Assembly: GCF_000010345.1 (NCBI RefSeq)
Contig: NC_009663.1
Span: forward strand, 2,046,001 to 2,110,000
Source of the DNA: Sulfurovum sp. NBC37-1
GTDB lineage: Bacteria > Campylobacterota > Campylobacteria > Campylobacterales > Sulfurovaceae
Length of the DNA: 64,000 nucleotides
Direction: 5' to 3'
The notes beneath the pieces are model-generated. The model was not told the DNA's origin and ran no database searches. It saw only the letters and a list, made by a program, of their open reading frames with translations. Positions 1 through 64,000 of the stretch are shown here, one piece after another (within the stretch, counting starts at the first letter, position 1; every line of letters starts with the position of its first letter). A program made the translations under genes and the position numbers.

Positions 1-396
1 CGTTTCAATTTCTTCAATAACTGCAGTTTCAGGTTCACTCTCTACTGTTTCTGCAGCAGTTGATTCCTCAACTGTGTTTTCTGTTTCTTCCGGAATAACT
101 TCTGTCTTTTCAGGTGCTGTTTCTTTTTCGATAACAGGAGCTTCAACTATTGTTTCAGGCTCTTTCTCCACTGTTTTTTTCTTAACTACTTTAAGTTTCG
201 GCTTCTCACCCGGTTTCTTGAAACCTTTAGGCAGAGTTCCGCTTATAGCAAAGTCTACAAGAATACCGGCGTCATCCATGCTGATGGCACTGTTGGCCGC
301 TTTGACATTGAATCCCAACTCTTTGGCTTTCTCTATCAGTTCGCCGTTAGACAATCCCGCTTCTTCTGCTATTTCTTGGATCTTAACTTTATCCAT
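1..396 (-). CDS. infB: Translation initiation factor IF-2, N-terminal part (runs off window)
   Basis: The frame starts at ATG 396 on the minus strand, with AAAGGAG about 10 bases upstream, and leaves the window at base 1, so about 132 residues are visible. They begin MDKVKIQEIAEEAGL, the small helical IF2_N domain, which includes the KAKELGFNVK segment. From about residue 55 the protein becomes a Glu/Pro/Thr/Val/Lys-rich linker, as usual between the N-terminal domain and the GTPase core of IF-2. The core lies outside the window. IF-2 is a cytoplasmic GTPase that places initiator tRNA on the ribosome. The position 49 bp after ylxR is the usual bacterial order. Confidence 0.9.
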   Translation of the reverse strand, partial: MDKVKIQEIAEEAGLSNGELIEKAKELGFNVKAANSAISMDDAGILVDFAISGTLPKGFKKPGEKPKLKVVKKKTVEKEPETIVEAPVIEKETAPEKTEVIPEETENTVEESTAAETVESEPETAVIEEIET

Positions 397-444
397 ACTT
401 GATTAACTCCTTTAATATACTGCGTCTTTGCGCATAGACCGGCT

Positions 445-678
445 TTATGCCAGCGTTCCCAAAAGTCTTGCCAACTGTTCCGCATCCTGCTTGAAACGTT
501 TGGCAAGACCTTTGAGCTTTTTGTCATCTTTCACACAGCTTTTACAAAGATAAAAACTTCTACCCATACCATTGAATTGCACTATCTCTTTACCGTCATG
601 CTTTAATCTGATCAAACTTTTTTGAGGATGTCTACTGCGGCAGGCGATGCACATTCGAATGGGCTGTGATTTTTTCAT
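445..678 (-). CDS. ylxR: YlxR/DUF448 family nucleic-acid-binding protein
   Basis: This 77-residue protein has the YlxR signature: an N-terminal MCIACRS stretch, the conserved GRS(F/A)YLC segment around residues 39-45, and a Lys-rich C-terminal helix. Family members bind RNA or DNA and sit between nusA and infB in many bacteria; their role is still poorly defined. Here the gene lies directly upstream of infB and 38 bp after thrB, as in other Campylobacterota. The Cys residues (10, 13, 45, 48) could bind metal, but that is inference. Confidence 0.88.
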   Translation of the reverse strand: MKKSQPIRMCIACRSRHPQKSLIRLKHDGKEIVQFNGMGRSFYLCKSCVKDDKKLKGLAKRFKQDAEQLARLLGTLA

Positions 679-716
679 GCGTATTATACCTAAAAAGAGA
701 TTAAGCCTGTGGGCTA

Positions 717-1595
717 TTATTTGGTGATGACACCATTATTGTCCAAAGCGAGTACAAAAACCCTGAATTGGGGGAATCTGGCCCGCAAACTCTGTGCGAT
801 CCTGTCGGTATCTTTTTCATAGGCAAGGTTGAAGAATGTCGACCCAGAACCTGAGAGCGTACTCATCAATGCTCCCTGTTTGAGTGCCAACTTCTGCACA
901 TCAAAGAGTTCAGGCATCATCTTCATACGTCTGGCCTGATGCAGCTTGTCCTTCGAGGCGATACGAAGCAGGTCCCATGACTCGCTCATGAACAGGGCTG
1001 TCATATAGGCTGCTCGCGAAAGGGAATAGACGGTTTCCTCTTTTCGGTACATTTTAGGCAGTACCGTACGCGAACGTGCCGTGGAGATCGTTCTGTTGGG
1101 TACGACCACGACCGCCCGGAGATAGTCGGGCATCCGGCGCTTTTTACTGTAAACCCTGTCCCCTTCCACACAGGCAACATTGAAACCACCCATCACTGCC
1201 GGAGTGATATTGTCGGGGTGGTGTTCATAACGCAGTGCCTGATTGAGGATTTCACGTTTATTGTATTTCACCCCTGCCATAGCATAGGCACCGCTCAGAG
1301 CCGCGACGATCACAGCAGAGGAGCTTCCCAGACCTCGTGAGATTGGGATGCGGTTGGTGAATTCGAATCTGAAGTTGTTCGCTTTACCGCTCAAACGTTT
1401 ATAGTTCTCATTGAAAATACTCAAAAAAAGCGAATTTTTCTTGATCTTTGGGTTATCTGCCCCTTCTCCATGCGTTGAAAGACTCAGAAATTTCGAGGGT
1501 TTGATGACGATCTCATTTCTAAGATCGACTGCAAGTCCCAGGGTATCGAACCCCGGTCCCAAGTTTGCGCTGGTTGCCGGTACACTTATTAACAT
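717..1595 (-). CDS. thrB: Homoserine kinase
   Basis: A 292-residue GHMP-family kinase that phosphorylates homoserine in threonine biosynthesis (cytoplasm). The N-terminal substrate motif [13 protein letters not shown] (residues 5-17) and the ATP-binding loop [11 protein letters not shown] (about 84-94) are both intact, and the C-terminal GHMP motif [11 protein letters not shown] is present. Length matches the family. The gene is 14 bp downstream of the tsaB-like gene and likely belongs to the lpxC transcription unit. No other threonine-pathway gene is in the window. Confidence 0.95.
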
Positions 1596-1609
1596 CTGTT
1601 ACTACTTTG

Positions 1610-2077
1610 TCAAACGGCCGGAAGTACATACTCAGGTGTCGACTCTTCATCCAATTCAAGATCATGAATACGCTGAGGCAATGCAAACTTCGTTACAGGT
1701 GGCTGTTCATATTTTTTTGTAATTATAGTCTCTTTTTCCTTGATAAAGTAGAGCTTGCCTATCGCCTTGACAGGTTGGCCTCCATTCACCATAAACGCAC
1801 TGCATCCGTAACAGGGAATATTACGTACGATCTCAATGGTCTTGAGCATGATATAGGTCAGCTTGATCGCCATGTAGGATCCTGGACCTCTTGTATAAAT
1901 GATACTTTCTACAGAGTAACGTTCCAGCATTTCAGTGATAATCGGAAGCAGTACTTCAGAAGTTTTTTTATCGGAGCTGATCTCCTCGATCAGTTCACCT
2001 TCTCTGTAAACACCCACCAGAAGCGGTGAAGCGATGGAGATAATGAGAAGCTGGAATTTATGCGAAGGATTTTGCAA
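1610..2077 (-). CDS. tsaB: TsaB-like tRNA t6A biosynthesis protein (short form)
   Basis: This 155-residue protein keeps the N-terminal half of the TsaB/YeaZ fold: a short strand with SIASPLLVGVY, an Asp/Lys segment, and TRGPGSYMAIKLT, which matches the GPGSFTGLR motif of TsaB. TsaB has no catalysis of its own but dimerises with TsaD for the t6A37 modification of tRNA. It is shorter than the usual 210-230 residues, a form expected for Campylobacterota. It overlaps the end of lpxC by 20 bp, which suggests coupled translation. The weak sequence match leaves room for another ASKHA-fold scaffold. Confidence 0.7.
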   Translation of the reverse strand: MQNPSHKFQLLIISIASPLLVGVYREGELIEEISSDKKTSEVLLPIITEMLERYSVESIIYTRGPGSYMAIKLTYIMLKTIEIVRNIPCYGCSAFMVNGGQPVKAIGKLYFIKEKETIITKKYEQPPVTKFALPQRIHDLELDEESTPEYVLPAV

Positions 2078-2942
2078 AAGCTCTGCTTTGTAACTCTTTT
2101 ACTGTAACGAATTCATAGTTCCTGCTGTCTGCCAGTAATTTGGAAGTAAGTCTGTAGTTCAGGTTATGGCTGCCTGCAAACGATTCATACTTTGCAAGGA
2201 TATTGTGCCCGGAGACCATCATATCCCCCATCGCATCGAGGATCTTGTGTCTGGCGAATTCGTTCTCGAAACGGAGTCCTTCGGGATTGAGTACTTTATG
2301 GTCATCCAATCCGATGGCATTTTGCAAGGTCGCACCAAGAGCAAGGTTCTGGCTTTGAAGATACTGAATATCTTTGGCAAAACCGAAGGTTCTCGCCCTT
2401 GCGATCTCTTCGATGAAATTATGGGTACCAAATTCAAAGCTCTCACTCTGCACTCCGATGACCGGGTGGTCGAACTTGATCCTGAAATCAAAAGTGGCCT
2501 TGTCCGAAGGAAGAAGGCGTACGAACTTGTCACCCTCTTTGATCTCAACGGCTTTTTTGACACAAATGACCTTCTTTGGGACATCCAACTCTTTGATACC
2601 CGCCTCGTCGAGAAGCAGGCAGAAGGAGATCGATGAACCGTCCATAATGGGCATTTCGTTACCGTCCACTATCACACGCATATTGTCTATACCGTAAGCA
2701 TAGACAGCCGACAGAAAATGTTCGATCGTTGAGATAAACCCTTTTTCACTGCCTATGACCGTAGCCATACGAGTATCGATGACAGAATCAGGGGAGAGAG
2801 GAATGTTCAGCGCCAGATCTTCACGATAGAACACAATGCCCGCATTTGCAGAAAGCGGTTCGAGTCTCAATCTGATCGGCTCGCCTTTATGCAGACCGAT
2901 ACCGACGACTTCGACAGCTTTTTGAATGGTACGCTGCTGCAT
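2058..2942 (-). CDS. lpxC: UDP-3-O-acyl-N-acetylglucosamine deacetylase
   Basis: LpxC is the zinc deacetylase that commits UDP-acyl-GlcNAc to lipid A synthesis. The 294-residue protein shows the expected sites: STIEH (E74, H75) for zinc, the HKxxD motif at H232-D236, and the catalytic His of GSHN at H259. The opening segment TIQKAVEVVGIGLHKG is a family hallmark. Length is normal. The gene has its own promoter (2972-3000), which keeps it independent of the insertion sequence 70 bp upstream. Confidence 0.97.
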   Translation of the reverse strand: MQQRTIQKAVEVVGIGLHKGEPIRLRLEPLSANAGIVFYREDLALNIPLSPDSVIDTRMATVIGSEKGFISTIEHFLSAVYAYGIDNMRVIVDGNEMPIMDGSSISFCLLLDEAGIKELDVPKKVICVKKAVEIKEGDKFVRLLPSDKATFDFRIKFDHPVIGVQSESFEFGTHNFIEEIARARTFGFAKDIQYLQSQNLALGATLQNAIGLDDHKVLNPEGLRFENEFARHKILDAMGDMMVSGHNILAKYESFAGSHNLNYRLTSKLLADSRNYEFVTVKELQSRAFAKSFA

Positions 2943-2971
2943 AAAGAGACTCCTTCACTTGATTTCGCACT

Positions 2972-3000
2972 ATTATACTATAAAATATAGATAATTGCAA
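2972..3000 (-). promoter_or_regulatory. sigma-70-type promoter of the lpxC operon
   Basis: On the minus strand there is TTGCAA (2995-3000), a 17-bp spacer, and TATAAT (2972-2977). Predicted transcription starts near 2965, about 23 bases before the lpxC ATG. The site lies between lpxC and the left end of the insertion sequence (3013), so it survived the insertion. Confidence 0.65.
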
Positions 3001-3012
3001 AAAGCACTTTAT

Positions 3013-4673
3013 CCCAAATCCGTAAATAGAAAATAACCATAAAAGAAGAAGTATCGTAAAATAGGGGAAAAGAAAGACAAAAGCGACACTAAACACTTTC
3101 ACCCATTTGGTGAAGCTTTTGCCAAGGAGTAAAAGTATGCCACAAGGTGTGTTAAATTTTTCTGTAGAGGGAACTAAAGAGTCACTTACTTCCAATGCCG
3201 GAACCATATTATTCGGTGAATATCTAAAAGCAACTAAAATCGATCAATTCTGTAATGCCTATCTACCTTTACCTCAAAGTAATCGAGGTTATATGCCATT
3301 TGAACACATGCAACCATTACTTCTTATGCTTCATAGCGGAGGAAGGGTCCTGGATGACTTACGTATGATTCATAAAGATAAAGCCATCAAAGAGACGTTG
3401 AAGATTAAACATATACCTGTATCAGAGAGTGTAGGAAAATGGATCACACGTCACGGACTACATGGTATCTATGGTATTGAATCCATCAATCGTAAACTGT
3501 TGCGAAGACATTTAAAAACGATAGATGAGCCTTTAGTACTTGATATTGATGCTTCGGTAATATTTTCACAAAAAAGTACAGCAGTGACAACTTATAAAAT
3601 GCAAAGCGGATATATACCTATGATTGGTCATATCAATGGCGGATATGTGATTCACAGTGAATTTCGTTCAGGCAATATTGCGCCCGCAGATAATAATCTG
3701 ACGTTTCTAAAAAGATGTCGGGAACAATTACCCAAAGCAAAATCACTCTCTTTTTTTAGAGCAGATTCTGCTTCTTATCAGGCTGAACTTTTTAACCACT
3801 GCAATAATCATCATATCACCTATACCGTGGGCGCTAACTTAGATCATTCCGTCTACGCCAATATCAAAGAAATTAAAGAGTGGCAATCATTCCAAACCAA
3901 AGAAGGTACAGCACATCACCTTAAAGAAGAAGTAGCTGAGTTTATACATACCATGCAGCACACAGACCATGCCTTTAGACTGATTGTTGTCAAAAAGACA
4001 GTGACACCGGTACTTCCGGAGATCTGGGATATGTTGAGTATAGACGAAAAACTTGATCTTGCCAGAGAGCATTATTATGTCATCGCTACCAATGCAGATG
4101 AAAGCATGTCTGCTCAGGATGTTGTTAGGTTTTATCGCAAGCGTGGAGATACAAGCGAGAACCGGATCAAAGAACTTAAAAATGGTTTCAATCTCAATTA
4201 TCTTCCTTCATCAAATTTTATCTCCAATGCATTTTACTTTCAGATAGGTGTACTGGCTTATAATCTCTTCATTCTTTTTAAACAAATACTGCAAAATAGC
4301 TGGCAAAAACATACGGTTGCCACGATACGCTATAAGTTTTATCGTTTAGCAGGAAAGGTAGTGAAACACAGTAGGCAGACTATCTTGAAAGTTCAAAAAG
4401 AGTTTGTAGAAATATTTCACTCCATAAGAGAATGCATCTATAGGGTTTCACTGGAATGATACCCGTATAAAGTCACCAAAAACATCAATACGATAGAAAC
4501 TTCAAACACTAGAATAGTGCCTAAAAAAACAGCATTTTTAGCATAAACATGTCGGTGTGCTAAAAACAACAAGGTAATACGCAAATTTATGATGCATCTA
4601 ATCTTTTAGCATAATATCTCTCGTTGATTTTAGTTCAATTTATGATTACTTTGGGGCTATTTACGGATTTGGG
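3013..4673 (+). mobile_element. IS1380-type insertion sequence, apparently complete
   Basis: The element is 1661 bp with 17-bp terminal inverted repeats, CCCAAATCCGTAAATAG at the left and its reverse complement at the right (4657-4673). A 5-bp direct repeat, TTTAT (3008-3012 and 4674-4678), flanks it as a target-site duplication. It carries one intact transposase. The perfect duplication and perfect terminal repeats point to a fairly recent insertion. It landed 5 bp after the stop of the M23 peptidase gene and upstream of the lpxC promoter, and it reads against the flanking genes. About 214 bp after the transposase hold no gene. Confidence 0.9.
3137..4459 (+). CDS. IS1380-family DDE transposase
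   Basis: A 440-residue transposase. The start chosen is ATG 3137, preceded by AAGGAGT (3124-3130); an upstream in-frame start at 3107 lacks a good ribosome binding site. It shows the IS1380 pattern: VLDIDAS (D136/D138), GN at 179-180 before the second strand, FRADSASYQ (D210), and YRKRGDTSENRIKEL with E341 as the third catalytic residue. The frame has no internal stop. Within the element it is the only gene. Confidence 0.9.
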   Translation: MPQGVLNFSVEGTKESLTSNAGTILFGEYLKATKIDQFCNAYLPLPQSNRGYMPFEHMQPLLLMLHSGGRVLDDLRMIHKDKAIKETLKIKHIPVSESVGKWITRHGLHGIYGIESINRKLLRRHLKTIDEPLVLDIDASVIFSQKSTAVTTYKMQSGYIPMIGHINGGYVIHSEFRSGNIAPADNNLTFLKRCREQLPKAKSLSFFRADSASYQAELFNHCNNHHITYTVGANLDHSVYANIKEIKEWQSFQTKEGTAHHLKEEVAEFIHTMQHTDHAFRLIVVKKTVTPVLPEIWDMLSIDEKLDLAREHYYVIATNADESMSAQDVVRFYRKRGDTSENRIKELKNGFNLNYLPSSNFISNAFYFQIGVLAYNLFILFKQILQNSWQKHTVATIRYKFYRLAGKVVKHSRQTILKVQKEFVEIFHSIRECIYRVSLE

Positions 4674-4682
4674 TTTATGATC

Positions 4683-6092
4683 TTACTTTTTTCTCTTCTC
4701 TTTCACTGGCGGAGGGGAGATGATCTCGTCTGCCTGCTTAAATACCTTGTTGATGAACTTGTTGATCCATGACTGGTCAAACCACTCGACCGGTCTCACT
4801 TCGTTACCCTGAACCAGCATACCGAAATGCAAATGGTCACCCATCGCCAGTCCGGTCATACCCGTTTTGGCGATCGTCTGTCCTGCATGTACTTCATCTC
4901 CTTCATTGACCAGAAACTGAGAACAGTGCCCGTAAAGGGTGTAAAGTCCCAGACCATGATCTATCAGAAGCATATTGCCGTAAATACCGTTGTCATCCGT
5001 GAAGACCACTTTTCCCGAGTTTGATGCCTTGATATCGGCCATGCTGTTACTGGCAAGGTCATAGCCCACATGATAGGATTCGGACACGGTATTGTCCTTG
5101 CTTCCATAGTAGTAATATCTGTGATCACCGAAACTTGCCACTTTCTTCCCGTTTCTCAGCGGATAAAACTTCTTGATCTTCCAACTGTCGAGCATCTCGT
5201 TAGAAACAGGCTTGCTTAACTTATGGATCAGTACCTCGTTTTTCTGACGCATAGTTTCATTGATCGCTTTGAGTTTTTTAAGTTTGTCTGTAATCTCCGC
5301 ATACTCAGGATCACTGGAAGCCAGATCAGTGATCTTTCCATCAATGAATTTATCAGTCGCTTTGATATGGGATGTTTTGTACCTTGGATTGCCGTGATAG
5401 AAAGGAACATGCAGTTCGCGTCGGTTCCTGGCAAGGTCCGTCGCTACGATCTTGGCATCAAAGCTGTTGTCCGTGAACGGCCAGGCGACCAGTACGGCAT
5501 AATATCCCTCTTTTTTGTAGGGTTCCGGCTTGAACTTGTTCTTATTGGCAAGCACATAAAGCTCATCCATATTTTCATCATCCGCCTGGAAGACTATCAG
5601 TGCAGAACCGCCCTGGTTGATCATACGTGAATTGGAAAGGATATTGACATTGGGCCTTTTGTAGTCCACAGTCACATCAATACTCTTAGTCGCTTTGTTA
5701 CCTTCCATCATGTTCCACATGCTGCTGTCACCTACCGTAACGGTCAACTTGTAGTCTTTCGCTTTGGGATCGAGTACTTTCCCTTTGGGATACTTCACTT
5801 TAATGACTGCTTCTTTGGTCCCCTTGTCGAAGAAGCCCTGGTCGATGATCACACTCTTTGTGCCGTCAGAGAGTTTGACCTCATAGGAATTCAGGCCAAC
5901 ATTGTCCGTTACCTTGACCTTCAGAGGGTCCTTTCTGTTCCAGAAAATATGCTTTTGACTTTCGATCTTCGGTTTGACCCTTTCAAACTCCGGTGCGGTA
6001 TAGACATACCATGCACCTGCAGCCACTCCCGCCAGCAGGAGTACACTGAATATCTTGTTCGCGAGATTCCCGCTACGTTTCTTTTTTGCCAT
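4683..6092 (-). CDS. Membrane-anchored M23 metallopeptidase (LytM/endopeptidase type)
   Basis: This 469-residue protein has a short cytoplasmic Lys/Arg stretch, one membrane segment (about 13-29), a ~270-residue extracytoplasmic beta-rich region, a short helix, and a C-terminal M23 domain. The zinc motif HVGYD (H341, D345) and HLH (H420, H422) are intact, so it should be an active peptidoglycan endopeptidase in the periplasm. The start overlaps the end of the DHH gene by 20 bp. Campylobacterota use several M23 enzymes for cell shape; which one this equals cannot be told from sequence alone. The IS element begins 10 bp after its stop. Confidence 0.88.
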   Translation of the reverse strand: MAKKKRSGNLANKIFSVLLLAGVAAGAWYVYTAPEFERVKPKIESQKHIFWNRKDPLKVKVTDNVGLNSYEVKLSDGTKSVIIDQGFFDKGTKEAVIKVKYPKGKVLDPKAKDYKLTVTVGDSSMWNMMEGNKATKSIDVTVDYKRPNVNILSNSRMINQGGSALIVFQADDENMDELYVLANKNKFKPEPYKKEGYYAVLVAWPFTDNSFDAKIVATDLARNRRELHVPFYHGNPRYKTSHIKATDKFIDGKITDLASSDPEYAEITDKLKKLKAINETMRQKNEVLIHKLSKPVSNEMLDSWKIKKFYPLRNGKKVASFGDHRYYYYGSKDNTVSESYHVGYDLASNSMADIKASNSGKVVFTDDNGIYGNMLLIDHGLGLYTLYGHCSQFLVNEGDEVHAGQTIAKTGMTGLAMGDHLHFGMLVQGNEVRPVEWFDQSWINKFINKVFKQADEIISPPPVKEKRKK

Positions 6093-7071
6093 TTTTCAAT
6101 CCTGTGTCTTTTAATTTTATAGCGTTTTGAAGTTTTCCTATAATTGTATCGATTATTTCTTGTAAGTTACCTGCTTCAAATGTTACACCGGCCGCGACCT
6201 TGTGTCCTCCTCCACCGAAGTCCGCGGCGATGGCGTTGACATCGATCCCTTTGCTGCGCAACGAGACTCTGATGCTATTTTTCATCTCCATGACGAACAC
6301 CGCCACTTCCACTGTTGTCAGGGAACGCGCATAGTCTACGATCCCGTCCATGTCGGGTACCGTTGCGCCCGTTTCAGCAATATCTTCTTTGGTCACGTAG
6401 AGTACGGCGATACGGGCATCACTATAGAGTTTCAAACTCTTCAGTGCCCGCTGCAGAATACGAAATGACGCAAGGGAGCGTCTCTGTGTGAAGTGATAAG
6501 CAACTTTTGCAGGGTCGACTCCGATCTCAACCATCTCTTTGGCCACTTCAAAGACCTGGGCCGTTACCGAAGAGGTAGTGAAATAGCGTGTATCTGAAAG
6601 CAGGGCAGCATAAAAACATTCTGCACTATTTACAGAAATATCATAATGCTTTTTAAAGAGTTCAAACGCTACCTGCGAGGAAGAGGCATACTCTGGCAGT
6701 ACCACATTGAGCGTGCCGTACCGGTCATTGCTTCGATGATGGTCGATGTTGAGTATCTGACGTCCCTTCAGTTCAAAACCCAGCCGTTCTATGCTTCCGC
6801 AGTCGCAGGCGATGACCAGGCTGCTGTCATACTCCATCTTTGTTTTGATCCTCTCAAAACCTGAGAGAAAATCAAGATGACGCGGCAGATCTCTGGAGGC
6901 ATTTACAACCTCCACTCTTCGTTTTTTCAATTCTTTCAACAGATTGTATATACCCAGTGCCGTACCGATGGCATCCGGATCAGGATTAAGATGGGAAAGT
7001 ATTGTAACGAAATCTGCTTCTTCGATTAGCTTTTTGGCCTCATCATACGGAAAATCCTCTTTATCCCTCAC
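6073..7071 (-). CDS. DHH/DHHA1 phosphoesterase (NrnA-like)
   Basis: The 332-residue protein has the DHH-family metal motifs: SHLNPDPDAIG (about 25-35), ACDCGS (about 88-93) and NIDHHRSND (about 108-116). A C-terminal DHHA1 substrate domain ends in DFGGGGHKVAAG. Relatives (NrnA, MgpA) are cytoplasmic Mn2+-dependent enzymes that degrade nanoRNA or pApA/pAp. The order of domains and the length fit that group rather than RecJ. It lies 2 bp from nadC and overlaps the M23 gene, so one transcription unit is likely. Confidence 0.85.
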   Translation of the reverse strand: MRDKEDFPYDEAKKLIEEADFVTILSHLNPDPDAIGTALGIYNLLKELKKRRVEVVNASRDLPRHLDFLSGFERIKTKMEYDSSLVIACDCGSIERLGFELKGRQILNIDHHRSNDRYGTLNVVLPEYASSSQVAFELFKKHYDISVNSAECFYAALLSDTRYFTTSSVTAQVFEVAKEMVEIGVDPAKVAYHFTQRRSLASFRILQRALKSLKLYSDARIAVLYVTKEDIAETGATVPDMDGIVDYARSLTTVEVAVFVMEMKNSIRVSLRSKGIDVNAIAADFGGGGHKVAAGVTFEAGNLQEIIDTIIGKLQNAIKLKDTGLKNGKKET

Positions 7072-7073
7072 AA

Positions 7074-7898
7074 CTATTCAACTTTCATGGAAAGGTCTAT
7101 CCATTTCGCCTGATGGATAATGGACCCCGAAGAAATCGCATCTACTCCCGTTGCAGCTATTTCGGCAATGGTTTCAAGCGTCACATTGCCGCTGGCTTCA
7201 AGCAAAATATGCGGATAATTCGCATTCCTGTAAGTCACCACTTCTCTGGTCTCCTCCAGGGACATATTGTCACACATTACGATATCCGCACCCGCCTGCA
7301 TTGCTTTTGTGACCATCTCCAGACTTTCACACTCGATCTCCACTTTGGAAGTGAAAGGTATCTTCTGCCGTACTTCCTGCATGAAGGCATCCAGGTCGTC
7401 GATGGTCTTGAGATGGGTATCCTTGAGCATCAGACAGTCATCCAATCCCATACGGTGGTTGAGTCCTCCGCCGCATCGCACGGCATATTTCTCGAATTCA
7501 CGCAGCAGAGGCCGGGTCTTTCTGGTGTCGAGCAGTTTGGCATCCGTACCCTCTATCGCTTTGGCATACTGTGCTGTCAATGTGGCGATGGAAGAAGCAT
7601 GCAGGATCATATCGAGAATAGAACGCTCCAGAGAGAGAATGGTCTTGGAGTCTCCGCTGACCAGAAGCAATTTGTGTCCTTTTTTAAAAGATTCCCCATC
7701 CTGTATGTCCCAGCTGAGTGCCAGGTCGTACATATCGGCCAATACTTCGACATACTCTCGCCCGCCAAACACCCCGTCACTTTTGGCAATGATATAGGCG
7801 CGGATACCCCTGCTCTCACTGATACGCGAAAAAAGGTCTCCCCGTCCGATATCTTCAGAAACCAAGGCTTCTATAAATCTTTTTTTTAACATGTACAT
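7074..7898 (-). CDS. nadC: Nicotinate-nucleotide pyrophosphorylase (quinolinate phosphoribosyltransferase)
   Basis: The 274-residue protein converts quinolinate and PRPP to nicotinate mononucleotide in de novo NAD synthesis. Seen are the N-terminal EDIGRGDLFSR segment, the LLDTRKTRPLLREFEKYAVRCGG-type active-site region around residue 125-145, HRMGLDD, and the C-terminal EASGNVTLETI and DAISSGSI phosphate-binding loops. The start is probably ATG 7898, with a second in-frame Met two codons later. The gene follows nadA by 63 bp; nadB is not in the window. Confidence 0.96.
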   Translation of the reverse strand: MYMLKKRFIEALVSEDIGRGDLFSRISESRGIRAYIIAKSDGVFGGREYVEVLADMYDLALSWDIQDGESFKKGHKLLLVSGDSKTILSLERSILDMILHASSIATLTAQYAKAIEGTDAKLLDTRKTRPLLREFEKYAVRCGGGLNHRMGLDDCLMLKDTHLKTIDDLDAFMQEVRQKIPFTSKVEIECESLEMVTKAMQAGADIVMCDNMSLEETREVVTYRNANYPHILLEASGNVTLETIAEIAATGVDAISSGSIIHQAKWIDLSMKVE

Positions 7899-7961
7899 TC
7901 CTTGAATGATGTGTTACGGATTACGTACTATGAGTTATTTCGTAGCACGTAGCACGCAAGA

Positions 7962-8957
7962 CTATTTTATAGCCAGCATACGTTCCAATGCAAGGTTGGC
8001 ATACTTGACCGTATGGGGATCCACTACGATCTCGTTGATCGGCTGGTTATCCTCGATGGATTTGAGGGTATTGTAGAGGTCTTCGAGTGTTGTCTCGTTC
8101 ATGGTCGGACACTCCGGTTTCGTAGATGAGAGGACATAGGTGTTCTTCTTCCGCATTCGGTTGACCAGGTTGTACTCTGTTCCTACCGCTACTTTCTGCC
8201 CAGGGTCGAGTTCTGAGACGTATTTGATAAGCTGGGAGGTCGAACCGGAGAAATCTGCGGCGGCCACGATCTTCGGGTCACATTCCGGGTGCACCGCTAT
8301 CTTGATCCCCGGGAATTTATTACGGTAGAACTCGATATCATCCAGGGTAAAGAGCTGGTGTACGGAACAGAAACCGTTAAAACAGATCACGTCGGCCTCT
8401 TGGGGGTCGCACTCTCCCTCACCGATCACACAGGACTTCAATCCCATCTGTATGGCAAAGTTCTGTCCCAGACACCTGTCCGGCACGAAGAGGATCTTCT
8501 TGCCACTCTCCAGCCCTTTTTCGATGATCTTGAAAGCATTGGAAGAAGTACAGACCATCCCGCCCATCTCTCCGACCTTGGCTTTGACCGTTGCATCGGA
8601 ATTGATGTAAGTGATGGGCAGTATGTTATTTTTTTCGATCCCGTGTTTTACCATGTAGTCGATCGAATCGTCAAAATAACTCCCGTCGATCATACGCGCC
8701 ATGGCGCAGCAGGCGATCTTGGGCATCAGAACACGCTTTTCGGGTGCGATCACTTTCACACTCTGCCCCATGAAACCGACACCGCAGAAGACCACCCAGG
8801 GATTCTCGTCCGCCTTGCATTTGCGTGCCAGCTCCAGACTGTCTCCGGTAATATCTGCCATTTCGAAGACTTCATCCCTCTGGTAATAATGTGCGACCAC
8901 GGTAACAGGGAGCTCTTTCTTGAGTCTCTCTATCTCTGCTTTATAATCAATACTCAT
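7962..8957 (-). CDS. nadA: Quinolinate synthase A
   Basis: NadA condenses iminoaspartate with dihydroxyacetone phosphate using one [4Fe-4S] cluster. The 331-residue protein keeps the three cluster cysteines in their usual settings: C83/C84 (IACCAMARM), C197 (FNGFCSVH) and C283 (PECPTMNE). Also present are VAHYYQRDEV, VCTSSNAFK and VPDRCLGQN. It is the first gene of the nadA-nadC-DHH-M23 run and is divergent from plsY. Confidence 0.97.
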   Translation of the reverse strand: MSIDYKAEIERLKKELPVTVVAHYYQRDEVFEMADITGDSLELARKCKADENPWVVFCGVGFMGQSVKVIAPEKRVLMPKIACCAMARMIDGSYFDDSIDYMVKHGIEKNNILPITYINSDATVKAKVGEMGGMVCTSSNAFKIIEKGLESGKKILFVPDRCLGQNFAIQMGLKSCVIGEGECDPQEADVICFNGFCSVHQLFTLDDIEFYRNKFPGIKIAVHPECDPKIVAAADFSGSTSQLIKYVSELDPGQKVAVGTEYNLVNRMRKKNTYVLSSTKPECPTMNETTLEDLYNTLKSIEDNQPINEIVVDPHTVKYANLALERMLAIK

Positions 8958-9084
8958 AGCTTTCCTTGAACCTGGATTTCATCAAATACTGTCACTACTT
9001 ATACACAGGTTGATGACAATTTCTGGCTATTTTATCAAAATTCGGTTAAAATTGCACCATCAAATCTATTATCACGGAACTCTT

Positions 9085-9696
9085 ATGAACATCAATATCA
9101 TTCTCTACCTCTCGGCTTATCTCATCGCAGGCATCCCTTTCGGGTACCTTTTGGCCAAACAGTTCGCCGGCGTGGATATTAAACAGGCAGGCAGCGGAAA
9201 TATCGGTGCGACCAACGTACTGCGCGTCGTAAAAGAGAAAGACCCAGCACTTGCCAAGAAGCTTGGTGCAGCTACCCTCTTTCTCGATGCCATCAAAGGG
9301 ATCATCGTCATCCTCATTGCCAAAATGCTTGGTGCACCGCAAAGCGTACTCTGGACATTGGCTGTTCTTTCCGTCGTGGGACACTGTTTCTCGGCCTTTC
9401 TCATGTTCGAAGGGGGCAAAGGTGTGGCGACAGGTTTTGGCGTACTGCTTGTCATGATGCCTGTTCCGGCCCTTATCGCCATCGCTGTCTGGATCGGGGT
9501 AAGCAAAGGCTTGAAGATATCTTCTCTCTCTTCTCTCATCGCACTTGTAGCCTTTATCATCGCTTCCTATGTACTCTATCCTGAAGTACCGGGGATCGGT
9601 TCACATGCACCTATCTGGATTATCTCCATCATTATCTTCTACAAACACATCCCCAATATCGTCCGTCTTTTCAAGCATGAAGAGGCCAAAGTTTAA
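9085..9696 (+). CDS. plsY: Glycerol-3-phosphate acyltransferase PlsY
   Basis: PlsY is an integral inner-membrane enzyme that acylates glycerol-3-phosphate from acyl phosphate, the first step of phospholipid synthesis. The 203-residue protein has about five hydrophobic segments and the family motifs GSGNIGATNVLR (about 38-49) and FEGGKGVATGFG (about 111-122). ATG 9085 is chosen because the protein then begins at the first membrane segment; an upstream TTG at 9010 adds unlikely sequence. A -10-like TAAAAT lies at 9047-9052. folB follows without a gap. Confidence 0.95.
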   Translation: MNINIILYLSAYLIAGIPFGYLLAKQFAGVDIKQAGSGNIGATNVLRVVKEKDPALAKKLGAATLFLDAIKGIIVILIAKMLGAPQSVLWTLAVLSVVGHCFSAFLMFEGGKGVATGFGVLLVMMPVPALIAIAVWIGVSKGLKISSLSSLIALVAFIIASYVLYPEVPGIGSHAPIWIISIIIFYKHIPNIVRLFKHEEAKV

Positions 9697-10026
9697 ATGA
9701 CCATACACATTAAAGCCCTGACACTCGATGTGATCATCGGCCTTCTGGACTTCGAGCGTGAACATACTCAAAAGGTCATCATCGATACGGAAGCAGACTA
9801 TGACTACGATGAAGAGAACTTCATCGACTATGCAGACATTGTCATACTGATAGAAACAGAGCTCAAAGAGAAACGTTATGAACTGCTCGAAGAAGCCCTT
9901 CTCGGTCTGAAAAGTGTCATTACCACTGCCTACCCCCAGATAGAAACACTTTCACTGAAGATCACGAAACCTGACATCCTCCCCAAATGCAGTGTTGCAT
10001 TGAGTAAACAATGGATTCTGGATTAA
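9697..10026 (+). CDS. folB: Dihydroneopterin aldolase family protein
   Basis: The 109-residue protein resembles FolB: the opening IKALTLDVIIGLLDFEREHTQKVIIDTE contains the conserved G...ER..Q.V..D pattern of the fold, followed by DYADIV and an LLEEAL helix. The C-terminal strand carries ITKPDILPKC, the usual (K)P.A... segment. FolB makes hydroxymethyl-dihydropterin in folate synthesis. The ATG directly follows the plsY stop, so the two genes are surely cotranscribed. Confidence 0.85.
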   Translation: MTIHIKALTLDVIIGLLDFEREHTQKVIIDTEADYDYDEENFIDYADIVILIETELKEKRYELLEEALLGLKSVITTAYPQIETLSLKITKPDILPKCSVALSKQWILD

Positions 10027-10090
10027 GACCGTATAACAGTATTCTTCTCTTCAAGATTTTTAAAAAAACTTTCAGAAACCCCTCTTTTTA

Positions 10091-10099
10091 TGCTATAAT
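10091..10099 (+). promoter_or_regulatory. hsrA: Extended -10 promoter of hsrA
   Basis: TGCTATAAT follows a T-rich stretch (CCTCTTTTTA), the usual sigma-80-type promoter form in Campylobacterota, where the -35 box is weak. Transcription would start near 10106, leaving a leader of about 60 bases before ATG 10166. A six-codon open frame (10133-10153, MSNKCK) occurs in the leader; it may be chance. Confidence 0.6.
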
Positions 10100-10165
10100 T
10101 AAGAATGGCTTAAATAAGCAGGTAAAGAAAATATGAGTAACAAATGTAAATGATAAAGGATTCAT

Positions 10166-10837
10166 ATGAGAGTATTGATCATAGAAGAAGATAAAACCTT
10201 GGGCAACACACTAACACAGCTGCTTGTAGACAACAATTACCAATGTGACCTGGCCGAAAATATGGGAGATGCCAAATATTATCTTGATATCCGTAACTAC
10301 GACCTTGTATTGATAGGGTGGGGAACAGATGAGCACAATGTCTCACTGATAGCAGATATCAAAAAAGAGACGCATAAGACTTCCGTGATCATTCTTTCCG
10401 AAGATACTGACAAAGAGACAGAAATTGAAGCCTTGCGTTCCGGAGCGGATGATTTCATTCGCAAGCCGCTCGATGAAGATGTTCTGCTGATCCGCATCGA
10501 AGCCAAACTGCGCTTCGGCGTTTCCAATATCATCGAGATTGAAGAGCTCATTATCAATCCTGAGGAGGAAAAGATCATTTATCAAGGCAATGAGATAGAA
10601 CTCAAAGGTAAACCGTTTGAAGTATTGACACATCTTGCCATGCATAAAGACCAGATCGTATCCAAAGAGCAGCTTCTCGATGCCATTTGGGAAGAACCGG
10701 AACTTGTCACACCCAATGTCATTGAAGTCGCTATTAACCAGATCCGCCAAAAAATGGACAAACCACTCGATATTACCACTATCGAAACAGTCCGAAGACG
10801 CGGTTACCGATTCTGTTTCCCCAAAAAAATATCCTGA
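10166..10837 (+). CDS. hsrA: Atypical orphan OmpR-family response regulator, HsrA (HP1043) type
   Basis: The 223-residue protein has an N-terminal receiver fold and a C-terminal winged-helix DNA-binding domain. The DNA-binding half (for example QIVSKEQLLDAIWEEPE and VRRRGYRF) is nearly the same as in the essential Helicobacter regulator HP1043/HsrA. The receiver keeps E8, D9, S78 and K100, but the phospho-acceptor position is Gly51 (YDLVLIGWG), so phosphorylation at the usual site is impossible. No histidine kinase is adjacent. In known relatives it acts as a constitutive dimer that controls housekeeping genes. It is followed by a terminator. Confidence 0.9.
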   Translation: MRVLIIEEDKTLGNTLTQLLVDNNYQCDLAENMGDAKYYLDIRNYDLVLIGWGTDEHNVSLIADIKKETHKTSVIILSEDTDKETEIEALRSGADDFIRKPLDEDVLLIRIEAKLRFGVSNIIEIEELIINPEEEKIIYQGNEIELKGKPFEVLTHLAMHKDQIVSKEQLLDAIWEEPELVTPNVIEVAINQIRQKMDKPLDITTIETVRRRGYRFCFPKKIS

Positions 10838-10846
10838 TCTAACTTT

Positions 10847-10872
10847 TGAAGGAGCCACAAAATGCTCCTTCA
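10847..10872 (+). terminator. Intrinsic terminator after hsrA
   Basis: A perfect 9-bp stem TGAAGGAGC/GCTCCTTCA with an 8-base loop lies 10 bases after the hsrA stop, followed by a pyrimidine-rich stretch ending in TTTTT. It separates hsrA from the ferredoxin gene. Confidence 0.65.
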
Positions 10873-10994
10873 CTTTCCAATTTTTCTCCAAACTTCCTTT
10901 TTGCACTTTTTTTAAATAAAGCATAAGGTTTATTGGGTTATAACTCGGATACATAACTAACGGCCCTCTCTAACGGCCGAAAACAGAGGAATGA

Positions 10995-11246
10995 ATGGCA
11001 CTTTTAATAACTGATGAATGTATAGCTTGTGACGCGTGTAGAGAAGAGTGTCCCAATGAGGCGATCGAAGAAAATGATCCGATATATATTATAGATGCGG
11101 ACCGTTGTACGGAGTGTGTTGGACACTTTGACGAACCGCAGTGTATCGCCGTCTGTCCGGTCGATTGTATTATTTCTGACCCGGATAACGTTGAGAACAT
11201 AGAAGAACTTAAATTCAAATTTGAAAAACTGCAGGAAGAAGAGTAG
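10995..11246 (+). CDS. 2[4Fe-4S] ferredoxin (YfhL/Allochromatium type)
   Basis: The 83-residue protein has two cluster motifs: C9-x2-C12-x2-C15-x3-C19 and C38-x2-C41-x8-C50-x3-C54. The eight-residue insert in the second motif and the acidic C-terminal extension are typical of the Alvin-type low-potential ferredoxins. It carries electrons in the cytoplasm; partners cannot be told from the context. ppx starts 8 bp after it. Confidence 0.93.
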   Translation: MALLITDECIACDACREECPNEAIEENDPIYIIDADRCTECVGHFDEPQCIAVCPVDCIISDPDNVENIEELKFKFEKLQEEE

Positions 11247-11253
11247 TTAGATA

Positions 11254-12777
11254 ATGGCCAAGAGAACCGCGATCATCGATATCGGTTCGAACTCAGCCAG
11301 ACTGGTCATCTTTGAAAAAAGCAGCCATTACGGCTTTCATCTCATCTGCGAACAAAAATCGAAGGTGCGCATCGGTGAAGGCGCTTACGAAAAAGAGGGG
11401 TATCTCCAACCCGTCGGTATAGAACGTGCTTTTCTTGCACTCCAGTCCTTCATTTATACCCTTAACAAATATCAGGTACACAAAACAATCTGTGTCGCGA
11501 CCTCTGCACTCAGGGATGCTCCTAACGGAAAACTATTTGTCAAATGGATCAAAAAAGAGCTGGGCCTCACTATCAGGATCATCGATGGTAAACAGGAAGC
11601 CAGATTCGGTGCAATCGCCGCGAACAACCTGCTTCCCTTCAATGATGCCATCACCATCGATATCGGAGGCGGCTCTTCCGATATGGCACTCATCCAAAAT
11701 GGACACATTGTCGATACCTATTCACTTGATCTGGGTACGGTCCGGCTCAAGGAACTCTTCTTCGACAAAGAGTGTTCCGTTAAAGAGAGCAATATGAGAG
11801 CCAAGGCATTCATTCATCAGGCACTCGAAAGCGTTCCTGAAACTTTCAGACACACATTGGCTGTCGGTATCGGCGGTACGGCAAGGACGCTGAGCAAAGG
11901 GATCATGAGACGAAGTGAACATCCGCTGGATAAATTGCACGCTTTCACCTATGAGGTCGAAGCGTGGCGTGACTACTTCGAAGCCATTCCCCAAAGCTCG
12001 GCCAAGGGCCTCAGGAAATTCAACCTGAAAAAGAGCCGTTACGATACCATCAGAGAGGGAACACTCATTTTCAATGAGATACTCTCCCATATTGGAGCCA
12101 AGAAAGTCATCAGCAGCGCTGTTGGGGTACGTGAAGGGGTTTTTCTCAAACAGATGCTTAAAGATGAGGGACTCTCTTTCCCCAAAGACATCAATCCCAG
12201 CGTCATCTCCATACTTGACCGTTTTCATCCTCTCATCAAACTGGAGCGGAAAAACAGGGGCAAACTGAAAATTGCCTCGAAACTCTACAGGGTCATGCAG
12301 GCAGAGATCAATGATAGCGAACAGTATAAAAATGAACTTCATTGGGCACTGAAACTCTCCTATATCGGTGAGCTCCTCAATGTATACAATTCACATGAAA
12401 CAGCCTTCTACATTGCCATACAGGAGTTGAACTACGGCTTCACACACGAGGAGATGATCCTCATCTCCTCTTTGCTGCGTATGCATGGCAGGGAACTGCT
12501 CTATCAACCGCTTGTCGATGAGTACAGCTCTATTCTTCCGAAAAAGAAGGCACTGTTGTGGCTCAGCTTTATCTATACACTTACTGTATTTTTACATGAA
12601 AATTCACACTCTGCACAGATCGATTTCTCTTATGAGGACAAAACATTGACGATCACATCGGACCAGCCGCTCTATTTGGCGAAAGAGAAGATCAAAAAAC
12701 TTGAGAAGCCTGTTCCTTTTGCCATCATTATCAAAGACAGGAACAAGATCCCCAAAAATAAGGCTTTGGGAGTTTAA
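11254..12777 (+). CDS. ppx: Exopolyphosphatase/GppA-type phosphatase with HD-like C-terminus
   Basis: The 507-residue protein starts TAIIDIGSNSARLVIFE, the phosphate-1 loop of the Ppx/GppA ASKHA fold, and continues with ATSALRDA, IDIGGGSSDMAL and GIGGTARTL. The C-terminal ~190 residues form the helical second half found in long Ppx proteins. The enzyme hydrolyses polyphosphate and/or pppGpp in the cytoplasm. Its stop overlaps the stop of the convergent GltB-like gene by 4 bp. A RelA/SpoT-domain gene lies further on (21,416-23,569), but no link is shown. Confidence 0.9.
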   Translation: MAKRTAIIDIGSNSARLVIFEKSSHYGFHLICEQKSKVRIGEGAYEKEGYLQPVGIERAFLALQSFIYTLNKYQVHKTICVATSALRDAPNGKLFVKWIKKELGLTIRIIDGKQEARFGAIAANNLLPFNDAITIDIGGGSSDMALIQNGHIVDTYSLDLGTVRLKELFFDKECSVKESNMRAKAFIHQALESVPETFRHTLAVGIGGTARTLSKGIMRRSEHPLDKLHAFTYEVEAWRDYFEAIPQSSAKGLRKFNLKKSRYDTIREGTLIFNEILSHIGAKKVISSAVGVREGVFLKQMLKDEGLSFPKDINPSVISILDRFHPLIKLERKNRGKLKIASKLYRVMQAEINDSEQYKNELHWALKLSYIGELLNVYNSHETAFYIAIQELNYGFTHEEMILISSLLRMHGRELLYQPLVDEYSSILPKKKALLWLSFIYTLTVFLHENSHSAQIDFSYEDKTLTITSDQPLYLAKEKIKKLEKPVPFAIIIKDRNKIPKNKALGV

Positions 12778-14525
12778 ACGGCTTTTTTCTGTTTTTGGAT
12801 GTGGGTATGCAGTTTACTCTCGAAATACTCATCCACATCAAAAAAGATCTCACCGTTACGGTTCCTGAAGGTCAGGTTCTTTTTGCTGAGTTTGCTTTTA
12901 TGGTCAAAGCCCATGATCGCCAGCATCATCTTCATCCCTTTGATGAGATTGTTGTGATAGTTCGACATCTGGTATGCCTGCTTGACGACCATGTAGGAAG
13001 CCCGTTTCTTGGGATCCTGCGTCGCCATACCTACCGGGCACTTGTGACTGCCGTAGCCTGAGCACATACGTGCACGGATACATCCGCCACTCATCATGAA
13101 GCCTCGCGCGATCCCCACGGCATCTGCTCCGAGCGACATAGTGATGATCACATCATCGGGTGTGAGTATCTTTCCGCTGGCGATGATCTTGATGTCATCC
13201 CTGAGACCATGCCGTCTCAACGCCGAATCAAGTACATAAAGTGCGTTGTAGGTACTCAGCCCCACCGCTTCCATCAGTTCGAGCGGTGCAGTCGCGCTCC
13301 CGCCCTCTCCACTGTCCACGGTAAGAAAATCCGGGATCGACAGTCCTTTCTTTTTACGTTCTGCCACTCTGGCAGCCAGCCTATCCACCGTATCGGCATC
13401 CGAGATAACAATCTTAGCACCGACAGGTTTTTTGGAGATCTCCTGCAGCCGTCCGATGAAATCCATCAGGTGATCAGGCGTATCCGCATAAGGGAAACGG
13501 TTGGGAGAGAAAAGGTCTTTCCCCTCTTCTATTCCCCGGTAATAGGCGATATCGGCTGTGACTTTCGAACCGGCAAGCTTTCCTCCCGTCTGCTTGGCCC
13601 CCTGGGCGATCTTGATCTCCGTCATACGGCAGAAGGTCATCACTTTGGCATAGCGTTCTTCATCGAACTTCCCGTGTTCGTCACGCACCCCGTACAACCC
13701 GGAACTCATCTGAAAGATCATATCCGGCAGAGATTCCGGGATCTCTTTTGGGAAGGCACTCAACGGTGCTCTCCAGTTGACACGGAACAGGATCTTAGAA
13801 TCTTTGCCGTAAATATAGGTATTTTCCGTTCTTTTGTTCAGCAGTGTTTTTCGGTATGCCTTGATCGCATAGGTACGGTTCATCAGCTTGTCTACAAGGT
13901 TGAATACCGTATCCGCCAGAGGCGTACTTCTGACGATCTCCAGATAGTCCGTGTTATCACCCGGTTCCGGATTAAGTGTATAGAGATGATTGGAGGTCAA
14001 TCCTCCCTCACCGGTATTGAGTGTATAGCCTGAAAGCGCTGCTCCCAAAGAGAATGCACGTACTGCTTCCGGGCTGAGTGCACCATCGGACATAGCGGAA
14101 CGGACGATCGGTGTTTTGGCCACATAGGGTTTTTCACGGTCCTGTCCGTATGTAACGCTCATGTCCTCCGATACTTCATCATCGTTTAGCACGTTCGTAG
14201 CATGTTTTACAATAAAACGGTCTTCAGCAAAAGGCTGGTCAACGGAAAACGATTTGTAGTTGGGGAGGTCTTTGGCCGCTTTGTAGACCCAGTCCACCTT
14301 GTCACGCGATTCATAGAAGTTCTCTTCTGCAAAATACTGCCTGAGTGGTTCACGCAGAGCCTCGAACAGATATCTGAAACGGCCGATCACCGGGTAATTC
14401 ACCAGAAGAGAGTGCTTTCGCTGAATAAACCTGTCATAAATGAACAGGGCGACCAGCACTACAAAGAGCAGACTCAGCACATAGGGCGTGACAAGTTCCA
14501 GAAACTCCCAGATTTCACTTAACAT
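12774..14525 (-). CDS. Membrane-anchored GltB-like FMN-binding protein (glutamate synthase family)
   Basis: The 583-residue protein has one N-terminal membrane segment (about 13-30) and then the FMN-binding domain of the glutamate synthase large subunit. Seen are KQTGGKL, DFLTVDSGEGGSATAPLE, IIASGKI, and a three-cysteine [3Fe-4S] site in GGCIRARMC...HKCPVGMATQ. The glutaminase (N-terminal nucleophile) and GXGXG domains of GltB are absent. So it cannot be a complete glutamate synthase; its acceptor is unknown. It is followed upstream (12 bp) by the unknown 206-aa gene, probably as one unit. Confidence 0.85.
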   Translation of the reverse strand: MLSEIWEFLELVTPYVLSLLFVVLVALFIYDRFIQRKHSLLVNYPVIGRFRYLFEALREPLRQYFAEENFYESRDKVDWVYKAAKDLPNYKSFSVDQPFAEDRFIVKHATNVLNDDEVSEDMSVTYGQDREKPYVAKTPIVRSAMSDGALSPEAVRAFSLGAALSGYTLNTGEGGLTSNHLYTLNPEPGDNTDYLEIVRSTPLADTVFNLVDKLMNRTYAIKAYRKTLLNKRTENTYIYGKDSKILFRVNWRAPLSAFPKEIPESLPDMIFQMSSGLYGVRDEHGKFDEERYAKVMTFCRMTEIKIAQGAKQTGGKLAGSKVTADIAYYRGIEEGKDLFSPNRFPYADTPDHLMDFIGRLQEISKKPVGAKIVISDADTVDRLAARVAERKKKGLSIPDFLTVDSGEGGSATAPLELMEAVGLSTYNALYVLDSALRRHGLRDDIKIIASGKILTPDDVIITMSLGADAVGIARGFMMSGGCIRARMCSGYGSHKCPVGMATQDPKKRASYMVVKQAYQMSNYHNNLIKGMKMMLAIMGFDHKSKLSKKNLTFRNRNGEIFFDVDEYFESKLHTHIQKQKKAV

Positions 14526-14536
14526 ATCTCACCTTT

Positions 14537-15157
14537 TTATACATTGACCGGTGTAGGTCTATGCATATCGATCCTACCGATCGTTTCACCGTCAACCTGC
14601 TCCCAGACAAACTCTGCATCATAAGGCGGTTTATGGTCGGTCAGTACAGGAATGAGATGGCTGAACACCAGGCCGTAATTGTTCCCCAGAGGAAAGATGA
14701 TCTCATTGATATGCGACTCGTGTATCCTGTCTGCCAGGGCATTCAGTGCACATTCGTAGGCACTTTCATTGGTCACGTACTGCAGATAATAGTCACGCAT
14801 GATGTCTATATTGCCCAGCCACGCCCTACGCTCATCTTCCGTGATGGTTGGATTGTTCTGTACCCTGAGCCTGTATTTATCGATCAATGCATTGGTCTTC
14901 TCTTCTCTGCCTTCGAACACTTCGTCAACATTTTTGCAATGTTTCTTCAGCAGTTCCAGAAGTTCATCCGGTTTGTAAATTTTCGGCTCCATTCCACGGA
15001 GGTCGACTTTTCTCTCTTCGACCGGAGTATGTTCAAGTGCTTCAAGCAATTCGATCGCGGCATTGAGGAAAGTATATCTATCCGGTTTGCTCTGGTCAAA
15101 AGAGACCCCTTTGGCCGATACGCTCGGTTTGGCTCCTACATATTTCAGTTTCATCAC
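14537..15157 (-). CDS. Conserved-looking cytoplasmic protein of unknown function
   Basis: A 206-residue protein without signal peptide or membrane segment. It is acidic to neutral, mostly helical, with a Tyr/Trp-containing middle (RRAWLGNIDIMRDYYLQYV) and a C-terminal beta segment (INEIIFPLGNNYGLVFSHL). I do not recognise a family. It starts 11 bp after the Gly/Arg-rich gene and ends 12 bp before the GltB-like gene, so a functional link with the latter is plausible. Confidence 0.75.
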   Translation of the reverse strand: MMKLKYVGAKPSVSAKGVSFDQSKPDRYTFLNAAIELLEALEHTPVEERKVDLRGMEPKIYKPDELLELLKKHCKNVDEVFEGREEKTNALIDKYRLRVQNNPTITEDERRAWLGNIDIMRDYYLQYVTNESAYECALNALADRIHESHINEIIFPLGNNYGLVFSHLIPVLTDHKPPYDAEFVWEQVDGETIGRIDMHRPTPVNV

Positions 15158-15168
15158 TCTTCCTTCTG

Positions 15169-16167
15169 TTATTTTTTCTTGATCTCTACGACTTTGTACT
15201 CTACATCATCACCCTGATAGACAGGTTCGAAGAGAACGCCGTTACACTCTTTGTACCATTTGCCGTCTACATGAATGTCATCACAGTCATTGTCCGGTAT
15301 GGTGGAAACGATCGCTCCGATCGTAATGGCACTTCCCCAGAACCATGGCCAGTAACCACCCCATCCGTAGTGTGGATAATGGTGATAATGATGATGGTGA
15401 TGGCCATGATGCGGAGGATGCCCTCCATGCGGCGGCCTGCCGTGTCCAGGACGATGTCCGTTACCAGGCCTGTCCGGTCTTCCTCCACCCGGACGATCAC
15501 CCGGAGGCTTTATGCCCGGTTTGAGCGGTTTCCCCGGTTGGCCCGGTCTGTTCGGACGCTGTGGTTTTCCCGGTTTTCCCGGTCTACTTGGAATTCTTCC
15601 GCTATCGGGTTTTGTCGGGCGTGTACTCGGTCTCTGACTGTTACCTGGTTTGTTGGGCTTCCCTGCTCCCGGTCTTCCCGGCTTTTGTACCGGTCTGGTG
15701 GACGGACGGGTACTTGGACGCTTCGATGGTCTCGTACTCGGCTTTGTCGAAGGACGCTTGGCAGGTCGTGTCTTTGGCCTGCTTGCTGCAGGTCTTGTTT
15801 TGGGACGGCTTACCACCGGACGTTTCGCCTTGGAGAAGTTCCCTCCCTGATAACGGCTACGGCTTGGTGCCCTGTGCATTCCTCCTCTGTTGAAGGAACT
15901 GCGGTTCATACTTCCACGGTTAAAAGAGCTTCGTCTCATTCCACCGCCTCTGTTGAAACCGCCGCTGCGTCTCATGCCGCCGCCGCGCATTCCACCACCA
16001 CGCATTCCACCGCCGCGACGTGCTTCAAGCTCCTTGAGAAGGGTAAAATGTACTTCCGATACCACACCTGTTCTCTGGTCGATTTCAACATTGACCGTAG
16101 GAGAGAAGAAACCTACCGCCATAAAGACGACAAAAAATTTCAATCCGAATATGCTAAATTTCTTCAT
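15169..16167 (-). CDS. Exported Gly/Arg-, Pro- and His-rich low-complexity protein
   Basis: The 332-residue protein opens with a hydrophobic signal segment (about 8-27). It continues with GGGMR repeats (about 52-95), a Pro/Arg/Lys/Thr region with repeated KRPSTRPS and RPGKPGKPQ units (about 110-210), a His cluster (HHGHHHHHYHH), and a Trp/Gly membrane-like segment (GWGGYWPWFWGSAITIGAI). It ends in a compact DCDDIHVDGKWYKECNG domain seen in DUF6515-like proteins. The His cluster suggests metal binding (inference). It starts one base inside the stop of the DUF2092-type gene, so the two are translationally coupled. Confidence 0.75.
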   Translation of the reverse strand: MKKFSIFGLKFFVVFMAVGFFSPTVNVEIDQRTGVVSEVHFTLLKELEARRGGGMRGGGMRGGGMRRSGGFNRGGGMRRSSFNRGSMNRSSFNRGGMHRAPSRSRYQGGNFSKAKRPVVSRPKTRPAASRPKTRPAKRPSTKPSTRPSKRPSTRPSTRPVQKPGRPGAGKPNKPGNSQRPSTRPTKPDSGRIPSRPGKPGKPQRPNRPGQPGKPLKPGIKPPGDRPGGGRPDRPGNGHRPGHGRPPHGGHPPHHGHHHHHYHHYPHYGWGGYWPWFWGSAITIGAIVSTIPDNDCDDIHVDGKWYKECNGVLFEPVYQGDDVEYKVVEIKKK

Positions 16168-16928
16168 TATCTTTTCTCCTTTCCGGTTTGGGACTCGATG
16201 GGGATCTCCCTCGCATTTTCGGGAGGGATGAAGGTAAAGGTCTTTTCACCGAACTTCGGCGTCAGGTTCCAGTGGAGTATCGTACCGCTTCTGGGAAGAA
16301 GTTTTTCCGTCTTGTCGGTCACGATAAATTTTCTGATCAGAGGCCTTTTCCCCTTTTCAACCCAAAACTGTATCTCCTGCACATCGTTCGCGAAACCGAT
16401 ATGGTGACAGACAATATCATCCACATCCGACAGGCCGAAGTAGTACCCCTCCTGCTTGGGAGGAATGCGTCTGTACAGGTCAGAATAGAGCACGTTGGCA
16501 AGCGCGGTCTTGATATCATATTGCTCGAAGAGATCGTCCAGCGCCGCATCGATATTCTGCGGTAGATTCAGCGTACCGTAGTACCCAAGGACCTTGTCAT
16601 AAATGGCAAAACGGCCATGGTCCAGATAGAAACTTCTCTCTTTCAGGTCACCATCGACAGAGATGTGCAGTCTGCCTGGACGCTGAAGGTCAATGTGTAC
16701 CCAGTGGGTATATGTTACCAGCATTTTTCCCTGAAATTCGTCATCATTGGTCGTGACCGCATCGATGGAAAAATGCTGGAGCTTCCCCAGGTAACGGTAC
16801 GCATTCATGATGATGGCCGATGGCAGCGGATAGAGTGTCTTCGCTCCGCTCTCTCCTTTCGGGCCTGCTGCAAAAAGTATCGTTGTGCCCATCTGCAGTA
16901 TGAGCAGGTAGTAAAGCATTCTTTTCAT
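16167..16928 (-). CDS. DUF2092-type periplasmic protein (LolA-like fold)
   Basis: The 253-residue protein has a signal peptide (about 1-20, ending LFAA) and a beta-rich body with the DUF2092 pattern: DGKLQ-like strand, RPGRLHISVDGDL (about 84-96), YGTLNLPQNIDAALDDL, DVDDIVCHHIGFA, and the ending LHWNLTP...FTFIPPENA. DUF2092 proteins belong to the LolA/LolB-like superfamily; substrates are unknown. The gene is upstream of, and coupled with, the Gly/Arg-rich exported protein, an association known in other proteobacteria. The start (ATG 16928) is followed by typical MKR signal residues. Confidence 0.78.
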   Translation of the reverse strand: MKRMLYYLLILQMGTTILFAAGPKGESGAKTLYPLPSAIIMNAYRYLGKLQHFSIDAVTTNDDEFQGKMLVTYTHWVHIDLQRPGRLHISVDGDLKERSFYLDHGRFAIYDKVLGYYGTLNLPQNIDAALDDLFEQYDIKTALANVLYSDLYRRIPPKQEGYYFGLSDVDDIVCHHIGFANDVQEIQFWVEKGKRPLIRKFIVTDKTEKLLPRSGTILHWNLTPKFGEKTFTFIPPENAREIPIESQTGKEKR

Positions 16929-17043
16929 CCATTCTCTCCTTGGAAATCGGTCTGTTCGTTGATTTTATCACAGGCTTTCATAAGTATCGCTTTTGAGCCC
17001 ATCCATTTATTACTGTAGTTACAAATTGTAAAGAAAATATGTA

Positions 17044-17124
17044 TTATTTCTCCTTCTTGTGATACTCAGGCACTTTTGCGGGAAGGGTTGCCGCCAAAAT
17101 AAGCCTGTTTCGATACAATAAGAA
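17044..17124 (-). pseudogene. Possible 3' remnant of a gene cut by a MITE
   Basis: On the minus strand an open frame leads out of the MITE end and stops at TAA 17044-17046. Its residues (LILAATLPAKVPEYHKKEK) look like the charged C-terminal tail of a membrane protein rather than random sequence. The rest of such a gene is not found on the far side of the MITE. The region 16929-17043 shows no gene. This call is tentative. Confidence 0.3.
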
Positions 17125-17390
17125 GGGCACCTCTAATAACCCTAAATACTCATAATTGATTTTGCAAATGTGAGATTTTGCAAGAGGCTTTCAAGTCCTA
17201 GCCAAAGCTAAAACGAAGTAAGCATCTTGTGAAAGATCGCGTTTGCAAAGCCCACCCTACGGGCATCACTAGCTTTCGCCTATGCGTCGTTACTCTTTTT
17301 TGACTTAGCTACGGCTAGGACTGCAAAAGAGTGCCTAGCCTAGACAAAAGCTAGTGATGTTATGAGCATCTAGGGTTATTAGATTTGCCC
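17125..17390. mobile_element. MITE-A, copy 1 (266 bp)
   Basis: Ends are GGGCACCTCTAATAACCCTA at the left and the reverse complement of GGGCAAATCTAATAACCCTA at the right (17/20 matches). There is no coding capacity. A second copy lies in the opposite direction at 60,454-60,716. Flanking four-base sequences (AGAA and ATAA) are near but not equal, so the target duplication may have decayed. Confidence 0.8.
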
Positions 17391-17424
17391 ATAACAAATC
17401 ATTTCAATCAATCAAGGAGTATCC

Positions 17425-17826
17425 ATGGCATTGGCTATCGATCCCAGAACGCTCGATTACGTTGCGCTCGGCATTTTCGTCACCGTCGTTATCGTCTTCA
17501 TCTATCTCGTGATCTACATCCACGATATCCCCTATGAGATCGCAAAGAAAAGGAACCATCCCCACCGGGACGCCATACACATAGCCGGCTGGGTCAGCCT
17601 CTTTCTGATGCACGTGATATGGCCGTTCCTCTGGATCTGGGCCTATCTGTACAAACCGGGAGAAGGCTGGGGGCTCGAGACCGTCGAGATCAAGGAATCC
17701 CCTGAAGCCCAGGAAGAGATCGAAACACTCAAAGCGCGTTTGGCAGCTTTGGAAGCGAAGCTTGAAGCCGGCACGGCCCAAAGTGCTGCCTCAGAGACAA
17801 AGAACAGCGAAGAGGAGGCAAAATAG
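17425..17826 (+). CDS. yiaW: DUF3302 inner-membrane protein (YiaW-like)
   Basis: The 133-residue protein has two membrane segments (about 12-34 and 50-72) around the charged loop HDIPYEIAKKRNHPHRDAIH, a hallmark of DUF3302/YiaW. It then has a C-terminal coiled-coil tail (about 90-133) with E/K/A heptads. AAGGAGT precedes ATG 17425. In Escherichia coli the same family is paired with the HlyD-type YiaV, as here (adjacent stop and start). Function is unknown; it is presumed to form an inner-membrane complex with the next gene's product. Confidence 0.82.
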   Translation: MALAIDPRTLDYVALGIFVTVVIVFIYLVIYIHDIPYEIAKKRNHPHRDAIHIAGWVSLFLMHVIWPFLWIWAYLYKPGEGWGLETVEIKESPEAQEEIETLKARLAALEAKLEAGTAQSAASETKNSEEEAK

Positions 17827-18783
17827 ATGGAAACGTTAATGGTCCTCACCTATGCCACCTTCTGCTGGATCGTCTTCAAGGTCTTCAAGATACCTGTGAA
17901 CAAATGGTCCCTGACCACTGCCGTACTCGGTGGTGTCATCATGCTTGCTGTCATTCTCATGGGGATGGCATTCTACCATCCCGGGTCCAAAAGCGCACGC
18001 AACTACTTCGTGACCACACCGATCGTCTCCAATGTCAGAGGCATGGTCACCGAACTCGATGCGAAGCCCAACGAACCGGTGCACAAGGGAGACATCCTTC
18101 TCAAGATCGACGATACGCCTTACAAGGCTGTACTCAAAGACCTCGAAGCGCAGCTGGAGTTTGCTAAAAAACGTCTGGCAGACTACATCGAGCTTAGAAA
18201 GGTTGCGGGCGGTTCCAAGTTCGATATCCACGAGTATGAAATGCAGGTCGACAGTCTGAAGGCAAAAGTGGAAAAAGCGAAGTTTGACCTTGACAGCTGT
18301 GTCATCAAGGCACCTAACAACGGTTATGTCACCCAGATACGTGTCCGTCCAGGACAGATGGCGGTACCGTTCCCTGCATTCCCGCTCTTTACTTTCGTCA
18401 ACACGGATTCCATCGCCTTTATCGCCGCATTCGCCCAGGAGCCGCTGACCAATATCAAAAAAGGAAATCTCGCCGAAGTGATCTTCCCTTCCATTCCGGG
18501 CCGCTCCTTCCAGGCGCATGTAGAGCAGGTACTGCCTACCATGGCCGAAGGTGAGATCTCACCGGACAGGGCGATGTTCTCCTTTAACCGGCAGCTCCCT
18601 CCGGGGTACATACCTGTAGTGATCAAGATCGATGACAATCTTTCAGCCTACAATATGCCTTTAGGCGTGGATGCTGTCGTGGCGACTTATGATATGTCAA
18701 GTCCGTTCTGGTCTCATGTAGCGATCATCAGAAAGATCCTCCTGCGTATGCAGAGCTGGCAGTACTTCCTGCGATTCCATTGA
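17827..18783 (+). CDS. yiaV: HlyD-family membrane fusion protein (YiaV-like)
   Basis: The 318-residue protein has two hydrophobic N-terminal segments (about 1-20 and 28-48) and a periplasmic part with the biotinyl-lipoyl-like halves VSNVRGMVTELDAKPNEPVHKGDILLKID... (first half around 65-92) and VIKAPNNGYVTQIRVRPGQ (second half), joined by an ~80-residue helical hairpin. HlyD-type adaptors link an inner-membrane transporter to an outer-membrane channel. The ATG directly follows the yiaW stop. The next gene encodes the OMF channel, but no ABC, MFS or RND pump is present. Confidence 0.88.
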   Translation: METLMVLTYATFCWIVFKVFKIPVNKWSLTTAVLGGVIMLAVILMGMAFYHPGSKSARNYFVTTPIVSNVRGMVTELDAKPNEPVHKGDILLKIDDTPYKAVLKDLEAQLEFAKKRLADYIELRKVAGGSKFDIHEYEMQVDSLKAKVEKAKFDLDSCVIKAPNNGYVTQIRVRPGQMAVPFPAFPLFTFVNTDSIAFIAAFAQEPLTNIKKGNLAEVIFPSIPGRSFQAHVEQVLPTMAEGEISPDRAMFSFNRQLPPGYIPVVIKIDDNLSAYNMPLGVDAVVATYDMSSPFWSHVAIIRKILLRMQSWQYFLRFH

Positions 18784-18794
18784 GAAGGTGCATG

Positions 18795-20189
18795 ATGACG
18801 ATACATAAAAGAACACTTCTCTCAAGCTCTCTGCTGCTTCTGCTGACGGGATGTGCGCAGAACATCCCCGGTTACGACAAAGCGGTAGCCGATATCAAAA
18901 CAGGAAAAGATACACTCAAAACGCCCGGCAAATACAGCCAGTCCATCAACTCCGCCAAAGTAAATGATGGCTGGATTAGAACATTCAAAGACAAAAAACT
19001 CGACCGCCTGGTCGATGAAGCCCAGCGCAACAACCCCAGCCTCAAGATCGCTGCGAGCAGAGTCGAAAGGGCTGAAGCACTCACGCAGCTAACCGAGTCG
19101 AACCTTATGCCGACCGTCAATATGCGAGGCTACTACCGTGACAACAATGCCGAAGGTGCCCAGGAGATCGCGTTTGGCGGGTTCGGCGTAAGCTGGGAAC
19201 CCGATGTATGGGGACGCGTAGGCAATCTCGTTGCAGCAGACCGGGAACTTACCGCCGCACAACTGGCCGATTATGACTTTGCCAGACAGTCGCTGGCTGC
19301 CAACACAGCCAGGGCATGGTTCCTCTACAACACCAACAGCAGGATATACAGCTTCACAAAAAAGATCATCTCACTTCAGGAAAAGACGCTGAAGATCCTC
19401 GAAGCCCGTGAGAAGATCGGACAGGGGAACAAGCGTGACGTCCACCTTGCCAGAGCCCTCGTCGCCTCGGCAAAAGATTCTGCCAGCGCTGCACTCTCGG
19501 CCAAAGAGCGTTCACAAAGGGCGCTCGAAGTACTGGTGGGACGCTACCCTTCGGGCAAGCTCTCGTCAGGCAAACTCGATACCGTGCTGCCGCGTATTCC
19601 CAACGGCCTTCCGGCACAGCTGCTTGAACGCAGGCCTGACCTCATCGCAGCAGAACAGCGCGTGGCAGCCGCTTTCCATCAGAAGGCTTCAGCCGATCTG
19701 CTCCATATGCCAAACATCCGTCTCAACCTCGGCCTGGGGCCGAATTCCCTGAACGATGCCATCACCAGCCTGGCAGGCGGCATCTTGGCACCGGTCTATA
19801 CCGGCGGTGCTATCGAAGCCCAGGTCGCCGTGGCGAATGCGGAACAAAAAGAGGCGATCGCACAGTATGCCAAAACCACACTGCGTGCGTTCCAGGAAGT
19901 GGAAAATGCTCTGGCGGGAGAGAAACATCTTGCCACGAGATACAAAGCAACGCAAGAGATGGTAAAAGAGTACAAAGCAGCCTACACCATGACCGTAGAG
20001 AAGTACCGCATCGGACAGAGTACCGTTCTTGATATCCTGATCATCCAAGGAAAATGGATTTCGGCTGAGATCCAAAAACTGCAGGTGACAAAAAAACGCC
20101 TGATCAACCGTGTCAACCTCTATCTTGCACTGGGAGGAAGTTTCGATACGAAACGAATGCACTATACTGCACCCAAAAAGGCAAAATAG
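18795..20189 (+). CDS. NodT-type outer-membrane efflux lipoprotein (OMF)
   Basis: About 464 residues. The start ATG 18795 has AGAAGG upstream; an in-frame TTG at 18780 would overlap yiaV by 4 bp. The signal ends in the lipobox LLTGC, so the mature protein should be a lipoprotein. It has the two tandem OEP repeats of TolC-like proteins, with a SWEPDVWGRVGNLV segment in the first and ERRPDLIAAEQRV and APVYTGGAIEAQV in the second. The trimer forms the outer-membrane duct. It follows the HlyD-type gene and precedes an antiporter gene. Confidence 0.9.
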   Translation: MTIHKRTLLSSSLLLLLTGCAQNIPGYDKAVADIKTGKDTLKTPGKYSQSINSAKVNDGWIRTFKDKKLDRLVDEAQRNNPSLKIAASRVERAEALTQLTESNLMPTVNMRGYYRDNNAEGAQEIAFGGFGVSWEPDVWGRVGNLVAADRELTAAQLADYDFARQSLAANTARAWFLYNTNSRIYSFTKKIISLQEKTLKILEAREKIGQGNKRDVHLARALVASAKDSASAALSAKERSQRALEVLVGRYPSGKLSSGKLDTVLPRIPNGLPAQLLERRPDLIAAEQRVAAAFHQKASADLLHMPNIRLNLGLGPNSLNDAITSLAGGILAPVYTGGAIEAQVAVANAEQKEAIAQYAKTTLRAFQEVENALAGEKHLATRYKATQEMVKEYKAAYTMTVEKYRIGQSTVLDILIIQGKWISAEIQKLQVTKKRLINRVNLYLALGGSFDTKRMHYTAPKKAK

Positions 20190-21419
20190 ATGCATGAACA
20201 TCTGGTCTTCCTGGGCATAAGCCTTGTCGTACTGGGGTACGGCCTCTTCTCCAAACTGCTGGGGAGGTACAACATCTCGGGCCCCATGGTCTTTACCGGC
20301 GTAGGCATACTGCTTTCCCCTCTCGTGCTGGGCGGAGAACCCATTCATGCCAATGCCGAAGCCGTACAGGTCGTTGCCGAGATCACCCTGATACTTGTAC
20401 TCTTCAGTGATTCTGCTGCACTGAACCTTTCACAGCTCAAAGCACACTGGCGGCTTCCCACACGCCTGCTTTTTGTCGCCATGCCTGTCACCATCGTCAT
20501 CGCGACACTCACTGCCATGTGGTTTTTCCCGAACGAATCGACGCTCTACGTGCTTCTCCTGGCGCTTATACTGGCACCAACCGATGCTGCGCTGGGAAAG
20601 ATCGTGGTCAGCGACGAACGTATCCCTTCGGTAGTACGCAACACCATCAATGTGGAGAGCGGCCTGAACGACGGTATCGTTTTTCCCGTACTGCTTACTG
20701 TACTCGCCATGATCACATCCAACAGTACTACGGCTGAGAGCGGGTGGCTCTCCTATATCGCACAGCAGGTTCTCGTCGGTGCACTTGCCGGAGGAGTGGT
20801 CGGATGGGCGGGCGCGAAGGTCATGATGCGTGCCATCAAAGAAGGGTGGATGGAGTACCAGTACAGTAACCTCGCTCCCATTGCGCTGGCGATCTTCTCT
20901 TTCTATATGGCTGAATTTGTGGGAGGCAACGGCTATATCGCCGCTTTCTTCTCCGGACTTTTTCTGGGCAATACCAGCGAAGTACTGCGCGAACGGGTCG
21001 AGAGCTTTGCTGAAAGTGAGGGTGAATTCCTTGTCATGCTCTCTTTTCTCATCTTCGGCCTGGTCTTCATCCCTATGTCCATCGATTACTGGAACCTCAA
21101 AGCGTTCGCTTTCGCCATTCTGAGCCTGACCGTTCTTCGTATGCTTCCAGTGGTCCTCGGATTCGGCTTTTTCAAAGTGGATCTTGCCACCCGTCTTTTT
21201 TACGGCTGGTTTGGCCCGCGGGGGATCGCGTCGATCCTCTATATTCTCGTTGCTTTCCATGAGCTCGGCAGTATCCAGGGACATGAGGAGATCTTCGGTG
21301 TCGCGTCACTGACCATTTTTCTGAGTATCTTCCTGCATGGCTTCAGCGCGCAGCCTCTGGCTCTTCTCTATGCCAAAAGCCATCCCGCTGATGAGGAAGA
21401 GAAGGAAGCCGACGCTTAG
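20190..21419 (+). CDS. CPA1-type cation/proton antiporter
   Basis: The 409-residue protein has about 12 membrane segments and the family core LAPTDAALGKIVVSDERIPSV...INVESGLNDGIVFPV; the paired ND in ESGLNDG is the ion-binding motif of electroneutral NhaP/NHE-type exchangers. The conserved RGIASILYILVA segment is near the C-terminus. It exchanges Na+ or K+ for H+ across the inner membrane. The ATG directly follows the OMF stop, so it belongs to the same operon, an uncommon partnership. Its stop overlaps the convergent gene's stop. Confidence 0.88.
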   Translation: MHEHLVFLGISLVVLGYGLFSKLLGRYNISGPMVFTGVGILLSPLVLGGEPIHANAEAVQVVAEITLILVLFSDSAALNLSQLKAHWRLPTRLLFVAMPVTIVIATLTAMWFFPNESTLYVLLLALILAPTDAALGKIVVSDERIPSVVRNTINVESGLNDGIVFPVLLTVLAMITSNSTTAESGWLSYIAQQVLVGALAGGVVGWAGAKVMMRAIKEGWMEYQYSNLAPIALAIFSFYMAEFVGGNGYIAAFFSGLFLGNTSEVLRERVESFAESEGEFLVMLSFLIFGLVFIPMSIDYWNLKAFAFAILSLTVLRMLPVVLGFGFFKVDLATRLFYGWFGPRGIASILYILVAFHELGSIQGHEEIFGVASLTIFLSIFLHGFSAQPLALLYAKSHPADEEEKEADA

Positions 21420-23569
21420 GCGTTCACCAGGCTTTCACTGAAGCGGTCCATCTTGAAGGGGATCCCCGTGAGTTGCTCGAAGCGGTATTTCGCCCGCAGG
21501 AAGGTAAAGTGCGGCTCGTTCCTGTAGATCTGGAAGAGTTGTCGTATCATGTTTTTACGGTGGAAATCCCCAAAATGTTCTTTTCTCTGCTCTGACATCT
21601 TACGTGCCTCTTTTTCGTCTTTACAGTCTTCAAGATGTTCGCACCTGTCGACCACCAAAAATTTGTAGGCGGCCAGTTCATAATAGAAAAGGTCACTCAC
21701 CTTGATCTTGTCGTAGGCCGAGTAGCGTATGATCTGCTTCAGCGCTTCCAGGGGCACGATGATCCCGTGCCAGACCAGTGTCGTATAGAACTTCACCACA
21801 TAACTGACATTTTTGATCTTGTTGCGTTCAAGCAGTGTTTTGAAATGTTCCCAAAGTTCCGGTGTGACGTAGCGTGTTCTGAAACGTGCCACTTCTCTGG
21901 CGATGTCTATATGTTCCTGTGGTGATTCATTGACAAGAAGCTCCCACTCTCTGGCAAGCACATCCGTACGGTGTACCATCTTCAAAAACGCAGACTCATC
22001 GTTCTTTATCTCTGCTAATTCTTCGGGAGTAAGCTCATTCAACTGTGTCAGGAGATCTTTGAAGAGCTCAAGATTGGTCGCATAGTTCACCAGAGAAAGC
22101 TCCTCTTCGCTCATAACACCTTCTCCCGTATGGATCAACCCGAGTCCATACTGCTGTGCCAACTGTTGGTAACGAAGGATTACGATGATCATCAGAAGAT
22201 TACACTTGTAGATACTCTCATCTGATTTGAGCAGATCATAAATGTCCAAATAGCGTTTCAGTGCTTCCTGAACAAAACGGTAAATATCTTCACTGTTGAA
22301 GTAATTCCGGTGGTTGGCCAGCCCGTAATGTATATAGGCACTCTGCATCAAAAAAAGTATCTGCAGTGTCGGATAGTTCTGCCTCTTGGCGATCTCTTCA
22401 AGTTCTCCGGCCAGCACATGGGATTCTTCCACATAGGCCTGCCTTGAGATCTCATGGTCCTTGAGCAGCGTTTCAAGGGATTCACTCTTTTTCACATAAG
22501 CAAGATAGGTCTGATATGCCGATGTGTCCAACCGTTCCAATACACTTTTAACAAAGGTATAGCCCTGACGGTACCCCACATCGAAACGGGCCTGTTCGGT
22601 ATCGACCTGTAAGCGCTCGAACTGCATTTCCAGGTTTTTCATTGTATCGGAAAGCAGGTTCCACTGTACGGCTATCTTCTCACTTCGGCCCGCCCCCTTG
22701 GCCTGAATATTGTAACTGTTCCGATGCTCCATCCCCGCCCAGAGATTTTCGAACGCCGTATGCAGCTGTATCTCAATATTGAAAGAATCCCGAAAACGAT
22801 CGAGCAGTTCAATCTTCGACATTGCAGGATCGAACGCTTCAAAAATATCATCTCCAGATGATTTTTCCTCTTTGAAACGTATATCGAAACGAGGATAAAA
22901 ACGGGTATGGTCACAGTGCAGGCCCCGGTATCCACTCTTTCGTTTAACACTGTAAAAACCATAAAGCAGATGGTCATCCGTTCGGTGCTCATAATCAAAA
23001 AAGCTGTAAAGTACCCTTGCCGCCCATTCGCGCTCATAGGGGCTTGAACAGATAAAAAGCATACCGATCAGATCATGCAGTGCCCCGCCTTTCATAAATA
23101 TACTGAGAGGGTCGTCCAATACAGCCGGATCTTTAAGCCCCAGCTTGACGAGTTTTTTGATCACACTGTCCGTATATTTGTAACGTATTTTGATCGTCGT
23201 GATCCCGGAACTCTGAAGAACCGCGATCTCTTTGTTCCCTGCCGTATCCTCTTTGAGAGCCTGGAAATAGTGTATCAGTCCGTCGGTGAACCTTGGCAGT
23301 ATTCCCTGCGGTGCTACACTGCCCTTCCCTGCTATCACCTCTTCTTTGATGCCCACAAGGCGGTAATAGACTTGCATGCATTCCAGGATCTTTTGAGCAA
23401 ATGTATCCAGCCTACCTTCTCCCAGAACAGATGCTGCCTTTTGGTTGCGCATACTTTCCCTTATGCTGGGTTCAAGGCTTTCAAGCGGTCTGTATTCGGG
23501 CGTCGGCGTAAAGTTGAAGATCTCTATATATGAGTGCATGGGTATCCTGATATAAAATATTTGTGACAT
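21416..23569 (-). CDS. Large RelA/SpoT nucleotidyltransferase-domain protein
   Basis: The 717-residue protein has a (p)ppGpp synthetase-type domain at about residues 115-300. The synthetase signatures are RYKYTDSVIKKL (129-140), HDLIGM (165-170, with the metal-binding Asp), GYRGLH (213-218), and EIQLHT (266-271) followed by W277 and H282. The Arg usually found after D-x-x-G (DLAGxR) is Leu here. The HD hydrolase, TGS and ACT domains are absent; residues 300-717 are predicted helical and unknown. Alternative start is Met 11 (23,539). The gene faces pta and its stop overlaps the antiporter stop. It may make alarmones or another pyrophosphorylated product. Confidence 0.8.
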   Translation of the reverse strand: MSQIFYIRIPMHSYIEIFNFTPTPEYRPLESLEPSIRESMRNQKAASVLGEGRLDTFAQKILECMQVYYRLVGIKEEVIAGKGSVAPQGILPRFTDGLIHYFQALKEDTAGNKEIAVLQSSGITTIKIRYKYTDSVIKKLVKLGLKDPAVLDDPLSIFMKGGALHDLIGMLFICSSPYEREWAARVLYSFFDYEHRTDDHLLYGFYSVKRKSGYRGLHCDHTRFYPRFDIRFKEEKSSGDDIFEAFDPAMSKIELLDRFRDSFNIEIQLHTAFENLWAGMEHRNSYNIQAKGAGRSEKIAVQWNLLSDTMKNLEMQFERLQVDTEQARFDVGYRQGYTFVKSVLERLDTSAYQTYLAYVKKSESLETLLKDHEISRQAYVEESHVLAGELEEIAKRQNYPTLQILFLMQSAYIHYGLANHRNYFNSEDIYRFVQEALKRYLDIYDLLKSDESIYKCNLLMIIVILRYQQLAQQYGLGLIHTGEGVMSEEELSLVNYATNLELFKDLLTQLNELTPEELAEIKNDESAFLKMVHRTDVLAREWELLVNESPQEHIDIAREVARFRTRYVTPELWEHFKTLLERNKIKNVSYVVKFYTTLVWHGIIVPLEALKQIIRYSAYDKIKVSDLFYYELAAYKFLVVDRCEHLEDCKDEKEARKMSEQRKEHFGDFHRKNMIRQLFQIYRNEPHFTFLRAKYRFEQLTGIPFKMDRFSESLVNA

Positions 23570-23588
23570 TATACCTTTTGATGTTTTA

Positions 23589-23597
23589 TGTTAAAAT
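23589..23597 (+). promoter_or_regulatory. Extended -10 promoter of pta-ackA
   Basis: TGTTAAAAT lies 27 bases before the pta ATG, after T-rich sequence. It sits in the 55-bp gap between pta and the divergent RelA/SpoT-domain gene. AAAGGA (23,614-23,619) is the ribosome binding site. Confidence 0.5.
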
Positions 23598-23624
23598 CTA
23601 TTATTATCATATCAAAGGATCTCT

Positions 23625-25724
23625 ATGCAACATGCAAGCATCTACATCGCTTCCACAGAAGCCCAGTCGGGAACCATGATCATTGCTATTGGCTTCATGG
23701 AGATGCTCAAAGGACGCTATACCAATGTCGCTTTTTTTCGCCCCATCATTCCTGACCAAAAAGAAGATGAAACCCACATCGGTTTCATGCGTGAACATTT
23801 CGGGCTGAAGATCCCTTATGAAGCCTGCTATGGATTCACAGAGTCAGAAGTCATTCAGGCCTTTGCGGATGACCTTGAAGAGGTACTATTTGAAGCACTC
23901 ATGGCCAAAGTGGATAAGCTGCACAGGGAGTATGATTTTGTTATGATAGACGGGTATCCGAGAAACCGGTTTGCCTCTACCTTTGATTTCGATATCAACC
24001 TCAAGATCGCCAAAAACCTCGGTACGGCTTTTATTCCTGTGATCAGTGCCTGGAAGAAGAACAGTGATGAGATCATCAATGAGATCCAGATCATCACAGA
24101 GGCCATAAAAACCGAAGGCTGCAGCGAACTTGCCACCTTTGTAAACCGCTGTGATGATGAGTGCATGAAAACCGTACTGCAGGAAGTAGAAAATTTAGGA
24201 AAGGAGAAACAGGTCTATATTCTCCCTGAGGTGAAGGAAGTCGATACTCCTACACTGCGGCAGATCGTCAAAACACTCGATGCCAAAATGATCCTGGGAG
24301 AAGGAGAGCAGCTCAACCATTTGGTGCGCAGTACTAAGATCGTGGCGATGGGTGTAGAAAATTATCTTTTGCGTATCGAAGACGAGCATCTTATCATCGT
24401 ACCGGCAGACCGCAATGACATCATACTGGCTTCTCTCCTCTCCTATGCAGCAAAGAATCACCCTAACATTGTCGGAATGATACTCAGTGGCGGCATAGAA
24501 CCCAGCAATACCATTATCGATCTGATCAAGGATTTTTCCGCTTCTGCTCCTATTCCTATTTTTACCATACACAGTGACAGCTATGAAACAGCAATTGCAG
24601 TGGCTAAAGTCCAGGCAAAGATCAGTCCCGAAGACACAGACAAGATCACGCTGGTCAAAGTGCTCTTCGACAAATATGTCGACAAAGAGAGAATAGCTCA
24701 GAAATTCAGACAGAGTCAAAACAATGTAATGACACCCCTCATGTTCCAGTACAGCCTTTTTGAACAGGCACGCTCCCTACGCAAGCGTATCCTCCTGCCA
24801 GAAAGTGATGATGAGCGTATCCTCAAAGCTACTGCTATCCTCCTGCAGAGAGATATCGTCGATATCATTCTGCTCGGAGAGGAAGAGAGTGTTCATCATC
24901 GAGCGGCACAGCTCAGAGTCGATATTTCAAAAGCACAGATCATGGAGCCGGCCAAAAGTGGACTGATTGAAAAGTTCTCCCGGCAGTTCCAAGCTCTCCG
25001 TGCCTCCAAAGGACTGACACTCGATACCGCCCGAGATGCCATGGAACACAAAAATTATTTTGCTACAATGATGCTTTACAACGGTATGGCGGACGGTATG
25101 GTCTCAGGAGCGACGCATACCACAGCCGATACCATCCGTCCTGCTCTGCAGATCATCAAGACAAAGCCTGGTATTTCCATCGTCTCAAGCATCTTTTTCA
25201 TGCTGCTGGATACAAAGGTACTGGTCTATGGTGACTGTGCTGTCAACCTCGACCCCAATGCCGAACAACTAGCACACATAGCCATCTCCTCGGCAGATAC
25301 CGCTGCCCAGTTCGGCATAGAACCACGGGTTGCCATGCTTTCCTACTCTACGGGGGATTCAGGGAGCGGTCCTGATGTCGAGAAGGTAAGAGAAGCGACA
25401 AAAATAGCCCAGAAGATGCGCCCTGACCTTCTTATCGAAGGGCCCATACAGTACGATGCCGCCATCGACATGAAGGTTGCCAGAAAGAAACTGCCCGACA
25501 GTAAAGTCGCAGGTCGTGCAACAGTATTCGTCTTCCCGGACCTCAATACAGGGAATAACACCTACAAAGCGGTACAGCGTTCCACGGGTGCCATTGCTAT
25601 CGGTCCCATTCTACAGGGACTGAAACTTCCTGTCAATGATCTCAGCCGCGGCTGTCTGGTCGATGACATTGTCAATACCGTGGCCATTACAGCGGTACAG
25701 GCACAGCACCTGGATAGATCATGA
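23625..25724 (+). CDS. pta: Phosphate acetyltransferase (long form)
   Basis: Pta interconverts acetyl-CoA and acetyl phosphate. The 699-residue protein has the N-terminal P-loop-like domain (YIASTEAQSGTM; the usual GKS is GTM), a DRTGG domain in the middle (about 215-340), and the C-terminal PTA_PTB catalytic domain from about 365, with LPESDDERILKA, GMADGMVSGATHTTADTIRP and the ending RPINDLSRG-type LPVNDLSRGCLVDDIV. The ackA ATG overlaps the pta stop by 4 bp, so they are coupled. Confidence 0.96.
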   Translation: MQHASIYIASTEAQSGTMIIAIGFMEMLKGRYTNVAFFRPIIPDQKEDETHIGFMREHFGLKIPYEACYGFTESEVIQAFADDLEEVLFEALMAKVDKLHREYDFVMIDGYPRNRFASTFDFDINLKIAKNLGTAFIPVISAWKKNSDEIINEIQIITEAIKTEGCSELATFVNRCDDECMKTVLQEVENLGKEKQVYILPEVKEVDTPTLRQIVKTLDAKMILGEGEQLNHLVRSTKIVAMGVENYLLRIEDEHLIIVPADRNDIILASLLSYAAKNHPNIVGMILSGGIEPSNTIIDLIKDFSASAPIPIFTIHSDSYETAIAVAKVQAKISPEDTDKITLVKVLFDKYVDKERIAQKFRQSQNNVMTPLMFQYSLFEQARSLRKRILLPESDDERILKATAILLQRDIVDIILLGEEESVHHRAAQLRVDISKAQIMEPAKSGLIEKFSRQFQALRASKGLTLDTARDAMEHKNYFATMMLYNGMADGMVSGATHTTADTIRPALQIIKTKPGISIVSSIFFMLLDTKVLVYGDCAVNLDPNAEQLAHIAISSADTAAQFGIEPRVAMLSYSTGDSGSGPDVEKVREATKIAQKMRPDLLIEGPIQYDAAIDMKVARKKLPDSKVAGRATVFVFPDLNTGNNTYKAVQRSTGAIAIGPILQGLKLPVNDLSRGCLVDDIVNTVAITAVQAQHLDRS

Positions 25725-26911
25725 AGGTCCTGGTACTCAACGCAGGCAGCTCATCGCTCAAATGCCAGTATTTCATCGACGAAGAGAGTATCGCTTCTGT
25801 CACCATTGAACGTATCGGAGAGAAAGAGAGCTATACACTCCTTACATATGCCAATGAAAAAAGAGAACATACCTCAACTGTCAAGAACCATCATGATGCC
25901 ATAGATACACTCTTCTCCCTTTTAAAGGAATCTCACATCATTACAGATGTCACTGAACTGAATGCAGTGGGCCATCGCATAGTACACGGAGGACCACATT
26001 TTTCCAGACCGACACTGATCAATACAGAGGTCATAGAACAGATACGCTCGCTCATACCTCTGGCACCACTTCACAACCCTTCCAATCTTGAAGGTATAGA
26101 GGTCATTGCAAAAGTCTATCCGGCGCTCAAACAGGTCGCCGTATTCGATACAGCCTTTCATCAGACCATGCCCGAATATGCAGCGCGCTATCCTCTGCCC
26201 TACGATCTTTATGAAGAGGCTCATGTGCGTCGTTACGGCTTTCACGGTACCTCTCATGCTTATGTTGCCAAGGAAGCGGCCAAGATACTTCAACAGCCTT
26301 TGGAAACACTCAATCTCATCACCCTGCATCTGGGTAACGGGGCCAGTGCGACTGCTATTAAAAAAGGCAGAAGCATTGACACGTCTATGGGCATGACACC
26401 TCTTGAAGGCCTGATGATGGGGTCACGTTCAGGTGACATCGACCCTGCGATCATCCCCTATCTTGTACGTACACAAAAAATAGATGTGGAAACCATAGAC
26501 AGCATGCTTAACAAAGAGAGCGGCCTCAAGGGTGTCTGCGGGAACAATGACATGCGGGAGATCATTGACAAGATGGACGAAGGTGATGAAAAGAGCCGGC
26601 TTGCTTTGGAAATGTACGTCTATCGCATCAAGAAATATATTGGTGCCTACAGTGCAACACTAGGACATGTGGATGCACTGGTCTTTACCGGAGGCATAGG
26701 AGAACATGCCGCTTTGGTACGGGAAATGGTATGTGAAGGGATGGAGTATACTTTTGGGATCATATTAGAGAAAAAGAAAAATGATTCGGCAAAGCAAGAG
26801 GCTTCTGCCATCCATAGCAGGGAGAGCAGAACAGATATTCTTGTTATCCCCACCGATGAAGAGCTGGAAATAGTTCGGCAGACCGAAGTAATCGTCAGCC
26901 GACTCTCTTAG
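25721..26911 (+). CDS. ackA: Acetate kinase
   Basis: AckA makes ATP and acetate from acetyl phosphate. The 396-residue protein begins VLVLNAGSSSLKCQ, the phosphate-binding motif of acetokinases, and has HRIVHGG, FDTAFHQTMP, RYGFHGTSH, HLGNGAS and TGGIGEH in the expected order. Length is standard. It is coupled to pta through the ATGA overlap and ends with its stop overlapping the stop of the convergent bamA. Confidence 0.98.
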   Translation: MKVLVLNAGSSSLKCQYFIDEESIASVTIERIGEKESYTLLTYANEKREHTSTVKNHHDAIDTLFSLLKESHIITDVTELNAVGHRIVHGGPHFSRPTLINTEVIEQIRSLIPLAPLHNPSNLEGIEVIAKVYPALKQVAVFDTAFHQTMPEYAARYPLPYDLYEEAHVRRYGFHGTSHAYVAKEAAKILQQPLETLNLITLHLGNGASATAIKKGRSIDTSMGMTPLEGLMMGSRSGDIDPAIIPYLVRTQKIDVETIDSMLNKESGLKGVCGNNDMREIIDKMDEGDEKSRLALEMYVYRIKKYIGAYSATLGHVDALVFTGGIGEHAALVREMVCEGMEYTFGIILEKKKNDSAKQEASAIHSRESRTDILVIPTDEELEIVRQTEVIVSRLS

Positions 26912-29283
26912 AACTGGTTACCCATGGAGAATTCGAAGGTTGCCGTGTCATCATATTCATCAGGGTCAATTGCGTAGGAGAAGATCAGGTTGATCGCACC
27001 GAAAGGCGATTGCCACTCTATCACGGCACCCGTTGAGGATCTTACAAGTGAATCGCCATAGTATGACTGGTCCGGATTATTGAAATCCACATATCCTCCA
27101 CCAACTGTACGTACCGCATCGGTGCTGATCCTACCGATATCGTAGAAAGCGGACAGACGCATTTTTGCCGCATCCGAGAGAGGAATGTTTGCTTCTAAAG
27201 AGATAGATTCTCGTTCCGTACCACCAATCCTACTACCAGGATAACCGGGTACACCACCTTTACCGATGACATCAGGAGAGAGTGAGTAGGGGTTGTACCC
27301 TCTTACTGACCCTATACCCCCCATGAAAAGTCTCTCAGCAATAGGAATATACTCGTCATTTTGTGAGAATATCTTGGTATATCGTGCTTTGAATCGTAAA
27401 ATGAGATCATAGTCGATCAGGTCTTCCAGCCCGTAAAAGGCGCCGAAACGGGCACGAACTTTTGTGAAGCTGTCAAACGATGTATATCCTCTCGCTATAT
27501 TTTCCGGCGTCAAATCGCCATTCATATCGGAATACTCACCGTTAACAGATGCAATGAAACCTTCTCTCGGCAGAAGATAATCATCTGTATTGTCGAATCT
27601 CAGAGAAGCAAAACCGGAAGTTTTACTGTACTGGTCATTATAGAATTGGTTGGAAATTGAATTCGTGTTCTGCAGGTACTCATCACTATACTCAGATTGG
27701 TTATCCACATACCCAAGCCCTACAGAAGCGTAGAAATGCCTCCAGAACTCACGCCCCACATTGAGTGAACCACCCAGCTGATCGATCGTATAACCATCCG
27801 TTTGCTCGTAGTTGTAATCATACTTTCTTTTGTAGAAGCTCACTCCCAGACTATACAGGCTATCCCAGACTCTCGGGTTGACGAATGAGAGGTTGTAGTT
27901 CTGCGATACCTTCGACCACTCGAACCCAAGCGTAGAGTTGATACCCGATCCGAAAAGGTTCCTGTCGGAAATGGAAGCATTCAGCATGAACCCTTCGTAG
28001 GAGCCGTAACCACCGCCTGCTGAGATGGTACCAGTCTGCGTCTCTTTCACTTTGACAAGCAGGTTGACCTTGTCTTCAGAAACCCTTTGGCTCTGAATAT
28101 CCACTTTTTCGAAAAAACCGGTTCTTTGAAGTGCATTCTTACTCTCTTTGAGGTCTGTCGCATTGTAGAAGTCGCCCGGAGCAAGATAGATGTAGCGTCT
28201 AATGACCCTGTCTTTTGTCTCATCATTTCCTGAAATCAGAACATCTCCAATGGTCACTTTCTGTCCCGGAGTGATGATATACTGAATATCCACAATACCT
28301 TTTTCAGGATCTTTGTGCATGTTCGGTGTCACTTTGGCATAGGCATACCCAAGATCACCCGCTTTGTTCTCCAGCATTTTCATGTCTTTACGCATTTTGG
28401 TGATGTTGAAGATCCTTCCCGAATGCAAGTCGAGATCGGATGCGAGTTCCTCCGTACTAAGCCCCGGGATACTCTGTGAAACACTTACTTTGCCGACCTT
28501 GTACTGTTTTCCCTCATTGATCTTGTAATCAACATCCGCAGAATAGGAGCTGTAATCCACACGCATCAGCGGTTTACTGACCTGCGCATCGATATAACCA
28601 TGCTTCATGTAAGTCTCTTTGACCCTGTAGCTGTCGTACTCCAGTTGGTCGACCTTCACTTCACCGTTATGGAAGAAGAACGGAATGAATCCGAGTGCAT
28701 CCTCTTCCTGGTTCACCAGTGAATCTTCCAGATCGCCTTTGTCCAGCGCTTTCGCTCCGATGAAGTTGAGCTTCTTGATCTTGATCTTCTCACCCTTGTT
28801 GACATCGAAGGTCACAGCTACAGCGTTTTTGCCCACCGGTTTGGTAGTCACTTCCACAACTGAGTCATAATTTCCTTTGGCTTCAAGTGCTGCCTGCATC
28901 GTCTTCTTGGCTCTCTCTATACGCATTTCGTCATAAAGATCGCCTTTTTTGATACCGGCACTTTCAAGCAGCTTCTTACCGTCGTCACCATAACCGTTCA
29001 CAATCACTTTGGCAATAGCTCTCTTCTCATTGAAATGGTAGATAAGCGTACCGCCTTTCTGCTCAACCCATACATCCTCAAAATAGCCCTGATCGAAAAA
29101 ATTCTTTACCGATTCATCAAGCATATCACTGTCGATAGTATCCCCTATATGGACACCGGCCACCTCTTTGGCCACGGTGGGAGAAAGGTGTGCCAAACCT
29201 TCAAATTTTATCTGAGTGACTTTCTGTGCGAGAAGCAGTGAGCCCAGCAGCATCCACGAAAGAGCAATTTTCCTTGTCATCAT
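26908..29283 (-). CDS. bamA: Outer-membrane protein assembly factor BamA
   Basis: The 791-residue protein has a signal peptide (about 1-19), five POTRA domains (about 22-430), and a 16-strand barrel from about 440. The barrel shows the conserved VRGY lid-loop motif (GSVRGYNPYSLSP) and ends in FSMGNQF with the terminal Phe required for insertion. BamA inserts barrel proteins into the outer membrane. It stands alone here and is divergent from tyrA with a 106-bp gap. Confidence 0.96.
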   Translation of the reverse strand: MMTRKIALSWMLLGSLLLAQKVTQIKFEGLAHLSPTVAKEVAGVHIGDTIDSDMLDESVKNFFDQGYFEDVWVEQKGGTLIYHFNEKRAIAKVIVNGYGDDGKKLLESAGIKKGDLYDEMRIERAKKTMQAALEAKGNYDSVVEVTTKPVGKNAVAVTFDVNKGEKIKIKKLNFIGAKALDKGDLEDSLVNQEEDALGFIPFFFHNGEVKVDQLEYDSYRVKETYMKHGYIDAQVSKPLMRVDYSSYSADVDYKINEGKQYKVGKVSVSQSIPGLSTEELASDLDLHSGRIFNITKMRKDMKMLENKAGDLGYAYAKVTPNMHKDPEKGIVDIQYIITPGQKVTIGDVLISGNDETKDRVIRRYIYLAPGDFYNATDLKESKNALQRTGFFEKVDIQSQRVSEDKVNLLVKVKETQTGTISAGGGYGSYEGFMLNASISDRNLFGSGINSTLGFEWSKVSQNYNLSFVNPRVWDSLYSLGVSFYKRKYDYNYEQTDGYTIDQLGGSLNVGREFWRHFYASVGLGYVDNQSEYSDEYLQNTNSISNQFYNDQYSKTSGFASLRFDNTDDYLLPREGFIASVNGEYSDMNGDLTPENIARGYTSFDSFTKVRARFGAFYGLEDLIDYDLILRFKARYTKIFSQNDEYIPIAERLFMGGIGSVRGYNPYSLSPDVIGKGGVPGYPGSRIGGTERESISLEANIPLSDAAKMRLSAFYDIGRISTDAVRTVGGGYVDFNNPDQSYYGDSLVRSSTGAVIEWQSPFGAINLIFSYAIDPDEYDDTATFEFSMGNQF

Positions 29284-29346
29284 TGGTCAACCTTGTTCAT
29301 TAAGTGCAATATTTTATCTTTTTTTCAATAAGAGAGTAGTTAATAT

Positions 29347-29355
29347 GCTATAATC
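29347..29355 (+). promoter_or_regulatory. Extended -10 promoter of tyrA
   Basis: TGCTATAAT occurs 35 bases before the tyrA ATG, after a T-rich tract (TTTTATCTTTTTTTC), the same form as the hsrA promoter. Confidence 0.55.
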
Positions 29356-29389
29356 ACAGCCAAAACACCGTCTATACAAAAGGGTACCA

Positions 29390-30226
29390 ATGGCAACAAA
29401 GATCGGCATCATCGGGCTTGGACTGATGGGAGGTTCACTCTCCCTCGCACTGAAAAAAACGTCAGGAAACTACCATTTTACAGGGCTTGACCATAATGAA
29501 AAACACTCTAGTCAGGCACTTTCTTTAGGGCTTGTCGATGAGATAGTATATACCCTCGACGAGATAAAAAGGTGCGATGTCATCATTCTGACCATTCCTG
29601 TCGACGGCATCATTTCTGTCGCCAGACAACTGGGAGAACTGGATGAAAACTGTACAGTTATAGACCTGGGAAGCACCAAAGCGAAGATCTCTGAAAGCAT
29701 TCCAGAGAATATCAGAAAGAACTTCGTGACCGCCCACCCCATGACCGGTACGGAGAAATTCGGGCCGACCGCTGCGCTTGATGATCTCTATGAAGACAAG
29801 GTCGTAGTGCTTTGCGATATGGAAAAGAGTGGTGCACATCAGCAAAGTGTCGCCAAAAATCTTTTCTCCGATATTGGAATGAAACTCGTCTATATGGGTG
29901 CCAGAGAGCATGACAGACATGCGGCCTTCATCTCACATATGCCGCATGCCCTCTCCTATGCCTTGGCTAACTCCGTGATGGAACAGGAGGACCCGGAAAG
30001 CATCGTTGCTCTTGCCGGCGGGGGATTCAAGGACATGAGCCGTATCGCCAAATCTTCTCCGAAGATGTGGGAAGACATCTTCAGACAAAACAAAACGAAC
30101 CTCATCGAAGCGGTCGAAGCCTTCGAGACAGAGCTCAAACAATGCAGAAACATGGTAGAGAATGAAGAGTGGGAAATCCTCAACCGATGGATGTCCAAAG
30201 CCAATACACTGCATGATATCCTATAG
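29390..30226 (+). CDS. tyrA: Prephenate dehydrogenase
   Basis: The 278-residue protein has an N-terminal Rossmann domain with GLGLMGGSLSLAL (about 7-19) and the prephenate dehydrogenase motifs DLGSTK, HPMTGTEKFGP (about 111-121) and the helical dimer domain with HDRHAAFISHMPHALS. It turns prephenate to 4-hydroxyphenylpyruvate for tyrosine. There is no chorismate mutase or ACT domain. It is followed by a hairpin repeat that may end transcription. Confidence 0.95.
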   Translation: MATKIGIIGLGLMGGSLSLALKKTSGNYHFTGLDHNEKHSSQALSLGLVDEIVYTLDEIKRCDVIILTIPVDGIISVARQLGELDENCTVIDLGSTKAKISESIPENIRKNFVTAHPMTGTEKFGPTAALDDLYEDKVVVLCDMEKSGAHQQSVAKNLFSDIGMKLVYMGAREHDRHAAFISHMPHALSYALANSVMEQEDPESIVALAGGGFKDMSRIAKSSPKMWEDIFRQNKTNLIEAVEAFETELKQCRNMVENEEWEILNRWMSKANTLHDIL

Positions 30227-30245
30227 CTTGTAACACAAATATATT

Positions 30246-30303
30246 GGAAGTGAAGAGTTTACTCTCACCCCTAAACTTTTGTGGGACTAAAGTCTCCACT
30301 TCC
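30246..30303. repeat. 58-bp hairpin repeat, copy 1
   Basis: The ends GGAAGTG and CACTTCC pair, and inside are two self-complementary parts around GAGTTTACTC and GGGACTAAAGTC. An inverted copy with about 50 matching positions lies at 45,612-45,668, nested in another element. It fills the gap between the convergent tyrA and DUF389 genes and could act as a two-way terminator. Confidence 0.75.
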
Positions 30304-30317
30304 ATAGAAAAATACTT

Positions 30318-32216
30318 CTACAAACGATATCTGAACGTCACGATCACTTCCACTTTTCTGCCGATGGTTTTCTCTATGACCTCCTTGAGCAGTTTCTTCT
30401 CTTCTGGAGAGAGGAAACCACTGGCGATCACTTCACAGCGTACTTCAAGTACTTTGCTGTGTTCTATGAGCTGAATGTGGGTTAAAACTACTTCCTGTTT
30501 GTTCAGCTTGAAGTGGATATTGGCAAGGGTCTTCTGTATCGCAATATTCTCTTTCATCTGTTCAAAAGAACTGTAAAGAGGGATAGACACAAGTGCTACG
30601 ATCATAAACCAGATCAAGATCCCTTTCTTTGCTACACGGAGGGGAGAGTAACCCAGCACGACAAAGGTCAGTGCCGCTGCCAGAACGATGCCTACCAGGT
30701 TTGTCAGAAAAAGCAGAAAAGCCGAGCTGAACATATGCCACTGAGCCCAGCCCAAACCGACACCTGCCACAGCAAGGGGAGGCACCAATGCTACCGCGAT
30801 TGCCACACCTGCAAGTGAACCGGAGATCTTTTCATTACTTTTGGCATAGGCAGCAGCCATCCCCGATGCTATGGCGATAAAAAGGTCGAGGGTCGTAGGA
30901 AAGAGCCGTCCTGACATTTCGGTGGTCAACTTCTCAATGGGAATGAACCAGGCGATCAGCGCCGCGGTCAGCAGCACCGAAAGCACCCCGATAACGATCG
31001 TCTTCACAGAAGAGAGTTCCAAGGTACTGTCCTGCCTCAGTACACCCATACTCATACTGACGATAGGCTGCATCAGGGGAGCCAGAAGCATTGCCCCGAT
31101 GACCACAGAACTTGAATTGATAAAAAGACCGAATGTTGCGATCATCGTTGCCAGGATCAGCAGCACCATGAATGTACTGCTCAACCGCCCTTCTTCCCTC
31201 AGACTTGAAAACAGCGAAGCATACTGCTCCTGGCTGGCATGACTGAACAGAGGAATGGCTTTTGCCAGATAAGTTGCACTTTCTTCATCACGGGGAAGGT
31301 GGTCTATCTTGACACTGTTTTTCCCCGTCACATCCTTATTCTGTTTTTCCCAGAATGATTCCCCTACACTCAACTGAAGATCTTCTTTGGTACTACGCAG
31401 CACCACCGGTGTTTCAAAAGGTACAGAGGAATCAATCAGTACTTCAAGCGGTCTTTCGGTTTTGATCTCCAGTTTACTGCTGCGCATATAGCCCACTGAT
31501 CTCGGCAGCTGGTCAGATTTCCACTGTGACAACAGCGACCTGAAAAGATAGCCCATATACTGAAGAATAGAAACCGGTGCCAAAATCAGCAAAGAAAGCT
31601 TACCATCCGCTGCATTGATCTGTGAAACAATAAGCTTCGAAGCAAAGGTACTGTTTTGATACTCCACCCCTACCAAACCTACCGCAGACACTTTGGTCTC
31701 CTGTTCGTTCTCGTCAATCAGTGTAACCCGGGTATGATGTAAACGTTTTACTTTTCGCAGCGTATGGAAGAAAAGCTGTATTCTGCTGAAAAAACTTTGC
31801 TGATTCAGTACGGTATCATAGATATCCAGTGGCGGAGCATCACCGATGACCACTTCCTGTAATACCAGTTCATCATTACAGAAAAGCAGGTCTATTTTTT
31901 TTTCTGCCTTCTCTTTTGCCACAGCGATACCCTCTTCAAGTTTGGAGGGAAGTGCAAAAGTGCGCATAAGGTTCTTCTGTGTCGGCAGCGGTACGATACC
32001 GATACTCATCCCTGCCGACTCGGCATAAGTAATGGCTTCTTTTACTTCATCGAGCTGCCCCGAGACCATAAGATGGAAATATTTACCCTCTTCTATGGCA
32101 TGCATCCTGGCAAGAGGAATATAGGTAACCCTCTCATCTTTGAGTACTTTACGGCAGGTATCCAGAAATTCCTCTTCTATATTTCCGTAGATATAACCAA
32201 TCTGCGAGAGCTCCAT
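30318..32216 (-). CDS. DUF389 (TIGR00341) membrane protein fused to degenerate DAGK-like domain
   Basis: The 632-residue protein has two parts. Residues 1-290 resemble a YegS/DAGK-type lipid kinase: IGIVPLPTQKNLMRTFALP stands where active kinases have PLGTGNDLAR, and VSGQLDEVKEAI stands for GGDGT-nEv, so the nucleotide-binding residues are lost. Residues about 335-560 are a six- to seven-helix DUF389 domain with SSVVIGAMLLAPLMQPIVS and GVAIAVALVPPLAVAG. DUF389 function is unknown; transport or sensing at the inner membrane is inferred. The start ATG 32,216 lies 30 bp after the batD stop region, so it may be read with the Bat operon. Confidence 0.82.
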   Translation of the reverse strand: MELSQIGYIYGNIEEEFLDTCRKVLKDERVTYIPLARMHAIEEGKYFHLMVSGQLDEVKEAITYAESAGMSIGIVPLPTQKNLMRTFALPSKLEEGIAVAKEKAEKKIDLLFCNDELVLQEVVIGDAPPLDIYDTVLNQQSFFSRIQLFFHTLRKVKRLHHTRVTLIDENEQETKVSAVGLVGVEYQNSTFASKLIVSQINAADGKLSLLILAPVSILQYMGYLFRSLLSQWKSDQLPRSVGYMRSSKLEIKTERPLEVLIDSSVPFETPVVLRSTKEDLQLSVGESFWEKQNKDVTGKNSVKIDHLPRDEESATYLAKAIPLFSHASQEQYASLFSSLREEGRLSSTFMVLLILATMIATFGLFINSSSVVIGAMLLAPLMQPIVSMSMGVLRQDSTLELSSVKTIVIGVLSVLLTAALIAWFIPIEKLTTEMSGRLFPTTLDLFIAIASGMAAAYAKSNEKISGSLAGVAIAVALVPPLAVAGVGLGWAQWHMFSSAFLLFLTNLVGIVLAAALTFVVLGYSPLRVAKKGILIWFMIVALVSIPLYSSFEQMKENIAIQKTLANIHFKLNKQEVVLTHIQLIEHSKVLEVRCEVIASGFLSPEEKKLLKEVIEKTIGRKVEVIVTFRYRL

Positions 32217-32245
32217 CTGACTTCTCTCCCCTCGATATCAAAAGA

Positions 32246-33766
32246 TCAATGGACTCTGTACTTTTCCACCAATGCTTTCAATTCTTTTTTATCAATTATA
32301 ACACTTTTATCACCGTTTTTCTTTGCATAGAGTTTGCGTACCATCTCTTCAGCCTCTTTGTCATCATTGATATGCGCATAAAGTATCTTCAGGGCTTCCG
32401 ATTCTTTGAACGGACTGGCATGCCTGCCTTTGAATTTCGGCAGCTGCTGCAACAGGTACATGAGAACGGCACCGGCAATGACGGCAAGCAGGAGCATCCA
32501 CCATGCCACACGCTCCACTTCCACTTTTTTCTCTATGACTTTCCCAGAAGTACTGCCGGGTTGCTTCAAATTGGTCTGTACTTTACCGACTGTTTGGTTC
32601 CCGGACGGTGCCGCCACAGCCGTTTTCTGTCCGGCAGCCACTTTCACCTCATAAGAAGGGATCTCAAGTTTGCTGACATTACCGTCCTTTGGATCGTACA
32701 CAGAAATGGTTCTGGCAGGAATCGTAAAATCATGATCAGAAATAAAGGCAAAACTTTTCTCAAAAGTACTTTTGAGAGCATTTCCGGAAAGCTTGCTTTC
32801 CACCTTCGGATCATCACTGTACACGGTCACTCCGTCTATCTCGTAGTCACTTAGGTCAAAATCTTCAAGGGACCCGTTACCTTCTATGCGCACAGTAAGA
32901 TTGGCAGGCTTGTTCGCCTTGGTCTTTGCATGGTCCAGATGGCTTTCCAGTTTGAATTCTCCGACCAGATCCGTATCTTCCGGTTTTGGTTTCACCGTGA
33001 TCGTCAAAGTATTCGAAGCGATCGATTTCTGCTTCCCACCAAAGAATCTTCCGAACATATCCCTTCTGCTTCTGTCCATTTCGGAAATGACGGCAGTTGC
33101 CGGCCCGACGGTATAGGTACCCTCTTTTTGCGGTGTCAGGATATATCTGAGCTCCTGGATCTGCTGATCACCTTTGATATAGGCTCTTGGATCATTGACT
33201 TCCTTGACAAAGAAACCTTTGAACTCCGGTTTGGTGTACTGTGGATTGTCCGTAAGCCTGACACCCGTTTTAAGACTAAAATAGACCGTTATGACCAGAG
33301 GTTCCCCAACGATCACCTCTTTCTTGTTCGCACGCATCTGAAGGGAATATTTCACATTACTGCCCACACCGGGCGCAGCTGCTTTGACCACTTTGACCTT
33401 GAGGGGATCGGTCCTGTAAACCTTTCCGTTAATGGTCACGCCGTACGACGGAACCGTGACATCATGCTGAGGCGCAAAGGTCAGAATGAGACTCGTCGAA
33501 TGTTCATTTGTCAGTTTTCCGTTGATATAGGTGATGGAATTGTTCTGCGACTGCGAACGTCCCAGCACTTTTGTACCATCGATCTCCTGAATATCGGGAA
33601 ATTCTACCCTGTCTCCTGTTGCTTTTATCTTTAACTGCACCATATTCCCCTGTACGACTTCCGTATCGGAGAGGCTTGCTTCAACACCGGCAGCATTGGC
33701 TACGGTGAACAGCGCCACAAAGAATATTAGTAACTTACGAATGCTCATATTATTAAAGTTTTGCAT
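32246..33766 (-). CDS. batD: BatD-family protein, second tandem copy
   Basis: About 506 residues. I chose the start near 33,766 (MQNFNNMSIRKL), where AAGGA lies just upstream; an earlier in-frame ATG at 33,805 overlaps the neighbour's stop by 4 bp. The protein has a signal peptide (ending VANA), three beta-sandwich (Oxygen_tol/BatD) domains, a membrane segment (WWMLLLAVIAGAVLMYLL) and a cytoplasmic tail. It is paralogous over its whole length to the gene just upstream, with shared blocks such as FAPQHDVTVPSYGV and the tail VRKLYAKKNGDKSV. The Bat proteins act with the MoxR ATPase at the envelope; the exact role is unsettled. Confidence 0.88.
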   Translation of the reverse strand: MQNFNNMSIRKLLIFFVALFTVANAAGVEASLSDTEVVQGNMVQLKIKATGDRVEFPDIQEIDGTKVLGRSQSQNNSITYINGKLTNEHSTSLILTFAPQHDVTVPSYGVTINGKVYRTDPLKVKVVKAAAPGVGSNVKYSLQMRANKKEVIVGEPLVITVYFSLKTGVRLTDNPQYTKPEFKGFFVKEVNDPRAYIKGDQQIQELRYILTPQKEGTYTVGPATAVISEMDRSRRDMFGRFFGGKQKSIASNTLTITVKPKPEDTDLVGEFKLESHLDHAKTKANKPANLTVRIEGNGSLEDFDLSDYEIDGVTVYSDDPKVESKLSGNALKSTFEKSFAFISDHDFTIPARTISVYDPKDGNVSKLEIPSYEVKVAAGQKTAVAAPSGNQTVGKVQTNLKQPGSTSGKVIEKKVEVERVAWWMLLLAVIAGAVLMYLLQQLPKFKGRHASPFKESEALKILYAHINDDKEAEEMVRKLYAKKNGDKSVIIDKKELKALVEKYRVH

Positions 33767-33801
33767 TTTTAATCCTTTTTTATTTTTTCTTGTCTGAAAT
33801 A

Positions 33802-35403
33802 TCATTTACTTCTCTTTTCTAAATTATTTTCATATTTTTCTATCAGCATTTTCAATGCCGTTTTATCGATGACGATAGTTTTATCACCGTTTTCCTTCGC
33901 ATACAATGTACGCACCATATCTTCGACCGCTTTGGATCTGTTGGTGTGCGGATAAAGTATTTGAAGCGCTTCGCTCTCTTTGACTGCAGCTCTCCTTCTC
34001 TTCCGTTTTGTTGAAAGGAAATACTGAAACAGGTACATGGCCAGCAAACCCAAAACAAAAGCCGAGGCTATCATCCACCACGGCGGAAGCTGCACTTCGG
34101 AAAGGTTTTTGCCCTCTTCGGTATCCAGCATCGACTTTTGGGGCTGTTTCAAATCGCTGTGCACCTTGCCTGTACCTGCTGTCAGGCTTTGGGACTTTTG
34201 TGCGGCGATCGCCCGTGAACCCTCCACATGTACATCATAGGAAGGCGTCTCCAGATATTTCACTGTTTTACTTTTCGTATCATACACGGATATACGTCGT
34301 GCCGGGATGGTAAAATCATGGTCGGAGATGAAGGTAAAGCTTTTGGCATAATCGCTTTTAACCTGATTTCCATCCAGTGTAGTCCGGACCTCTGCATCGT
34401 CACTGTAAACGGTTACCCCATCCATCTCAAAATCGGGAAACTCAAAACCTTCGAGTGCCCCGTTCCCTGCTATCTTTACGGTAAGGGTTACCGGTTCGTT
34501 GGCTTTTACATTGTTTGGATCAAGCGAGCTCTCTATGGTAAATCGCCCCACAAGATCACTCTCCTGCGATTTTTTTGCAACATCTATCTTGACACTGTTG
34601 GAAGCGATCGGTACCCAATAGGTACGCACAGCTCTTCCGAACATATCCAGTTTTCTTCTGTCAGACACGCCTATCTTGGCTCTTGCCGGCCCTACGGAAA
34701 AACTGCCTGCAGTATGTGGGGTTAAAAGGTATTTCACTTCCGTGATCTGCCGGTCTCTTTTTATGTAGACCTTTTCCTCACCGAGATCTTCAGAAAAAAA
34801 CCCCTCAAATGCCGGTCTGGTATATATGGGGTTCTTGGAGAGCCTTGTCCCTATTTTCAATGAAAGGGATACCGTAACCACAATCGGTTCGCCTATCATT
34901 GCAGATTTCTTGTCTGTCTCGAGATGGAGGAAAAACTTGTTACTGTCTTCCGTATTTTGTGCGTTTACAGGCATTACTTTTATTTTGATAGGTTTTGTTC
35001 TATACGTTCTTCCGTCTATCTCAACATTATAGGAGGGGATGGTCACATCATGATGAGGCGCAAACGTGTAGATCCGTATGGTACGTTCCTTTTTCAGTAC
35101 ACCGTTTATGTAATGAGGCCTGTTGACAACAATCTCACGCTCTTCCAACACTTTTACCCCGTCTATCTCATCAATTTTCGGAAATACCACTTTATCTCCG
35201 TTTGCCCTGATCTTGAGCCGTACCATATGCCCCGCAACGATCTCCGTATCTGAAACGAGTGCTTTTGCTTCGGGAACATATGAAAACACTTCAACTTCAT
35301 TGGCATTTGCAAATGTGCATAGTGCCAGGATCAATAACAGTAGTTTCTGGATACCCTGATCACCATGGATTGGCACCATCGCTCCTTTTTGACTTTTTGT
35401 CAT
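33802..35403 (-). CDS. batD: BatD-family protein, first tandem copy
   Basis: The 533-residue protein has a signal peptide (a later Met, 35,379, may be the true start: MVPIHGDQGIQKLLLLI...), BatD beta-sandwich repeats, one membrane segment (about 435-455: WWMIASAFVLGLLAMYLF), and a basic cytoplasmic tail ending VRTLYAKENGDKTIVIDKTALKM. BatD is thought to present a large periplasmic part to the BatA/BatB VWA proteins. It overlaps the 3' end of batC by up to 44 bp. The tail differs from copy 2 by the KRKRRRAAV stretch. Confidence 0.88.
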   Translation of the reverse strand: MTKSQKGAMVPIHGDQGIQKLLLLILALCTFANANEVEVFSYVPEAKALVSDTEIVAGHMVRLKIRANGDKVVFPKIDEIDGVKVLEEREIVVNRPHYINGVLKKERTIRIYTFAPHHDVTIPSYNVEIDGRTYRTKPIKIKVMPVNAQNTEDSNKFFLHLETDKKSAMIGEPIVVTVSLSLKIGTRLSKNPIYTRPAFEGFFSEDLGEEKVYIKRDRQITEVKYLLTPHTAGSFSVGPARAKIGVSDRRKLDMFGRAVRTYWVPIASNSVKIDVAKKSQESDLVGRFTIESSLDPNNVKANEPVTLTVKIAGNGALEGFEFPDFEMDGVTVYSDDAEVRTTLDGNQVKSDYAKSFTFISDHDFTIPARRISVYDTKSKTVKYLETPSYDVHVEGSRAIAAQKSQSLTAGTGKVHSDLKQPQKSMLDTEEGKNLSEVQLPPWWMIASAFVLGLLAMYLFQYFLSTKRKRRRAAVKESEALQILYPHTNRSKAVEDMVRTLYAKENGDKTIVIDKTALKMLIEKYENNLEKRSK

Positions 35404-36304
35404 TGCTCATCTGGTACATCATGGTCGGCGTCCCTTTTTGCTGCATTTTTTTCAGTAACCTTTTGAGTTCCTGCTGCTTGATTTTCTCTTCTTTGGACAT
35501 TTTCTTTTGCTTTTTTGCTGCACCTGAGGACTGCTCACCCTTTTTATTCTGGGGCTTTTTCTCTTTTTGGGAACCCGACTTCTGCTTGTCGCCCTCTTTT
35601 TTATCATTCTCTTTTTTCTTCTCTTTCTTTTGTCCCTCTTTGTTCTTTTTCTGCTGATCGGCTTTCTTTTTCTGGTCTTTTTTCTCCTGGTTCTTTTTAT
35701 CTTTCTTTTTCTGGTCGCCCTGTTTCTTCTGGTCTTTTTTCTGATCGTTCTTCTTGTTCTTCTGATCTTTCTTCTTCTGATCTTTCTTCTTCTGGTCTTT
35801 GTTCTTCTGATTCTGCTTTTTCTGATCTTTATTTTTCTTATTGTCTTTGTTCTTCTTGTTATCTTTCTTTTTCTTCTGGTCTTTTTTCTGCTGCTTTTTC
35901 TTTTTCTCTTCTTCTTTTTTCTTCATCTTTTTGGCAAGTTCCAGATTGAAACGTGTATCTTTGTCTTCCCGGATCTTCAAAGCCTCTTCATAACTTTTGA
36001 TCGCATTGTCAAGATCTTTTTTCTGAAAATAGGCATTGCCTATATTGTGCAAACGCATCGCCTTGTCTATCCCTTTTGCCTTTTTATAGGACTGAATGGC
36101 TGCATCATAGTTCTTGGACTTGTAGTAGGCATTTCCGATATCATACTCTTTCTGCGGCGCCGCTTTGTCCAAAGAGTGCAGAAGTGCCGCACTTTTGCTG
36201 TACTCTTTACTGTCATATGCCTGTTTTGCCGCTTCAATCGTTTTAAAGTCAGTCAACCCGGCATGCAGAAAAGTGAATAGTATCAGTAATAGTAGTTTTT
36301 TCAT
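35360..36304 (-). CDS. batC: BatC-type TPR protein with a long Lys/Gln-rich segment
   Basis: The 314-residue protein has a signal peptide (about 1-16), two to three TPR units (about 20-120: YDIGNAYYKSKNYDAAI, LHNIGNAYFQKKDLDNAI), then a striking low-complexity stretch (about 128-270) made of KKDQKK-type units with almost only K, Q, D, N and E. The end QELKRLLKKMQQKGTPTMMYQM is the usual BatC/BatB-fusion C-terminal motif. It overlaps batB by 4 bp. The charged segment is positively charged overall and would be periplasmic. Confidence 0.85.
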   Translation of the reverse strand: MKKLLLLILFTFLHAGLTDFKTIEAAKQAYDSKEYSKSAALLHSLDKAAPQKEYDIGNAYYKSKNYDAAIQSYKKAKGIDKAMRLHNIGNAYFQKKDLDNAIKSYEEALKIREDKDTRFNLELAKKMKKKEEEKKKKQQKKDQKKKKDNKKNKDNKKNKDQKKQNQKNKDQKKKDQKKKDQKNKKNDQKKDQKKQGDQKKKDKKNQEKKDQKKKADQQKKNKEGQKKEKKKENDKKEGDKQKSGSQKEKKPQNKKGEQSSGAAKKQKKMSKEEKIKQQELKRLLKKMQQKGTPTMMYQMSNDKKSKRSDGANPW

Positions 36305-37305
36305 TTTTTACCTCCATCTTTACCGGATGCTTTCTTTTGGCTTTTGAATCTGGGAAACGAACTCAATCCGATCAGCAGTAAAAAGAGTCCCAGCCCAAGC
36401 GGATAGTAGAAATACTCCACTCTCTGCTTGACCCTGACTTCACCCTGCTGCTGTTCTTTGTATTTTCCTTTGATCACTGCGGCCAGGTTTTCAATATCTT
36501 CTTTTCCGGGTCCGGCTATCACATAGGCACCGCCATTCTCTTTGGCCAACAGCCCCAACGCATCGTTTCTCTGTGAAATCGCGATAGTACCGTCCTTCTG
36601 CATGATCGGTTTGCCGTTTTCATCGATGACCGGTGCACCTTTCTCCGTACCCACGAGTACCACATACAGGTCAATCTTGTTGGCCTTGAGCACATCCGCA
36701 AAACCGGCAATGGCTTTTTCGTCACCGCCGTCTGTAAAGAGTACCAGGATCTTCGGGTTTTTCTTTTCAAGCAGAGAGCTCGCAAGTTCACCCAATGCCA
36801 GGAAATCTGTAGACCCCATATTGATGTAGGAGTCATCCACCCCTTTTACCATCATCTTGAGGGTCTCTTTGTCAGAGGTAAACGGAGCAAGCACAAAGGG
36901 ACTGTAGGCAAAGGCGACAACCCCTATCTCGTCACTCGGCATGGCATCAAAGAATTCATTCATCTTCTTTTTGGCAAAGGCCAAACGGTTCGGGTAGACA
37001 TCTTTGCTTCGCATGGAACCTGAAATATCCAATGCCGTCAGCAGGGTCAATCCCTGTACTTTCACCACTTTGTCTTCCAGCTCTTTGACCGGGCGCGCCA
37101 GTGCAACGATCATAAAAAAGATCGCTGCGAACATGATGATATTTCTCAATCTGAGAGGCATTCCCTCAGAGCTTGCCGTCAAACGCGTCAGTACTTTTTC
37201 GTCAAAAATACGTGAGAGACGTTCTTTATTCGTAGAAATCAAAAATGCAAAGAGTACAAAAGGTACAAGCAGGATCCAAAAAAGATACGGGTTTACAAAT
37301 TCCAT
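36301..37305 (-). CDS. batB: BatB: membrane VWA protein
   Basis: The 334-residue protein has two N-terminal membrane segments (about 5-22 and 52-70), a VWA domain (about 85-275) with an intact MIDAS start LDISGSM and TDGGDE, and a C-terminal membrane segment (about 300-318). BatA and BatB are paralogous and probably interact through the metal site. It is adjacent to batA with no gap and overlaps batC by 4 bp. Confidence 0.92.
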   Translation of the reverse strand: MEFVNPYLFWILLVPFVLFAFLISTNKERLSRIFDEKVLTRLTASSEGMPLRLRNIIMFAAIFFMIVALARPVKELEDKVVKVQGLTLLTALDISGSMRSKDVYPNRLAFAKKKMNEFFDAMPSDEIGVVAFAYSPFVLAPFTSDKETLKMMVKGVDDSYINMGSTDFLALGELASSLLEKKNPKILVLFTDGGDEKAIAGFADVLKANKIDLYVVLVGTEKGAPVIDENGKPIMQKDGTIAISQRNDALGLLAKENGGAYVIAGPGKEDIENLAAVIKGKYKEQQQGEVRVKQRVEYFYYPLGLGLFLLLIGLSSFPRFKSQKKASGKDGGKK

Positions 37306-38223
37306 TTATACTCCTTTCGAATTTCTGTAATACACAAATAACAACAGGCTCAACACAGCAAGAAAAAGAGGATAGACATACAGATAGGTATGCTCTACGA
37401 TCTTCTTGCTATCGAGCTTCGTAACTTCAAGTTTGTTGATCTCATCATAGATTTTGCTCAACATGGCTGCCGACCGTGCTGCATACGCCTGGCCTTTTCC
37501 TGCTTTTGCAAGTGTTTTCAGGTATTGCGCATCATAATCCCTTGGACCACCGATACCTATGGTATAAAGCTTCACATCTCTTTTTTCGATCATATGTTTC
37601 ACATCCGACAACGGGATCTTGGACATATTGTCCCTTCCGTCTGTCAGAAGAATGATTATTTTTGATTTGGCTTTACTCTTGCTCATCAGATTGTACGCCT
37701 GGACCAGCGCATCATTGATGGCCGTTCTTTTTCCTGCCATTCCAAGTTTCTGCATCTCGGTAATGTTGGTCAGAAAATCCTTCTCAAAAGTCAAAGGCGA
37801 GGCGATGAATGCCACATCCGCGAACGTTACCATTCCAATACGGTCATTTTTACGCTTCTTGATGAAGTCGGCAACCACTTCTTTGACCACATCGAATTTG
37901 TTCTTGTACGGATCCTTCGGGTCAAATCCCATCTGTCTCATCGAGTCGGAACTGTCAATGACCAGGACAATGTCCCGTCCTTCTTTCTTGGAATTGATAT
38001 AATTCTTTGTCAGAATCGGTGACGCCAGCGCAACCACCGCAGCAACAATTCCGACCCATTTCAACCAGGAAAGCAGTGAAGACTTGTTCGTCTCTTTGGC
38101 TATCAGCGTGTTGACATGCGGGAAAAAGATCGCCCGGCTCCGCTCTTTACACCATTTGCTGCATACGATAAAGAGTAGCAGCACCAACAGTAATAACGGA
38201 TATTCAAAACTAAATTGACTCAT
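37306..38223 (-). CDS. batA: BatA: membrane VWA protein
   Basis: 305 residues from ATG 38,223 (MSQFSFEYPLLLL); an upstream frame extension is rejected because it adds a non-membrane N-terminus. The layout is two N-terminal membrane segments, a VWA domain with MIDAS DSSDS and LTDGRDN, and a C-terminal membrane segment (YVYPLFLAVLSLLLFVYY). The start lies inside the preceding gene (14-bp overlap). It is the first VWA gene of the operon. Confidence 0.92.
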   Translation of the reverse strand: MSQFSFEYPLLLLVLLLFIVCSKWCKERSRAIFFPHVNTLIAKETNKSSLLSWLKWVGIVAAVVALASPILTKNYINSKKEGRDIVLVIDSSDSMRQMGFDPKDPYKNKFDVVKEVVADFIKKRKNDRIGMVTFADVAFIASPLTFEKDFLTNITEMQKLGMAGKRTAINDALVQAYNLMSKSKAKSKIIILLTDGRDNMSKIPLSDVKHMIEKRDVKLYTIGIGGPRDYDAQYLKTLAKAGKGQAYAARSAAMLSKIYDEINKLEVTKLDSKKIVEHTYLYVYPLFLAVLSLLLFVYYRNSKGV

Positions 38224-38620
38224 CTGCCACCTGCACAAAAAGGTTGAATTTATTTTTTGTATCACTATCCACTTCATCTACCTTTTTCTTATATTTGTAT
38301 TTTTCCAGCATCGGTTCAAGCTGGGAAAAAAGTTCTTTTCTTCTCTCATCGGTTGCCAGCAGCCTTGCATAATGCGTCGCTTCATACGCCGACTTCTTCG
38401 AGTCTTTCCAGTCGATCTCCTTGAGTTTCGCCAGATACCCCTTTGCAAGGTTGATTTTTCTGTTCTCCCAGAGTTTCTTGATGACAAAAAAGAGTACGGC
38501 AAGCAGCAACAGGACACCGAAACCTATCAGTCCCCAGTAAATGTAGAAAGAGTTATCCGGGATCTCCAATAAAGGTTTGATATCTTTGAGTTGTGCTGTC
38601 AAATTTTGTTCATTCATCAT
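38210..38620 (-). CDS. Small Bat-operon membrane protein (DUF4381-like)
   Basis: 136 residues from ATG 38,620, preceded by GAAGGA. The protein has one membrane segment (about 30-50: GLIGFGVLLLLAVLFFVI) and a basic cytoplasmic tail with YEATHYARLLATDERRKELFSQLEPMLEKYKY, the pattern of DUF4381 proteins found between DUF58 and batA in moxR/bat operons. Function is unknown. It overlaps batA by 14 bp. Confidence 0.75.
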   Translation of the reverse strand: MMNEQNLTAQLKDIKPLLEIPDNSFYIYWGLIGFGVLLLLAVLFFVIKKLWENRKINLAKGYLAKLKEIDWKDSKKSAYEATHYARLLATDERRKELFSQLEPMLEKYKYKKKVDEVDSDTKNKFNLFVQVADESI

Positions 38621-38662
38621 ATTTTCCTTCACTGCTACCTGCTATCTTCTCATTACTCACTG

Positions 38663-39493
38663 TCATCTCCTCATACTCTTCATCAGTTTCAGGGCTCCGT
38701 CTTCGTGCGTATACACTTTGGTGAACCTGATGCCGTGTTTCTTGAATTGTTTGTAAAGTTTTTCATCATTTTTCAGAAGAGCTTTTTTATAGTTCTTCAG
38801 TGTTCCGCTGTCGATGTTGCCTTCGAAACTCTGTTTCGTTTCCATATCGATCAGTCTGAGGTACCCCAATTCACTCGGCTCTTCTTCAAACTTGTCACGT
38901 ACGATGACCGCAAAGACATCATGTTTCTTGCTCAACAGTTTCAAGTCCACATCACCCACAAAGTCCGAGAGGATGAAAAGCAGTGCTTTCTTCTTTAAAC
39001 GGTTGTTCAAAGTCTCGACTAGTGCTTTGAAATCACCCTCTTTGCCGATGGGTTCAAAATTGACAATATTTTCAACCGCTCTATTTACGGAAAAAAGTTT
39101 TTTACTCGGCTTGCTCAGATCATAGAGTTTGTCCGCAAAGATCATATGGGAGAAGAGGTCTGCATTCTTCACGGCAGAAAAACCGAGTGTACCCGCCACT
39201 TCGGCGATGATGTCGGATTTCTGCTTCACTGTCCCAAAATAGGTGGACCCTCCCAGCATCGAGACGACCACCACATTGAGCTCTCTCTCTTCTTTGTAGA
39301 TCTTGACAAAAGGCTTGCCCAATTTGGCCGTCGTCTTCCAGTCTATCTTACGGACATCGTCCCCGTAGACATACTCACGAAGCTCCGTAAACTCAAAGCC
39401 CTCACCCTGGAACATCGAAGCATTGTTGCCGAGCATATCCCCGTACACCTGCTTCTTCGTTTTGAGAACGATCTTTTTCGCTTTTTTATTCAT
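38663..39493 (-). CDS. DUF58 protein of the MoxR/Bat operon
   Basis: The 276-residue protein has the DUF58 core: GEGFEFTELREYVYGDDVRKIDWKTTAKLGKPFVKIYKEER (about 32-71) including the Y-x-G-D-D-V-R-x-I-D-W signature, followed by a VWA-like fold without a full MIDAS. No membrane segment is seen, so it is cytoplasmic. DUF58 is almost always next to moxR; it may be an adaptor for the ATPase. A 74-bp palindrome separates it from moxR. Confidence 0.88.
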   Translation of the reverse strand: MNKKAKKIVLKTKKQVYGDMLGNNASMFQGEGFEFTELREYVYGDDVRKIDWKTTAKLGKPFVKIYKEERELNVVVVSMLGGSTYFGTVKQKSDIIAEVAGTLGFSAVKNADLFSHMIFADKLYDLSKPSKKLFSVNRAVENIVNFEPIGKEGDFKALVETLNNRLKKKALLFILSDFVGDVDLKLLSKKHDVFAVIVRDKFEEEPSELGYLRLIDMETKQSFEGNIDSGTLKNYKKALLKNDEKLYKQFKKHGIRFTKVYTHEDGALKLMKSMRR

Positions 39494-39505
39494 ACTACCT
39501 CTTGC

Positions 39506-39579
39506 GTAGGGTGTTGTTCCCCGACAGCACCACTCACTATATTTCTATATTGTGGTGTTGTGAGGGCACAACACCCTAC
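39506..39579. repeat. 74-bp palindromic element between moxR and the DUF58 gene
   Basis: Outer arms GTAGGGTGTTGT (39,506-39,517) and its exact reverse complement (39,568-39,579) enclose inner arms CAGCACCAC and GTGGTGTTG around an A/T loop. The RNA would fold into a long hairpin between two genes of the same operon. It may be a mobile REP-like element, a processing site or an attenuator. Confidence 0.7.
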
Positions 39580-39614
39580 ATTTTTTATTTCATTTTCCAT
39601 CATCATCCCGATTC

Positions 39615-40562
39615 CTACGGAATTGGTACTGCTGCCAATATCTTCTCGATGATATGATCCTGCGTAATATCCTCAGCCTGTGCTTCATAGCTCAAAATGA
39701 TACGATGGCGAAGGATCTCTTTGGCGATATAGGCTATCTCGATAGGCGACACATAATCCTGTCCTTTGAGGTAGGCGATCGCACGTGCCGCTTTATACAT
39801 ATCGATACTCGCTCTAGGACTCGCACCAAATTCAATGTACGGTTCAAGCTCTTCAAGGCCATACGCTTTGGGGTCACGCGTTGCAGCGACAAGTTCGATG
39901 ATATACGCTTCGATCTCTTCATCCATATGCACTTCCAGCGCTTCTTTACGGATCTGTTCAAGCTCTTCTCTGCTCGCTACCTGCTGGATAGTTTCGAAGC
40001 TGTTGTTCGCCACACGTCTGGCGATCTCAAGTTCTTCTTCTTTCGTGTTGTAGCCCACGACCACTTTCATCATGAAACGGTCAAGCTGTGCTTCGGGAAG
40101 TTCGTATGCCCCCTCCTGCTCTACCGGGTTTTGTGTTGCCATAACAAGGAATGGTGAATCGATCTTGAAGGTCTCATCTCCAATAGTCACCTGTCTCTCC
40201 TGCATGACTTCAAGCAGTGCTGACTGCACTTTGGCCGGGGCACGGTTTATTTCATCTGCAAGTAAAAGGTTAGTAAATACAGGTCCCTGTTTGATCTTGA
40301 AAGAGTTCTTGGAAGGATCATAGATCTCCGTTCCGATAATGTCTGAAGGCAGCAGGTCAGGTGTGAACTGCACACGTTTGAAGTTCAGCCCCAATGTCTT
40401 CGCAAGCGCATTGACCGCAGTGGTCTTCGCAAGCCCGGGTACACCTTCAAGCAGTATGTGCCCGCGGCAAAGCAACCCGGCAAGCAGTCCTTCGACCATC
40501 TTGTCCTGGCCGACCAATACTTTGGAAATTTCCGTTCTGATATTTTGTATGATTTGACTCAA
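39615..40562 (-). CDS. moxR: MoxR-family AAA+ ATPase
   Basis: The 315-residue protein has Walker A GVPGLAKTT (about 39-47), Walker B LLADEINRAPAKVQSALLEVMQE, sensor ATQNPVEQEGAYELPEAQLDRFM, and the C-terminal lid with GASPRASIDMYKAARA. MoxR ATPases act as chaperone-like partners of VWA proteins. The start is TTG 40,562 with AGGAG seven bases upstream. It is the first gene of the moxR-DUF58-batABCDD operon. Confidence 0.93.
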   Translation of the reverse strand: MSQIIQNIRTEISKVLVGQDKMVEGLLAGLLCRGHILLEGVPGLAKTTAVNALAKTLGLNFKRVQFTPDLLPSDIIGTEIYDPSKNSFKIKQGPVFTNLLLADEINRAPAKVQSALLEVMQERQVTIGDETFKIDSPFLVMATQNPVEQEGAYELPEAQLDRFMMKVVVGYNTKEEELEIARRVANNSFETIQQVASREELEQIRKEALEVHMDEEIEAYIIELVAATRDPKAYGLEELEPYIEFGASPRASIDMYKAARAIAYLKGQDYVSPIEIAYIAKEILRHRIILSYEAQAEDITQDHIIEKILAAVPIP

Positions 40563-40659
40563 GTTTTTCTCCTAAAACTATTTGATAATAGTAGTTTACT
40601 TGAGTGAGGTTAACTAAGGTTTAATACACAACATTTGACAGCAAATTTTTTAATCTACG

Positions 40660-41715
40660 CTACATGGTCCATCTGTCTCCAAACACTCCAGCTACATACC
40701 ATTTCCCGTGATATTTTTCCACAATGACAATTATACCTTTCCAATCATATTCCTTCGTAGCAGAATCTTCATTGACATGCAAAAAAGCATATCCTTTGCA
40801 TTGTCCATGTTCTGAGCAACGGAATCCTCGTAGAGAAGTCAGTACTTTAACACAATTAATGTCTATGAGAGGTAGTTCCATTTCATCTATCACATCATAC
40901 AGACTTTTATGTATTGCATCTCCCTTGGCTTCCGTATATCCCCCAAAAAGCACTTGGCTTCGGCTCTTGTCCATCATACGTATCTCATGGTCGGTAAAAA
41001 GCCGGCTCTCTTTACCAAAGTAGGTCTGACACAATACCTGTAACCCAAGATTGCTATGCATATATTTGGCAATCTTTTCCAACCACATTACATCAAAATC
41101 TTTTACAAAATCAACCGCTTTTTGGTAGGCAGGATAATCATAGTTATTACGCAGTGTTTTCAATGCCTTTTCCCTCAGATAATCCTCAATATACCTGCCT
41201 GTCACACAGTATTCATCCATTTCTTTGGTTGTAGCACCAAAATGACTTGCTCCTTTGAGCCTGTTTCTAGCTATCTTTTGGGTTTGAATGCCAATCACTT
41301 TGTCACCTTTTGTTGAAATATGGGAGACTATATCACATTTACCGTGATTACATCCAAGTACATAGTCACGGTTTCCTTCTCCTTCAATAAGTACGTAACC
41401 TCTATCGGAAAATGTTAGATAACGGTCATTGACCCACCCAGGCTTAGCACCATATCCAAACGCGTCATAGTCATACTGAACAAGATGAAATACCTTACAC
41501 CATGTCGAATGTCCCACTTTTTTACAGCTGTCTACACCTACTCTGGCATCAAGAGGTAAAGCGCCTATTTTCTCAGAATGATAATCTGGAGATTTTCTCA
41601 TATTTAAAGTATCATTTTGTGCTATATTTATCACTGATGCAAAAAGGGGTGCCTCTTTTGCCCATCCTGTTGTACCTCCCAAAAGAAAACAGAGAGTCAA
41701 CCATTTCAATATCAC
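40660..41715 (-). CDS. Exported SH3b-domain protein with Cys pair (block copy 1)
   Basis: The 351-residue protein has a signal peptide (about 1-19), then an SH3b-like domain (about 28-105: DTLNMRKSPDYHSEKIGALPL...GWVNDRYL) containing the pair C-K-K-V-G-H-S-T-W-C. A ~240-residue unknown region follows and ends in KEYDWKGIIVIVEKYHGKWYVAGVFGDRW, which resembles a lysozyme-inhibitor or MliC-like strand-rich end. It is paralogous along its full length to 45,702-46,784. Periplasmic or outer-membrane location is likely. Function unknown. It is the last gene of the minus-strand island before moxR. Confidence 0.8.
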   Translation of the reverse strand: MILKWLTLCFLLGGTTGWAKEAPLFASVINIAQNDTLNMRKSPDYHSEKIGALPLDARVGVDSCKKVGHSTWCKVFHLVQYDYDAFGYGAKPGWVNDRYLTFSDRGYVLIEGEGNRDYVLGCNHGKCDIVSHISTKGDKVIGIQTQKIARNRLKGASHFGATTKEMDEYCVTGRYIEDYLREKALKTLRNNYDYPAYQKAVDFVKDFDVMWLEKIAKYMHSNLGLQVLCQTYFGKESRLFTDHEIRMMDKSRSQVLFGGYTEAKGDAIHKSLYDVIDEMELPLIDINCVKVLTSLRGFRCSEHGQCKGYAFLHVNEDSATKEYDWKGIIVIVEKYHGKWYVAGVFGDRWTM

Positions 41716-41742
41716 ACTCTTGGAAAAATAGACTTACATCTT

Positions 41743-42414
41743 TTATTTTCCTACCCATTTAGGTGAAAATATAGAAGTATCCATTGTATTTTTCTCATCT
41801 ATAGTAACAGCGACCTTCTCTCGATCAGGATCCATTCGTTCACCTTTAGGAGAGGTAGAATAATCCATCTCTCTTAAAACAATCCCTTTCCAAAGATATA
41901 CATCTTCAAAAGCATCAATAAAATAATGGTCAGTCATTTCCCCTTCTACATTAACTTGATCTTTGATGGTCGCTGTTGGGTAAAGCACTTTTACCCAACC
42001 TGAACGCTCAAAAAGCTTCCCTGCTTTCAAACACTCAATGCGCATATAGTAGGGGTTGACCAAAACCTTATGTTTTTTGGCATTATAGTAATGACGTTTA
42101 TCTCCTTTCCAAAGTGTTTCATACTTCAGTATTGGTTTTTCAAGTTTTTTCCCGCCAAACCAACTAAGCAGAAAAGAACGTTCATAAACAAGATTCCCGT
42201 AATCACTCCAGTAATATTCCACTTTCTCTTCTACATAATAGGGTGTTGTTCTCTTACCCTGAATCTGACCATTGGCATCTATCTTTAATGTAGAATGTAT
42301 CGAATATTTTCGTTTTTCATAAGTGATCTTTCCTGACTTGACTGCATAAGGGTGAAATGCCTCTGCCAAAAGTAGAAAAGGAAAAATCATAAAGAGTAAA
42401 ATCAGACGGAACAT
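41743..42414 (-). CDS. Exported VKSGKITY-family protein, 223 aa (block copy 1)
   Basis: The protein has a signal peptide (about 1-17) and starts its mature part with FHPYAVKSGKITYEKRKY, a motif shared with three other proteins of the region. It is beta-rich, as in LolA-like or DUF4412-like folds, with RTTPYYVEEKVEY and the ending STSPKGERMDPDREK. Its full-length paralogue, with most residues identical, is 47,819-48,490. The next gene lies 3 bp away. Function unknown. Confidence 0.78.
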   Translation of the reverse strand: MFRLILLFMIFPFLLLAEAFHPYAVKSGKITYEKRKYSIHSTLKIDANGQIQGKRTTPYYVEEKVEYYWSDYGNLVYERSFLLSWFGGKKLEKPILKYETLWKGDKRHYYNAKKHKVLVNPYYMRIECLKAGKLFERSGWVKVLYPTATIKDQVNVEGEMTDHYFIDAFEDVYLWKGIVLREMDYSTSPKGERMDPDREKVAVTIDEKNTMDTSIFSPKWVGK

Positions 42415-42417
42415 CGA

Positions 42418-42819
42418 TTAATTCTCTTTACTCATCATCACAAAACTTCTCTTTCCAAAAGAAGGATCACCTTTGTAATAATATGTCTCTATACACTCTT
42501 TACCATTTTTCATATAGCGTGCATACCTATACATCTTGAAGTCTCCCACACCACTGATATCTATAGAGCCGTCTTTTCTTTTTTTACCATACATAATACC
42601 TTCAGCAACACTGTCATTCTTTGAAAAACCTGCATCTTTACATCTGAATTTTGGATCGACAATACTTGTCATTCCAAATTTTTTGGCACCTGTTACATAT
42701 TTTTGTACATATTTGGAATTGATATGTATTTGAAAATTCAAATGCTTGTACACAGAGAGATTCTCTGCATACACTGCTACTGCCATAGTCACCATGCATA
42801 GTGCAATAACTTTTTTCAT
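42418..42819 (-). CDS. Small exported protein, 133 aa (block copy 1)
   Basis: A signal peptide (about 1-18, ending VYA) precedes a ~115-residue domain with two cysteines (FRCKDAGF and GKECIET), which may pair in the periplasm. Typical parts are YVQKYVTGAKKFGM, GIMYGKKRKDGSIDISGVGDFKMYRY and SFGKRSFVMM. The paralogue 48,494-48,895 matches over the whole length. No known family was recognised. Confidence 0.78.
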   Translation of the reverse strand: MKKVIALCMVTMAVAVYAENLSVYKHLNFQIHINSKYVQKYVTGAKKFGMTSIVDPKFRCKDAGFSKNDSVAEGIMYGKKRKDGSIDISGVGDFKMYRYARYMKNGKECIETYYYKGDPSFGKRSFVMMSKEN

Positions 42820-42828
42820 TATCTTCTC

Positions 42829-43200
42829 CTAATCATTACCATCGACGAGTACACTGAAATTGACTGTTCCACCTTTATAGACATTTTCATCACAGGATGC
42901 TTCTACATCATTCTTAAGATGCTTGGTATAATGATACAGAAGATGGTCAGGGAAGTCCTGTTTTTCTTCTTTACCATCAAAGCCCAGTTTTTTGCAGCTC
43001 AATACTTTTCCTTTAAGTACTTTGTAGGGATTGACACCGTCATTGGTCATCTTAATACTACTCATCTCCATTTTTGCAATAGTCGATGGTACATTTTTAT
43101 AGATTGTTATCATGTCATATTTGTAGATGTCTATCTTCTCTGCTGCCATTGTTACTGTTGTTAATGTTGCTATTGCTGTTGTCATAAGTATTTTTTTCAT
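42829..43200 (-). CDS. Small exported protein, 123 aa (block copy 1)
   Basis: Starts at ATG 43,200, preceded by GGAGAG; a longer in-frame start at 43,278 gives no signal peptide at its N-terminus. The protein has a signal peptide (about 1-19, ending TMAA), then EKIDIYKYDMITIYKNVP, the segment DGVNPYKVLKGKVLSCKKLGF and the ending GGTVNFSVLVDGND. Two or three Cys are present. Its paralogue is 48,905-49,276. The segment PYxVLxGK recurs in the 236-aa protein at 58,369-59,079. Confidence 0.78.
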   Translation of the reverse strand: MKKILMTTAIATLTTVTMAAEKIDIYKYDMITIYKNVPSTIAKMEMSSIKMTNDGVNPYKVLKGKVLSCKKLGFDGKEEKQDFPDHLLYHYTKHLKNDVEASCDENVYKGGTVNFSVLVDGND

Positions 43201-43267
43201 GTTTATTCTCTCCATTGATTTATATACATAGATGCGAACTTCATGCATCACCGTAAGATCCAAAAAA

Positions 43268-44491
43268 CTATTTTTCACTCTTATCCCTGGTTCTTCTAGG
43301 AGGTGGAGTGCTTCCCGTTTTTTTCTCAGATCTACTTGCCTGCTCTTCTCTCTCAGAGGTGCTTGCTGTGCTTTTTTTCTTCCCTATTTTACCAAGGGCG
43401 AAAGCGATGGCAACACCTGTAGCAAGGATCATCAATGACATCATCGGCCGTGAGGAGAACCATGCTATGGCGATGACCAAAGAACCCAGCATAAGTGTCA
43501 ATACTCCTGCTACCAGAGCGGTCGCACCTCCCACGAGTGTACCTAGCATTGGTATGACATTTGCCAAAGTAGCCAAAATGCCCATCATCATACTAAAGCC
43601 GATGAACATCAGCAGAAGTCCGATACCCCGTAAGATCCATGTCCACAATGCATTGGCATCGAGCTCCTCTTTGAAAATACGTTTGGCAGAAACTTTTCCA
43701 TAGCGTGCAAAGAGAAAGTCTTTCCCATTCTCTGTTGTATAGTATGTCAATGTTTTTCCTGCCTGTTCCCCTGCAAATGTATAAATACCTGCAGGTGCAT
43801 AAGTGTAGGTGATCTTTGTGTCACCGATCTGCGGTTTTGCAGGATTCTCGCCAATATAGAGATACGCTTTATAGTTTTTGGCATCTGCTACAGTGTCCGG
43901 CATTTGTGACAAACCGGGAAAGCCTTCTGTAGCACCTATGTGATTGATAATCTCTTTACCAAGATAAAAGTCTCCAAGCTGTGCGTCGGTACTGTATGTT
44001 GCTCCACGGTGTGTCATAGGCAGATTTTCATGTCCTTCGGGATGCTTGAAGCTCACAGAATTATTTGCATGTTCAGACCACTCTTTCGTGTAAGAATAGG
44101 TTGTGACCGTTTCGGTCCCACCGCCGAGCTTATCCTCACTTTTGCTCTGTGTATGCTCTTTCCACTGATACATCTGCACCTTTCTTTGCAACACAAGCCC
44201 ATCTGTTTTCACTCCATATTCAGGGTCTACAACCTCGTGCAAAGGCTTTACTTCCCCCTGAAGCAGCACAGCCTTGCCATCATTTACTTTCTGATAACTT
44301 GTATCCGGGAGCGTTATGATCTTCTGCTCCATCTCTTTGAGTGCCGTTGCCTGTTCTACACTCCTGTTTTCATTCCATGCAAGCAGTATGATCGCTCCGA
44401 CAATAAGAAAGAACCCAATGAAAAAACCCTTGAGCGAATTACCTATATTCTGTCCAAAACCGGTATAACTTGTTTCTGTAAATCTATCCAT
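43268..44491 (-). CDS. TMEM43-family membrane protein
   Basis: The 407-residue protein has one N-terminal membrane segment (about 24-42: FFIGFFLIVGAIILLAWNE), a ~250-residue extracytoplasmic region, and four C-terminal membrane segments (about 290-375). This layout and the opening WNENRSVEQATALKEME, HxxxxL and TYSYTKEWSE parts fit the TMEM43/LUMA family. Bacterial members have no known role. The gene lies 12 bp from the AIM24 gene, so they probably act together. It is the only multi-span protein in this region. Confidence 0.82.
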   Translation of the reverse strand: MDRFTETSYTGFGQNIGNSLKGFFIGFFLIVGAIILLAWNENRSVEQATALKEMEQKIITLPDTSYQKVNDGKAVLLQGEVKPLHEVVDPEYGVKTDGLVLQRKVQMYQWKEHTQSKSEDKLGGGTETVTTYSYTKEWSEHANNSVSFKHPEGHENLPMTHRGATYSTDAQLGDFYLGKEIINHIGATEGFPGLSQMPDTVADAKNYKAYLYIGENPAKPQIGDTKITYTYAPAGIYTFAGEQAGKTLTYYTTENGKDFLFARYGKVSAKRIFKEELDANALWTWILRGIGLLLMFIGFSMMMGILATLANVIPMLGTLVGGATALVAGVLTLMLGSLVIAIAWFSSRPMMSLMILATGVAIAFALGKIGKKKSTASTSEREEQASRSEKKTGSTPPPRRTRDKSEK

Positions 44492-44503
44492 ATCTTATTC
44501 CTC

Positions 44504-45538
44504 CTAAAAATTGAACCTGTCACCCATTGCCAGGTCACCTATCGCGCCCAGAACAGAGCCTTCACCCGTATCTTTTCCTCCACCCTGCGGCGCGGCGGAA
44601 AGCATACGTCCGGCCAGTCTCGAGAATGGAAGCGACTGTATCCATATTTTACCCGGCCCTCTCAGTTTGGCAAAGAAGAACCCCTCACCTCCGAACAAAC
44701 CGGTCTTTATGCCTCCTGCCTGTTCAAGATCGAAATGGACATGAGGCTGCATGGCGACCAGACAACCCGTATCGAGATGCAATTCCTCTCCATCTTTGAG
44801 TTCTATCTCTTTGAGCATACCACCGGCATGAATGAATGCAAGTCCGTCCCCTTCAAGTTTCTGCATAATGAACCCTTCGCCGCCAAAGAGTCCCGTCAAT
44901 ACTTTTTTCTGAAAATAGATACCGATGGAAACGCCTTTAGCCGCACAGAGGAAACAGTCTTTCTGACAGATGAGCGTCCCGCCCATCTCATCAAGATCGA
45001 CCGGAATAATACGTCCCGGATAGGGTGCACCGAAAGCCACTGTAGCCTTTCCGTTTCCTCTGTGGGTAAAGACCGTGGTAAAAAGACTTTCACCTGTGAC
45101 CAGACGTTTTCCCGCGCCTACCAGCTTGTCAAACAAACCTCCCGTATCTTCTTTGGAACCTGAACCGTCCCCAAACACTGTATCCATCACAATATGGCTG
45201 TTTTTATACATCATGGCCCCTGCTTCTGAGACAACACTCTCTCCCGGATCAAGTTCTATCTCTACATACTGTATATCTTCTCCATAGATCGTATAATCGA
45301 TCTCATCGGCACTGTTAAGTCTGCTTCCCCTTGCCCGGGAAGGAGGTGTAAATGATGATGCTACCATCGCATCGTTTGCAGTCAGTTCCACTACTTCACT
45401 TATCGGCTTCCATCCACTGAAGCCCTCTGTCCATGCATACCCGCCGGCATCATCCTGCACATATTTCCTTGCCTCTTCTATCGTTACAGGTCCGTATTTT
45501 CGCCCGTCATCATATTCTATGTACCATTGTGCTGCCAT
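44504..45538 (-). CDS. GYF_2 domain plus AIM24 (TIGR00266) protein
   Basis: 344 residues from ATG 45,538; an in-frame extension to 45,673 is discarded because it only translates a repeat. Residues about 3-50 (QWYIEYDDGRKYGPVTIEEARKYV...WTEGFSGWKPI) form a GYF_2-type domain. Residues about 85-344 are the AIM24/TIGR00266 double beta-helix-like fold with EIELDPGESVVSEAGAMMYK, GLFGGEGFIMQKLEGDG and GIKTGLFGGEGFFFAKL. The family appears across bacteria and in mitochondria (Aim24), with unclear biochemistry. It is paired with the TMEM43-type gene. Confidence 0.88.
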   Translation of the reverse strand: MAAQWYIEYDDGRKYGPVTIEEARKYVQDDAGGYAWTEGFSGWKPISEVVELTANDAMVASSFTPPSRARGSRLNSADEIDYTIYGEDIQYVEIELDPGESVVSEAGAMMYKNSHIVMDTVFGDGSGSKEDTGGLFDKLVGAGKRLVTGESLFTTVFTHRGNGKATVAFGAPYPGRIIPVDLDEMGGTLICQKDCFLCAAKGVSIGIYFQKKVLTGLFGGEGFIMQKLEGDGLAFIHAGGMLKEIELKDGEELHLDTGCLVAMQPHVHFDLEQAGGIKTGLFGGEGFFFAKLRGPGKIWIQSLPFSRLAGRMLSAAPQGGGKDTGEGSVLGAIGDLAMGDRFNF

Positions 45539-45571
45539 TTTTATCTCCTTTTGTTTTCTGTTTAGACTATA

Positions 45572-45702
45572 GGGAACCTCCACTGCCATTAAGCTAAGCA
45601 TATATCTACCTGGAAGTGGGGACTTTAGTCCCACCAAACATAGAGGTGAGAGTAAACTCTTCACTTCCGACAACCCTTAGCTTAATGATATTAGAGGTTC
45701 CC
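45572..45702. mobile_element. MITE-B (131 bp) with nested hairpin repeat
   Basis: The ends begin GGGAACCTC on each strand and are flanked by TATA (45,568-45,571 and 45,703-45,706), a 4-bp target duplication. Inside, CATTAAGCTAAG (45,587-45,598) and its exact reverse complement (45,676-45,687) form a second arm, and the 57-bp hairpin repeat (45,612-45,668) lies at the centre. The ends resemble those of MITE-A (GGGCACCTC). The element borders the stop codon of the gene at 45,702. Confidence 0.78.
45612..45668. repeat. Hairpin repeat, copy 2 (inverted, nested in MITE-B)
   Basis: Reads GGAAGTG to CACTTCC with inner palindromes GGGACTTTAGTCCC and GAGTAAACTC. It is the reverse complement of the 30,246-30,303 copy with a few differences. 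It lies at the centre of the 131-bp element. Confidence 0.75.
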
Positions 45703-46784
45703 TATATTGTCCACCTGTCTCTTAGCATCGCAACCACATACCATTTACCATGATACTTTTCTAAAATCACTACCAATCCCTGCCAGTCATACTCTTTTGT
45801 GTCAGAATTATCATTGATCCAAAAGACTTCATACCCTTTACATTCACTTTTAGATGGACACTTAAACCCTTTGAGATCTTTAATTTCTTCAATTTTACTG
45901 ATATCTTTAAAAGATCTAGTTAACGCCGACACGTAATCATATAGGCTCATGAAGACATCATCGCCTTTTCCATAAGTTTGTCCCCAATGTATCTTTTGAT
46001 ATCTGTTCTTTTCTATATTTACAATATCATTATAACCAAACAACATATCCTCTTTCCCGCCAAAGAGTACGTTCCATGTCATTACTATCCCTTTTTTAGG
46101 ATGCAGGCAAGGTAGAATATTTTTTTTATCTAGAACGATATTACTTAGATCATCTACAAAGAATATCACTCTTTTTCGTACAGTATCATGATTGTTTCCC
46201 TCTAACTTATGTAGCTTTTTTTGATGTAGATAGTCCTGAATATGATTTCCATCGGTACAGTAACCCGAAGCTTCAGGATCTTCAGTCATAGCACCAAAAT
46301 TGGTTGATGCTTTCAGACGATCTCTATCGATCCATTTGGTTTTAATGGAGGTAATTTCATACTGTTTATCTGTCTCATAACTTTCCACTACTTCATATCT
46401 TCCTTTTTGACAACGTAAAGTATAGTCACAGTCTGGTTTCCCGTCAATGATTACATATCCCTCATTATCTGGCTTCAGATATCTGGCATTCACCCATCCC
46501 GGCCTGGCATCATACCCAAACCCATCATAATCATGTTGGGCAAGATGAAATACCTTACACCATATCGAGTGTTCTACTTGTTTACAGCTATCTACACCTA
46601 CATAAGCATCAAGAGGTAAAGCACCAGTTTTTTTGGAACGGTAATTAGGCTTCTCTCTGACATTGAGGGTGTCATTTTCTTTTAGATTAATGACCGTAGC
46701 AAAAAGTGTATCCTTCCAGTCTGCCGAAGCCTGTAACGATACGAACAGCAATGCGCCCAAGAACGCTTTTTTCAATATAAACAT
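45702..46784 (-). CDS. Exported SH3b-domain protein with Cys pair (block copy 2)
   Basis: The 360-residue protein has a signal peptide (about 1-21), an SH3b-like domain (DTLNVREKPNYRSKKTGALPLDAYVGVDSCK..WC...GWVNARYL), a ~230-residue middle part and the ending KEYDWQGLVVILEKYHGKWYV. It is the full-length paralogue of 40,660-41,715; the N-terminus and C-terminus agree best and the middle has diverged. The last codon and stop (TAG) are formed at the junction with MITE-B. Function unknown. Confidence 0.8.
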   Translation of the reverse strand: MFILKKAFLGALLFVSLQASADWKDTLFATVINLKENDTLNVREKPNYRSKKTGALPLDAYVGVDSCKQVEHSIWCKVFHLAQHDYDGFGYDARPGWVNARYLKPDNEGYVIIDGKPDCDYTLRCQKGRYEVVESYETDKQYEITSIKTKWIDRDRLKASTNFGAMTEDPEASGYCTDGNHIQDYLHQKKLHKLEGNNHDTVRKRVIFFVDDLSNIVLDKKNILPCLHPKKGIVMTWNVLFGGKEDMLFGYNDIVNIEKNRYQKIHWGQTYGKGDDVFMSLYDYVSALTRSFKDISKIEEIKDLKGFKCPSKSECKGYEVFWINDNSDTKEYDWQGLVVILEKYHGKWYVVAMLRDRWTI

Positions 46785-46793
46785 GATTCTCTC

Positions 46794-47744
46794 CTAAAAC
46801 AATATCCATTTCAAGCGTAAGGTATGATGCAGCATCGCTCCCTTTGAGCGAAACCCGAGTATCTGCATCTTCCCGTAATGCCCCTCTGTTGTCTTAAAAA
46901 CAAATACACTTCCTTTGGAAAATTTTCTGTCAAAATCAAAGGCTATGAGGGGCATGCCTGAAAGCTTTTTTCTTTTAACATAAGACTTGTCAATGCTATT
47001 GTAAGATTTCCCTTTAACCATAGCAAAACGCGACTTTTTAAGTGGGTTAAAAAAGTGCATATCCACTTTTCCGGGCAATGCTTCCCACTTTAGATCTCCC
47101 CAACTATTTTTTCTGCTTACTTTACCGCTCTCAAAATCCAAACTTGACCCTGAAGGAAGCCTTGCTGAACCGGAGTGCCCATAGACATTTTTCTTTGACT
47201 TGGGCTCTCCGTACTGCCCATACATCTGATCTTCAAAATCTACCATAAAATGAAAACGGTCATTTATCCTACTCCCGACACGCTCCCCCAAACCTTCGAG
47301 CATACTCTCTCGTGCTTTCATCATAGCATCTTCATACGAGATTGAGGAGCCTGTATCCATACGGACATTGTAGGAGAGGTTACCGTGATAGAGTTCATAA
47401 CCTCTTCTGTCAAAAACTTCATATCGTGCCCGAAGTCGTACATTTTGTTTAAAGCGGTACTGTTTTCTTCCCAAAAACTTTCCACCACTTCTGCCAAAAT
47501 TTGTACTATAACCGCTTATTTGAACTTTCATTAAAAAAGGTGCATTCCTATGCAACTCTATGTGCCCTCTCAGGTTCAACTCTTTTTCCAGACCATCCAA
47601 AAAACGTTCTCTCTCCCATCTTCCTATATGAGAACCGCGAACAGACTGTACACCCAATGCCAAAATGGGATACTCTTTGGCTTCTGTCACTGTAGACGAT
47701 ACAAGAAAGATAAAAGTCAATATTCCAAATATTTGTTTACACAT
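46794..47744 (-). CDS. Exported protein of unknown function, 316 aa (only in block copy 2)
   Basis: ATG 47,744 follows GAGAGGA and gives a signal peptide (MCKQIFGILTFIFLVSSTVTEA). The mature part is basic and Gly/Arg/Lys-rich, with RGSHIGRWERERFLDGLEKELNLRGHIELHR near the N-terminus and FDRKFSKGSVFVFKTTEGHYGKMQILG near the C-terminus. I do not recognise a family. The gene has no counterpart in the other copy of the block. It is 9 bp from the SH3b gene. Confidence 0.75.
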   Translation of the reverse strand: MCKQIFGILTFIFLVSSTVTEAKEYPILALGVQSVRGSHIGRWERERFLDGLEKELNLRGHIELHRNAPFLMKVQISGYSTNFGRSGGKFLGRKQYRFKQNVRLRARYEVFDRRGYELYHGNLSYNVRMDTGSSISYEDAMMKARESMLEGLGERVGSRINDRFHFMVDFEDQMYGQYGEPKSKKNVYGHSGSARLPSGSSLDFESGKVSRKNSWGDLKWEALPGKVDMHFFNPLKKSRFAMVKGKSYNSIDKSYVKRKKLSGMPLIAFDFDRKFSKGSVFVFKTTEGHYGKMQILGFRSKGAMLHHTLRLKWILF

Positions 47745-47818
47745 GCTTATTTTCCTCTCTGTTCTCATATTTTTATTGGAGCTATCCTAAAGATTTAAAC
47801 CGATATGCGCCAAATCTT

Positions 47819-48490
47819 TTATCTTTCCATCCATTTAGGAGAAAATATGGTGTCATCTATTGTATTATGGACCTCTATACTCACAGCAATCTTCTCTCTG
47901 TCAGGGTCCATGCGTTCCCCTTTGGGTGACGTAGAGTAATCCATCTGCCTTAAAACGATCCCCCTCCAAAGATACAGATCTTCAAACGCATCAATGAAAT
48001 AATGTTCAGTCATCCTGCCTGCTACTTCAAGCTTGCCTTTCAATATGACTGAAGGATAAAGTACTTTGACCCAACCAGAAACCTCAAAGAACCTTCCTGC
48101 CTTCGAACATTCAATACGCATATAGTAAGGATTGATAGAGACTTTGTTCTTTTTAGCATTATAGTAATAACGCTTATCCCCTTTCCAAAGCATTTCATAC
48201 TTCAGCAGAGGCTTGGCAAGTTTTTTCCCGCCAAATCGACTGACTGAAAATGAACGCTCAAAAGCCACATTACCATACTCATTCCAAAAATACTCCACCT
48301 CCTCTTCCACATAATAGGGTGTTGTCCTCTTCCCCTGCACATAACCGTTGGAATCCATATAAAATGAAGCTTGTATCAAGTATTTTCTTTTTTCATAAGT
48401 GATTTTTCCAGACTTTACAGCATAAGGATGAAAAGATTCTGCGCATATCAAAAGAGGAAAAAGGAAGAAGAGGAGTATTCGGCGTAACAT
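47819..48490 (-). CDS. Exported VKSGKITY-family protein, 223 aa (block copy 2)
   Basis: Same length and layout as 41,743-42,414: signal peptide, FHPYAVKSGKITYEKRKY, RTTPYYVEEEVEYFW, a segment RMDPDREKIAVSIE near the end. Most residues are identical to the paralogue, so the copies are recent or under the same constraint. It lies 3 bp from the 133-aa gene. Function unknown. Confidence 0.78.
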   Translation of the reverse strand: MLRRILLFFLFPLLICAESFHPYAVKSGKITYEKRKYLIQASFYMDSNGYVQGKRTTPYYVEEEVEYFWNEYGNVAFERSFSVSRFGGKKLAKPLLKYEMLWKGDKRYYYNAKKNKVSINPYYMRIECSKAGRFFEVSGWVKVLYPSVILKGKLEVAGRMTEHYFIDAFEDLYLWRGIVLRQMDYSTSPKGERMDPDREKIAVSIEVHNTIDDTIFSPKWMER

Positions 48491-48493
48491 TGA

Positions 48494-48895
48494 TTAGCTG
48501 CCTTTATTCATCATAAGAAAACTTCTCTTCCCAAAAGAGGGATCATCTTTGAAGTAATGGGTCTCTATACACTCTTTACCATTTTTCATATATCGCGCGT
48601 ATCTGTACATTTTAAAGTCACCTACACCACTGACATCTATAGAACCATCTGCTCTCTTTTTACCATACATCACCCCTTCTGCAATGCTGTCTTTTTTTGT
48701 AAATCCTGCATCTTTACATCTCAACTTGGTATCTACCATACTATGCATACCAAGTTTTTTAGCACCTAAAACATATTTTTGTACATATTTAGAATTGATA
48801 CCTATCTGAAAATCCAGATACTTATAGCCCGATAAATTTTCAGCTGAAACTGCTAATGTCAGTGTAACTACCAGAAACAAAACAGTCTTTTTCAT
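48494..48895 (-). CDS. Small exported protein, 133 aa (block copy 2)
   Basis: Paralogue of 42,418-42,819, with signal peptide, IGINSKYVQKYVLGAKKLGM, two cysteines (LRCKDAGF, GKECIET) and GKKRADGSIDVSGVGDFKMYRY in the same places. The copy is full length and has no damage. Confidence 0.78.
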   Translation of the reverse strand: MKKTVLFLVVTLTLAVSAENLSGYKYLDFQIGINSKYVQKYVLGAKKLGMHSMVDTKLRCKDAGFTKKDSIAEGVMYGKKRADGSIDVSGVGDFKMYRYARYMKNGKECIETHYFKDDPSFGKRSFLMMNKGS

Positions 48896-48904
48896 CCTGT
48901 TATC

Positions 48905-49276
48905 CTAATCATTGCCATCAATCAAAACACTGAAATTGACTGTTCCGCCTTTATAGATAATTTCTGTACATACTGCCTCGACATCATTTTTAAGCTTTTT
49001 GGTATAACCATAACTCACAAGATCAGGAAAAGACTGTTCTACCGGTTTCCCCTTAAAACCCAGTTCTTTGCAACTCAATACTTTGCCTTTAAGTACTTTA
49101 TAGGGATTGACGCCATCATTTGTCATTTTTATACCATCCAGCTCCAAATCTGCCATCATCTCGGGGACATTCTTATACACACTTATAATGTCATATTTGT
49201 AGATGTCTATCTTCTCTGCTGCCATCATGGCTGTTGTAAGCGTTGCCACTGCTGTTGTTATCAGTATCTTTTTCAT
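48905..49276 (-). CDS. Small exported protein, 123 aa (block copy 2)
   Basis: Paralogue of 42,829-43,200: signal peptide ending MMAA, EKIDIYKYDIISVYKNVP, DGVNPYKVLKGKVLSCKELGF and the same ending TVNFSVLIDGND. The upstream neighbour is the 369-aa VKSGKITY protein, 40 bp away. Confidence 0.78.
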   Translation of the reverse strand: MKKILITTAVATLTTAMMAAEKIDIYKYDIISVYKNVPEMMADLELDGIKMTNDGVNPYKVLKGKVLSCKELGFKGKPVEQSFPDLVSYGYTKKLKNDVEAVCTEIIYKGGTVNFSVLIDGND

Positions 49277-49316
49277 TTTATTTTCTCCTTTTATTTTTAT
49301 GTATTATCTTTTGGCC

Positions 49317-50426
49317 CTACTGCATACACTGCTGCATATCTTGCATATTATTGGCTTTTTCTACACATTTCATGTTTTGCAATCCCTCTTCTATAAACCC
49401 CAGTGTCTCTTTTTTTGTCTTAGCATTCCACTCTGTAAGTTCATCTTCCGGATCGCTACTTTCTCCGGTCATCTCATCCATTTTATGCGTACATATTTTT
49501 GCTTCTTTCAATGTATCAGCATCACTTAAACACTCTTTAGCAAAACGCAATGCTTTACCCTCTGCCAAGATTTTCTGTTTCATACGCGGGAACATTGCAT
49601 TCATCATTGCATCACCCATAGCTTTCTCCTGAGCTTTAGTAACTTTTTCTCCCGGTTTTATCCCCGTATCTTTTGCTGCTGCTGCCATAGCTACTTTCGC
49701 TACTGCTATACTTTCAGCAGCCTCTGCAGCTTGAACTTCAGACTTTTTATCCATAGCATCCAGTTTACTTTTGTCCAACTTGTTACCTTCCATATCATAA
49801 ATAGGAAAATCAGGCAATTTAAAATCATCTTTTGAAAGCGAGATGTCAAATTTTGCTTTTGTAGCTATTTCAGTATTTTTTATACCCATGATATTTGATT
49901 CTACTTTAAGCGGTATCCCCTTATAGATACACTGCTTTGTCCCCATAAGATTCCATACTTCACAGGTATAGCCCAGTACTTTATCGGTACCTGTTTTTTT
50001 GCCACCCATTTTTATCATCATGTCTTTTCCGGTTTGCCCCATATTCTTTCTGCCACCCATGAGTGCCCCCATAGCTGCACCCATGTTCTCCATACGCATG
50101 ATTCTTTTCCTATTAAAATCAGTATGGTAGACCATTCCTTCCTTCAGGTAAGTCATCGTATGTGTTTTATTTACATGCTTCTGTCCCATGACGACCTGTT
50201 TTTCTACTTTGACCTCTTCTGTAAGATTTTTGGCACCATAGTCATCAAAAATCACTCTTTTTTTCCCGACAGTCTGCATCTTTTGCCCCATGATCTCACC
50301 GGAACCTTTGATCTCATAAGTGATCTTCCCACTTTTTACATCATAAAGTTTCATCTGATCTGCACTTGCAACCAACATACTGCTACCCATCAATACTACT
50401 AAACTTACTTTTGCTATTTTTATCAT
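49317..50426 (-). CDS. Exported VKSGKITY-family protein with helical four-Cys tail, 369 aa
   Basis: A signal peptide (about 1-22) is followed by YDVKSGKITYEIKG and KKRVIFDDYG, a Met/Gly-rich stretch (about 110-150), GYTCEVWNLMGTKQCIYKGIPLKVE, and FDISLSKDDFKLPDFPIYDMEGN. This is a LolA/DUF4412-like beta domain. Residues about 245-369 form an Ala/Met-rich helical tail with paired cysteines (AKECLSDADTLKEAKIC...CVEKANNMQDMQQC). The same two-part layout occurs at 54,846-55,943. Function unknown. Confidence 0.78.
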   Translation of the reverse strand: MIKIAKVSLVVLMGSSMLVASADQMKLYDVKSGKITYEIKGSGEIMGQKMQTVGKKRVIFDDYGAKNLTEEVKVEKQVVMGQKHVNKTHTMTYLKEGMVYHTDFNRKRIMRMENMGAAMGALMGGRKNMGQTGKDMMIKMGGKKTGTDKVLGYTCEVWNLMGTKQCIYKGIPLKVESNIMGIKNTEIATKAKFDISLSKDDFKLPDFPIYDMEGNKLDKSKLDAMDKKSEVQAAEAAESIAVAKVAMAAAAKDTGIKPGEKVTKAQEKAMGDAMMNAMFPRMKQKILAEGKALRFAKECLSDADTLKEAKICTHKMDEMTGESSDPEDELTEWNAKTKKETLGFIEEGLQNMKCVEKANNMQDMQQCMQ

Positions 50427-50440
50427 TTTATTTTCCTTTT

Positions 50441-51946
50441 TTATTTTGTAAACATTTGAAGATCATCTATGGTCATACCATCAGAATCATCCTGCGGTAC
50501 AAGTACATCCAAAATTCCACTTGACTTGTTTTCTGACGAAGAATTTTTCTTCCTTTCAATTCTTTTAGGTGCATATAATGGATTATTTATATCATCATAT
50601 ATCTGTTTCTCCTCTGTGTAACTTCCACTAAAGTTTTCCATATTCTCGATAATTTTTTTTGCTTTTCTAATATCACTTTTACTTGATTTATATATATTAA
50701 CTTTATATCTATAAGAGACTTTTGGATGCATAATATTTGCACCATTTTCAAGTACATCATAAAACTCTCTTTGGATACGACACTTTGTATCTTTTGCATC
50801 TTGTCCCAATGCTTGTTCAACAGCTATTCCAAAATCACTAATCTCTTTTAATTGAGGAATTTTTGCTTTTCCTTCAGCATTAAGTTTTAACATTTTTTTA
50901 ACTTCAGTATCTTTTTCAATTTGACTTTTTTTCTGTACCCAATTTGAGCTATCAGAAAAACGACCAGTATCTTTCAAAGTTTTCCAAGGTACTTTTATCA
51001 CTTTATCTTTAATTGAAGATATCTGTAAATCCAAAACGGTATCTTTAGTAAATGCATTACTGGAACTAAAATTGTTTAAATAGCTAAATGATGCCTTGTG
51101 ATAGGGTAGACCTTCTACTTTTTTTACAATTTCATACTGACAACTTGATGTATTGAGCTTATATTTTTCTGATGTTTTTTTGACAGAAGTCTCTTTTACA
51201 AATGGAGCATTTGTAATTTGACCTTTGACTGTTTCTATATTTATCACTTGTTTTGTATCTTTTAATGTGACAGTTGTAAGATCGAAGTTTCGTCCTCCCG
51301 TTCTCATATTTGGCTCTTGGATCTCTATTTTTTTTACCACTGTTCGCATAGTATAATAATGGGGACAGAAGAGTTCATCGGAATAATGAGATTTAGAACA
51401 AGTTTGCTCATCAGACTTAGCATTGCACATCTGATGACCCAATGAACGTGCAGCTTCCCTTATTAAGTTCTCAACTTCTAACCAATTTTTCATACCGCTA
51501 ACTGAGAGTTTTTTCTGAGCTCTTACACAGCCTTTGAGGTCTTCAAGCCTCAAATTTACCATTCCACACCCATTATTAGTAATTACACTTCCTTTCAGTA
51601 AATAGCTTGCATAAATAAAATGCTCATGGATGCGACTATCAGGATCAATATTTTCATCATTCTTATCTCTTTCCATTATTTCTCTGGCCTTTTTCCGGAC
51701 CTCATCTAATGCAAAGTAAAAATCACACCTATGACCATCATTTGACAAATACGAATTTGTCAATTCCTCTTCAATCTCCACTAGCACCCAAGCTGATGGA
51801 AAACTTTCACCTTCAATAATAACAGTCATGTCAGCAGGATTGTAACCAAGGACTATTCCATTTTTAGCAAAACCAGGAGGAAGCCCATTAGGAAGTGCCA
51901 CTAATGACGATACAGAAAAAAGTATTAAAAAAAATAATTTATACAT
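50441..51946 (-). CDS. Large exported protein of unknown function, 501 aa
   Basis: A signal peptide (about 1-17) precedes a long soluble region with several cysteines (HRCDFYF, NNGCGMVN, LKGCVRAQ, QMCNAKSDEQTCSKSHY). A helical region with EKDTEVKKMLKLNAEGK follows, then a polar tail (KNSSSENKSSG) and MTIDDLQMFTK. Base composition is the most A/T-rich of the region. No family was recognised. It sits 3 bp from the VWA gene, so it is probably made with it. Confidence 0.78.
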   Translation of the reverse strand: MYKLFFLILFSVSSLVALPNGLPPGFAKNGIVLGYNPADMTVIIEGESFPSAWVLVEIEEELTNSYLSNDGHRCDFYFALDEVRKKAREIMERDKNDENIDPDSRIHEHFIYASYLLKGSVITNNGCGMVNLRLEDLKGCVRAQKKLSVSGMKNWLEVENLIREAARSLGHQMCNAKSDEQTCSKSHYSDELFCPHYYTMRTVVKKIEIQEPNMRTGGRNFDLTTVTLKDTKQVINIETVKGQITNAPFVKETSVKKTSEKYKLNTSSCQYEIVKKVEGLPYHKASFSYLNNFSSSNAFTKDTVLDLQISSIKDKVIKVPWKTLKDTGRFSDSSNWVQKKSQIEKDTEVKKMLKLNAEGKAKIPQLKEISDFGIAVEQALGQDAKDTKCRIQREFYDVLENGANIMHPKVSYRYKVNIYKSSKSDIRKAKKIIENMENFSGSYTEEKQIYDDINNPLYAPKRIERKKNSSSENKSSGILDVLVPQDDSDGMTIDDLQMFTK

Positions 51947-51949
51947 TTA

Positions 51950-54772
51950 TTATTTCATTCCACCAAACATCTTCAACATATCACCAAGCTGCTCAACCTC
52001 AGTTTTTTTAGGTGTAAATTCTCCATTATTGGCAGCACACTCTTTAAGTTGTCCCATACCTACACCTTTGTTGATGCAGACGATGTAAAGCTTTGCATTT
52101 TTGATGTCTTTTGTTTCTCTTGCAAGTTCTTTTACGCGTATCTCTTCACTCCACTCAGTATGGGCTATGGTCTTTGGCTTTTTGCCTTTAATCCCAACCA
52201 CACTTTCCATTTTCTCCTGTGCAACCTTTGCACCATCATTGGCGATAACATCACAAAGTTTTGCATCTTCTAAAGTTTTAGATGCACCATAACACTCTTT
52301 GGTTTTTTCCATATATGGTAGTGCCACTATAAGACTCTCTTTTATTCCCTGCATTGGCTTACTCTCTATACTCTTTTGTACGCCACCTGCACCACCAAGT
52401 AAAGCACCAAGTCCTGCTAGAGATTTTTTTACTTCATCGACATCTTTTTGATCTAAGCCGTCAATTTGTACAGTTTTGCCACCAATAGAAACGGTTTGGG
52501 TATCTGCTTTTTGCCTTTCAGGCTCTTTTTTCTTAGAAGTAACCGGTACAACTACTGCTTCTTCTGAGTCTGCTTTTATCTCTTCTTCATGGTTAAGATT
52601 GGTCAAATCCAGGATGAGCTTATTGGGTTTGCCATTACCGACAGTAAATTCCGCTTCGCCAGAACCTGCATCTATCGCAGCCTCAACCCTGTAGTTACCG
52701 TCATCGAGTATAACCTCCCAAGTGTCAGAACAGTTCAGTTTCTTATCATCCACAAGACGCCCATCGTTTGCATACACCTCATAGCTGACTTTGGCATTCA
52801 TATCTGCACATTTTGCACCTATCATAAACTTTCCAAAAAGCACATGCACTTTTGTTGTTTTTCCAGCCTCAATTTCAAACGGAGTAAACTTATCAAATCG
52901 ATTGTAACTTGATTTGAGAATATATTTTCCTACCGGTAATTGAGCCTTTCCGGGCTTTTTCTTATAAGAAGTGGCGCTGGAGATGCTCTCTCCGGGTTTG
53001 CCATTATCGTCCTCATATATTCCGTGGTAAACCTGTATCCACTTTCCACCTTCTTTTTCTGATGCGGAGGTTTCTACCGTTCCAGTCTGCCCCATTATGA
53101 CATGAACTTTGGTCACTTCACCGGGCTTGATTTCAAACGGTGTAATCTTTTTAAATTTGTTGTAGCTCGATTTGAGAATATATTTTCCTACCGGTAACTG
53201 TACTGTTCCGGGCTTCTTCTTGTAGGAAGTGGTGCCGCTGATCATGTCTCCGGGTTTTCCGTTGTCATCCTCATGGATCTCATGATACACCCGTACCCAT
53301 TTGCCGTTTTCTTTTTCCGATGCGGAGGTTTCTACAGTTCCGGTCTGCCCCATTATGACATGAACTTTGGTCACTTCACCGGGCTTGATTTCAAACGGTG
53401 TAATCTTTTTAAATTTGTTGTAGCTCGATTTGAGAATATATTTTCCTACCGGTAACTGTACTGTTCCGGGCTTCTTCTTGTAGGAAGTGGTGCCGCTGAT
53501 CATGTCTCCGGGTTTTCCGTTGTCATCCTCATGGATCTCATGATACACCCGTACCCATTTGCCATTCTCTTTTTCCGATGCGGAGGTTTCTACCGTTCCG
53601 GTCTGGCTAAATACGACAGGTACTTTCACTACCGAATCCGCTTTTACTTCAAACGGTGTCTCTTTTTTGAATTTGCTATAAGAAGATTTGGCCACATACT
53701 TTCCAACAGGCAGCCTCCTCAGGCAGGGCTCTTTTTTGGTGGATTGACAAGAATCTGTGCTGCTCTCTTCCGCTTCACCATCAACTACCCTGTGTATATA
53801 ATGGTATGACTTGACCCACTTGCCACCCTCCGTTTCACTGGCATATATCTTGGCTTCCCCGGTCTGTCCCATGATGACATTGACTTTGGTCAGTTCATCC
53901 TCTTTTACCTCAACAGGTGTATTGATCTTGTATTTGTTGTATTGTGTCACGATGATATATTTTCCTGTTGGTACACTTTCGAGACAGGGCTCTTTCTTGT
54001 CAGATTCGCATAGATGCTCATATCTATCCGAAGGTTTCCCGCCAACATCTTTGTAGATTTGATGAAGTGCTGCCACAGCTTTTCCGCCTTCGGTCTCCGA
54101 AGCCGTGATCTGCAGATTCTTTTCTACTTTTTTAGGTTTGGCCACTTCTACTTTCTTGACGATCGTTTTCATCGCTTTGTTCAACGCAGCGGCATTCTTG
54201 GCAGAAAAATACTCTCCCCCCGTTGCATTCGCGATACACTCCAGCTGCTTGTCGGTCTTTTTGTCCACATTGAAACCAACCACATGGGCGACAAAATCGA
54301 TTCCCTCTTTTTTCAACTCTTTAGCCGTAGCACAGGGATCAGGATCACAGGTCTCTTTGCCATCGGATATCAGGATGATCGTTGCCTTCTCTTCGGTATA
54401 TTTCAACTCCCCAGCCGCTTTTCTCAGCGAGCGGCTGATGGGCGTCTTGCCTTTAGGCTTGATCTTCATCACGGTATCGATCACCCTCTTCTTATCTACC
54501 TTCCCGATAGGGATGACCACTTCGATATCGTTGCAATCCCCCTTGCTGCGATGCCCATAAACCGTCAATCCTAACTCTACATTGGGATTCCACTCTCTGA
54601 CTACATTCTTCAATGCATCACGAGCTATCTCTATTTTAGTGACACCATTTATCTGACCCCACATACTACCACTTGCATCAAAAATGATGACCGCACGAGG
54701 ATTATCTTCTGCCGCAACCTGTGTAAAAAGTGCAGCTACGACAAGCACTAAACCCAACAACAATTTCTTCAT
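51950..54772 (-). CDS. Exported VWA protein with five ~86-aa repeats, 940 aa
   Basis: ATG 54,772 follows AGGAGAG; upstream in-frame sequence holds the promoter, so longer starts are rejected. Order: signal peptide (1-20), VWA domain (about 25-200) with MIDAS D32-S34-S36 (DASGS) and ILISDGKETCDPD, then five ~86-residue beta-sandwich repeats (about 218-648) with LPVGKYILKSSY and TPFEIKPGEVTKV in each. Repeats 3 and 4 are identical. Next come a divergent repeat (about 649-740), a linker, and a helical tail with cysteines (KECYGASKTLEDAKLC...CINKGVGMGQLKEC) that matches the tails of two neighbours. A periplasmic calcium- or magnesium-dependent adhesion or scaffold role is inferred. Confidence 0.85.
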   Translation of the reverse strand: MKKLLLGLVLVVAALFTQVAAEDNPRAVIIFDASGSMWGQINGVTKIEIARDALKNVVREWNPNVELGLTVYGHRSKGDCNDIEVVIPIGKVDKKRVIDTVMKIKPKGKTPISRSLRKAAGELKYTEEKATIILISDGKETCDPDPCATAKELKKEGIDFVAHVVGFNVDKKTDKQLECIANATGGEYFSAKNAAALNKAMKTIVKKVEVAKPKKVEKNLQITASETEGGKAVAALHQIYKDVGGKPSDRYEHLCESDKKEPCLESVPTGKYIIVTQYNKYKINTPVEVKEDELTKVNVIMGQTGEAKIYASETEGGKWVKSYHYIHRVVDGEAEESSTDSCQSTKKEPCLRRLPVGKYVAKSSYSKFKKETPFEVKADSVVKVPVVFSQTGTVETSASEKENGKWVRVYHEIHEDDNGKPGDMISGTTSYKKKPGTVQLPVGKYILKSSYNKFKKITPFEIKPGEVTKVHVIMGQTGTVETSASEKENGKWVRVYHEIHEDDNGKPGDMISGTTSYKKKPGTVQLPVGKYILKSSYNKFKKITPFEIKPGEVTKVHVIMGQTGTVETSASEKEGGKWIQVYHGIYEDDNGKPGESISSATSYKKKPGKAQLPVGKYILKSSYNRFDKFTPFEIEAGKTTKVHVLFGKFMIGAKCADMNAKVSYEVYANDGRLVDDKKLNCSDTWEVILDDGNYRVEAAIDAGSGEAEFTVGNGKPNKLILDLTNLNHEEEIKADSEEAVVVPVTSKKKEPERQKADTQTVSIGGKTVQIDGLDQKDVDEVKKSLAGLGALLGGAGGVQKSIESKPMQGIKESLIVALPYMEKTKECYGASKTLEDAKLCDVIANDGAKVAQEKMESVVGIKGKKPKTIAHTEWSEEIRVKELARETKDIKNAKLYIVCINKGVGMGQLKECAANNGEFTPKKTEVEQLGDMLKMFGGMK
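53090..53605 (-). repeat. Tandem 258-bp direct repeat inside the VWA gene
   Basis: Two neighbouring units, 258 bp (86 codons) each, are nearly identical in DNA; the anchor CCCCATTATGAC occurs at 53,090 and 53,348. Adjacent units are more diverged. The pair must be a recent duplication, and the copy number could vary between strains. Confidence 0.85.
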
Positions 54773-54800
54773 TATCTCTCTCCTTTTTTGTTTTGAATTG

Positions 54801-54834
54801 ATTTTAACATAATAATGTGCCAAAAATGTGACAA
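54801..54834 (-). promoter_or_regulatory. Promoter/operator-like element of the VWA unit, copy 1 of a shared element
   Basis: On the minus strand TGTCACAT occurs, then a second (G-for-T) TGGCACAT 11 bp downstream, then the extended -10 TGTTAAAAT at 54,801-54,809. The -10 ends 28 bases before ATG 54,772. The same element, with equal spacing, lies at 60,722-60,755. Confidence 0.6.
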
Positions 54835-54845
54835 CTTGACTATTC

Positions 54846-55943
54846 TTACTTCTTCTCTTCTCTACACTTCCTATACACATTACCTGTATAAGAACTTTTT
54901 GCACAAGGTACTCTCACATTCAAAAATTCATCCACATCAGCCAAAATATCTTTTTTTATCTTTTCATCCCACTTATTATTAAACTCTACCCACCCACCCA
55001 TCTCTTCTATTTGAAAGACACATTGAGAAGCTTGAGATTTATCTTTAGCACCAGAGAGACACTTTTTAGCAAAACGCATCGCTTTTTCTTTTTTTAATAC
55101 CTTTTGTTTCTGTTTTGGGTAGTCAAAATTTGCCATTGCCACACCTGCTGCCTGCTCTTGCTCTTTTGTCATCTTTACATTTGAGTCAAACAGTTTTTTG
55201 CCTTTAAAACCAGCCTTTTGCGCTGCTATCAATCCTGCTTCTATTGCTGTACTTGCACCTTTTTTTGTTTTACTTGTATTGTCTGCTTTATCTTCATTTT
55301 CTATAGTACTTTGTTCCAATGTTATCTCATTACCTTGTTTATCATACGCAGGAAAATCCGGTAACTTAAAGTCATCTTGCCCTACTGGTACATCAAACTC
55401 TAATTTAGAAGCTACCGTAGTTTCACCATCAGAATAGTGTTTAAGTACGATCCCCTTATAAATACACATAGATTCATTTTTCTTCTTCCATACAGTACAC
55501 TCCACACCTGCCACAGTTTCTATACCTGCTTTTTTAGCTTTGGGCATGAACGCTTGTATATCTTTTCCGTCAACCAGAGTATAGTTCGCAGCAAAGTAAG
55601 GATTCTTCACTTTTTTGATCCTGTTTCTGTCAAAATTAACATGATACTGGTTAATGCCATTGGTATATGTCATTTCATGCTCTTTCGCAAAAGTACTTTT
55701 ACCCCGGCTTTTACTCTCAATAATTTTTTTAAATTCTACAATCTCTTTGTTGCCATAGTCATCAAAAATAATCCTTTTCTTCCCTTTTATATTCTCTTTA
55801 ATTCCTAAGGCTTTAATCTCTTTTTCTCCGCTGATATCATACGTCACCTTCCCACTTTTAACTGCATACCACTTAAGTCTCTCTGCCTGAAGCATGCCTA
55901 CTAGCATCATTACCATAAGTGATACTTTTATTACTGTTTTCAT
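54846..55943 (-). CDS. Exported VKSGKVTY-family protein with helical Cys tail, 365 aa
   Basis: A signal peptide (about 1-20) leads to WYAVKSGKVTYDISG, KGKKRIIFDDYGNKE, GVECTVWKKKNESMCIYKGIVLKHY and VGQDDFKLPDFPAYDKQGNE, matching 49,317-50,426 along its length. The tail (about 240-365) has MTKEQEQAAGVAM, RFAKKCLSGAKDKSQASQC and ends with two Cys (RVPCAKSSY, RKCREEKK). Function unknown. It ends 73 bp before the VWA start. Confidence 0.78.
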   Translation of the reverse strand: MKTVIKVSLMVMMLVGMLQAERLKWYAVKSGKVTYDISGEKEIKALGIKENIKGKKRIIFDDYGNKEIVEFKKIIESKSRGKSTFAKEHEMTYTNGINQYHVNFDRNRIKKVKNPYFAANYTLVDGKDIQAFMPKAKKAGIETVAGVECTVWKKKNESMCIYKGIVLKHYSDGETTVASKLEFDVPVGQDDFKLPDFPAYDKQGNEITLEQSTIENEDKADNTSKTKKGASTAIEAGLIAAQKAGFKGKKLFDSNVKMTKEQEQAAGVAMANFDYPKQKQKVLKKEKAMRFAKKCLSGAKDKSQASQCVFQIEEMGGWVEFNNKWDEKIKKDILADVDEFLNVRVPCAKSSYTGNVYRKCREEKK

Positions 55944-56641
55944 ATTTTCTCCTCAAATTTATTTTTATAACTGCACATCACTCTCCCCCCACATACTTTA
56001 AATTTTCTTTTTTTGATTAGTTTTTTCTGCGTGATCTTGCCTGAAACGTTGATCTTATACTCAAAAATATACTCTCCGCATGCATACTTCCAGCCATTAT
56101 ATTCATGGGAAACATGGTGTTCTCGGACAACATACCCACTGCCACTTTTACGGTATTTGGCACTATACTTCTCAGCCTTCTCTCCAGCATCACTATTTAA
56201 CCACAACACAAGACTAAGCTCTGCCGGAGTATCAATAGGTTTGACCATATCTACAACATCCATAATGTTCTCAAGTCTCCATGTCTTACGCTTACTGTCA
56301 AGCATAAATCCATTGTAATACCAACTTGAGGAGCCTCCCAATCCCACATATTTACCTTTTTTGATTGCATATTGTTCTTTAAGTGGAATACGGCTAAAAA
56401 CATTCATGTTGCGAGGTGCTGATTGATATATCCGTAGTGCCACACTTGTATTTTTAGTGACCGTTGGTAGACGAGACATCTCTGTTGTTTTACTGTATTT
56501 ACGCAATTCTACATACACTACACCTTTTTTAAGTGTAAATGCCTTAGATCCATAATGTTCAAGTGACTTTAGTGGTTTCCAGCCTGCGTTGGCAGAGAGT
56601 GTCAGCAGCAATGTTATAAATATTGTTTTTATCTGTTTCAT
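55940..56641 (-). CDS. Exported protein of the LW/AE family, 233 aa (tandem copy a)
   Basis: ATG 56,641 gives MKQIKTIFITLLLTLSANAGWKPL, a signal peptide; an earlier ATG at 56,659 overlaps the neighbour. Key parts are EHYGSKAFTLKKGVVYVELRKY, SSWYYNGFMLDSKRKTWRLENIMDVVDMV, PIDTPAELSLVLWLNS and RKSGSGYVVREHHVSHEY. It is paralogous over its length to the next gene (56,644-57,330), and more distantly to 59,792-60,427 and 61,031-61,720. Its stop overlaps the 365-aa gene start by 4 bp. Confidence 0.78.
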   Translation of the reverse strand: MKQIKTIFITLLLTLSANAGWKPLKSLEHYGSKAFTLKKGVVYVELRKYSKTTEMSRLPTVTKNTSVALRIYQSAPRNMNVFSRIPLKEQYAIKKGKYVGLGGSSSWYYNGFMLDSKRKTWRLENIMDVVDMVKPIDTPAELSLVLWLNSDAGEKAEKYSAKYRKSGSGYVVREHHVSHEYNGWKYACGEYIFEYKINVSGKITQKKLIKKRKFKVCGGRVMCSYKNKFEEKI

Positions 56642-56643
56642 CT

Positions 56644-57330
56644 TTACTCTCCCCCACACTCAACTTTTCTTTTTTTGATAAGTTTTTTCTGTACCACCTT
56701 ACCTGAAGTATTAACCTTATACTCAAAAGTATAATCGCCACATCCATAAATCCAATCACCGCCACCATGAGCAATATGATGCTCTCGAACCACATACCCA
56801 CTGCCATTTTTGCGATACTTGGCACTATAACTCTTTTTATCCGACAGGTCTTGGGCATTACTATGTAGCCATAGAACAAGGCTGAGATCTGCCAGTGAAT
56901 CGACAGGTTTGACCATATCTACAACATCCTGAATATTCTCTAGTCTCCAGGACTTTCCTGTACTGTCAAGCATGAAAGCATCATAGTACCACTTTGAACT
57001 GGGTCCAAGCGATGCATAAGCACCTTTTTTGAATCCATATCTTTTTTTAGAAGAAATCTTCTGAAAAGCATGTTTAGTTGCAGATCCAAAATATGACAAA
57101 GGATGCCGATACATTCTAAATACCACAGCTTTCTTTTTTGCAGTATCACCACTCCCTGCTGCATTGGGAATATATGTTTCAGTATACTTGCGAATCTCTA
57201 CATACGCCACACCCTTTTTAAGCGTAAATGCTTTTGGTCCATAATGATCAAGTGATTGAAGTGGTTTCCAACCTGCATTGGTAGAGAGTGTCAGCAGTAT
57301 GATTATGAGTATTGTTTTTATCTGTTTCAT
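56644..57330 (-). CDS. Exported protein of the LW/AE family, 228 aa (tandem copy b)
   Basis: ATG 57,330 yields a signal peptide (MKQIKTILIIILLTLSTNAGWK) almost equal to that of the neighbouring copy. The rest agrees closely: DHYGPKAFTLKKGVAYVEIRKY, SSKWYYDAFMLDSTGKSWRLENIQDVVDMV, LADLSLVLWLHS, RKNGSGYVVREHHIAH and CGDYTFEYKVNTSGKVVQKKLIKKRK. A clear tandem duplication. Function unknown. Confidence 0.78.
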   Translation of the reverse strand: MKQIKTILIIILLTLSTNAGWKPLQSLDHYGPKAFTLKKGVAYVEIRKYTETYIPNAAGSGDTAKKKAVVFRMYRHPLSYFGSATKHAFQKISSKKRYGFKKGAYASLGPSSKWYYDAFMLDSTGKSWRLENIQDVVDMVKPVDSLADLSLVLWLHSNAQDLSDKKSYSAKYRKNGSGYVVREHHIAHGGGDWIYGCGDYTFEYKVNTSGKVVQKKLIKKRKVECGGE

Positions 57331-57340
57331 TTTTTCTCCT

Positions 57341-58237
57341 CTAAAACTTATAAACCGTTTCAGGTATAATGCACAATGTACCCGCACTACCACCAACTTT
57401 TACTTTCTGACTCTTCATTTCATCATAATTGGAATAATAATTGTAAATAGATTGCGAAGGCATTTTAGAAAAAGCACTTCTAAGATTTTTACAAAAAGAT
57501 GCTTCTCCTGTATTGCAGTCAACTTTCGGGTCAAACTTTACAAATTTCAATCCTTTTAATCTATCACGATTTACCCAAAGAGAGCCATCTTTTTTCATAG
57601 CGTACATAGAACAACAATTTAAAATAACCCTGTCCCAACCTTTTTGTTTTCCTACTCTCTTCAAATCAGGCAAAGGGCTTTTGTGAGCATAATTCAGATC
57701 CTCAGGAAGGATCCATAGGCTTCCATCTTTTTTCAGCCCAATATCATGATCACAACATCCATTACCTGCCCATTTTACTCCAAAATCAACCCAATCATGA
57801 CTATAGCTTAAAAGCAGAGGTTTTTTTCTCAGCCCTTCTCCCCAACCCCACAGTGTTCCATCTTTTTTAATGGCATACACACGATAACCACCATTGATGA
57901 TCTTCGCTCCGGCAAAACCATCCCCTATCTTTTTAGGTTCCAAGTGATAAATATACTTAGTTGTATATGTAGGCTTACCTGTATCTGGATCTAGAGGAGG
58001 GAGCATCTGACCCCAGTTGCAACCCCCTACTTCACCAAGTTGCCACAGCGTACCATCTTTTTTGATGGCTCCATCACCTGCACAAGTTTTCCATGAGGCC
58101 ATCCAGTCTTTGGCTTTACTTAGTTCTTGTTTGCATTTGTGTTCTTGATTTTGACTATTATCTGGATCAATAACTTCATTATGGCTACATCCTGCAAAAA
58201 GTAAAAATATACCAAATAGTATTACTGCTTTAATCAT
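57341..58237 (-). CDS. Lipoprotein with RCC1-like KKDGTLW repeats, 298 aa
   Basis: ATG 58,237 starts a signal with lipobox LFAGC, so it should be a lipoprotein. Four units carry A(I/L)KKDG(T/S)LW followed by W-G or similar (DGTLWQLGEVGG, DGTLWGWGEG, DGSLWILPED, DGSLWVNRDR), the signature of RCC1-like beta-propeller blades. A CC pair (GNGCCDHD) and CCSMY occur between units. It is paralogous to the C-terminal part of 61,736-63,010. Relatives often mediate protein interaction, but no partner is known here. Confidence 0.8.
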   Translation of the reverse strand: MIKAVILFGIFLLFAGCSHNEVIDPDNSQNQEHKCKQELSKAKDWMASWKTCAGDGAIKKDGTLWQLGEVGGCNWGQMLPPLDPDTGKPTYTTKYIYHLEPKKIGDGFAGAKIINGGYRVYAIKKDGTLWGWGEGLRKKPLLLSYSHDWVDFGVKWAGNGCCDHDIGLKKDGSLWILPEDLNYAHKSPLPDLKRVGKQKGWDRVILNCCSMYAMKKDGSLWVNRDRLKGLKFVKFDPKVDCNTGEASFCKNLRSAFSKMPSQSIYNYYSNYDEMKSQKVKVGGSAGTLCIIPETVYKF

Positions 58238-58368
58238 AATATTCTTTTCCTTTCTTGTCTGTATACCCCATACGTCCATCAAACAGCTCAAACCTGGAGA
58301 GTGTTTTGTCAAATGATCCTAAGCTTTTGTATTTAAAGTGATAAAAACATAAAACATTAGTTGTATAA

Positions 58369-59079
58369 TTACTTTTGCAATTCATAAACATTACCTCTGT
58401 ACTTAAACTTTTTAGAAGAAATAATTTTTACTTCCTTGCCCTCCAATACTGTATATGGATTACAATTTTTTAGCTCATATACAGCCTTATCTGAAAATGT
58501 AAAACCACTTTGCTTTTTTTGCAGTTTCAGCTTTCCTGTTTTTATCTCTTTTGCACTAATTTTCTTTTTTCTGTCTGTTTGCAAGAAATACATCGTCCTG
58601 TTTTTAGATAGCAAGATAAAAGCATAATCTTCTTTTATTTTAGTTCTATACACCCTGTCTAGCTTGAACTTCACCTGCGACTGCTTGAGAGAGGATTGTT
58701 TGGTCACTTTTTTTAATTTTGTACGACTGTAGAACATAGCATATTTTGAATTATCCGGTGCAGTTTGTATAAGCTTTATATGATTGACATCTAACAGATA
58801 CAAAGGCAGTTCCCTTTCATCTAAAACCAAAGCATAGTGCTTTCCTCTTTTTTTAAGTTTAGCTTTCAAACCAACTTTTGCAGCTACTATTGTATTATTA
58901 TCGGATATTTTCAACTCAGACAACATGGACATAGTCATGCCAAGAATATCTTTGTATTTCGCATTATTATTTTTATATGTATACTGCTTATCTATCTGCC
59001 AATCACCTGTCAATGGTGATGACGACAAAATACCCGTTACCAACACTAACACCATGCATACTTTTAAAACCTGTTTCAT
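58369..59079 (-). CDS. Exported protein of unknown function, 236 aa
   Basis: ATG 59,079 follows GGGGGGAT and begins MKQVLKVCMVLVLVTGILSSSPL, a signal peptide. The protein is very basic (Lys-rich) and beta-rich, with LTGDWQIDKQYTYKNNN, ALVLDERELPLYLLDVNH and a C-terminal NCNPYTVLEGKEVKIISSKKF. The PYTVLEGK part recalls PYKVLKGK of the 123-aa proteins. No family was recognised. Confidence 0.72.
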   Translation of the reverse strand: MKQVLKVCMVLVLVTGILSSSPLTGDWQIDKQYTYKNNNAKYKDILGMTMSMLSELKISDNNTIVAAKVGLKAKLKKRGKHYALVLDERELPLYLLDVNHIKLIQTAPDNSKYAMFYSRTKLKKVTKQSSLKQSQVKFKLDRVYRTKIKEDYAFILLSKNRTMYFLQTDRKKKISAKEIKTGKLKLQKKQSGFTFSDKAVYELKNCNPYTVLEGKEVKIISSKKFKYRGNVYELQK

Positions 59080-59113
59080 TTTATCCCCCCTTTGATACTT
59101 TATTTGTATTTGA

Positions 59114-59776
59114 TCAATACCCCTCACCAGGAAAAGTCATCTCCGGTAAGCGGTGATTCTTTATATTGTCATCTAACTTTAAATACCTCATATTTACCCA
59201 GCCTAGCACTGCGTATGGTACTTTGCTACTCTCCGGACCCATTGCCCAACCCATCGTAAAATCATAAGCAACATAACACCAGCTACTCTTACCAATTTTT
59301 TGGCATTTGGCTGCTACTATGCCTACATCGTTGTACTTGAGATGTCCAACTTTTTTGGAGCTGTTTCGTGGATGTTCTCTAACATTGAGGTTATCGTCAG
59401 ATCTTACACCCACTACTTTAAATATGTTTTGGTTTTTCCTGTATTGTATAGCTGGTGAGTAGATGATGTCTGAGGCAGGTTTAAGGTATTTTTTATTGAC
59501 CCAGCCTCCGTTACGTGGAAAATCTCTAACAAAGAACATAGTATCATCAGGTAAAAAATCTATATGACACCAAACAGTAGAACCATTTTTCTTACATTTA
59601 CCTACAGTAATACCCGTGTCGTATGACAGTAGAGTCCCTGTCTTTTTAGACGAGGCAGAAGCAGATTGACGAACACTCAGGGTATCATCATCTTCTATAC
59701 CTGTTACTTTGTAGTATAAGCCACCTGCAAAGCAGATGCCTGAGAGAAGAAAGATCAATATTATCCCTCTATTCAT
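59114..59776 (-). CDS. Exported protein with two Cys-containing SH3b domains, 220 aa
   Basis: A signal peptide (about 1-18) is followed by two SH3b domains (about 22-105 and 118-205). Each has L(S/N)VR-x-n-SxKxG-L, then C-K/Q-K-x-G-x-(S)x-W-C and later GWVN-(K/M)-(K/R)YLK. The Cys pair in the fourth strand is shared with the two large SH3b proteins and could form a disulfide. SH3b domains bind peptidoglycan or peptides. The start lies 15 bp from the next gene. Confidence 0.82.
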   Translation of the reverse strand: MNRGIILIFLLSGICFAGGLYYKVTGIEDDDTLSVRQSASASSKKTGTLLSYDTGITVGKCKKNGSTVWCHIDFLPDDTMFFVRDFPRNGGWVNKKYLKPASDIIYSPAIQYRKNQNIFKVVGVRSDDNLNVREHPRNSSKKVGHLKYNDVGIVAAKCQKIGKSSWCYVAYDFTMGWAMGPESSKVPYAVLGWVNMRYLKLDDNIKNHRLPEMTFPGEGY

Positions 59777-59791
59777 TTATGATGTCTTCTA

Positions 59792-60427
59792 CTAGATACA
59801 CTCTTTTTTTAAAGATCGTGATTTGAGCTTTTTTCGTGAAACAATTTCACCTTTTTTATTGACAAGGGCTTTTTCAGTCACTTCTTTTTTCTCCACACAT
59901 TGGGTAGTGCCTGGGCATCCTTTGCACTCCTTGTCTGTCGTCTCATACGTATAGGTAATCTCATACCCTTTTGCTGTTTTATAGTAATGGTTACCGTTTG
60001 TATATCCGTGGATCCATAGGATCAAGCGTGCCTCTGCAGGAGTATCTATCTCACCAAGCTGCGTAATAACATCTTTAACCTCATCCATTCTCCACACTTT
60101 ATTGTTTTTATCAATCAGAAAACCATTAATAAGTCTACCGGGATGACTCCCCCCAATATTGCTTTCTTTTGTACGCATCGGCTTTGCCATACTAAATTTT
60201 TTATAAAGCGCAGGATCAATGTCCGATATAGGTTCTGAACACCATGTCACATGTCTTATCCAGCGGTGGTATGTATTTTTCTTATTTGGACTGTTTTCAT
60301 ATGATCGTATTTCCAGACATTTGACATTTTCACTTGGGTGTATATCATTTGCACTTACATTGGGTTGCTTTGCCTCAATCTGTACAACCGCTGCCATCAT
60401 AAACATAGCCATTACTGTTTTTTTCAT
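59792..60427 (-). CDS. Exported protein of the LW/AE family, 211 aa
   Basis: A signal peptide (about 1-19) is followed by NVKCLEIRSYEN, RLINGFLIDKNNKVWRMDEVKDVITQLGEIDTPAEARLILWIHG and a Cys-rich tail (KECKGCPGTTQCVEKKE). The WR(M/L)(D/E)xVxDV...DTPAE...LW signature ties it to the tandem pair at 55,940-57,330 and to 61,031-61,720. MITE-A copy 2 lies between this gene and its likely promoter. Confidence 0.78.
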   Translation of the reverse strand: MKKTVMAMFMMAAVVQIEAKQPNVSANDIHPSENVKCLEIRSYENSPNKKNTYHRWIRHVTWCSEPISDIDPALYKKFSMAKPMRTKESNIGGSHPGRLINGFLIDKNNKVWRMDEVKDVITQLGEIDTPAEARLILWIHGYTNGNHYYKTAKGYEITYTYETTDKECKGCPGTTQCVEKKEVTEKALVNKKGEIVSRKKLKSRSLKKECI

Positions 60428-60453
60428 ACTTTTCTCCTCATAGGTTTATTTCA

Positions 60454-60716
60454 GGGCACCTCTAATAACCCTAGATGTTCATAACATCTCTGGCTTTTAT
60501 CTGGGCTAGACACTCTTTTGAAGGCCTAGCCGTAGCTAAGTCGAAAAGTAACAACGCATAGGCGAAAGCTAGTGATGCCCGCAGGGTGGGCTTTGCAAAC
60601 ACAATCTTTCACAAGATACTTACTTCATCTTAGCTTTGGCTAGGACTTGAAAGCCTCATGCAAAATCTCACATTTGCAAAACCCATTATGGGTATTTGGG
60701 GTTATTAGAGGTACCC
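60454..60716. mobile_element. MITE-A, copy 2 (263 bp)
   Basis: It starts GGGCACCTCTAATAACCCTA and ends with the reverse complement of GGGTACCTCTAATAACC. A 4-bp target duplication, TTCA, flanks it (60,450-60,453 and 60,717-60,720). It is the reverse complement, with differences, of copy 1 at 17,125. It lies between a promoter-like element (60,722-60,755) and the ATG at 60,427. Confidence 0.85.
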
Positions 60717-60721
60717 TTCAT

Positions 60722-60755
60722 ATAATACCATTAAGATGTGACAAAAATGTGACAA
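60722..60755 (-). promoter_or_regulatory. Promoter/operator-like element, copy 2 of the shared element
   Basis: On the minus strand TGTCACATTTTTGTCACAT (two TGTCACAT copies 11 bp apart) precedes an extended -10, TGGTATTAT, with the same spacing as at 54,801-54,834. The target duplication of MITE-A copy 2 lies next to its end. Without the MITE and one TTCA, the -10 would be 27 bases before ATG 60,427, against 28 in the VWA copy. Confidence 0.6.
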
Positions 60756-60765
60756 ATTTAAAAAC

Positions 60766-61019
60766 TTACTTTTTGGGATTTGCTATATTCCCCATAAATA
60801 GAACTTGTTCTGTCTCTTCATCTTTGACAACAACGATAAACGGTCTGTTTACATTCATCACTTTTATTTTAGGAGATCAAGGTACGCCTACCAAGATTAC
60901 GTACTACACGATCATACTTCCCCTTACTAGGCAAAATGACGACCATTGAAGTGCCATTGTTCTTAATAGGGTAGCACTATCGCTTGATAATCAAACCCCT
61001 CTACATATTTGAAATGCAT
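60766..61019 (-). pseudogene. Serpin pseudogene (frameshifted, internally deleted)
   Basis: Three pieces of a serpin are readable on the minus strand. First, MHFKYVEGFDYQAIVLPY ends at about 60,966. Then, after a one-base frameshift near 60,965, KNNGTSMVVILPSKGKYDRV. Last, after a stop at 60,877-60,879, MNVNRPFIVVVKDEE and QVLFMGNIANPKK with stop 60,766-60,768. These match the conserved 's4B-s5B' and C-terminal parts of serpins, which are serine/cysteine protease inhibitors. The reactive-centre loop region between parts two and three is deleted, so the product cannot be functional. It lies downstream of the gene at 61,031 on the same strand. Confidence 0.82.
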
Positions 61020-61030
61020 ACTTTAATGCA

Positions 61031-61720
61031 TCATATCATTATCTCAACACAGCCTTTAACATGTACCTCTCTAAGTGTTTTTTCTTTCATCACTTTTCCC
61101 TTCTCATCGTAATAGCGAAAATATTCATGAAAATAACATTCACCCATATCTGAATCAAGAAAACGTACTCTGTAGTTCCTGCCCACTTTTTTATAACTGT
61201 AACTTCTTCGTCCAGGATGGTCCGATGCCATAATCCACAGAAGTATTTCCGCTTCTGTATCTATGTTACCAAGAAACTGTTGTACGTCATCAAGTGTTTC
61301 TATGGCTTTGAGTTTTCCGTCTTTGGCATCTATGAAACGAAGTGTGTAAAAAGTGTAGTCATTCAGCAGTGGCTGAGGGTACTTCCAGAAATATGCTGGT
61401 TTCATAATGGCCTTTGCAAGGTACTGCTGTGAACGATTATTGAGCTTTTTTGTTGCTTTGCCAATGTGCAAAATTTCTCTAAAAACCGCTTTACCTCCAG
61501 GAAGCTCAAAATGTTTACCGTCAGAAGGCTTGGTATTGAAAGAGACCACATCAAAATAGCTTACCTGCCATCCTAAATGAAAATCACTCCATCCGTATGA
61601 GTTTATTTTTTTAAACTTTTTTTCACCTTTGGAAAGTCTTGGGACAGGTTTGTGTATCAGTGTCACGGTCTGGGCATTCAGAAACAATACCATTGAGATC
61701 AGTATAATCAAAAACTTCAT
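61031..61720 (-). CDS. Exported protein of the LW/AE family (distant), 229 aa
   Basis: A signal peptide (about 1-16, MKFLIILISMVLFLNAQ) is followed by KFKKINSYGWSDFHLGWQVSYFD, FYTLRFIDAKDGKLKAIETLDDVQQFLGNIDTEAEILLWIMAS, and KKVGRNYRVRFLDSDMGECYF. The LDDV...IDTEAE...LLW signature and the basic Y-x-V-R strand link it to three other genes of the island. The ending contains two Cys. Next upstream is the DUF1566-RCC1 fusion (15 bp). Confidence 0.75.
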   Translation of the reverse strand: MKFLIILISMVLFLNAQTVTLIHKPVPRLSKGEKKFKKINSYGWSDFHLGWQVSYFDVVSFNTKPSDGKHFELPGGKAVFREILHIGKATKKLNNRSQQYLAKAIMKPAYFWKYPQPLLNDYTFYTLRFIDAKDGKLKAIETLDDVQQFLGNIDTEAEILLWIMASDHPGRRSYSYKKVGRNYRVRFLDSDMGECYFHEYFRYYDEKGKVMKEKTLREVHVKGCVEIMI

Positions 61721-61735
61721 TCGCTCCTCCTCTTT

Positions 61736-63010
61736 TTAGTTTTCTTTTATTATAGGCAACAAACAAAGTGTGCCATCTTTGTTGGCTTTTAGATTTTTGT
61801 TAAAATAATTAGAGCTGTAGATTGTTCCCAATGACATTTTGTTCATTTTTGATTTGAGAACCGGATATTTATCTAGTTCTACATATGATTCTTTTTTAGC
61901 TTTACTGTATCTCTTAAAAATAATTTTAGGACCATTCCAAGTATCTGCTCTCCATAGTGAACCATCTTTTCTCATTCCATAGATTCTACAGCAATCCAAT
62001 ATAATCTTCTTCCAGTCACTAAATTGGCTGATTTTTTTTAATTTCAGTGCAGTCTTATATTTACCAAGAGCAAAAGCAGAATCGGGAAAACGCCAAAGCG
62101 TACCATCTTTTTTTAATCCGACATCATAAGCACAACAGCCATTTCCCTCATATTTGACAGCAAAATCAGACCAATTATGGGAAGCATCCAGCTTTATAGG
62201 CTTCACTCCCAAACCTTCACCCCATCCCCAAAGTGTTCCATCTTTTTTGATAGCATAGAGACGATATCCACCATTGATAATTTTAGCTCCTCTAAAACCA
62301 CTCCCTATTTTTTTAGGTTTTAGTGTATAGATATGTTTCTCTTTGTATATTGCCTTACCTGTTTGAGGGTCAAAAGGCGTAATCCCTCCCCAACCACACT
62401 CTCCAACTTTTCCAAACTGCCAAAGCGTTCCATCTTTTTTGAGTGCCGTATAGCCCGAACAGGTATGCCATGCCTTTACCCAGTCTGCACTATAAGTCAT
62501 CTCCTGTCTGGCATTGTCTTTACATACTGTTCTTTTTTGTTTAGGCGAAAGTGCTGTAACCTTTCTAGTGCAAAGCACATACCCTTTGTACTTTTTGTCT
62601 GCCCAACCACTCTTTGCCTTTTTAAAGTTTACAAAGGCACCCAGCTTTCCACGATCTTCTCTCGTCCACATCCATACATCATCATATTTACCGCCCACCT
62701 CAGGCATGGAAGAGGCAAATTCAGATTTAACAAACAACCCTTTAGCAGTAGGTTTTTTTGTCATAATAGCTTGAAGCTCTTTTTGACTGGCAACTCTCCA
62801 ATTACTATAACCATTGATATTCAACTTCTTGCAATAGTCCTGAGCTTTGTTCCAGCGCCATACACGCAGCCCCTCCCAATCCGTATCAAAGATATGTTTA
62901 TCTTTTTTCGTAAATGGCTGATTTTGATACATTGTATTACCAATAACCACTGTATCCTCTGCACTTAAAAACTGTAAAAACAGTGCCATTACTATCAAAA
63001 ACTTGTTCAT
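61736..63010 (-). CDS. DUF1566 (Lcl) domain fused to RCC1-like repeats, 424 aa
   Basis: ATG 63,010 starts a signal peptide (MNKFLIVMALFLQFLSAED) and overlaps the TGA of the neighbour by 4 bp. Residues about 22-150 are a DUF1566/Lcl domain: WNKAQDYCKKLNINGYSNWRVASQKELQAIM with its characteristic W, C and NWR. Residues about 165-420 hold KKDGTLW units (DGTLWQFGKVGE, DGTLWGWGEGLG, DGTLWRFPD, DGSLWRADT) like those of 57,341-58,237, including the GNGCC and CC pairs. The two parts are separate genes elsewhere in bacteria, so the fusion is notable. Confidence 0.82.
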   Translation of the reverse strand: MNKFLIVMALFLQFLSAEDTVVIGNTMYQNQPFTKKDKHIFDTDWEGLRVWRWNKAQDYCKKLNINGYSNWRVASQKELQAIMTKKPTAKGLFVKSEFASSMPEVGGKYDDVWMWTREDRGKLGAFVNFKKAKSGWADKKYKGYVLCTRKVTALSPKQKRTVCKDNARQEMTYSADWVKAWHTCSGYTALKKDGTLWQFGKVGECGWGGITPFDPQTGKAIYKEKHIYTLKPKKIGSGFRGAKIINGGYRLYAIKKDGTLWGWGEGLGVKPIKLDASHNWSDFAVKYEGNGCCAYDVGLKKDGTLWRFPDSAFALGKYKTALKLKKISQFSDWKKIILDCCRIYGMRKDGSLWRADTWNGPKIIFKRYSKAKKESYVELDKYPVLKSKMNKMSLGTIYSSNYFNKNLKANKDGTLCLLPIIKEN

Positions 63011-63930
63011 TTTGCCCACCACCATTCAGTAAAAACTTCCGGAAATTTATCACAAAAATGAGTGAGCGTATCGTAATCCATTCGCTCTTTACTGCCATCG
63101 GTACCGTAAAAATACCCTTTCTCGTCCACTTTCCCTTGGTGATAGAACACCACATACTTAACCTTCCCATCAGGATAATACTCTTTGGCATACCCATCTT
63201 TTAAACCATTACGATAGCTTACAGCATACTGTAAATGACCCGCATTGTCATATCTCTTTTCAATACCGTTTAATTTACAGTTTCTATAGGGAGATTTACG
63301 CTGGAGGATACCCGTATCACAATACCAACTCTTCTCAGGTCCCACACGACATCCATTTAGTTTCATCTCGAGAGAGAGCTTTCCGTTACTACAGTATGAT
63401 TTTAGATCCTTGACAGTCCCATTAACATAGGTAACCCTACTTTCCAATACACCAGATATATATCCAAAACGCTGCTCTACACCATTTTTTTGATTATTTT
63501 TATAGGGTGTACTGTGTACCATCTGCCCTTTTTGGTTGTACTCTCTGACCTCTACTTTCTTACCATGGCGATAGAGTATCGTTTCATAGAGCCAGCCACC
63601 CTCTGGACTGTATTTTTTCGACAAGCCTTCAAGCAGACCATTTTTGTAGCTAGTCTCAGAGACTATCTTTTTTGTTTTTTTGTCGTAGCGTATCTCAGTA
63701 CCATCCTTCTCGCCATTTTTTTCAGAAGTAATGATATACACTTGGCTATTTTCCTTGCGAATAATACTATGATCACCCTCTTTCTGGGTTTTACCGTTGC
63801 CCCAAGATTCTGAAAAAGAGGGAGGATTTGACTCGATCGTTGGCGCTTTCAGGAGAAGCGGAGGTTGAGCATACCGTGTTGCACATCCACCTATCCATAT
63901 CAGAAACATGGTTACTATTAAAATTTTCAT
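63007..63930 (-). CDS. MORN-repeat lipoprotein (YwqK-like), 307 aa
   Basis: The signal ends in the lipobox WIGGC, so this is a predicted lipoprotein. It has about eight MORN_2-type units such as YKNGLLEGLSKKYSPEGG, YRHGKKVEVREYNQKGQ, YKNNQKNGVEQRFG, YRNCKLNGIEKRYDNAGH and YRNGLKDGYAKEYYPDGK. This pattern is known from YwqK-type proteins, often linked to toxin systems and to membrane contact; a role cannot be assigned. It is translationally coupled to the DUF1566-RCC1 gene. Confidence 0.82.
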   Translation of the reverse strand: MKILIVTMFLIWIGGCATRYAQPPLLLKAPTIESNPPSFSESWGNGKTQKEGDHSIIRKENSQVYIITSEKNGEKDGTEIRYDKKTKKIVSETSYKNGLLEGLSKKYSPEGGWLYETILYRHGKKVEVREYNQKGQMVHSTPYKNNQKNGVEQRFGYISGVLESRVTYVNGTVKDLKSYCSNGKLSLEMKLNGCRVGPEKSWYCDTGILQRKSPYRNCKLNGIEKRYDNAGHLQYAVSYRNGLKDGYAKEYYPDGKVKYVVFYHQGKVDEKGYFYGTDGSKERMDYDTLTHFCDKFPEVFTEWWWAK

Positions 63931-63945
63931 ATTATTTTCATACTT

Positions 63946-64000
63946 TTAATCATTTCTGTCTATCACTTTTGCCCATACTGTTTTACCTTTGCTATTCAGT
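63946..64000 (-). CDS. C-terminal tail of a further co-directional gene (partial)
   Basis: The last 55 bases read on the minus strand as LNSKGKTVWAKVIDRND followed by TAA (63,946-63,948), 15 bp before the start of the MORN lipoprotein gene. This looks like the end of another exported-protein gene of the same run. The rest lies outside the window, so product and frame are uncertain. Confidence 0.45.
   Translation of the reverse strand, partial: LNSKGKTVWAKVIDRND

Follow-up and report, generated by a model that had tools for sequence, protein, structure and literature searches.

The stretch of DNA analysed here, hereafter the window, comprises 64,000 nucleotides of the genome of Sulfurovum sp. 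NBC37-1 (positions 2,046,001-2,110,000 of a single contig of 2,562,277 bases). Close to its upper end lies the remnant of a serpin gene, consisting of three collinear serpin pieces that together span 61037-60766 on the minus strand. The presence of such a remnant had been recognised in the initial annotation, but the upper bound of 61019 given there was too short, the remnant beginning 18 bases above it. The features of the locus are as follows, with the genomes used for comparison given by number and stop codons by asterisks.

60453..60720, no strand: MITE-like repeat of 268 bp adjoining the 3' side of the remnant, with 18-base terminal inverted repeats GGGCACCTCTAATAACCC and TTCA on both sides
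60766..60888, minus strand: serpin remnant, piece 3, GVP*SPKIKVMNVNRPFIVVVKDEETEQVLFMGNIANPKK followed by a stop (PF00079, E-value 8.8e-7; 49% identity to the G388 serpin, E-value 1.8e-5)
60885..60893, no strand: joint of the internal deletion, with about 95-101 residues lost, the hinge and the reactive-centre loop among them
60893..60970, minus strand: serpin remnant, piece 2, PIKNNGTSMVVILPSKGKYDRVVRNL, in a shifted frame (tblastn against G307, 50% identity; alignment)
60966..61037, minus strand: serpin remnant, piece 1, DMMH*SMHFKYVEGFDYQAIVLPY, ending at the frameshift near 60966-60970 (tblastn, alignment)
61031..61720, minus strand: gene for a 229-residue protein that belongs to an unnamed family and probably has a signal peptide, occupying the place expected for the 5' part of the serpin
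61736..63025, minus strand: Lcl_C / RCC1-like-repeat protein, the N-terminal 152 residues of which are 64% identical to the product of the gene directly before the G032 serpin
63007..63930, minus strand: MORN-repeat gene of lipoprotein-like type, sharing 51-53% identity with its G032 orthologue, with the order kept

Around the remnant, minus-strand genes follow one another over a long AT-rich stretch (window 40660-63930, continuing to genome position ~2,113,200) and code mostly for exported proteins, many of them without Pfam names. Internal duplications are found in this island, the blocks at 42-43 kb and 48-49 kb being 72-76% identical, and one unnamed family has several members in it (at 55.9, 56.6, 59.8 and 61.0 kb and beyond the window). 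The proteins encoded at 57341-58312 and 61736-63025 have a common part of ~265 residues that is 50% identical and gives a weak RCC1-like match. No relative of the neighbouring gene at 59792-60427 was found in a scan of the genome contigs. Elsewhere in the window, a transposase-like frame of 450 residues (3107-4459) appears to resemble the IS1380 family.

The assignment of the remnant to the serpins was examined using several sequence search methods. Its last 30 residues alone match the Pfam Serpin family (PF00079, profile positions 343-370) with an E-value of 8.8e-7, above the curated cut-off, and joining the pieces, each stop being written as X, lowers the E-value to 1.7e-12; the proposed family thus holds when the frames are joined. 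When all six frames of the 2.56-Mb genome were searched blind, the remnant was the only serpin match (E-value 3.1e-6). With intact Campylobacterota serpins as tblastn queries, its pieces were the top matches in the window (50%, 57% and 41% identity to the G307 serpin), and all three parts of the C-terminal half that had been described earlier were recovered on the minus strand in serpin order. The pieces are collinear with the G307 and G388 serpins in tblastn and in the alignment, and the G032 serpin also matches collinearly in tblastn. Piece 3 carries the C-terminal serpin signature, with the original stop after NPKK, while piece 2 gave no Pfam serpin match on its own and its assignment therefore rests on tblastn and position. 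The serpin profile does not match at random, since just seven of the 397 genomes of the phylum, the window genome included, were matched in the profile search and the six others have near-full-length serpins. On sequence grounds, a chance resemblance to a serpin is excluded. An Rfam search of 60000-62000 gave no match.

Measured against the G307 serpin (447 residues), the remnant lacks about 264 N-terminal residues and, between pieces 2 and 3, about 101 more (313-414 in G307 numbering), a gap that a weakly matching GVP*SPKIK before piece 3 may narrow by a few residues. The hinge motif EEGTEAAAAT, at G307 position 387, falls in the deleted stretch together with the loop that follows it, and the internal deletion of the reactive-centre loop reported in the initial annotation is thus confirmed, with ~95-101 residues missing. 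The stop reported at 60877-60879 is a TGA in the frame of piece 3 and the frameshift placed near 60,965 could be located at ~60966-60970; to these is added an in-frame TAA at 61025-61023, inside piece 1, which had been overlooked. A working inhibitory serpin requires a single open frame of about 350-400 residues with a complete fold, and an EEGTEAAAAT-like hinge motif with a reactive-centre loop; here no such frame is present and both hinge and loop are deleted. The remnant shares the C-terminal signature NRPFIVVVKDEETEQVLFMGNIANP with the serpin superfamily (PF00079), which includes chloropin and the prokaryotic groups of PMC8233489, and is collinear with it along a part of the central fold. 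Unlike these proteins, however, it lacks the N-terminal two thirds, the hinge and the reactive-centre loop, which makes inhibition impossible, and it is most likely without function.

A serpin is found at the same genomic place in G032, a 72%-complete draft genome of the same genus. It lies on contig C35 (7798-8556), with a frame that is unbroken for 253 residues to the contig end (Pfam 1.6e-60). The gene order on C35 is response regulator, sensor kinase, 4110-4751, 4757-5467, MORN-repeat gene (5492-6409), Lcl_C gene (6397-7776) and serpin, and it is common to the window genome from genome position ~2,118,600 down to window position 61736, with identities of 68% for the response regulator, 60% for the kinase, 63% over 110 residues for the 4110 gene and 52% for the 4757 gene. 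In G032, 21 bases separate the stop of the Lcl_C gene from the serpin start, with no 229-residue gene in between. Because the contig ends within the G032 serpin, its overlap with the remnant is limited to 16 residues (the first 16 of piece 1 against residues 238-253), of which 12 are identical in the alignment, and no full-length orthologue is visible. The expectation of an intact serpin at this place in a relative is borne out as far as that contig reaches. The remnant and the G032 serpin thus have the same 5'-side neighbour and gene order, but differ in that the latter has an open frame and no intervening gene. Their common place suggests that the serpin gene would predate the split of the two species.

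The gene for the 229-residue protein stands between the Lcl_C gene and the remnant, with its stop codon overlapping the latter, and its product gave no Pfam match. Its closest relatives, in G024 (43-45%) and in G001 and G031 (39-41%), adjoin homologues of the window genes at 40.6-55.9 kb. From these positions, the likeliest account is that the gene arrived by a rearrangement and that the 5' part of the serpin was lost with its arrival, presumably in one event. As the Lcl_C neighbour has a different C-terminal part in the window genome and in G032, the rearrangement may have extended beyond a single insertion. The two orthologues, which have the same Lcl_C N-terminal part, look like the outcome of a domain swap.

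The locus thus very probably represents a dead serpin gene, derived from an ancestral exported inhibitor and broken by a rearrangement, a second deletion and point lesions. The lesions are present in the sequence as described above, and the following order of events is proposed. Like the gene that G032 still has at this place, the ancestor would have coded for a serpin that was exported and probably anchored to lipid; judging from homologues with intact hinge motifs, this serpin would have trapped a protease by the suicide mechanism. Through a rearrangement, the 229-residue gene would have come to lie between the Lcl_C gene and the serpin, which would have lost about two thirds of its length from the 5' side; the hinge and the reactive-centre loop would have gone in a second deletion, and point lesions would account for the two stops and the frameshift. 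As the serpin frame at this place is still unbroken in a same-genus relative, up to the end of the contig there, this is an ordinary bacterial pseudogene, the loss of a gene of a known family.

Alternatively, a full gene may never have existed here, only a 3' piece having arrived with a mobile element or by recombination. The MITE-like repeat lies ~45 bases downstream of the remnant, with 4-base repeats flanking it, and the island is AT-richer than the first 40 kb of the window (39% against 46% GC), as such an arrival might predict. However, the G032 serpin occupies the same place beside the same neighbour, the G032 draft has no match to the repeat, and the TTCA duplication flanking the repeat falls outside the remnant; with this duplication of its own, the repeat seems to have inserted separately, and the arrival of a 3' piece is very unlikely. 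The repeat has ~15 near-full copies in the window genome (82-93%), with apparent 4-base AT-rich target duplications (TAAA, TCTA, TTAA and AAAT at other copies), and 25 of the 70 genomes examined, nearly all of the genus, contain matches to it. Its ends also occur by themselves, as head-to-head palindromes of ~50 bp, and a literature search turned up no paper in which it is named.

The 31-codon frame that remains open at 60861-60766, with a GTG start, could be thought to encode a short peptide with a new function, but it corresponds to a serpin C-terminus without the loop, has no comparable stand-alone counterpart in the family genomes searched and gives no sign of expression, which makes this reading extremely improbable. 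It is hardly conceivable that the serpin gene is alive and the breaks are errors of sequencing or assembly: single-base errors could produce one frameshift, but errors cannot explain the whole set of two stops, one frameshift, a deletion of ~100 residues and ~264 missing N-terminal residues, and the 5' part of the serpin was found nowhere else in the genome in a six-frame search.

The dead serpin gene belongs to a family with a sporadic distribution in the phylum, as the initial annotation had held and the above count of matching genomes illustrates. Serpin matches were found in five of the 175 genomes of the family, the window genome included, and when the G032 protein was searched against 78 genomes of the genus, clear matches came from G032 and G522 only. 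The surroundings of the G522 and G486 serpins are unrelated. Proteins of ~710-750 residues that combine a long N-terminal part with a serpin domain at the C-terminus were observed in another family of the order (loci L002, L008, L009 and L010 in G077, G117, G442 and G398, respectively). In a tree of 90 serpins, the bootstrap of which had not settled, the Campylobacterota proteins fall in several places: G307 groups with another Campylobacterales genome (99/89) and G522 with G486 and one further bacterium (100/99), G388 lies within a mostly Chloroflexota clade, the group of family f18 stands apart and G032 has no firm place. The remnant is too short for placement, and the tree speaks of the intact Campylobacterota serpins. 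The rarity of serpins in the phylum and their presence in several clades fit repeated gain and loss within bacteria, which is plausible. The window copy, too, may plausibly have come by horizontal transfer. Serpins are known to be sparsely distributed in bacteria, and the authors of that study argue against transfer between kingdoms (PMC8233489); the sparse distribution in Campylobacterota agrees with their account.

Inhibitory serpins present a loop which is cleaved and inserted into the main sheet, trapping the protease (PMC10090351); chloropin of Chlorobium limicola is described in the same paper as a bacterial serpin. Lipobox-like LSGC signals occur in the G032 and G307 serpins and hinge motifs such as EEGTEAAAAT in the complete relatives, pointing to an exported, anchored inhibitor as the likely ancestral state. 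The lost function may have been the guarding of exported proteins, as suggested by the lipoprotein-like signals on the relatives and the exported-protein neighbourhood. A more speculative and improbable extension is that the serpins of this island form part of a recurrent, fast-changing exported set in Sulfurovum, with the inhibitor gained and lost along with some matching protease threat and the dead copy marking a changed enemy or exported protease. No paper was found in a literature search for serpin together with Sulfurovum. The analysis thus puts on record a sulfur-oxidising member of the Campylobacterota that has lost a rare, probably exported protease inhibitor, for which a relative keeps an unbroken frame in the corresponding position, and the serpins of the phylum prove to be scattered and to fall into several clades; views on serpin biology are left unchanged.
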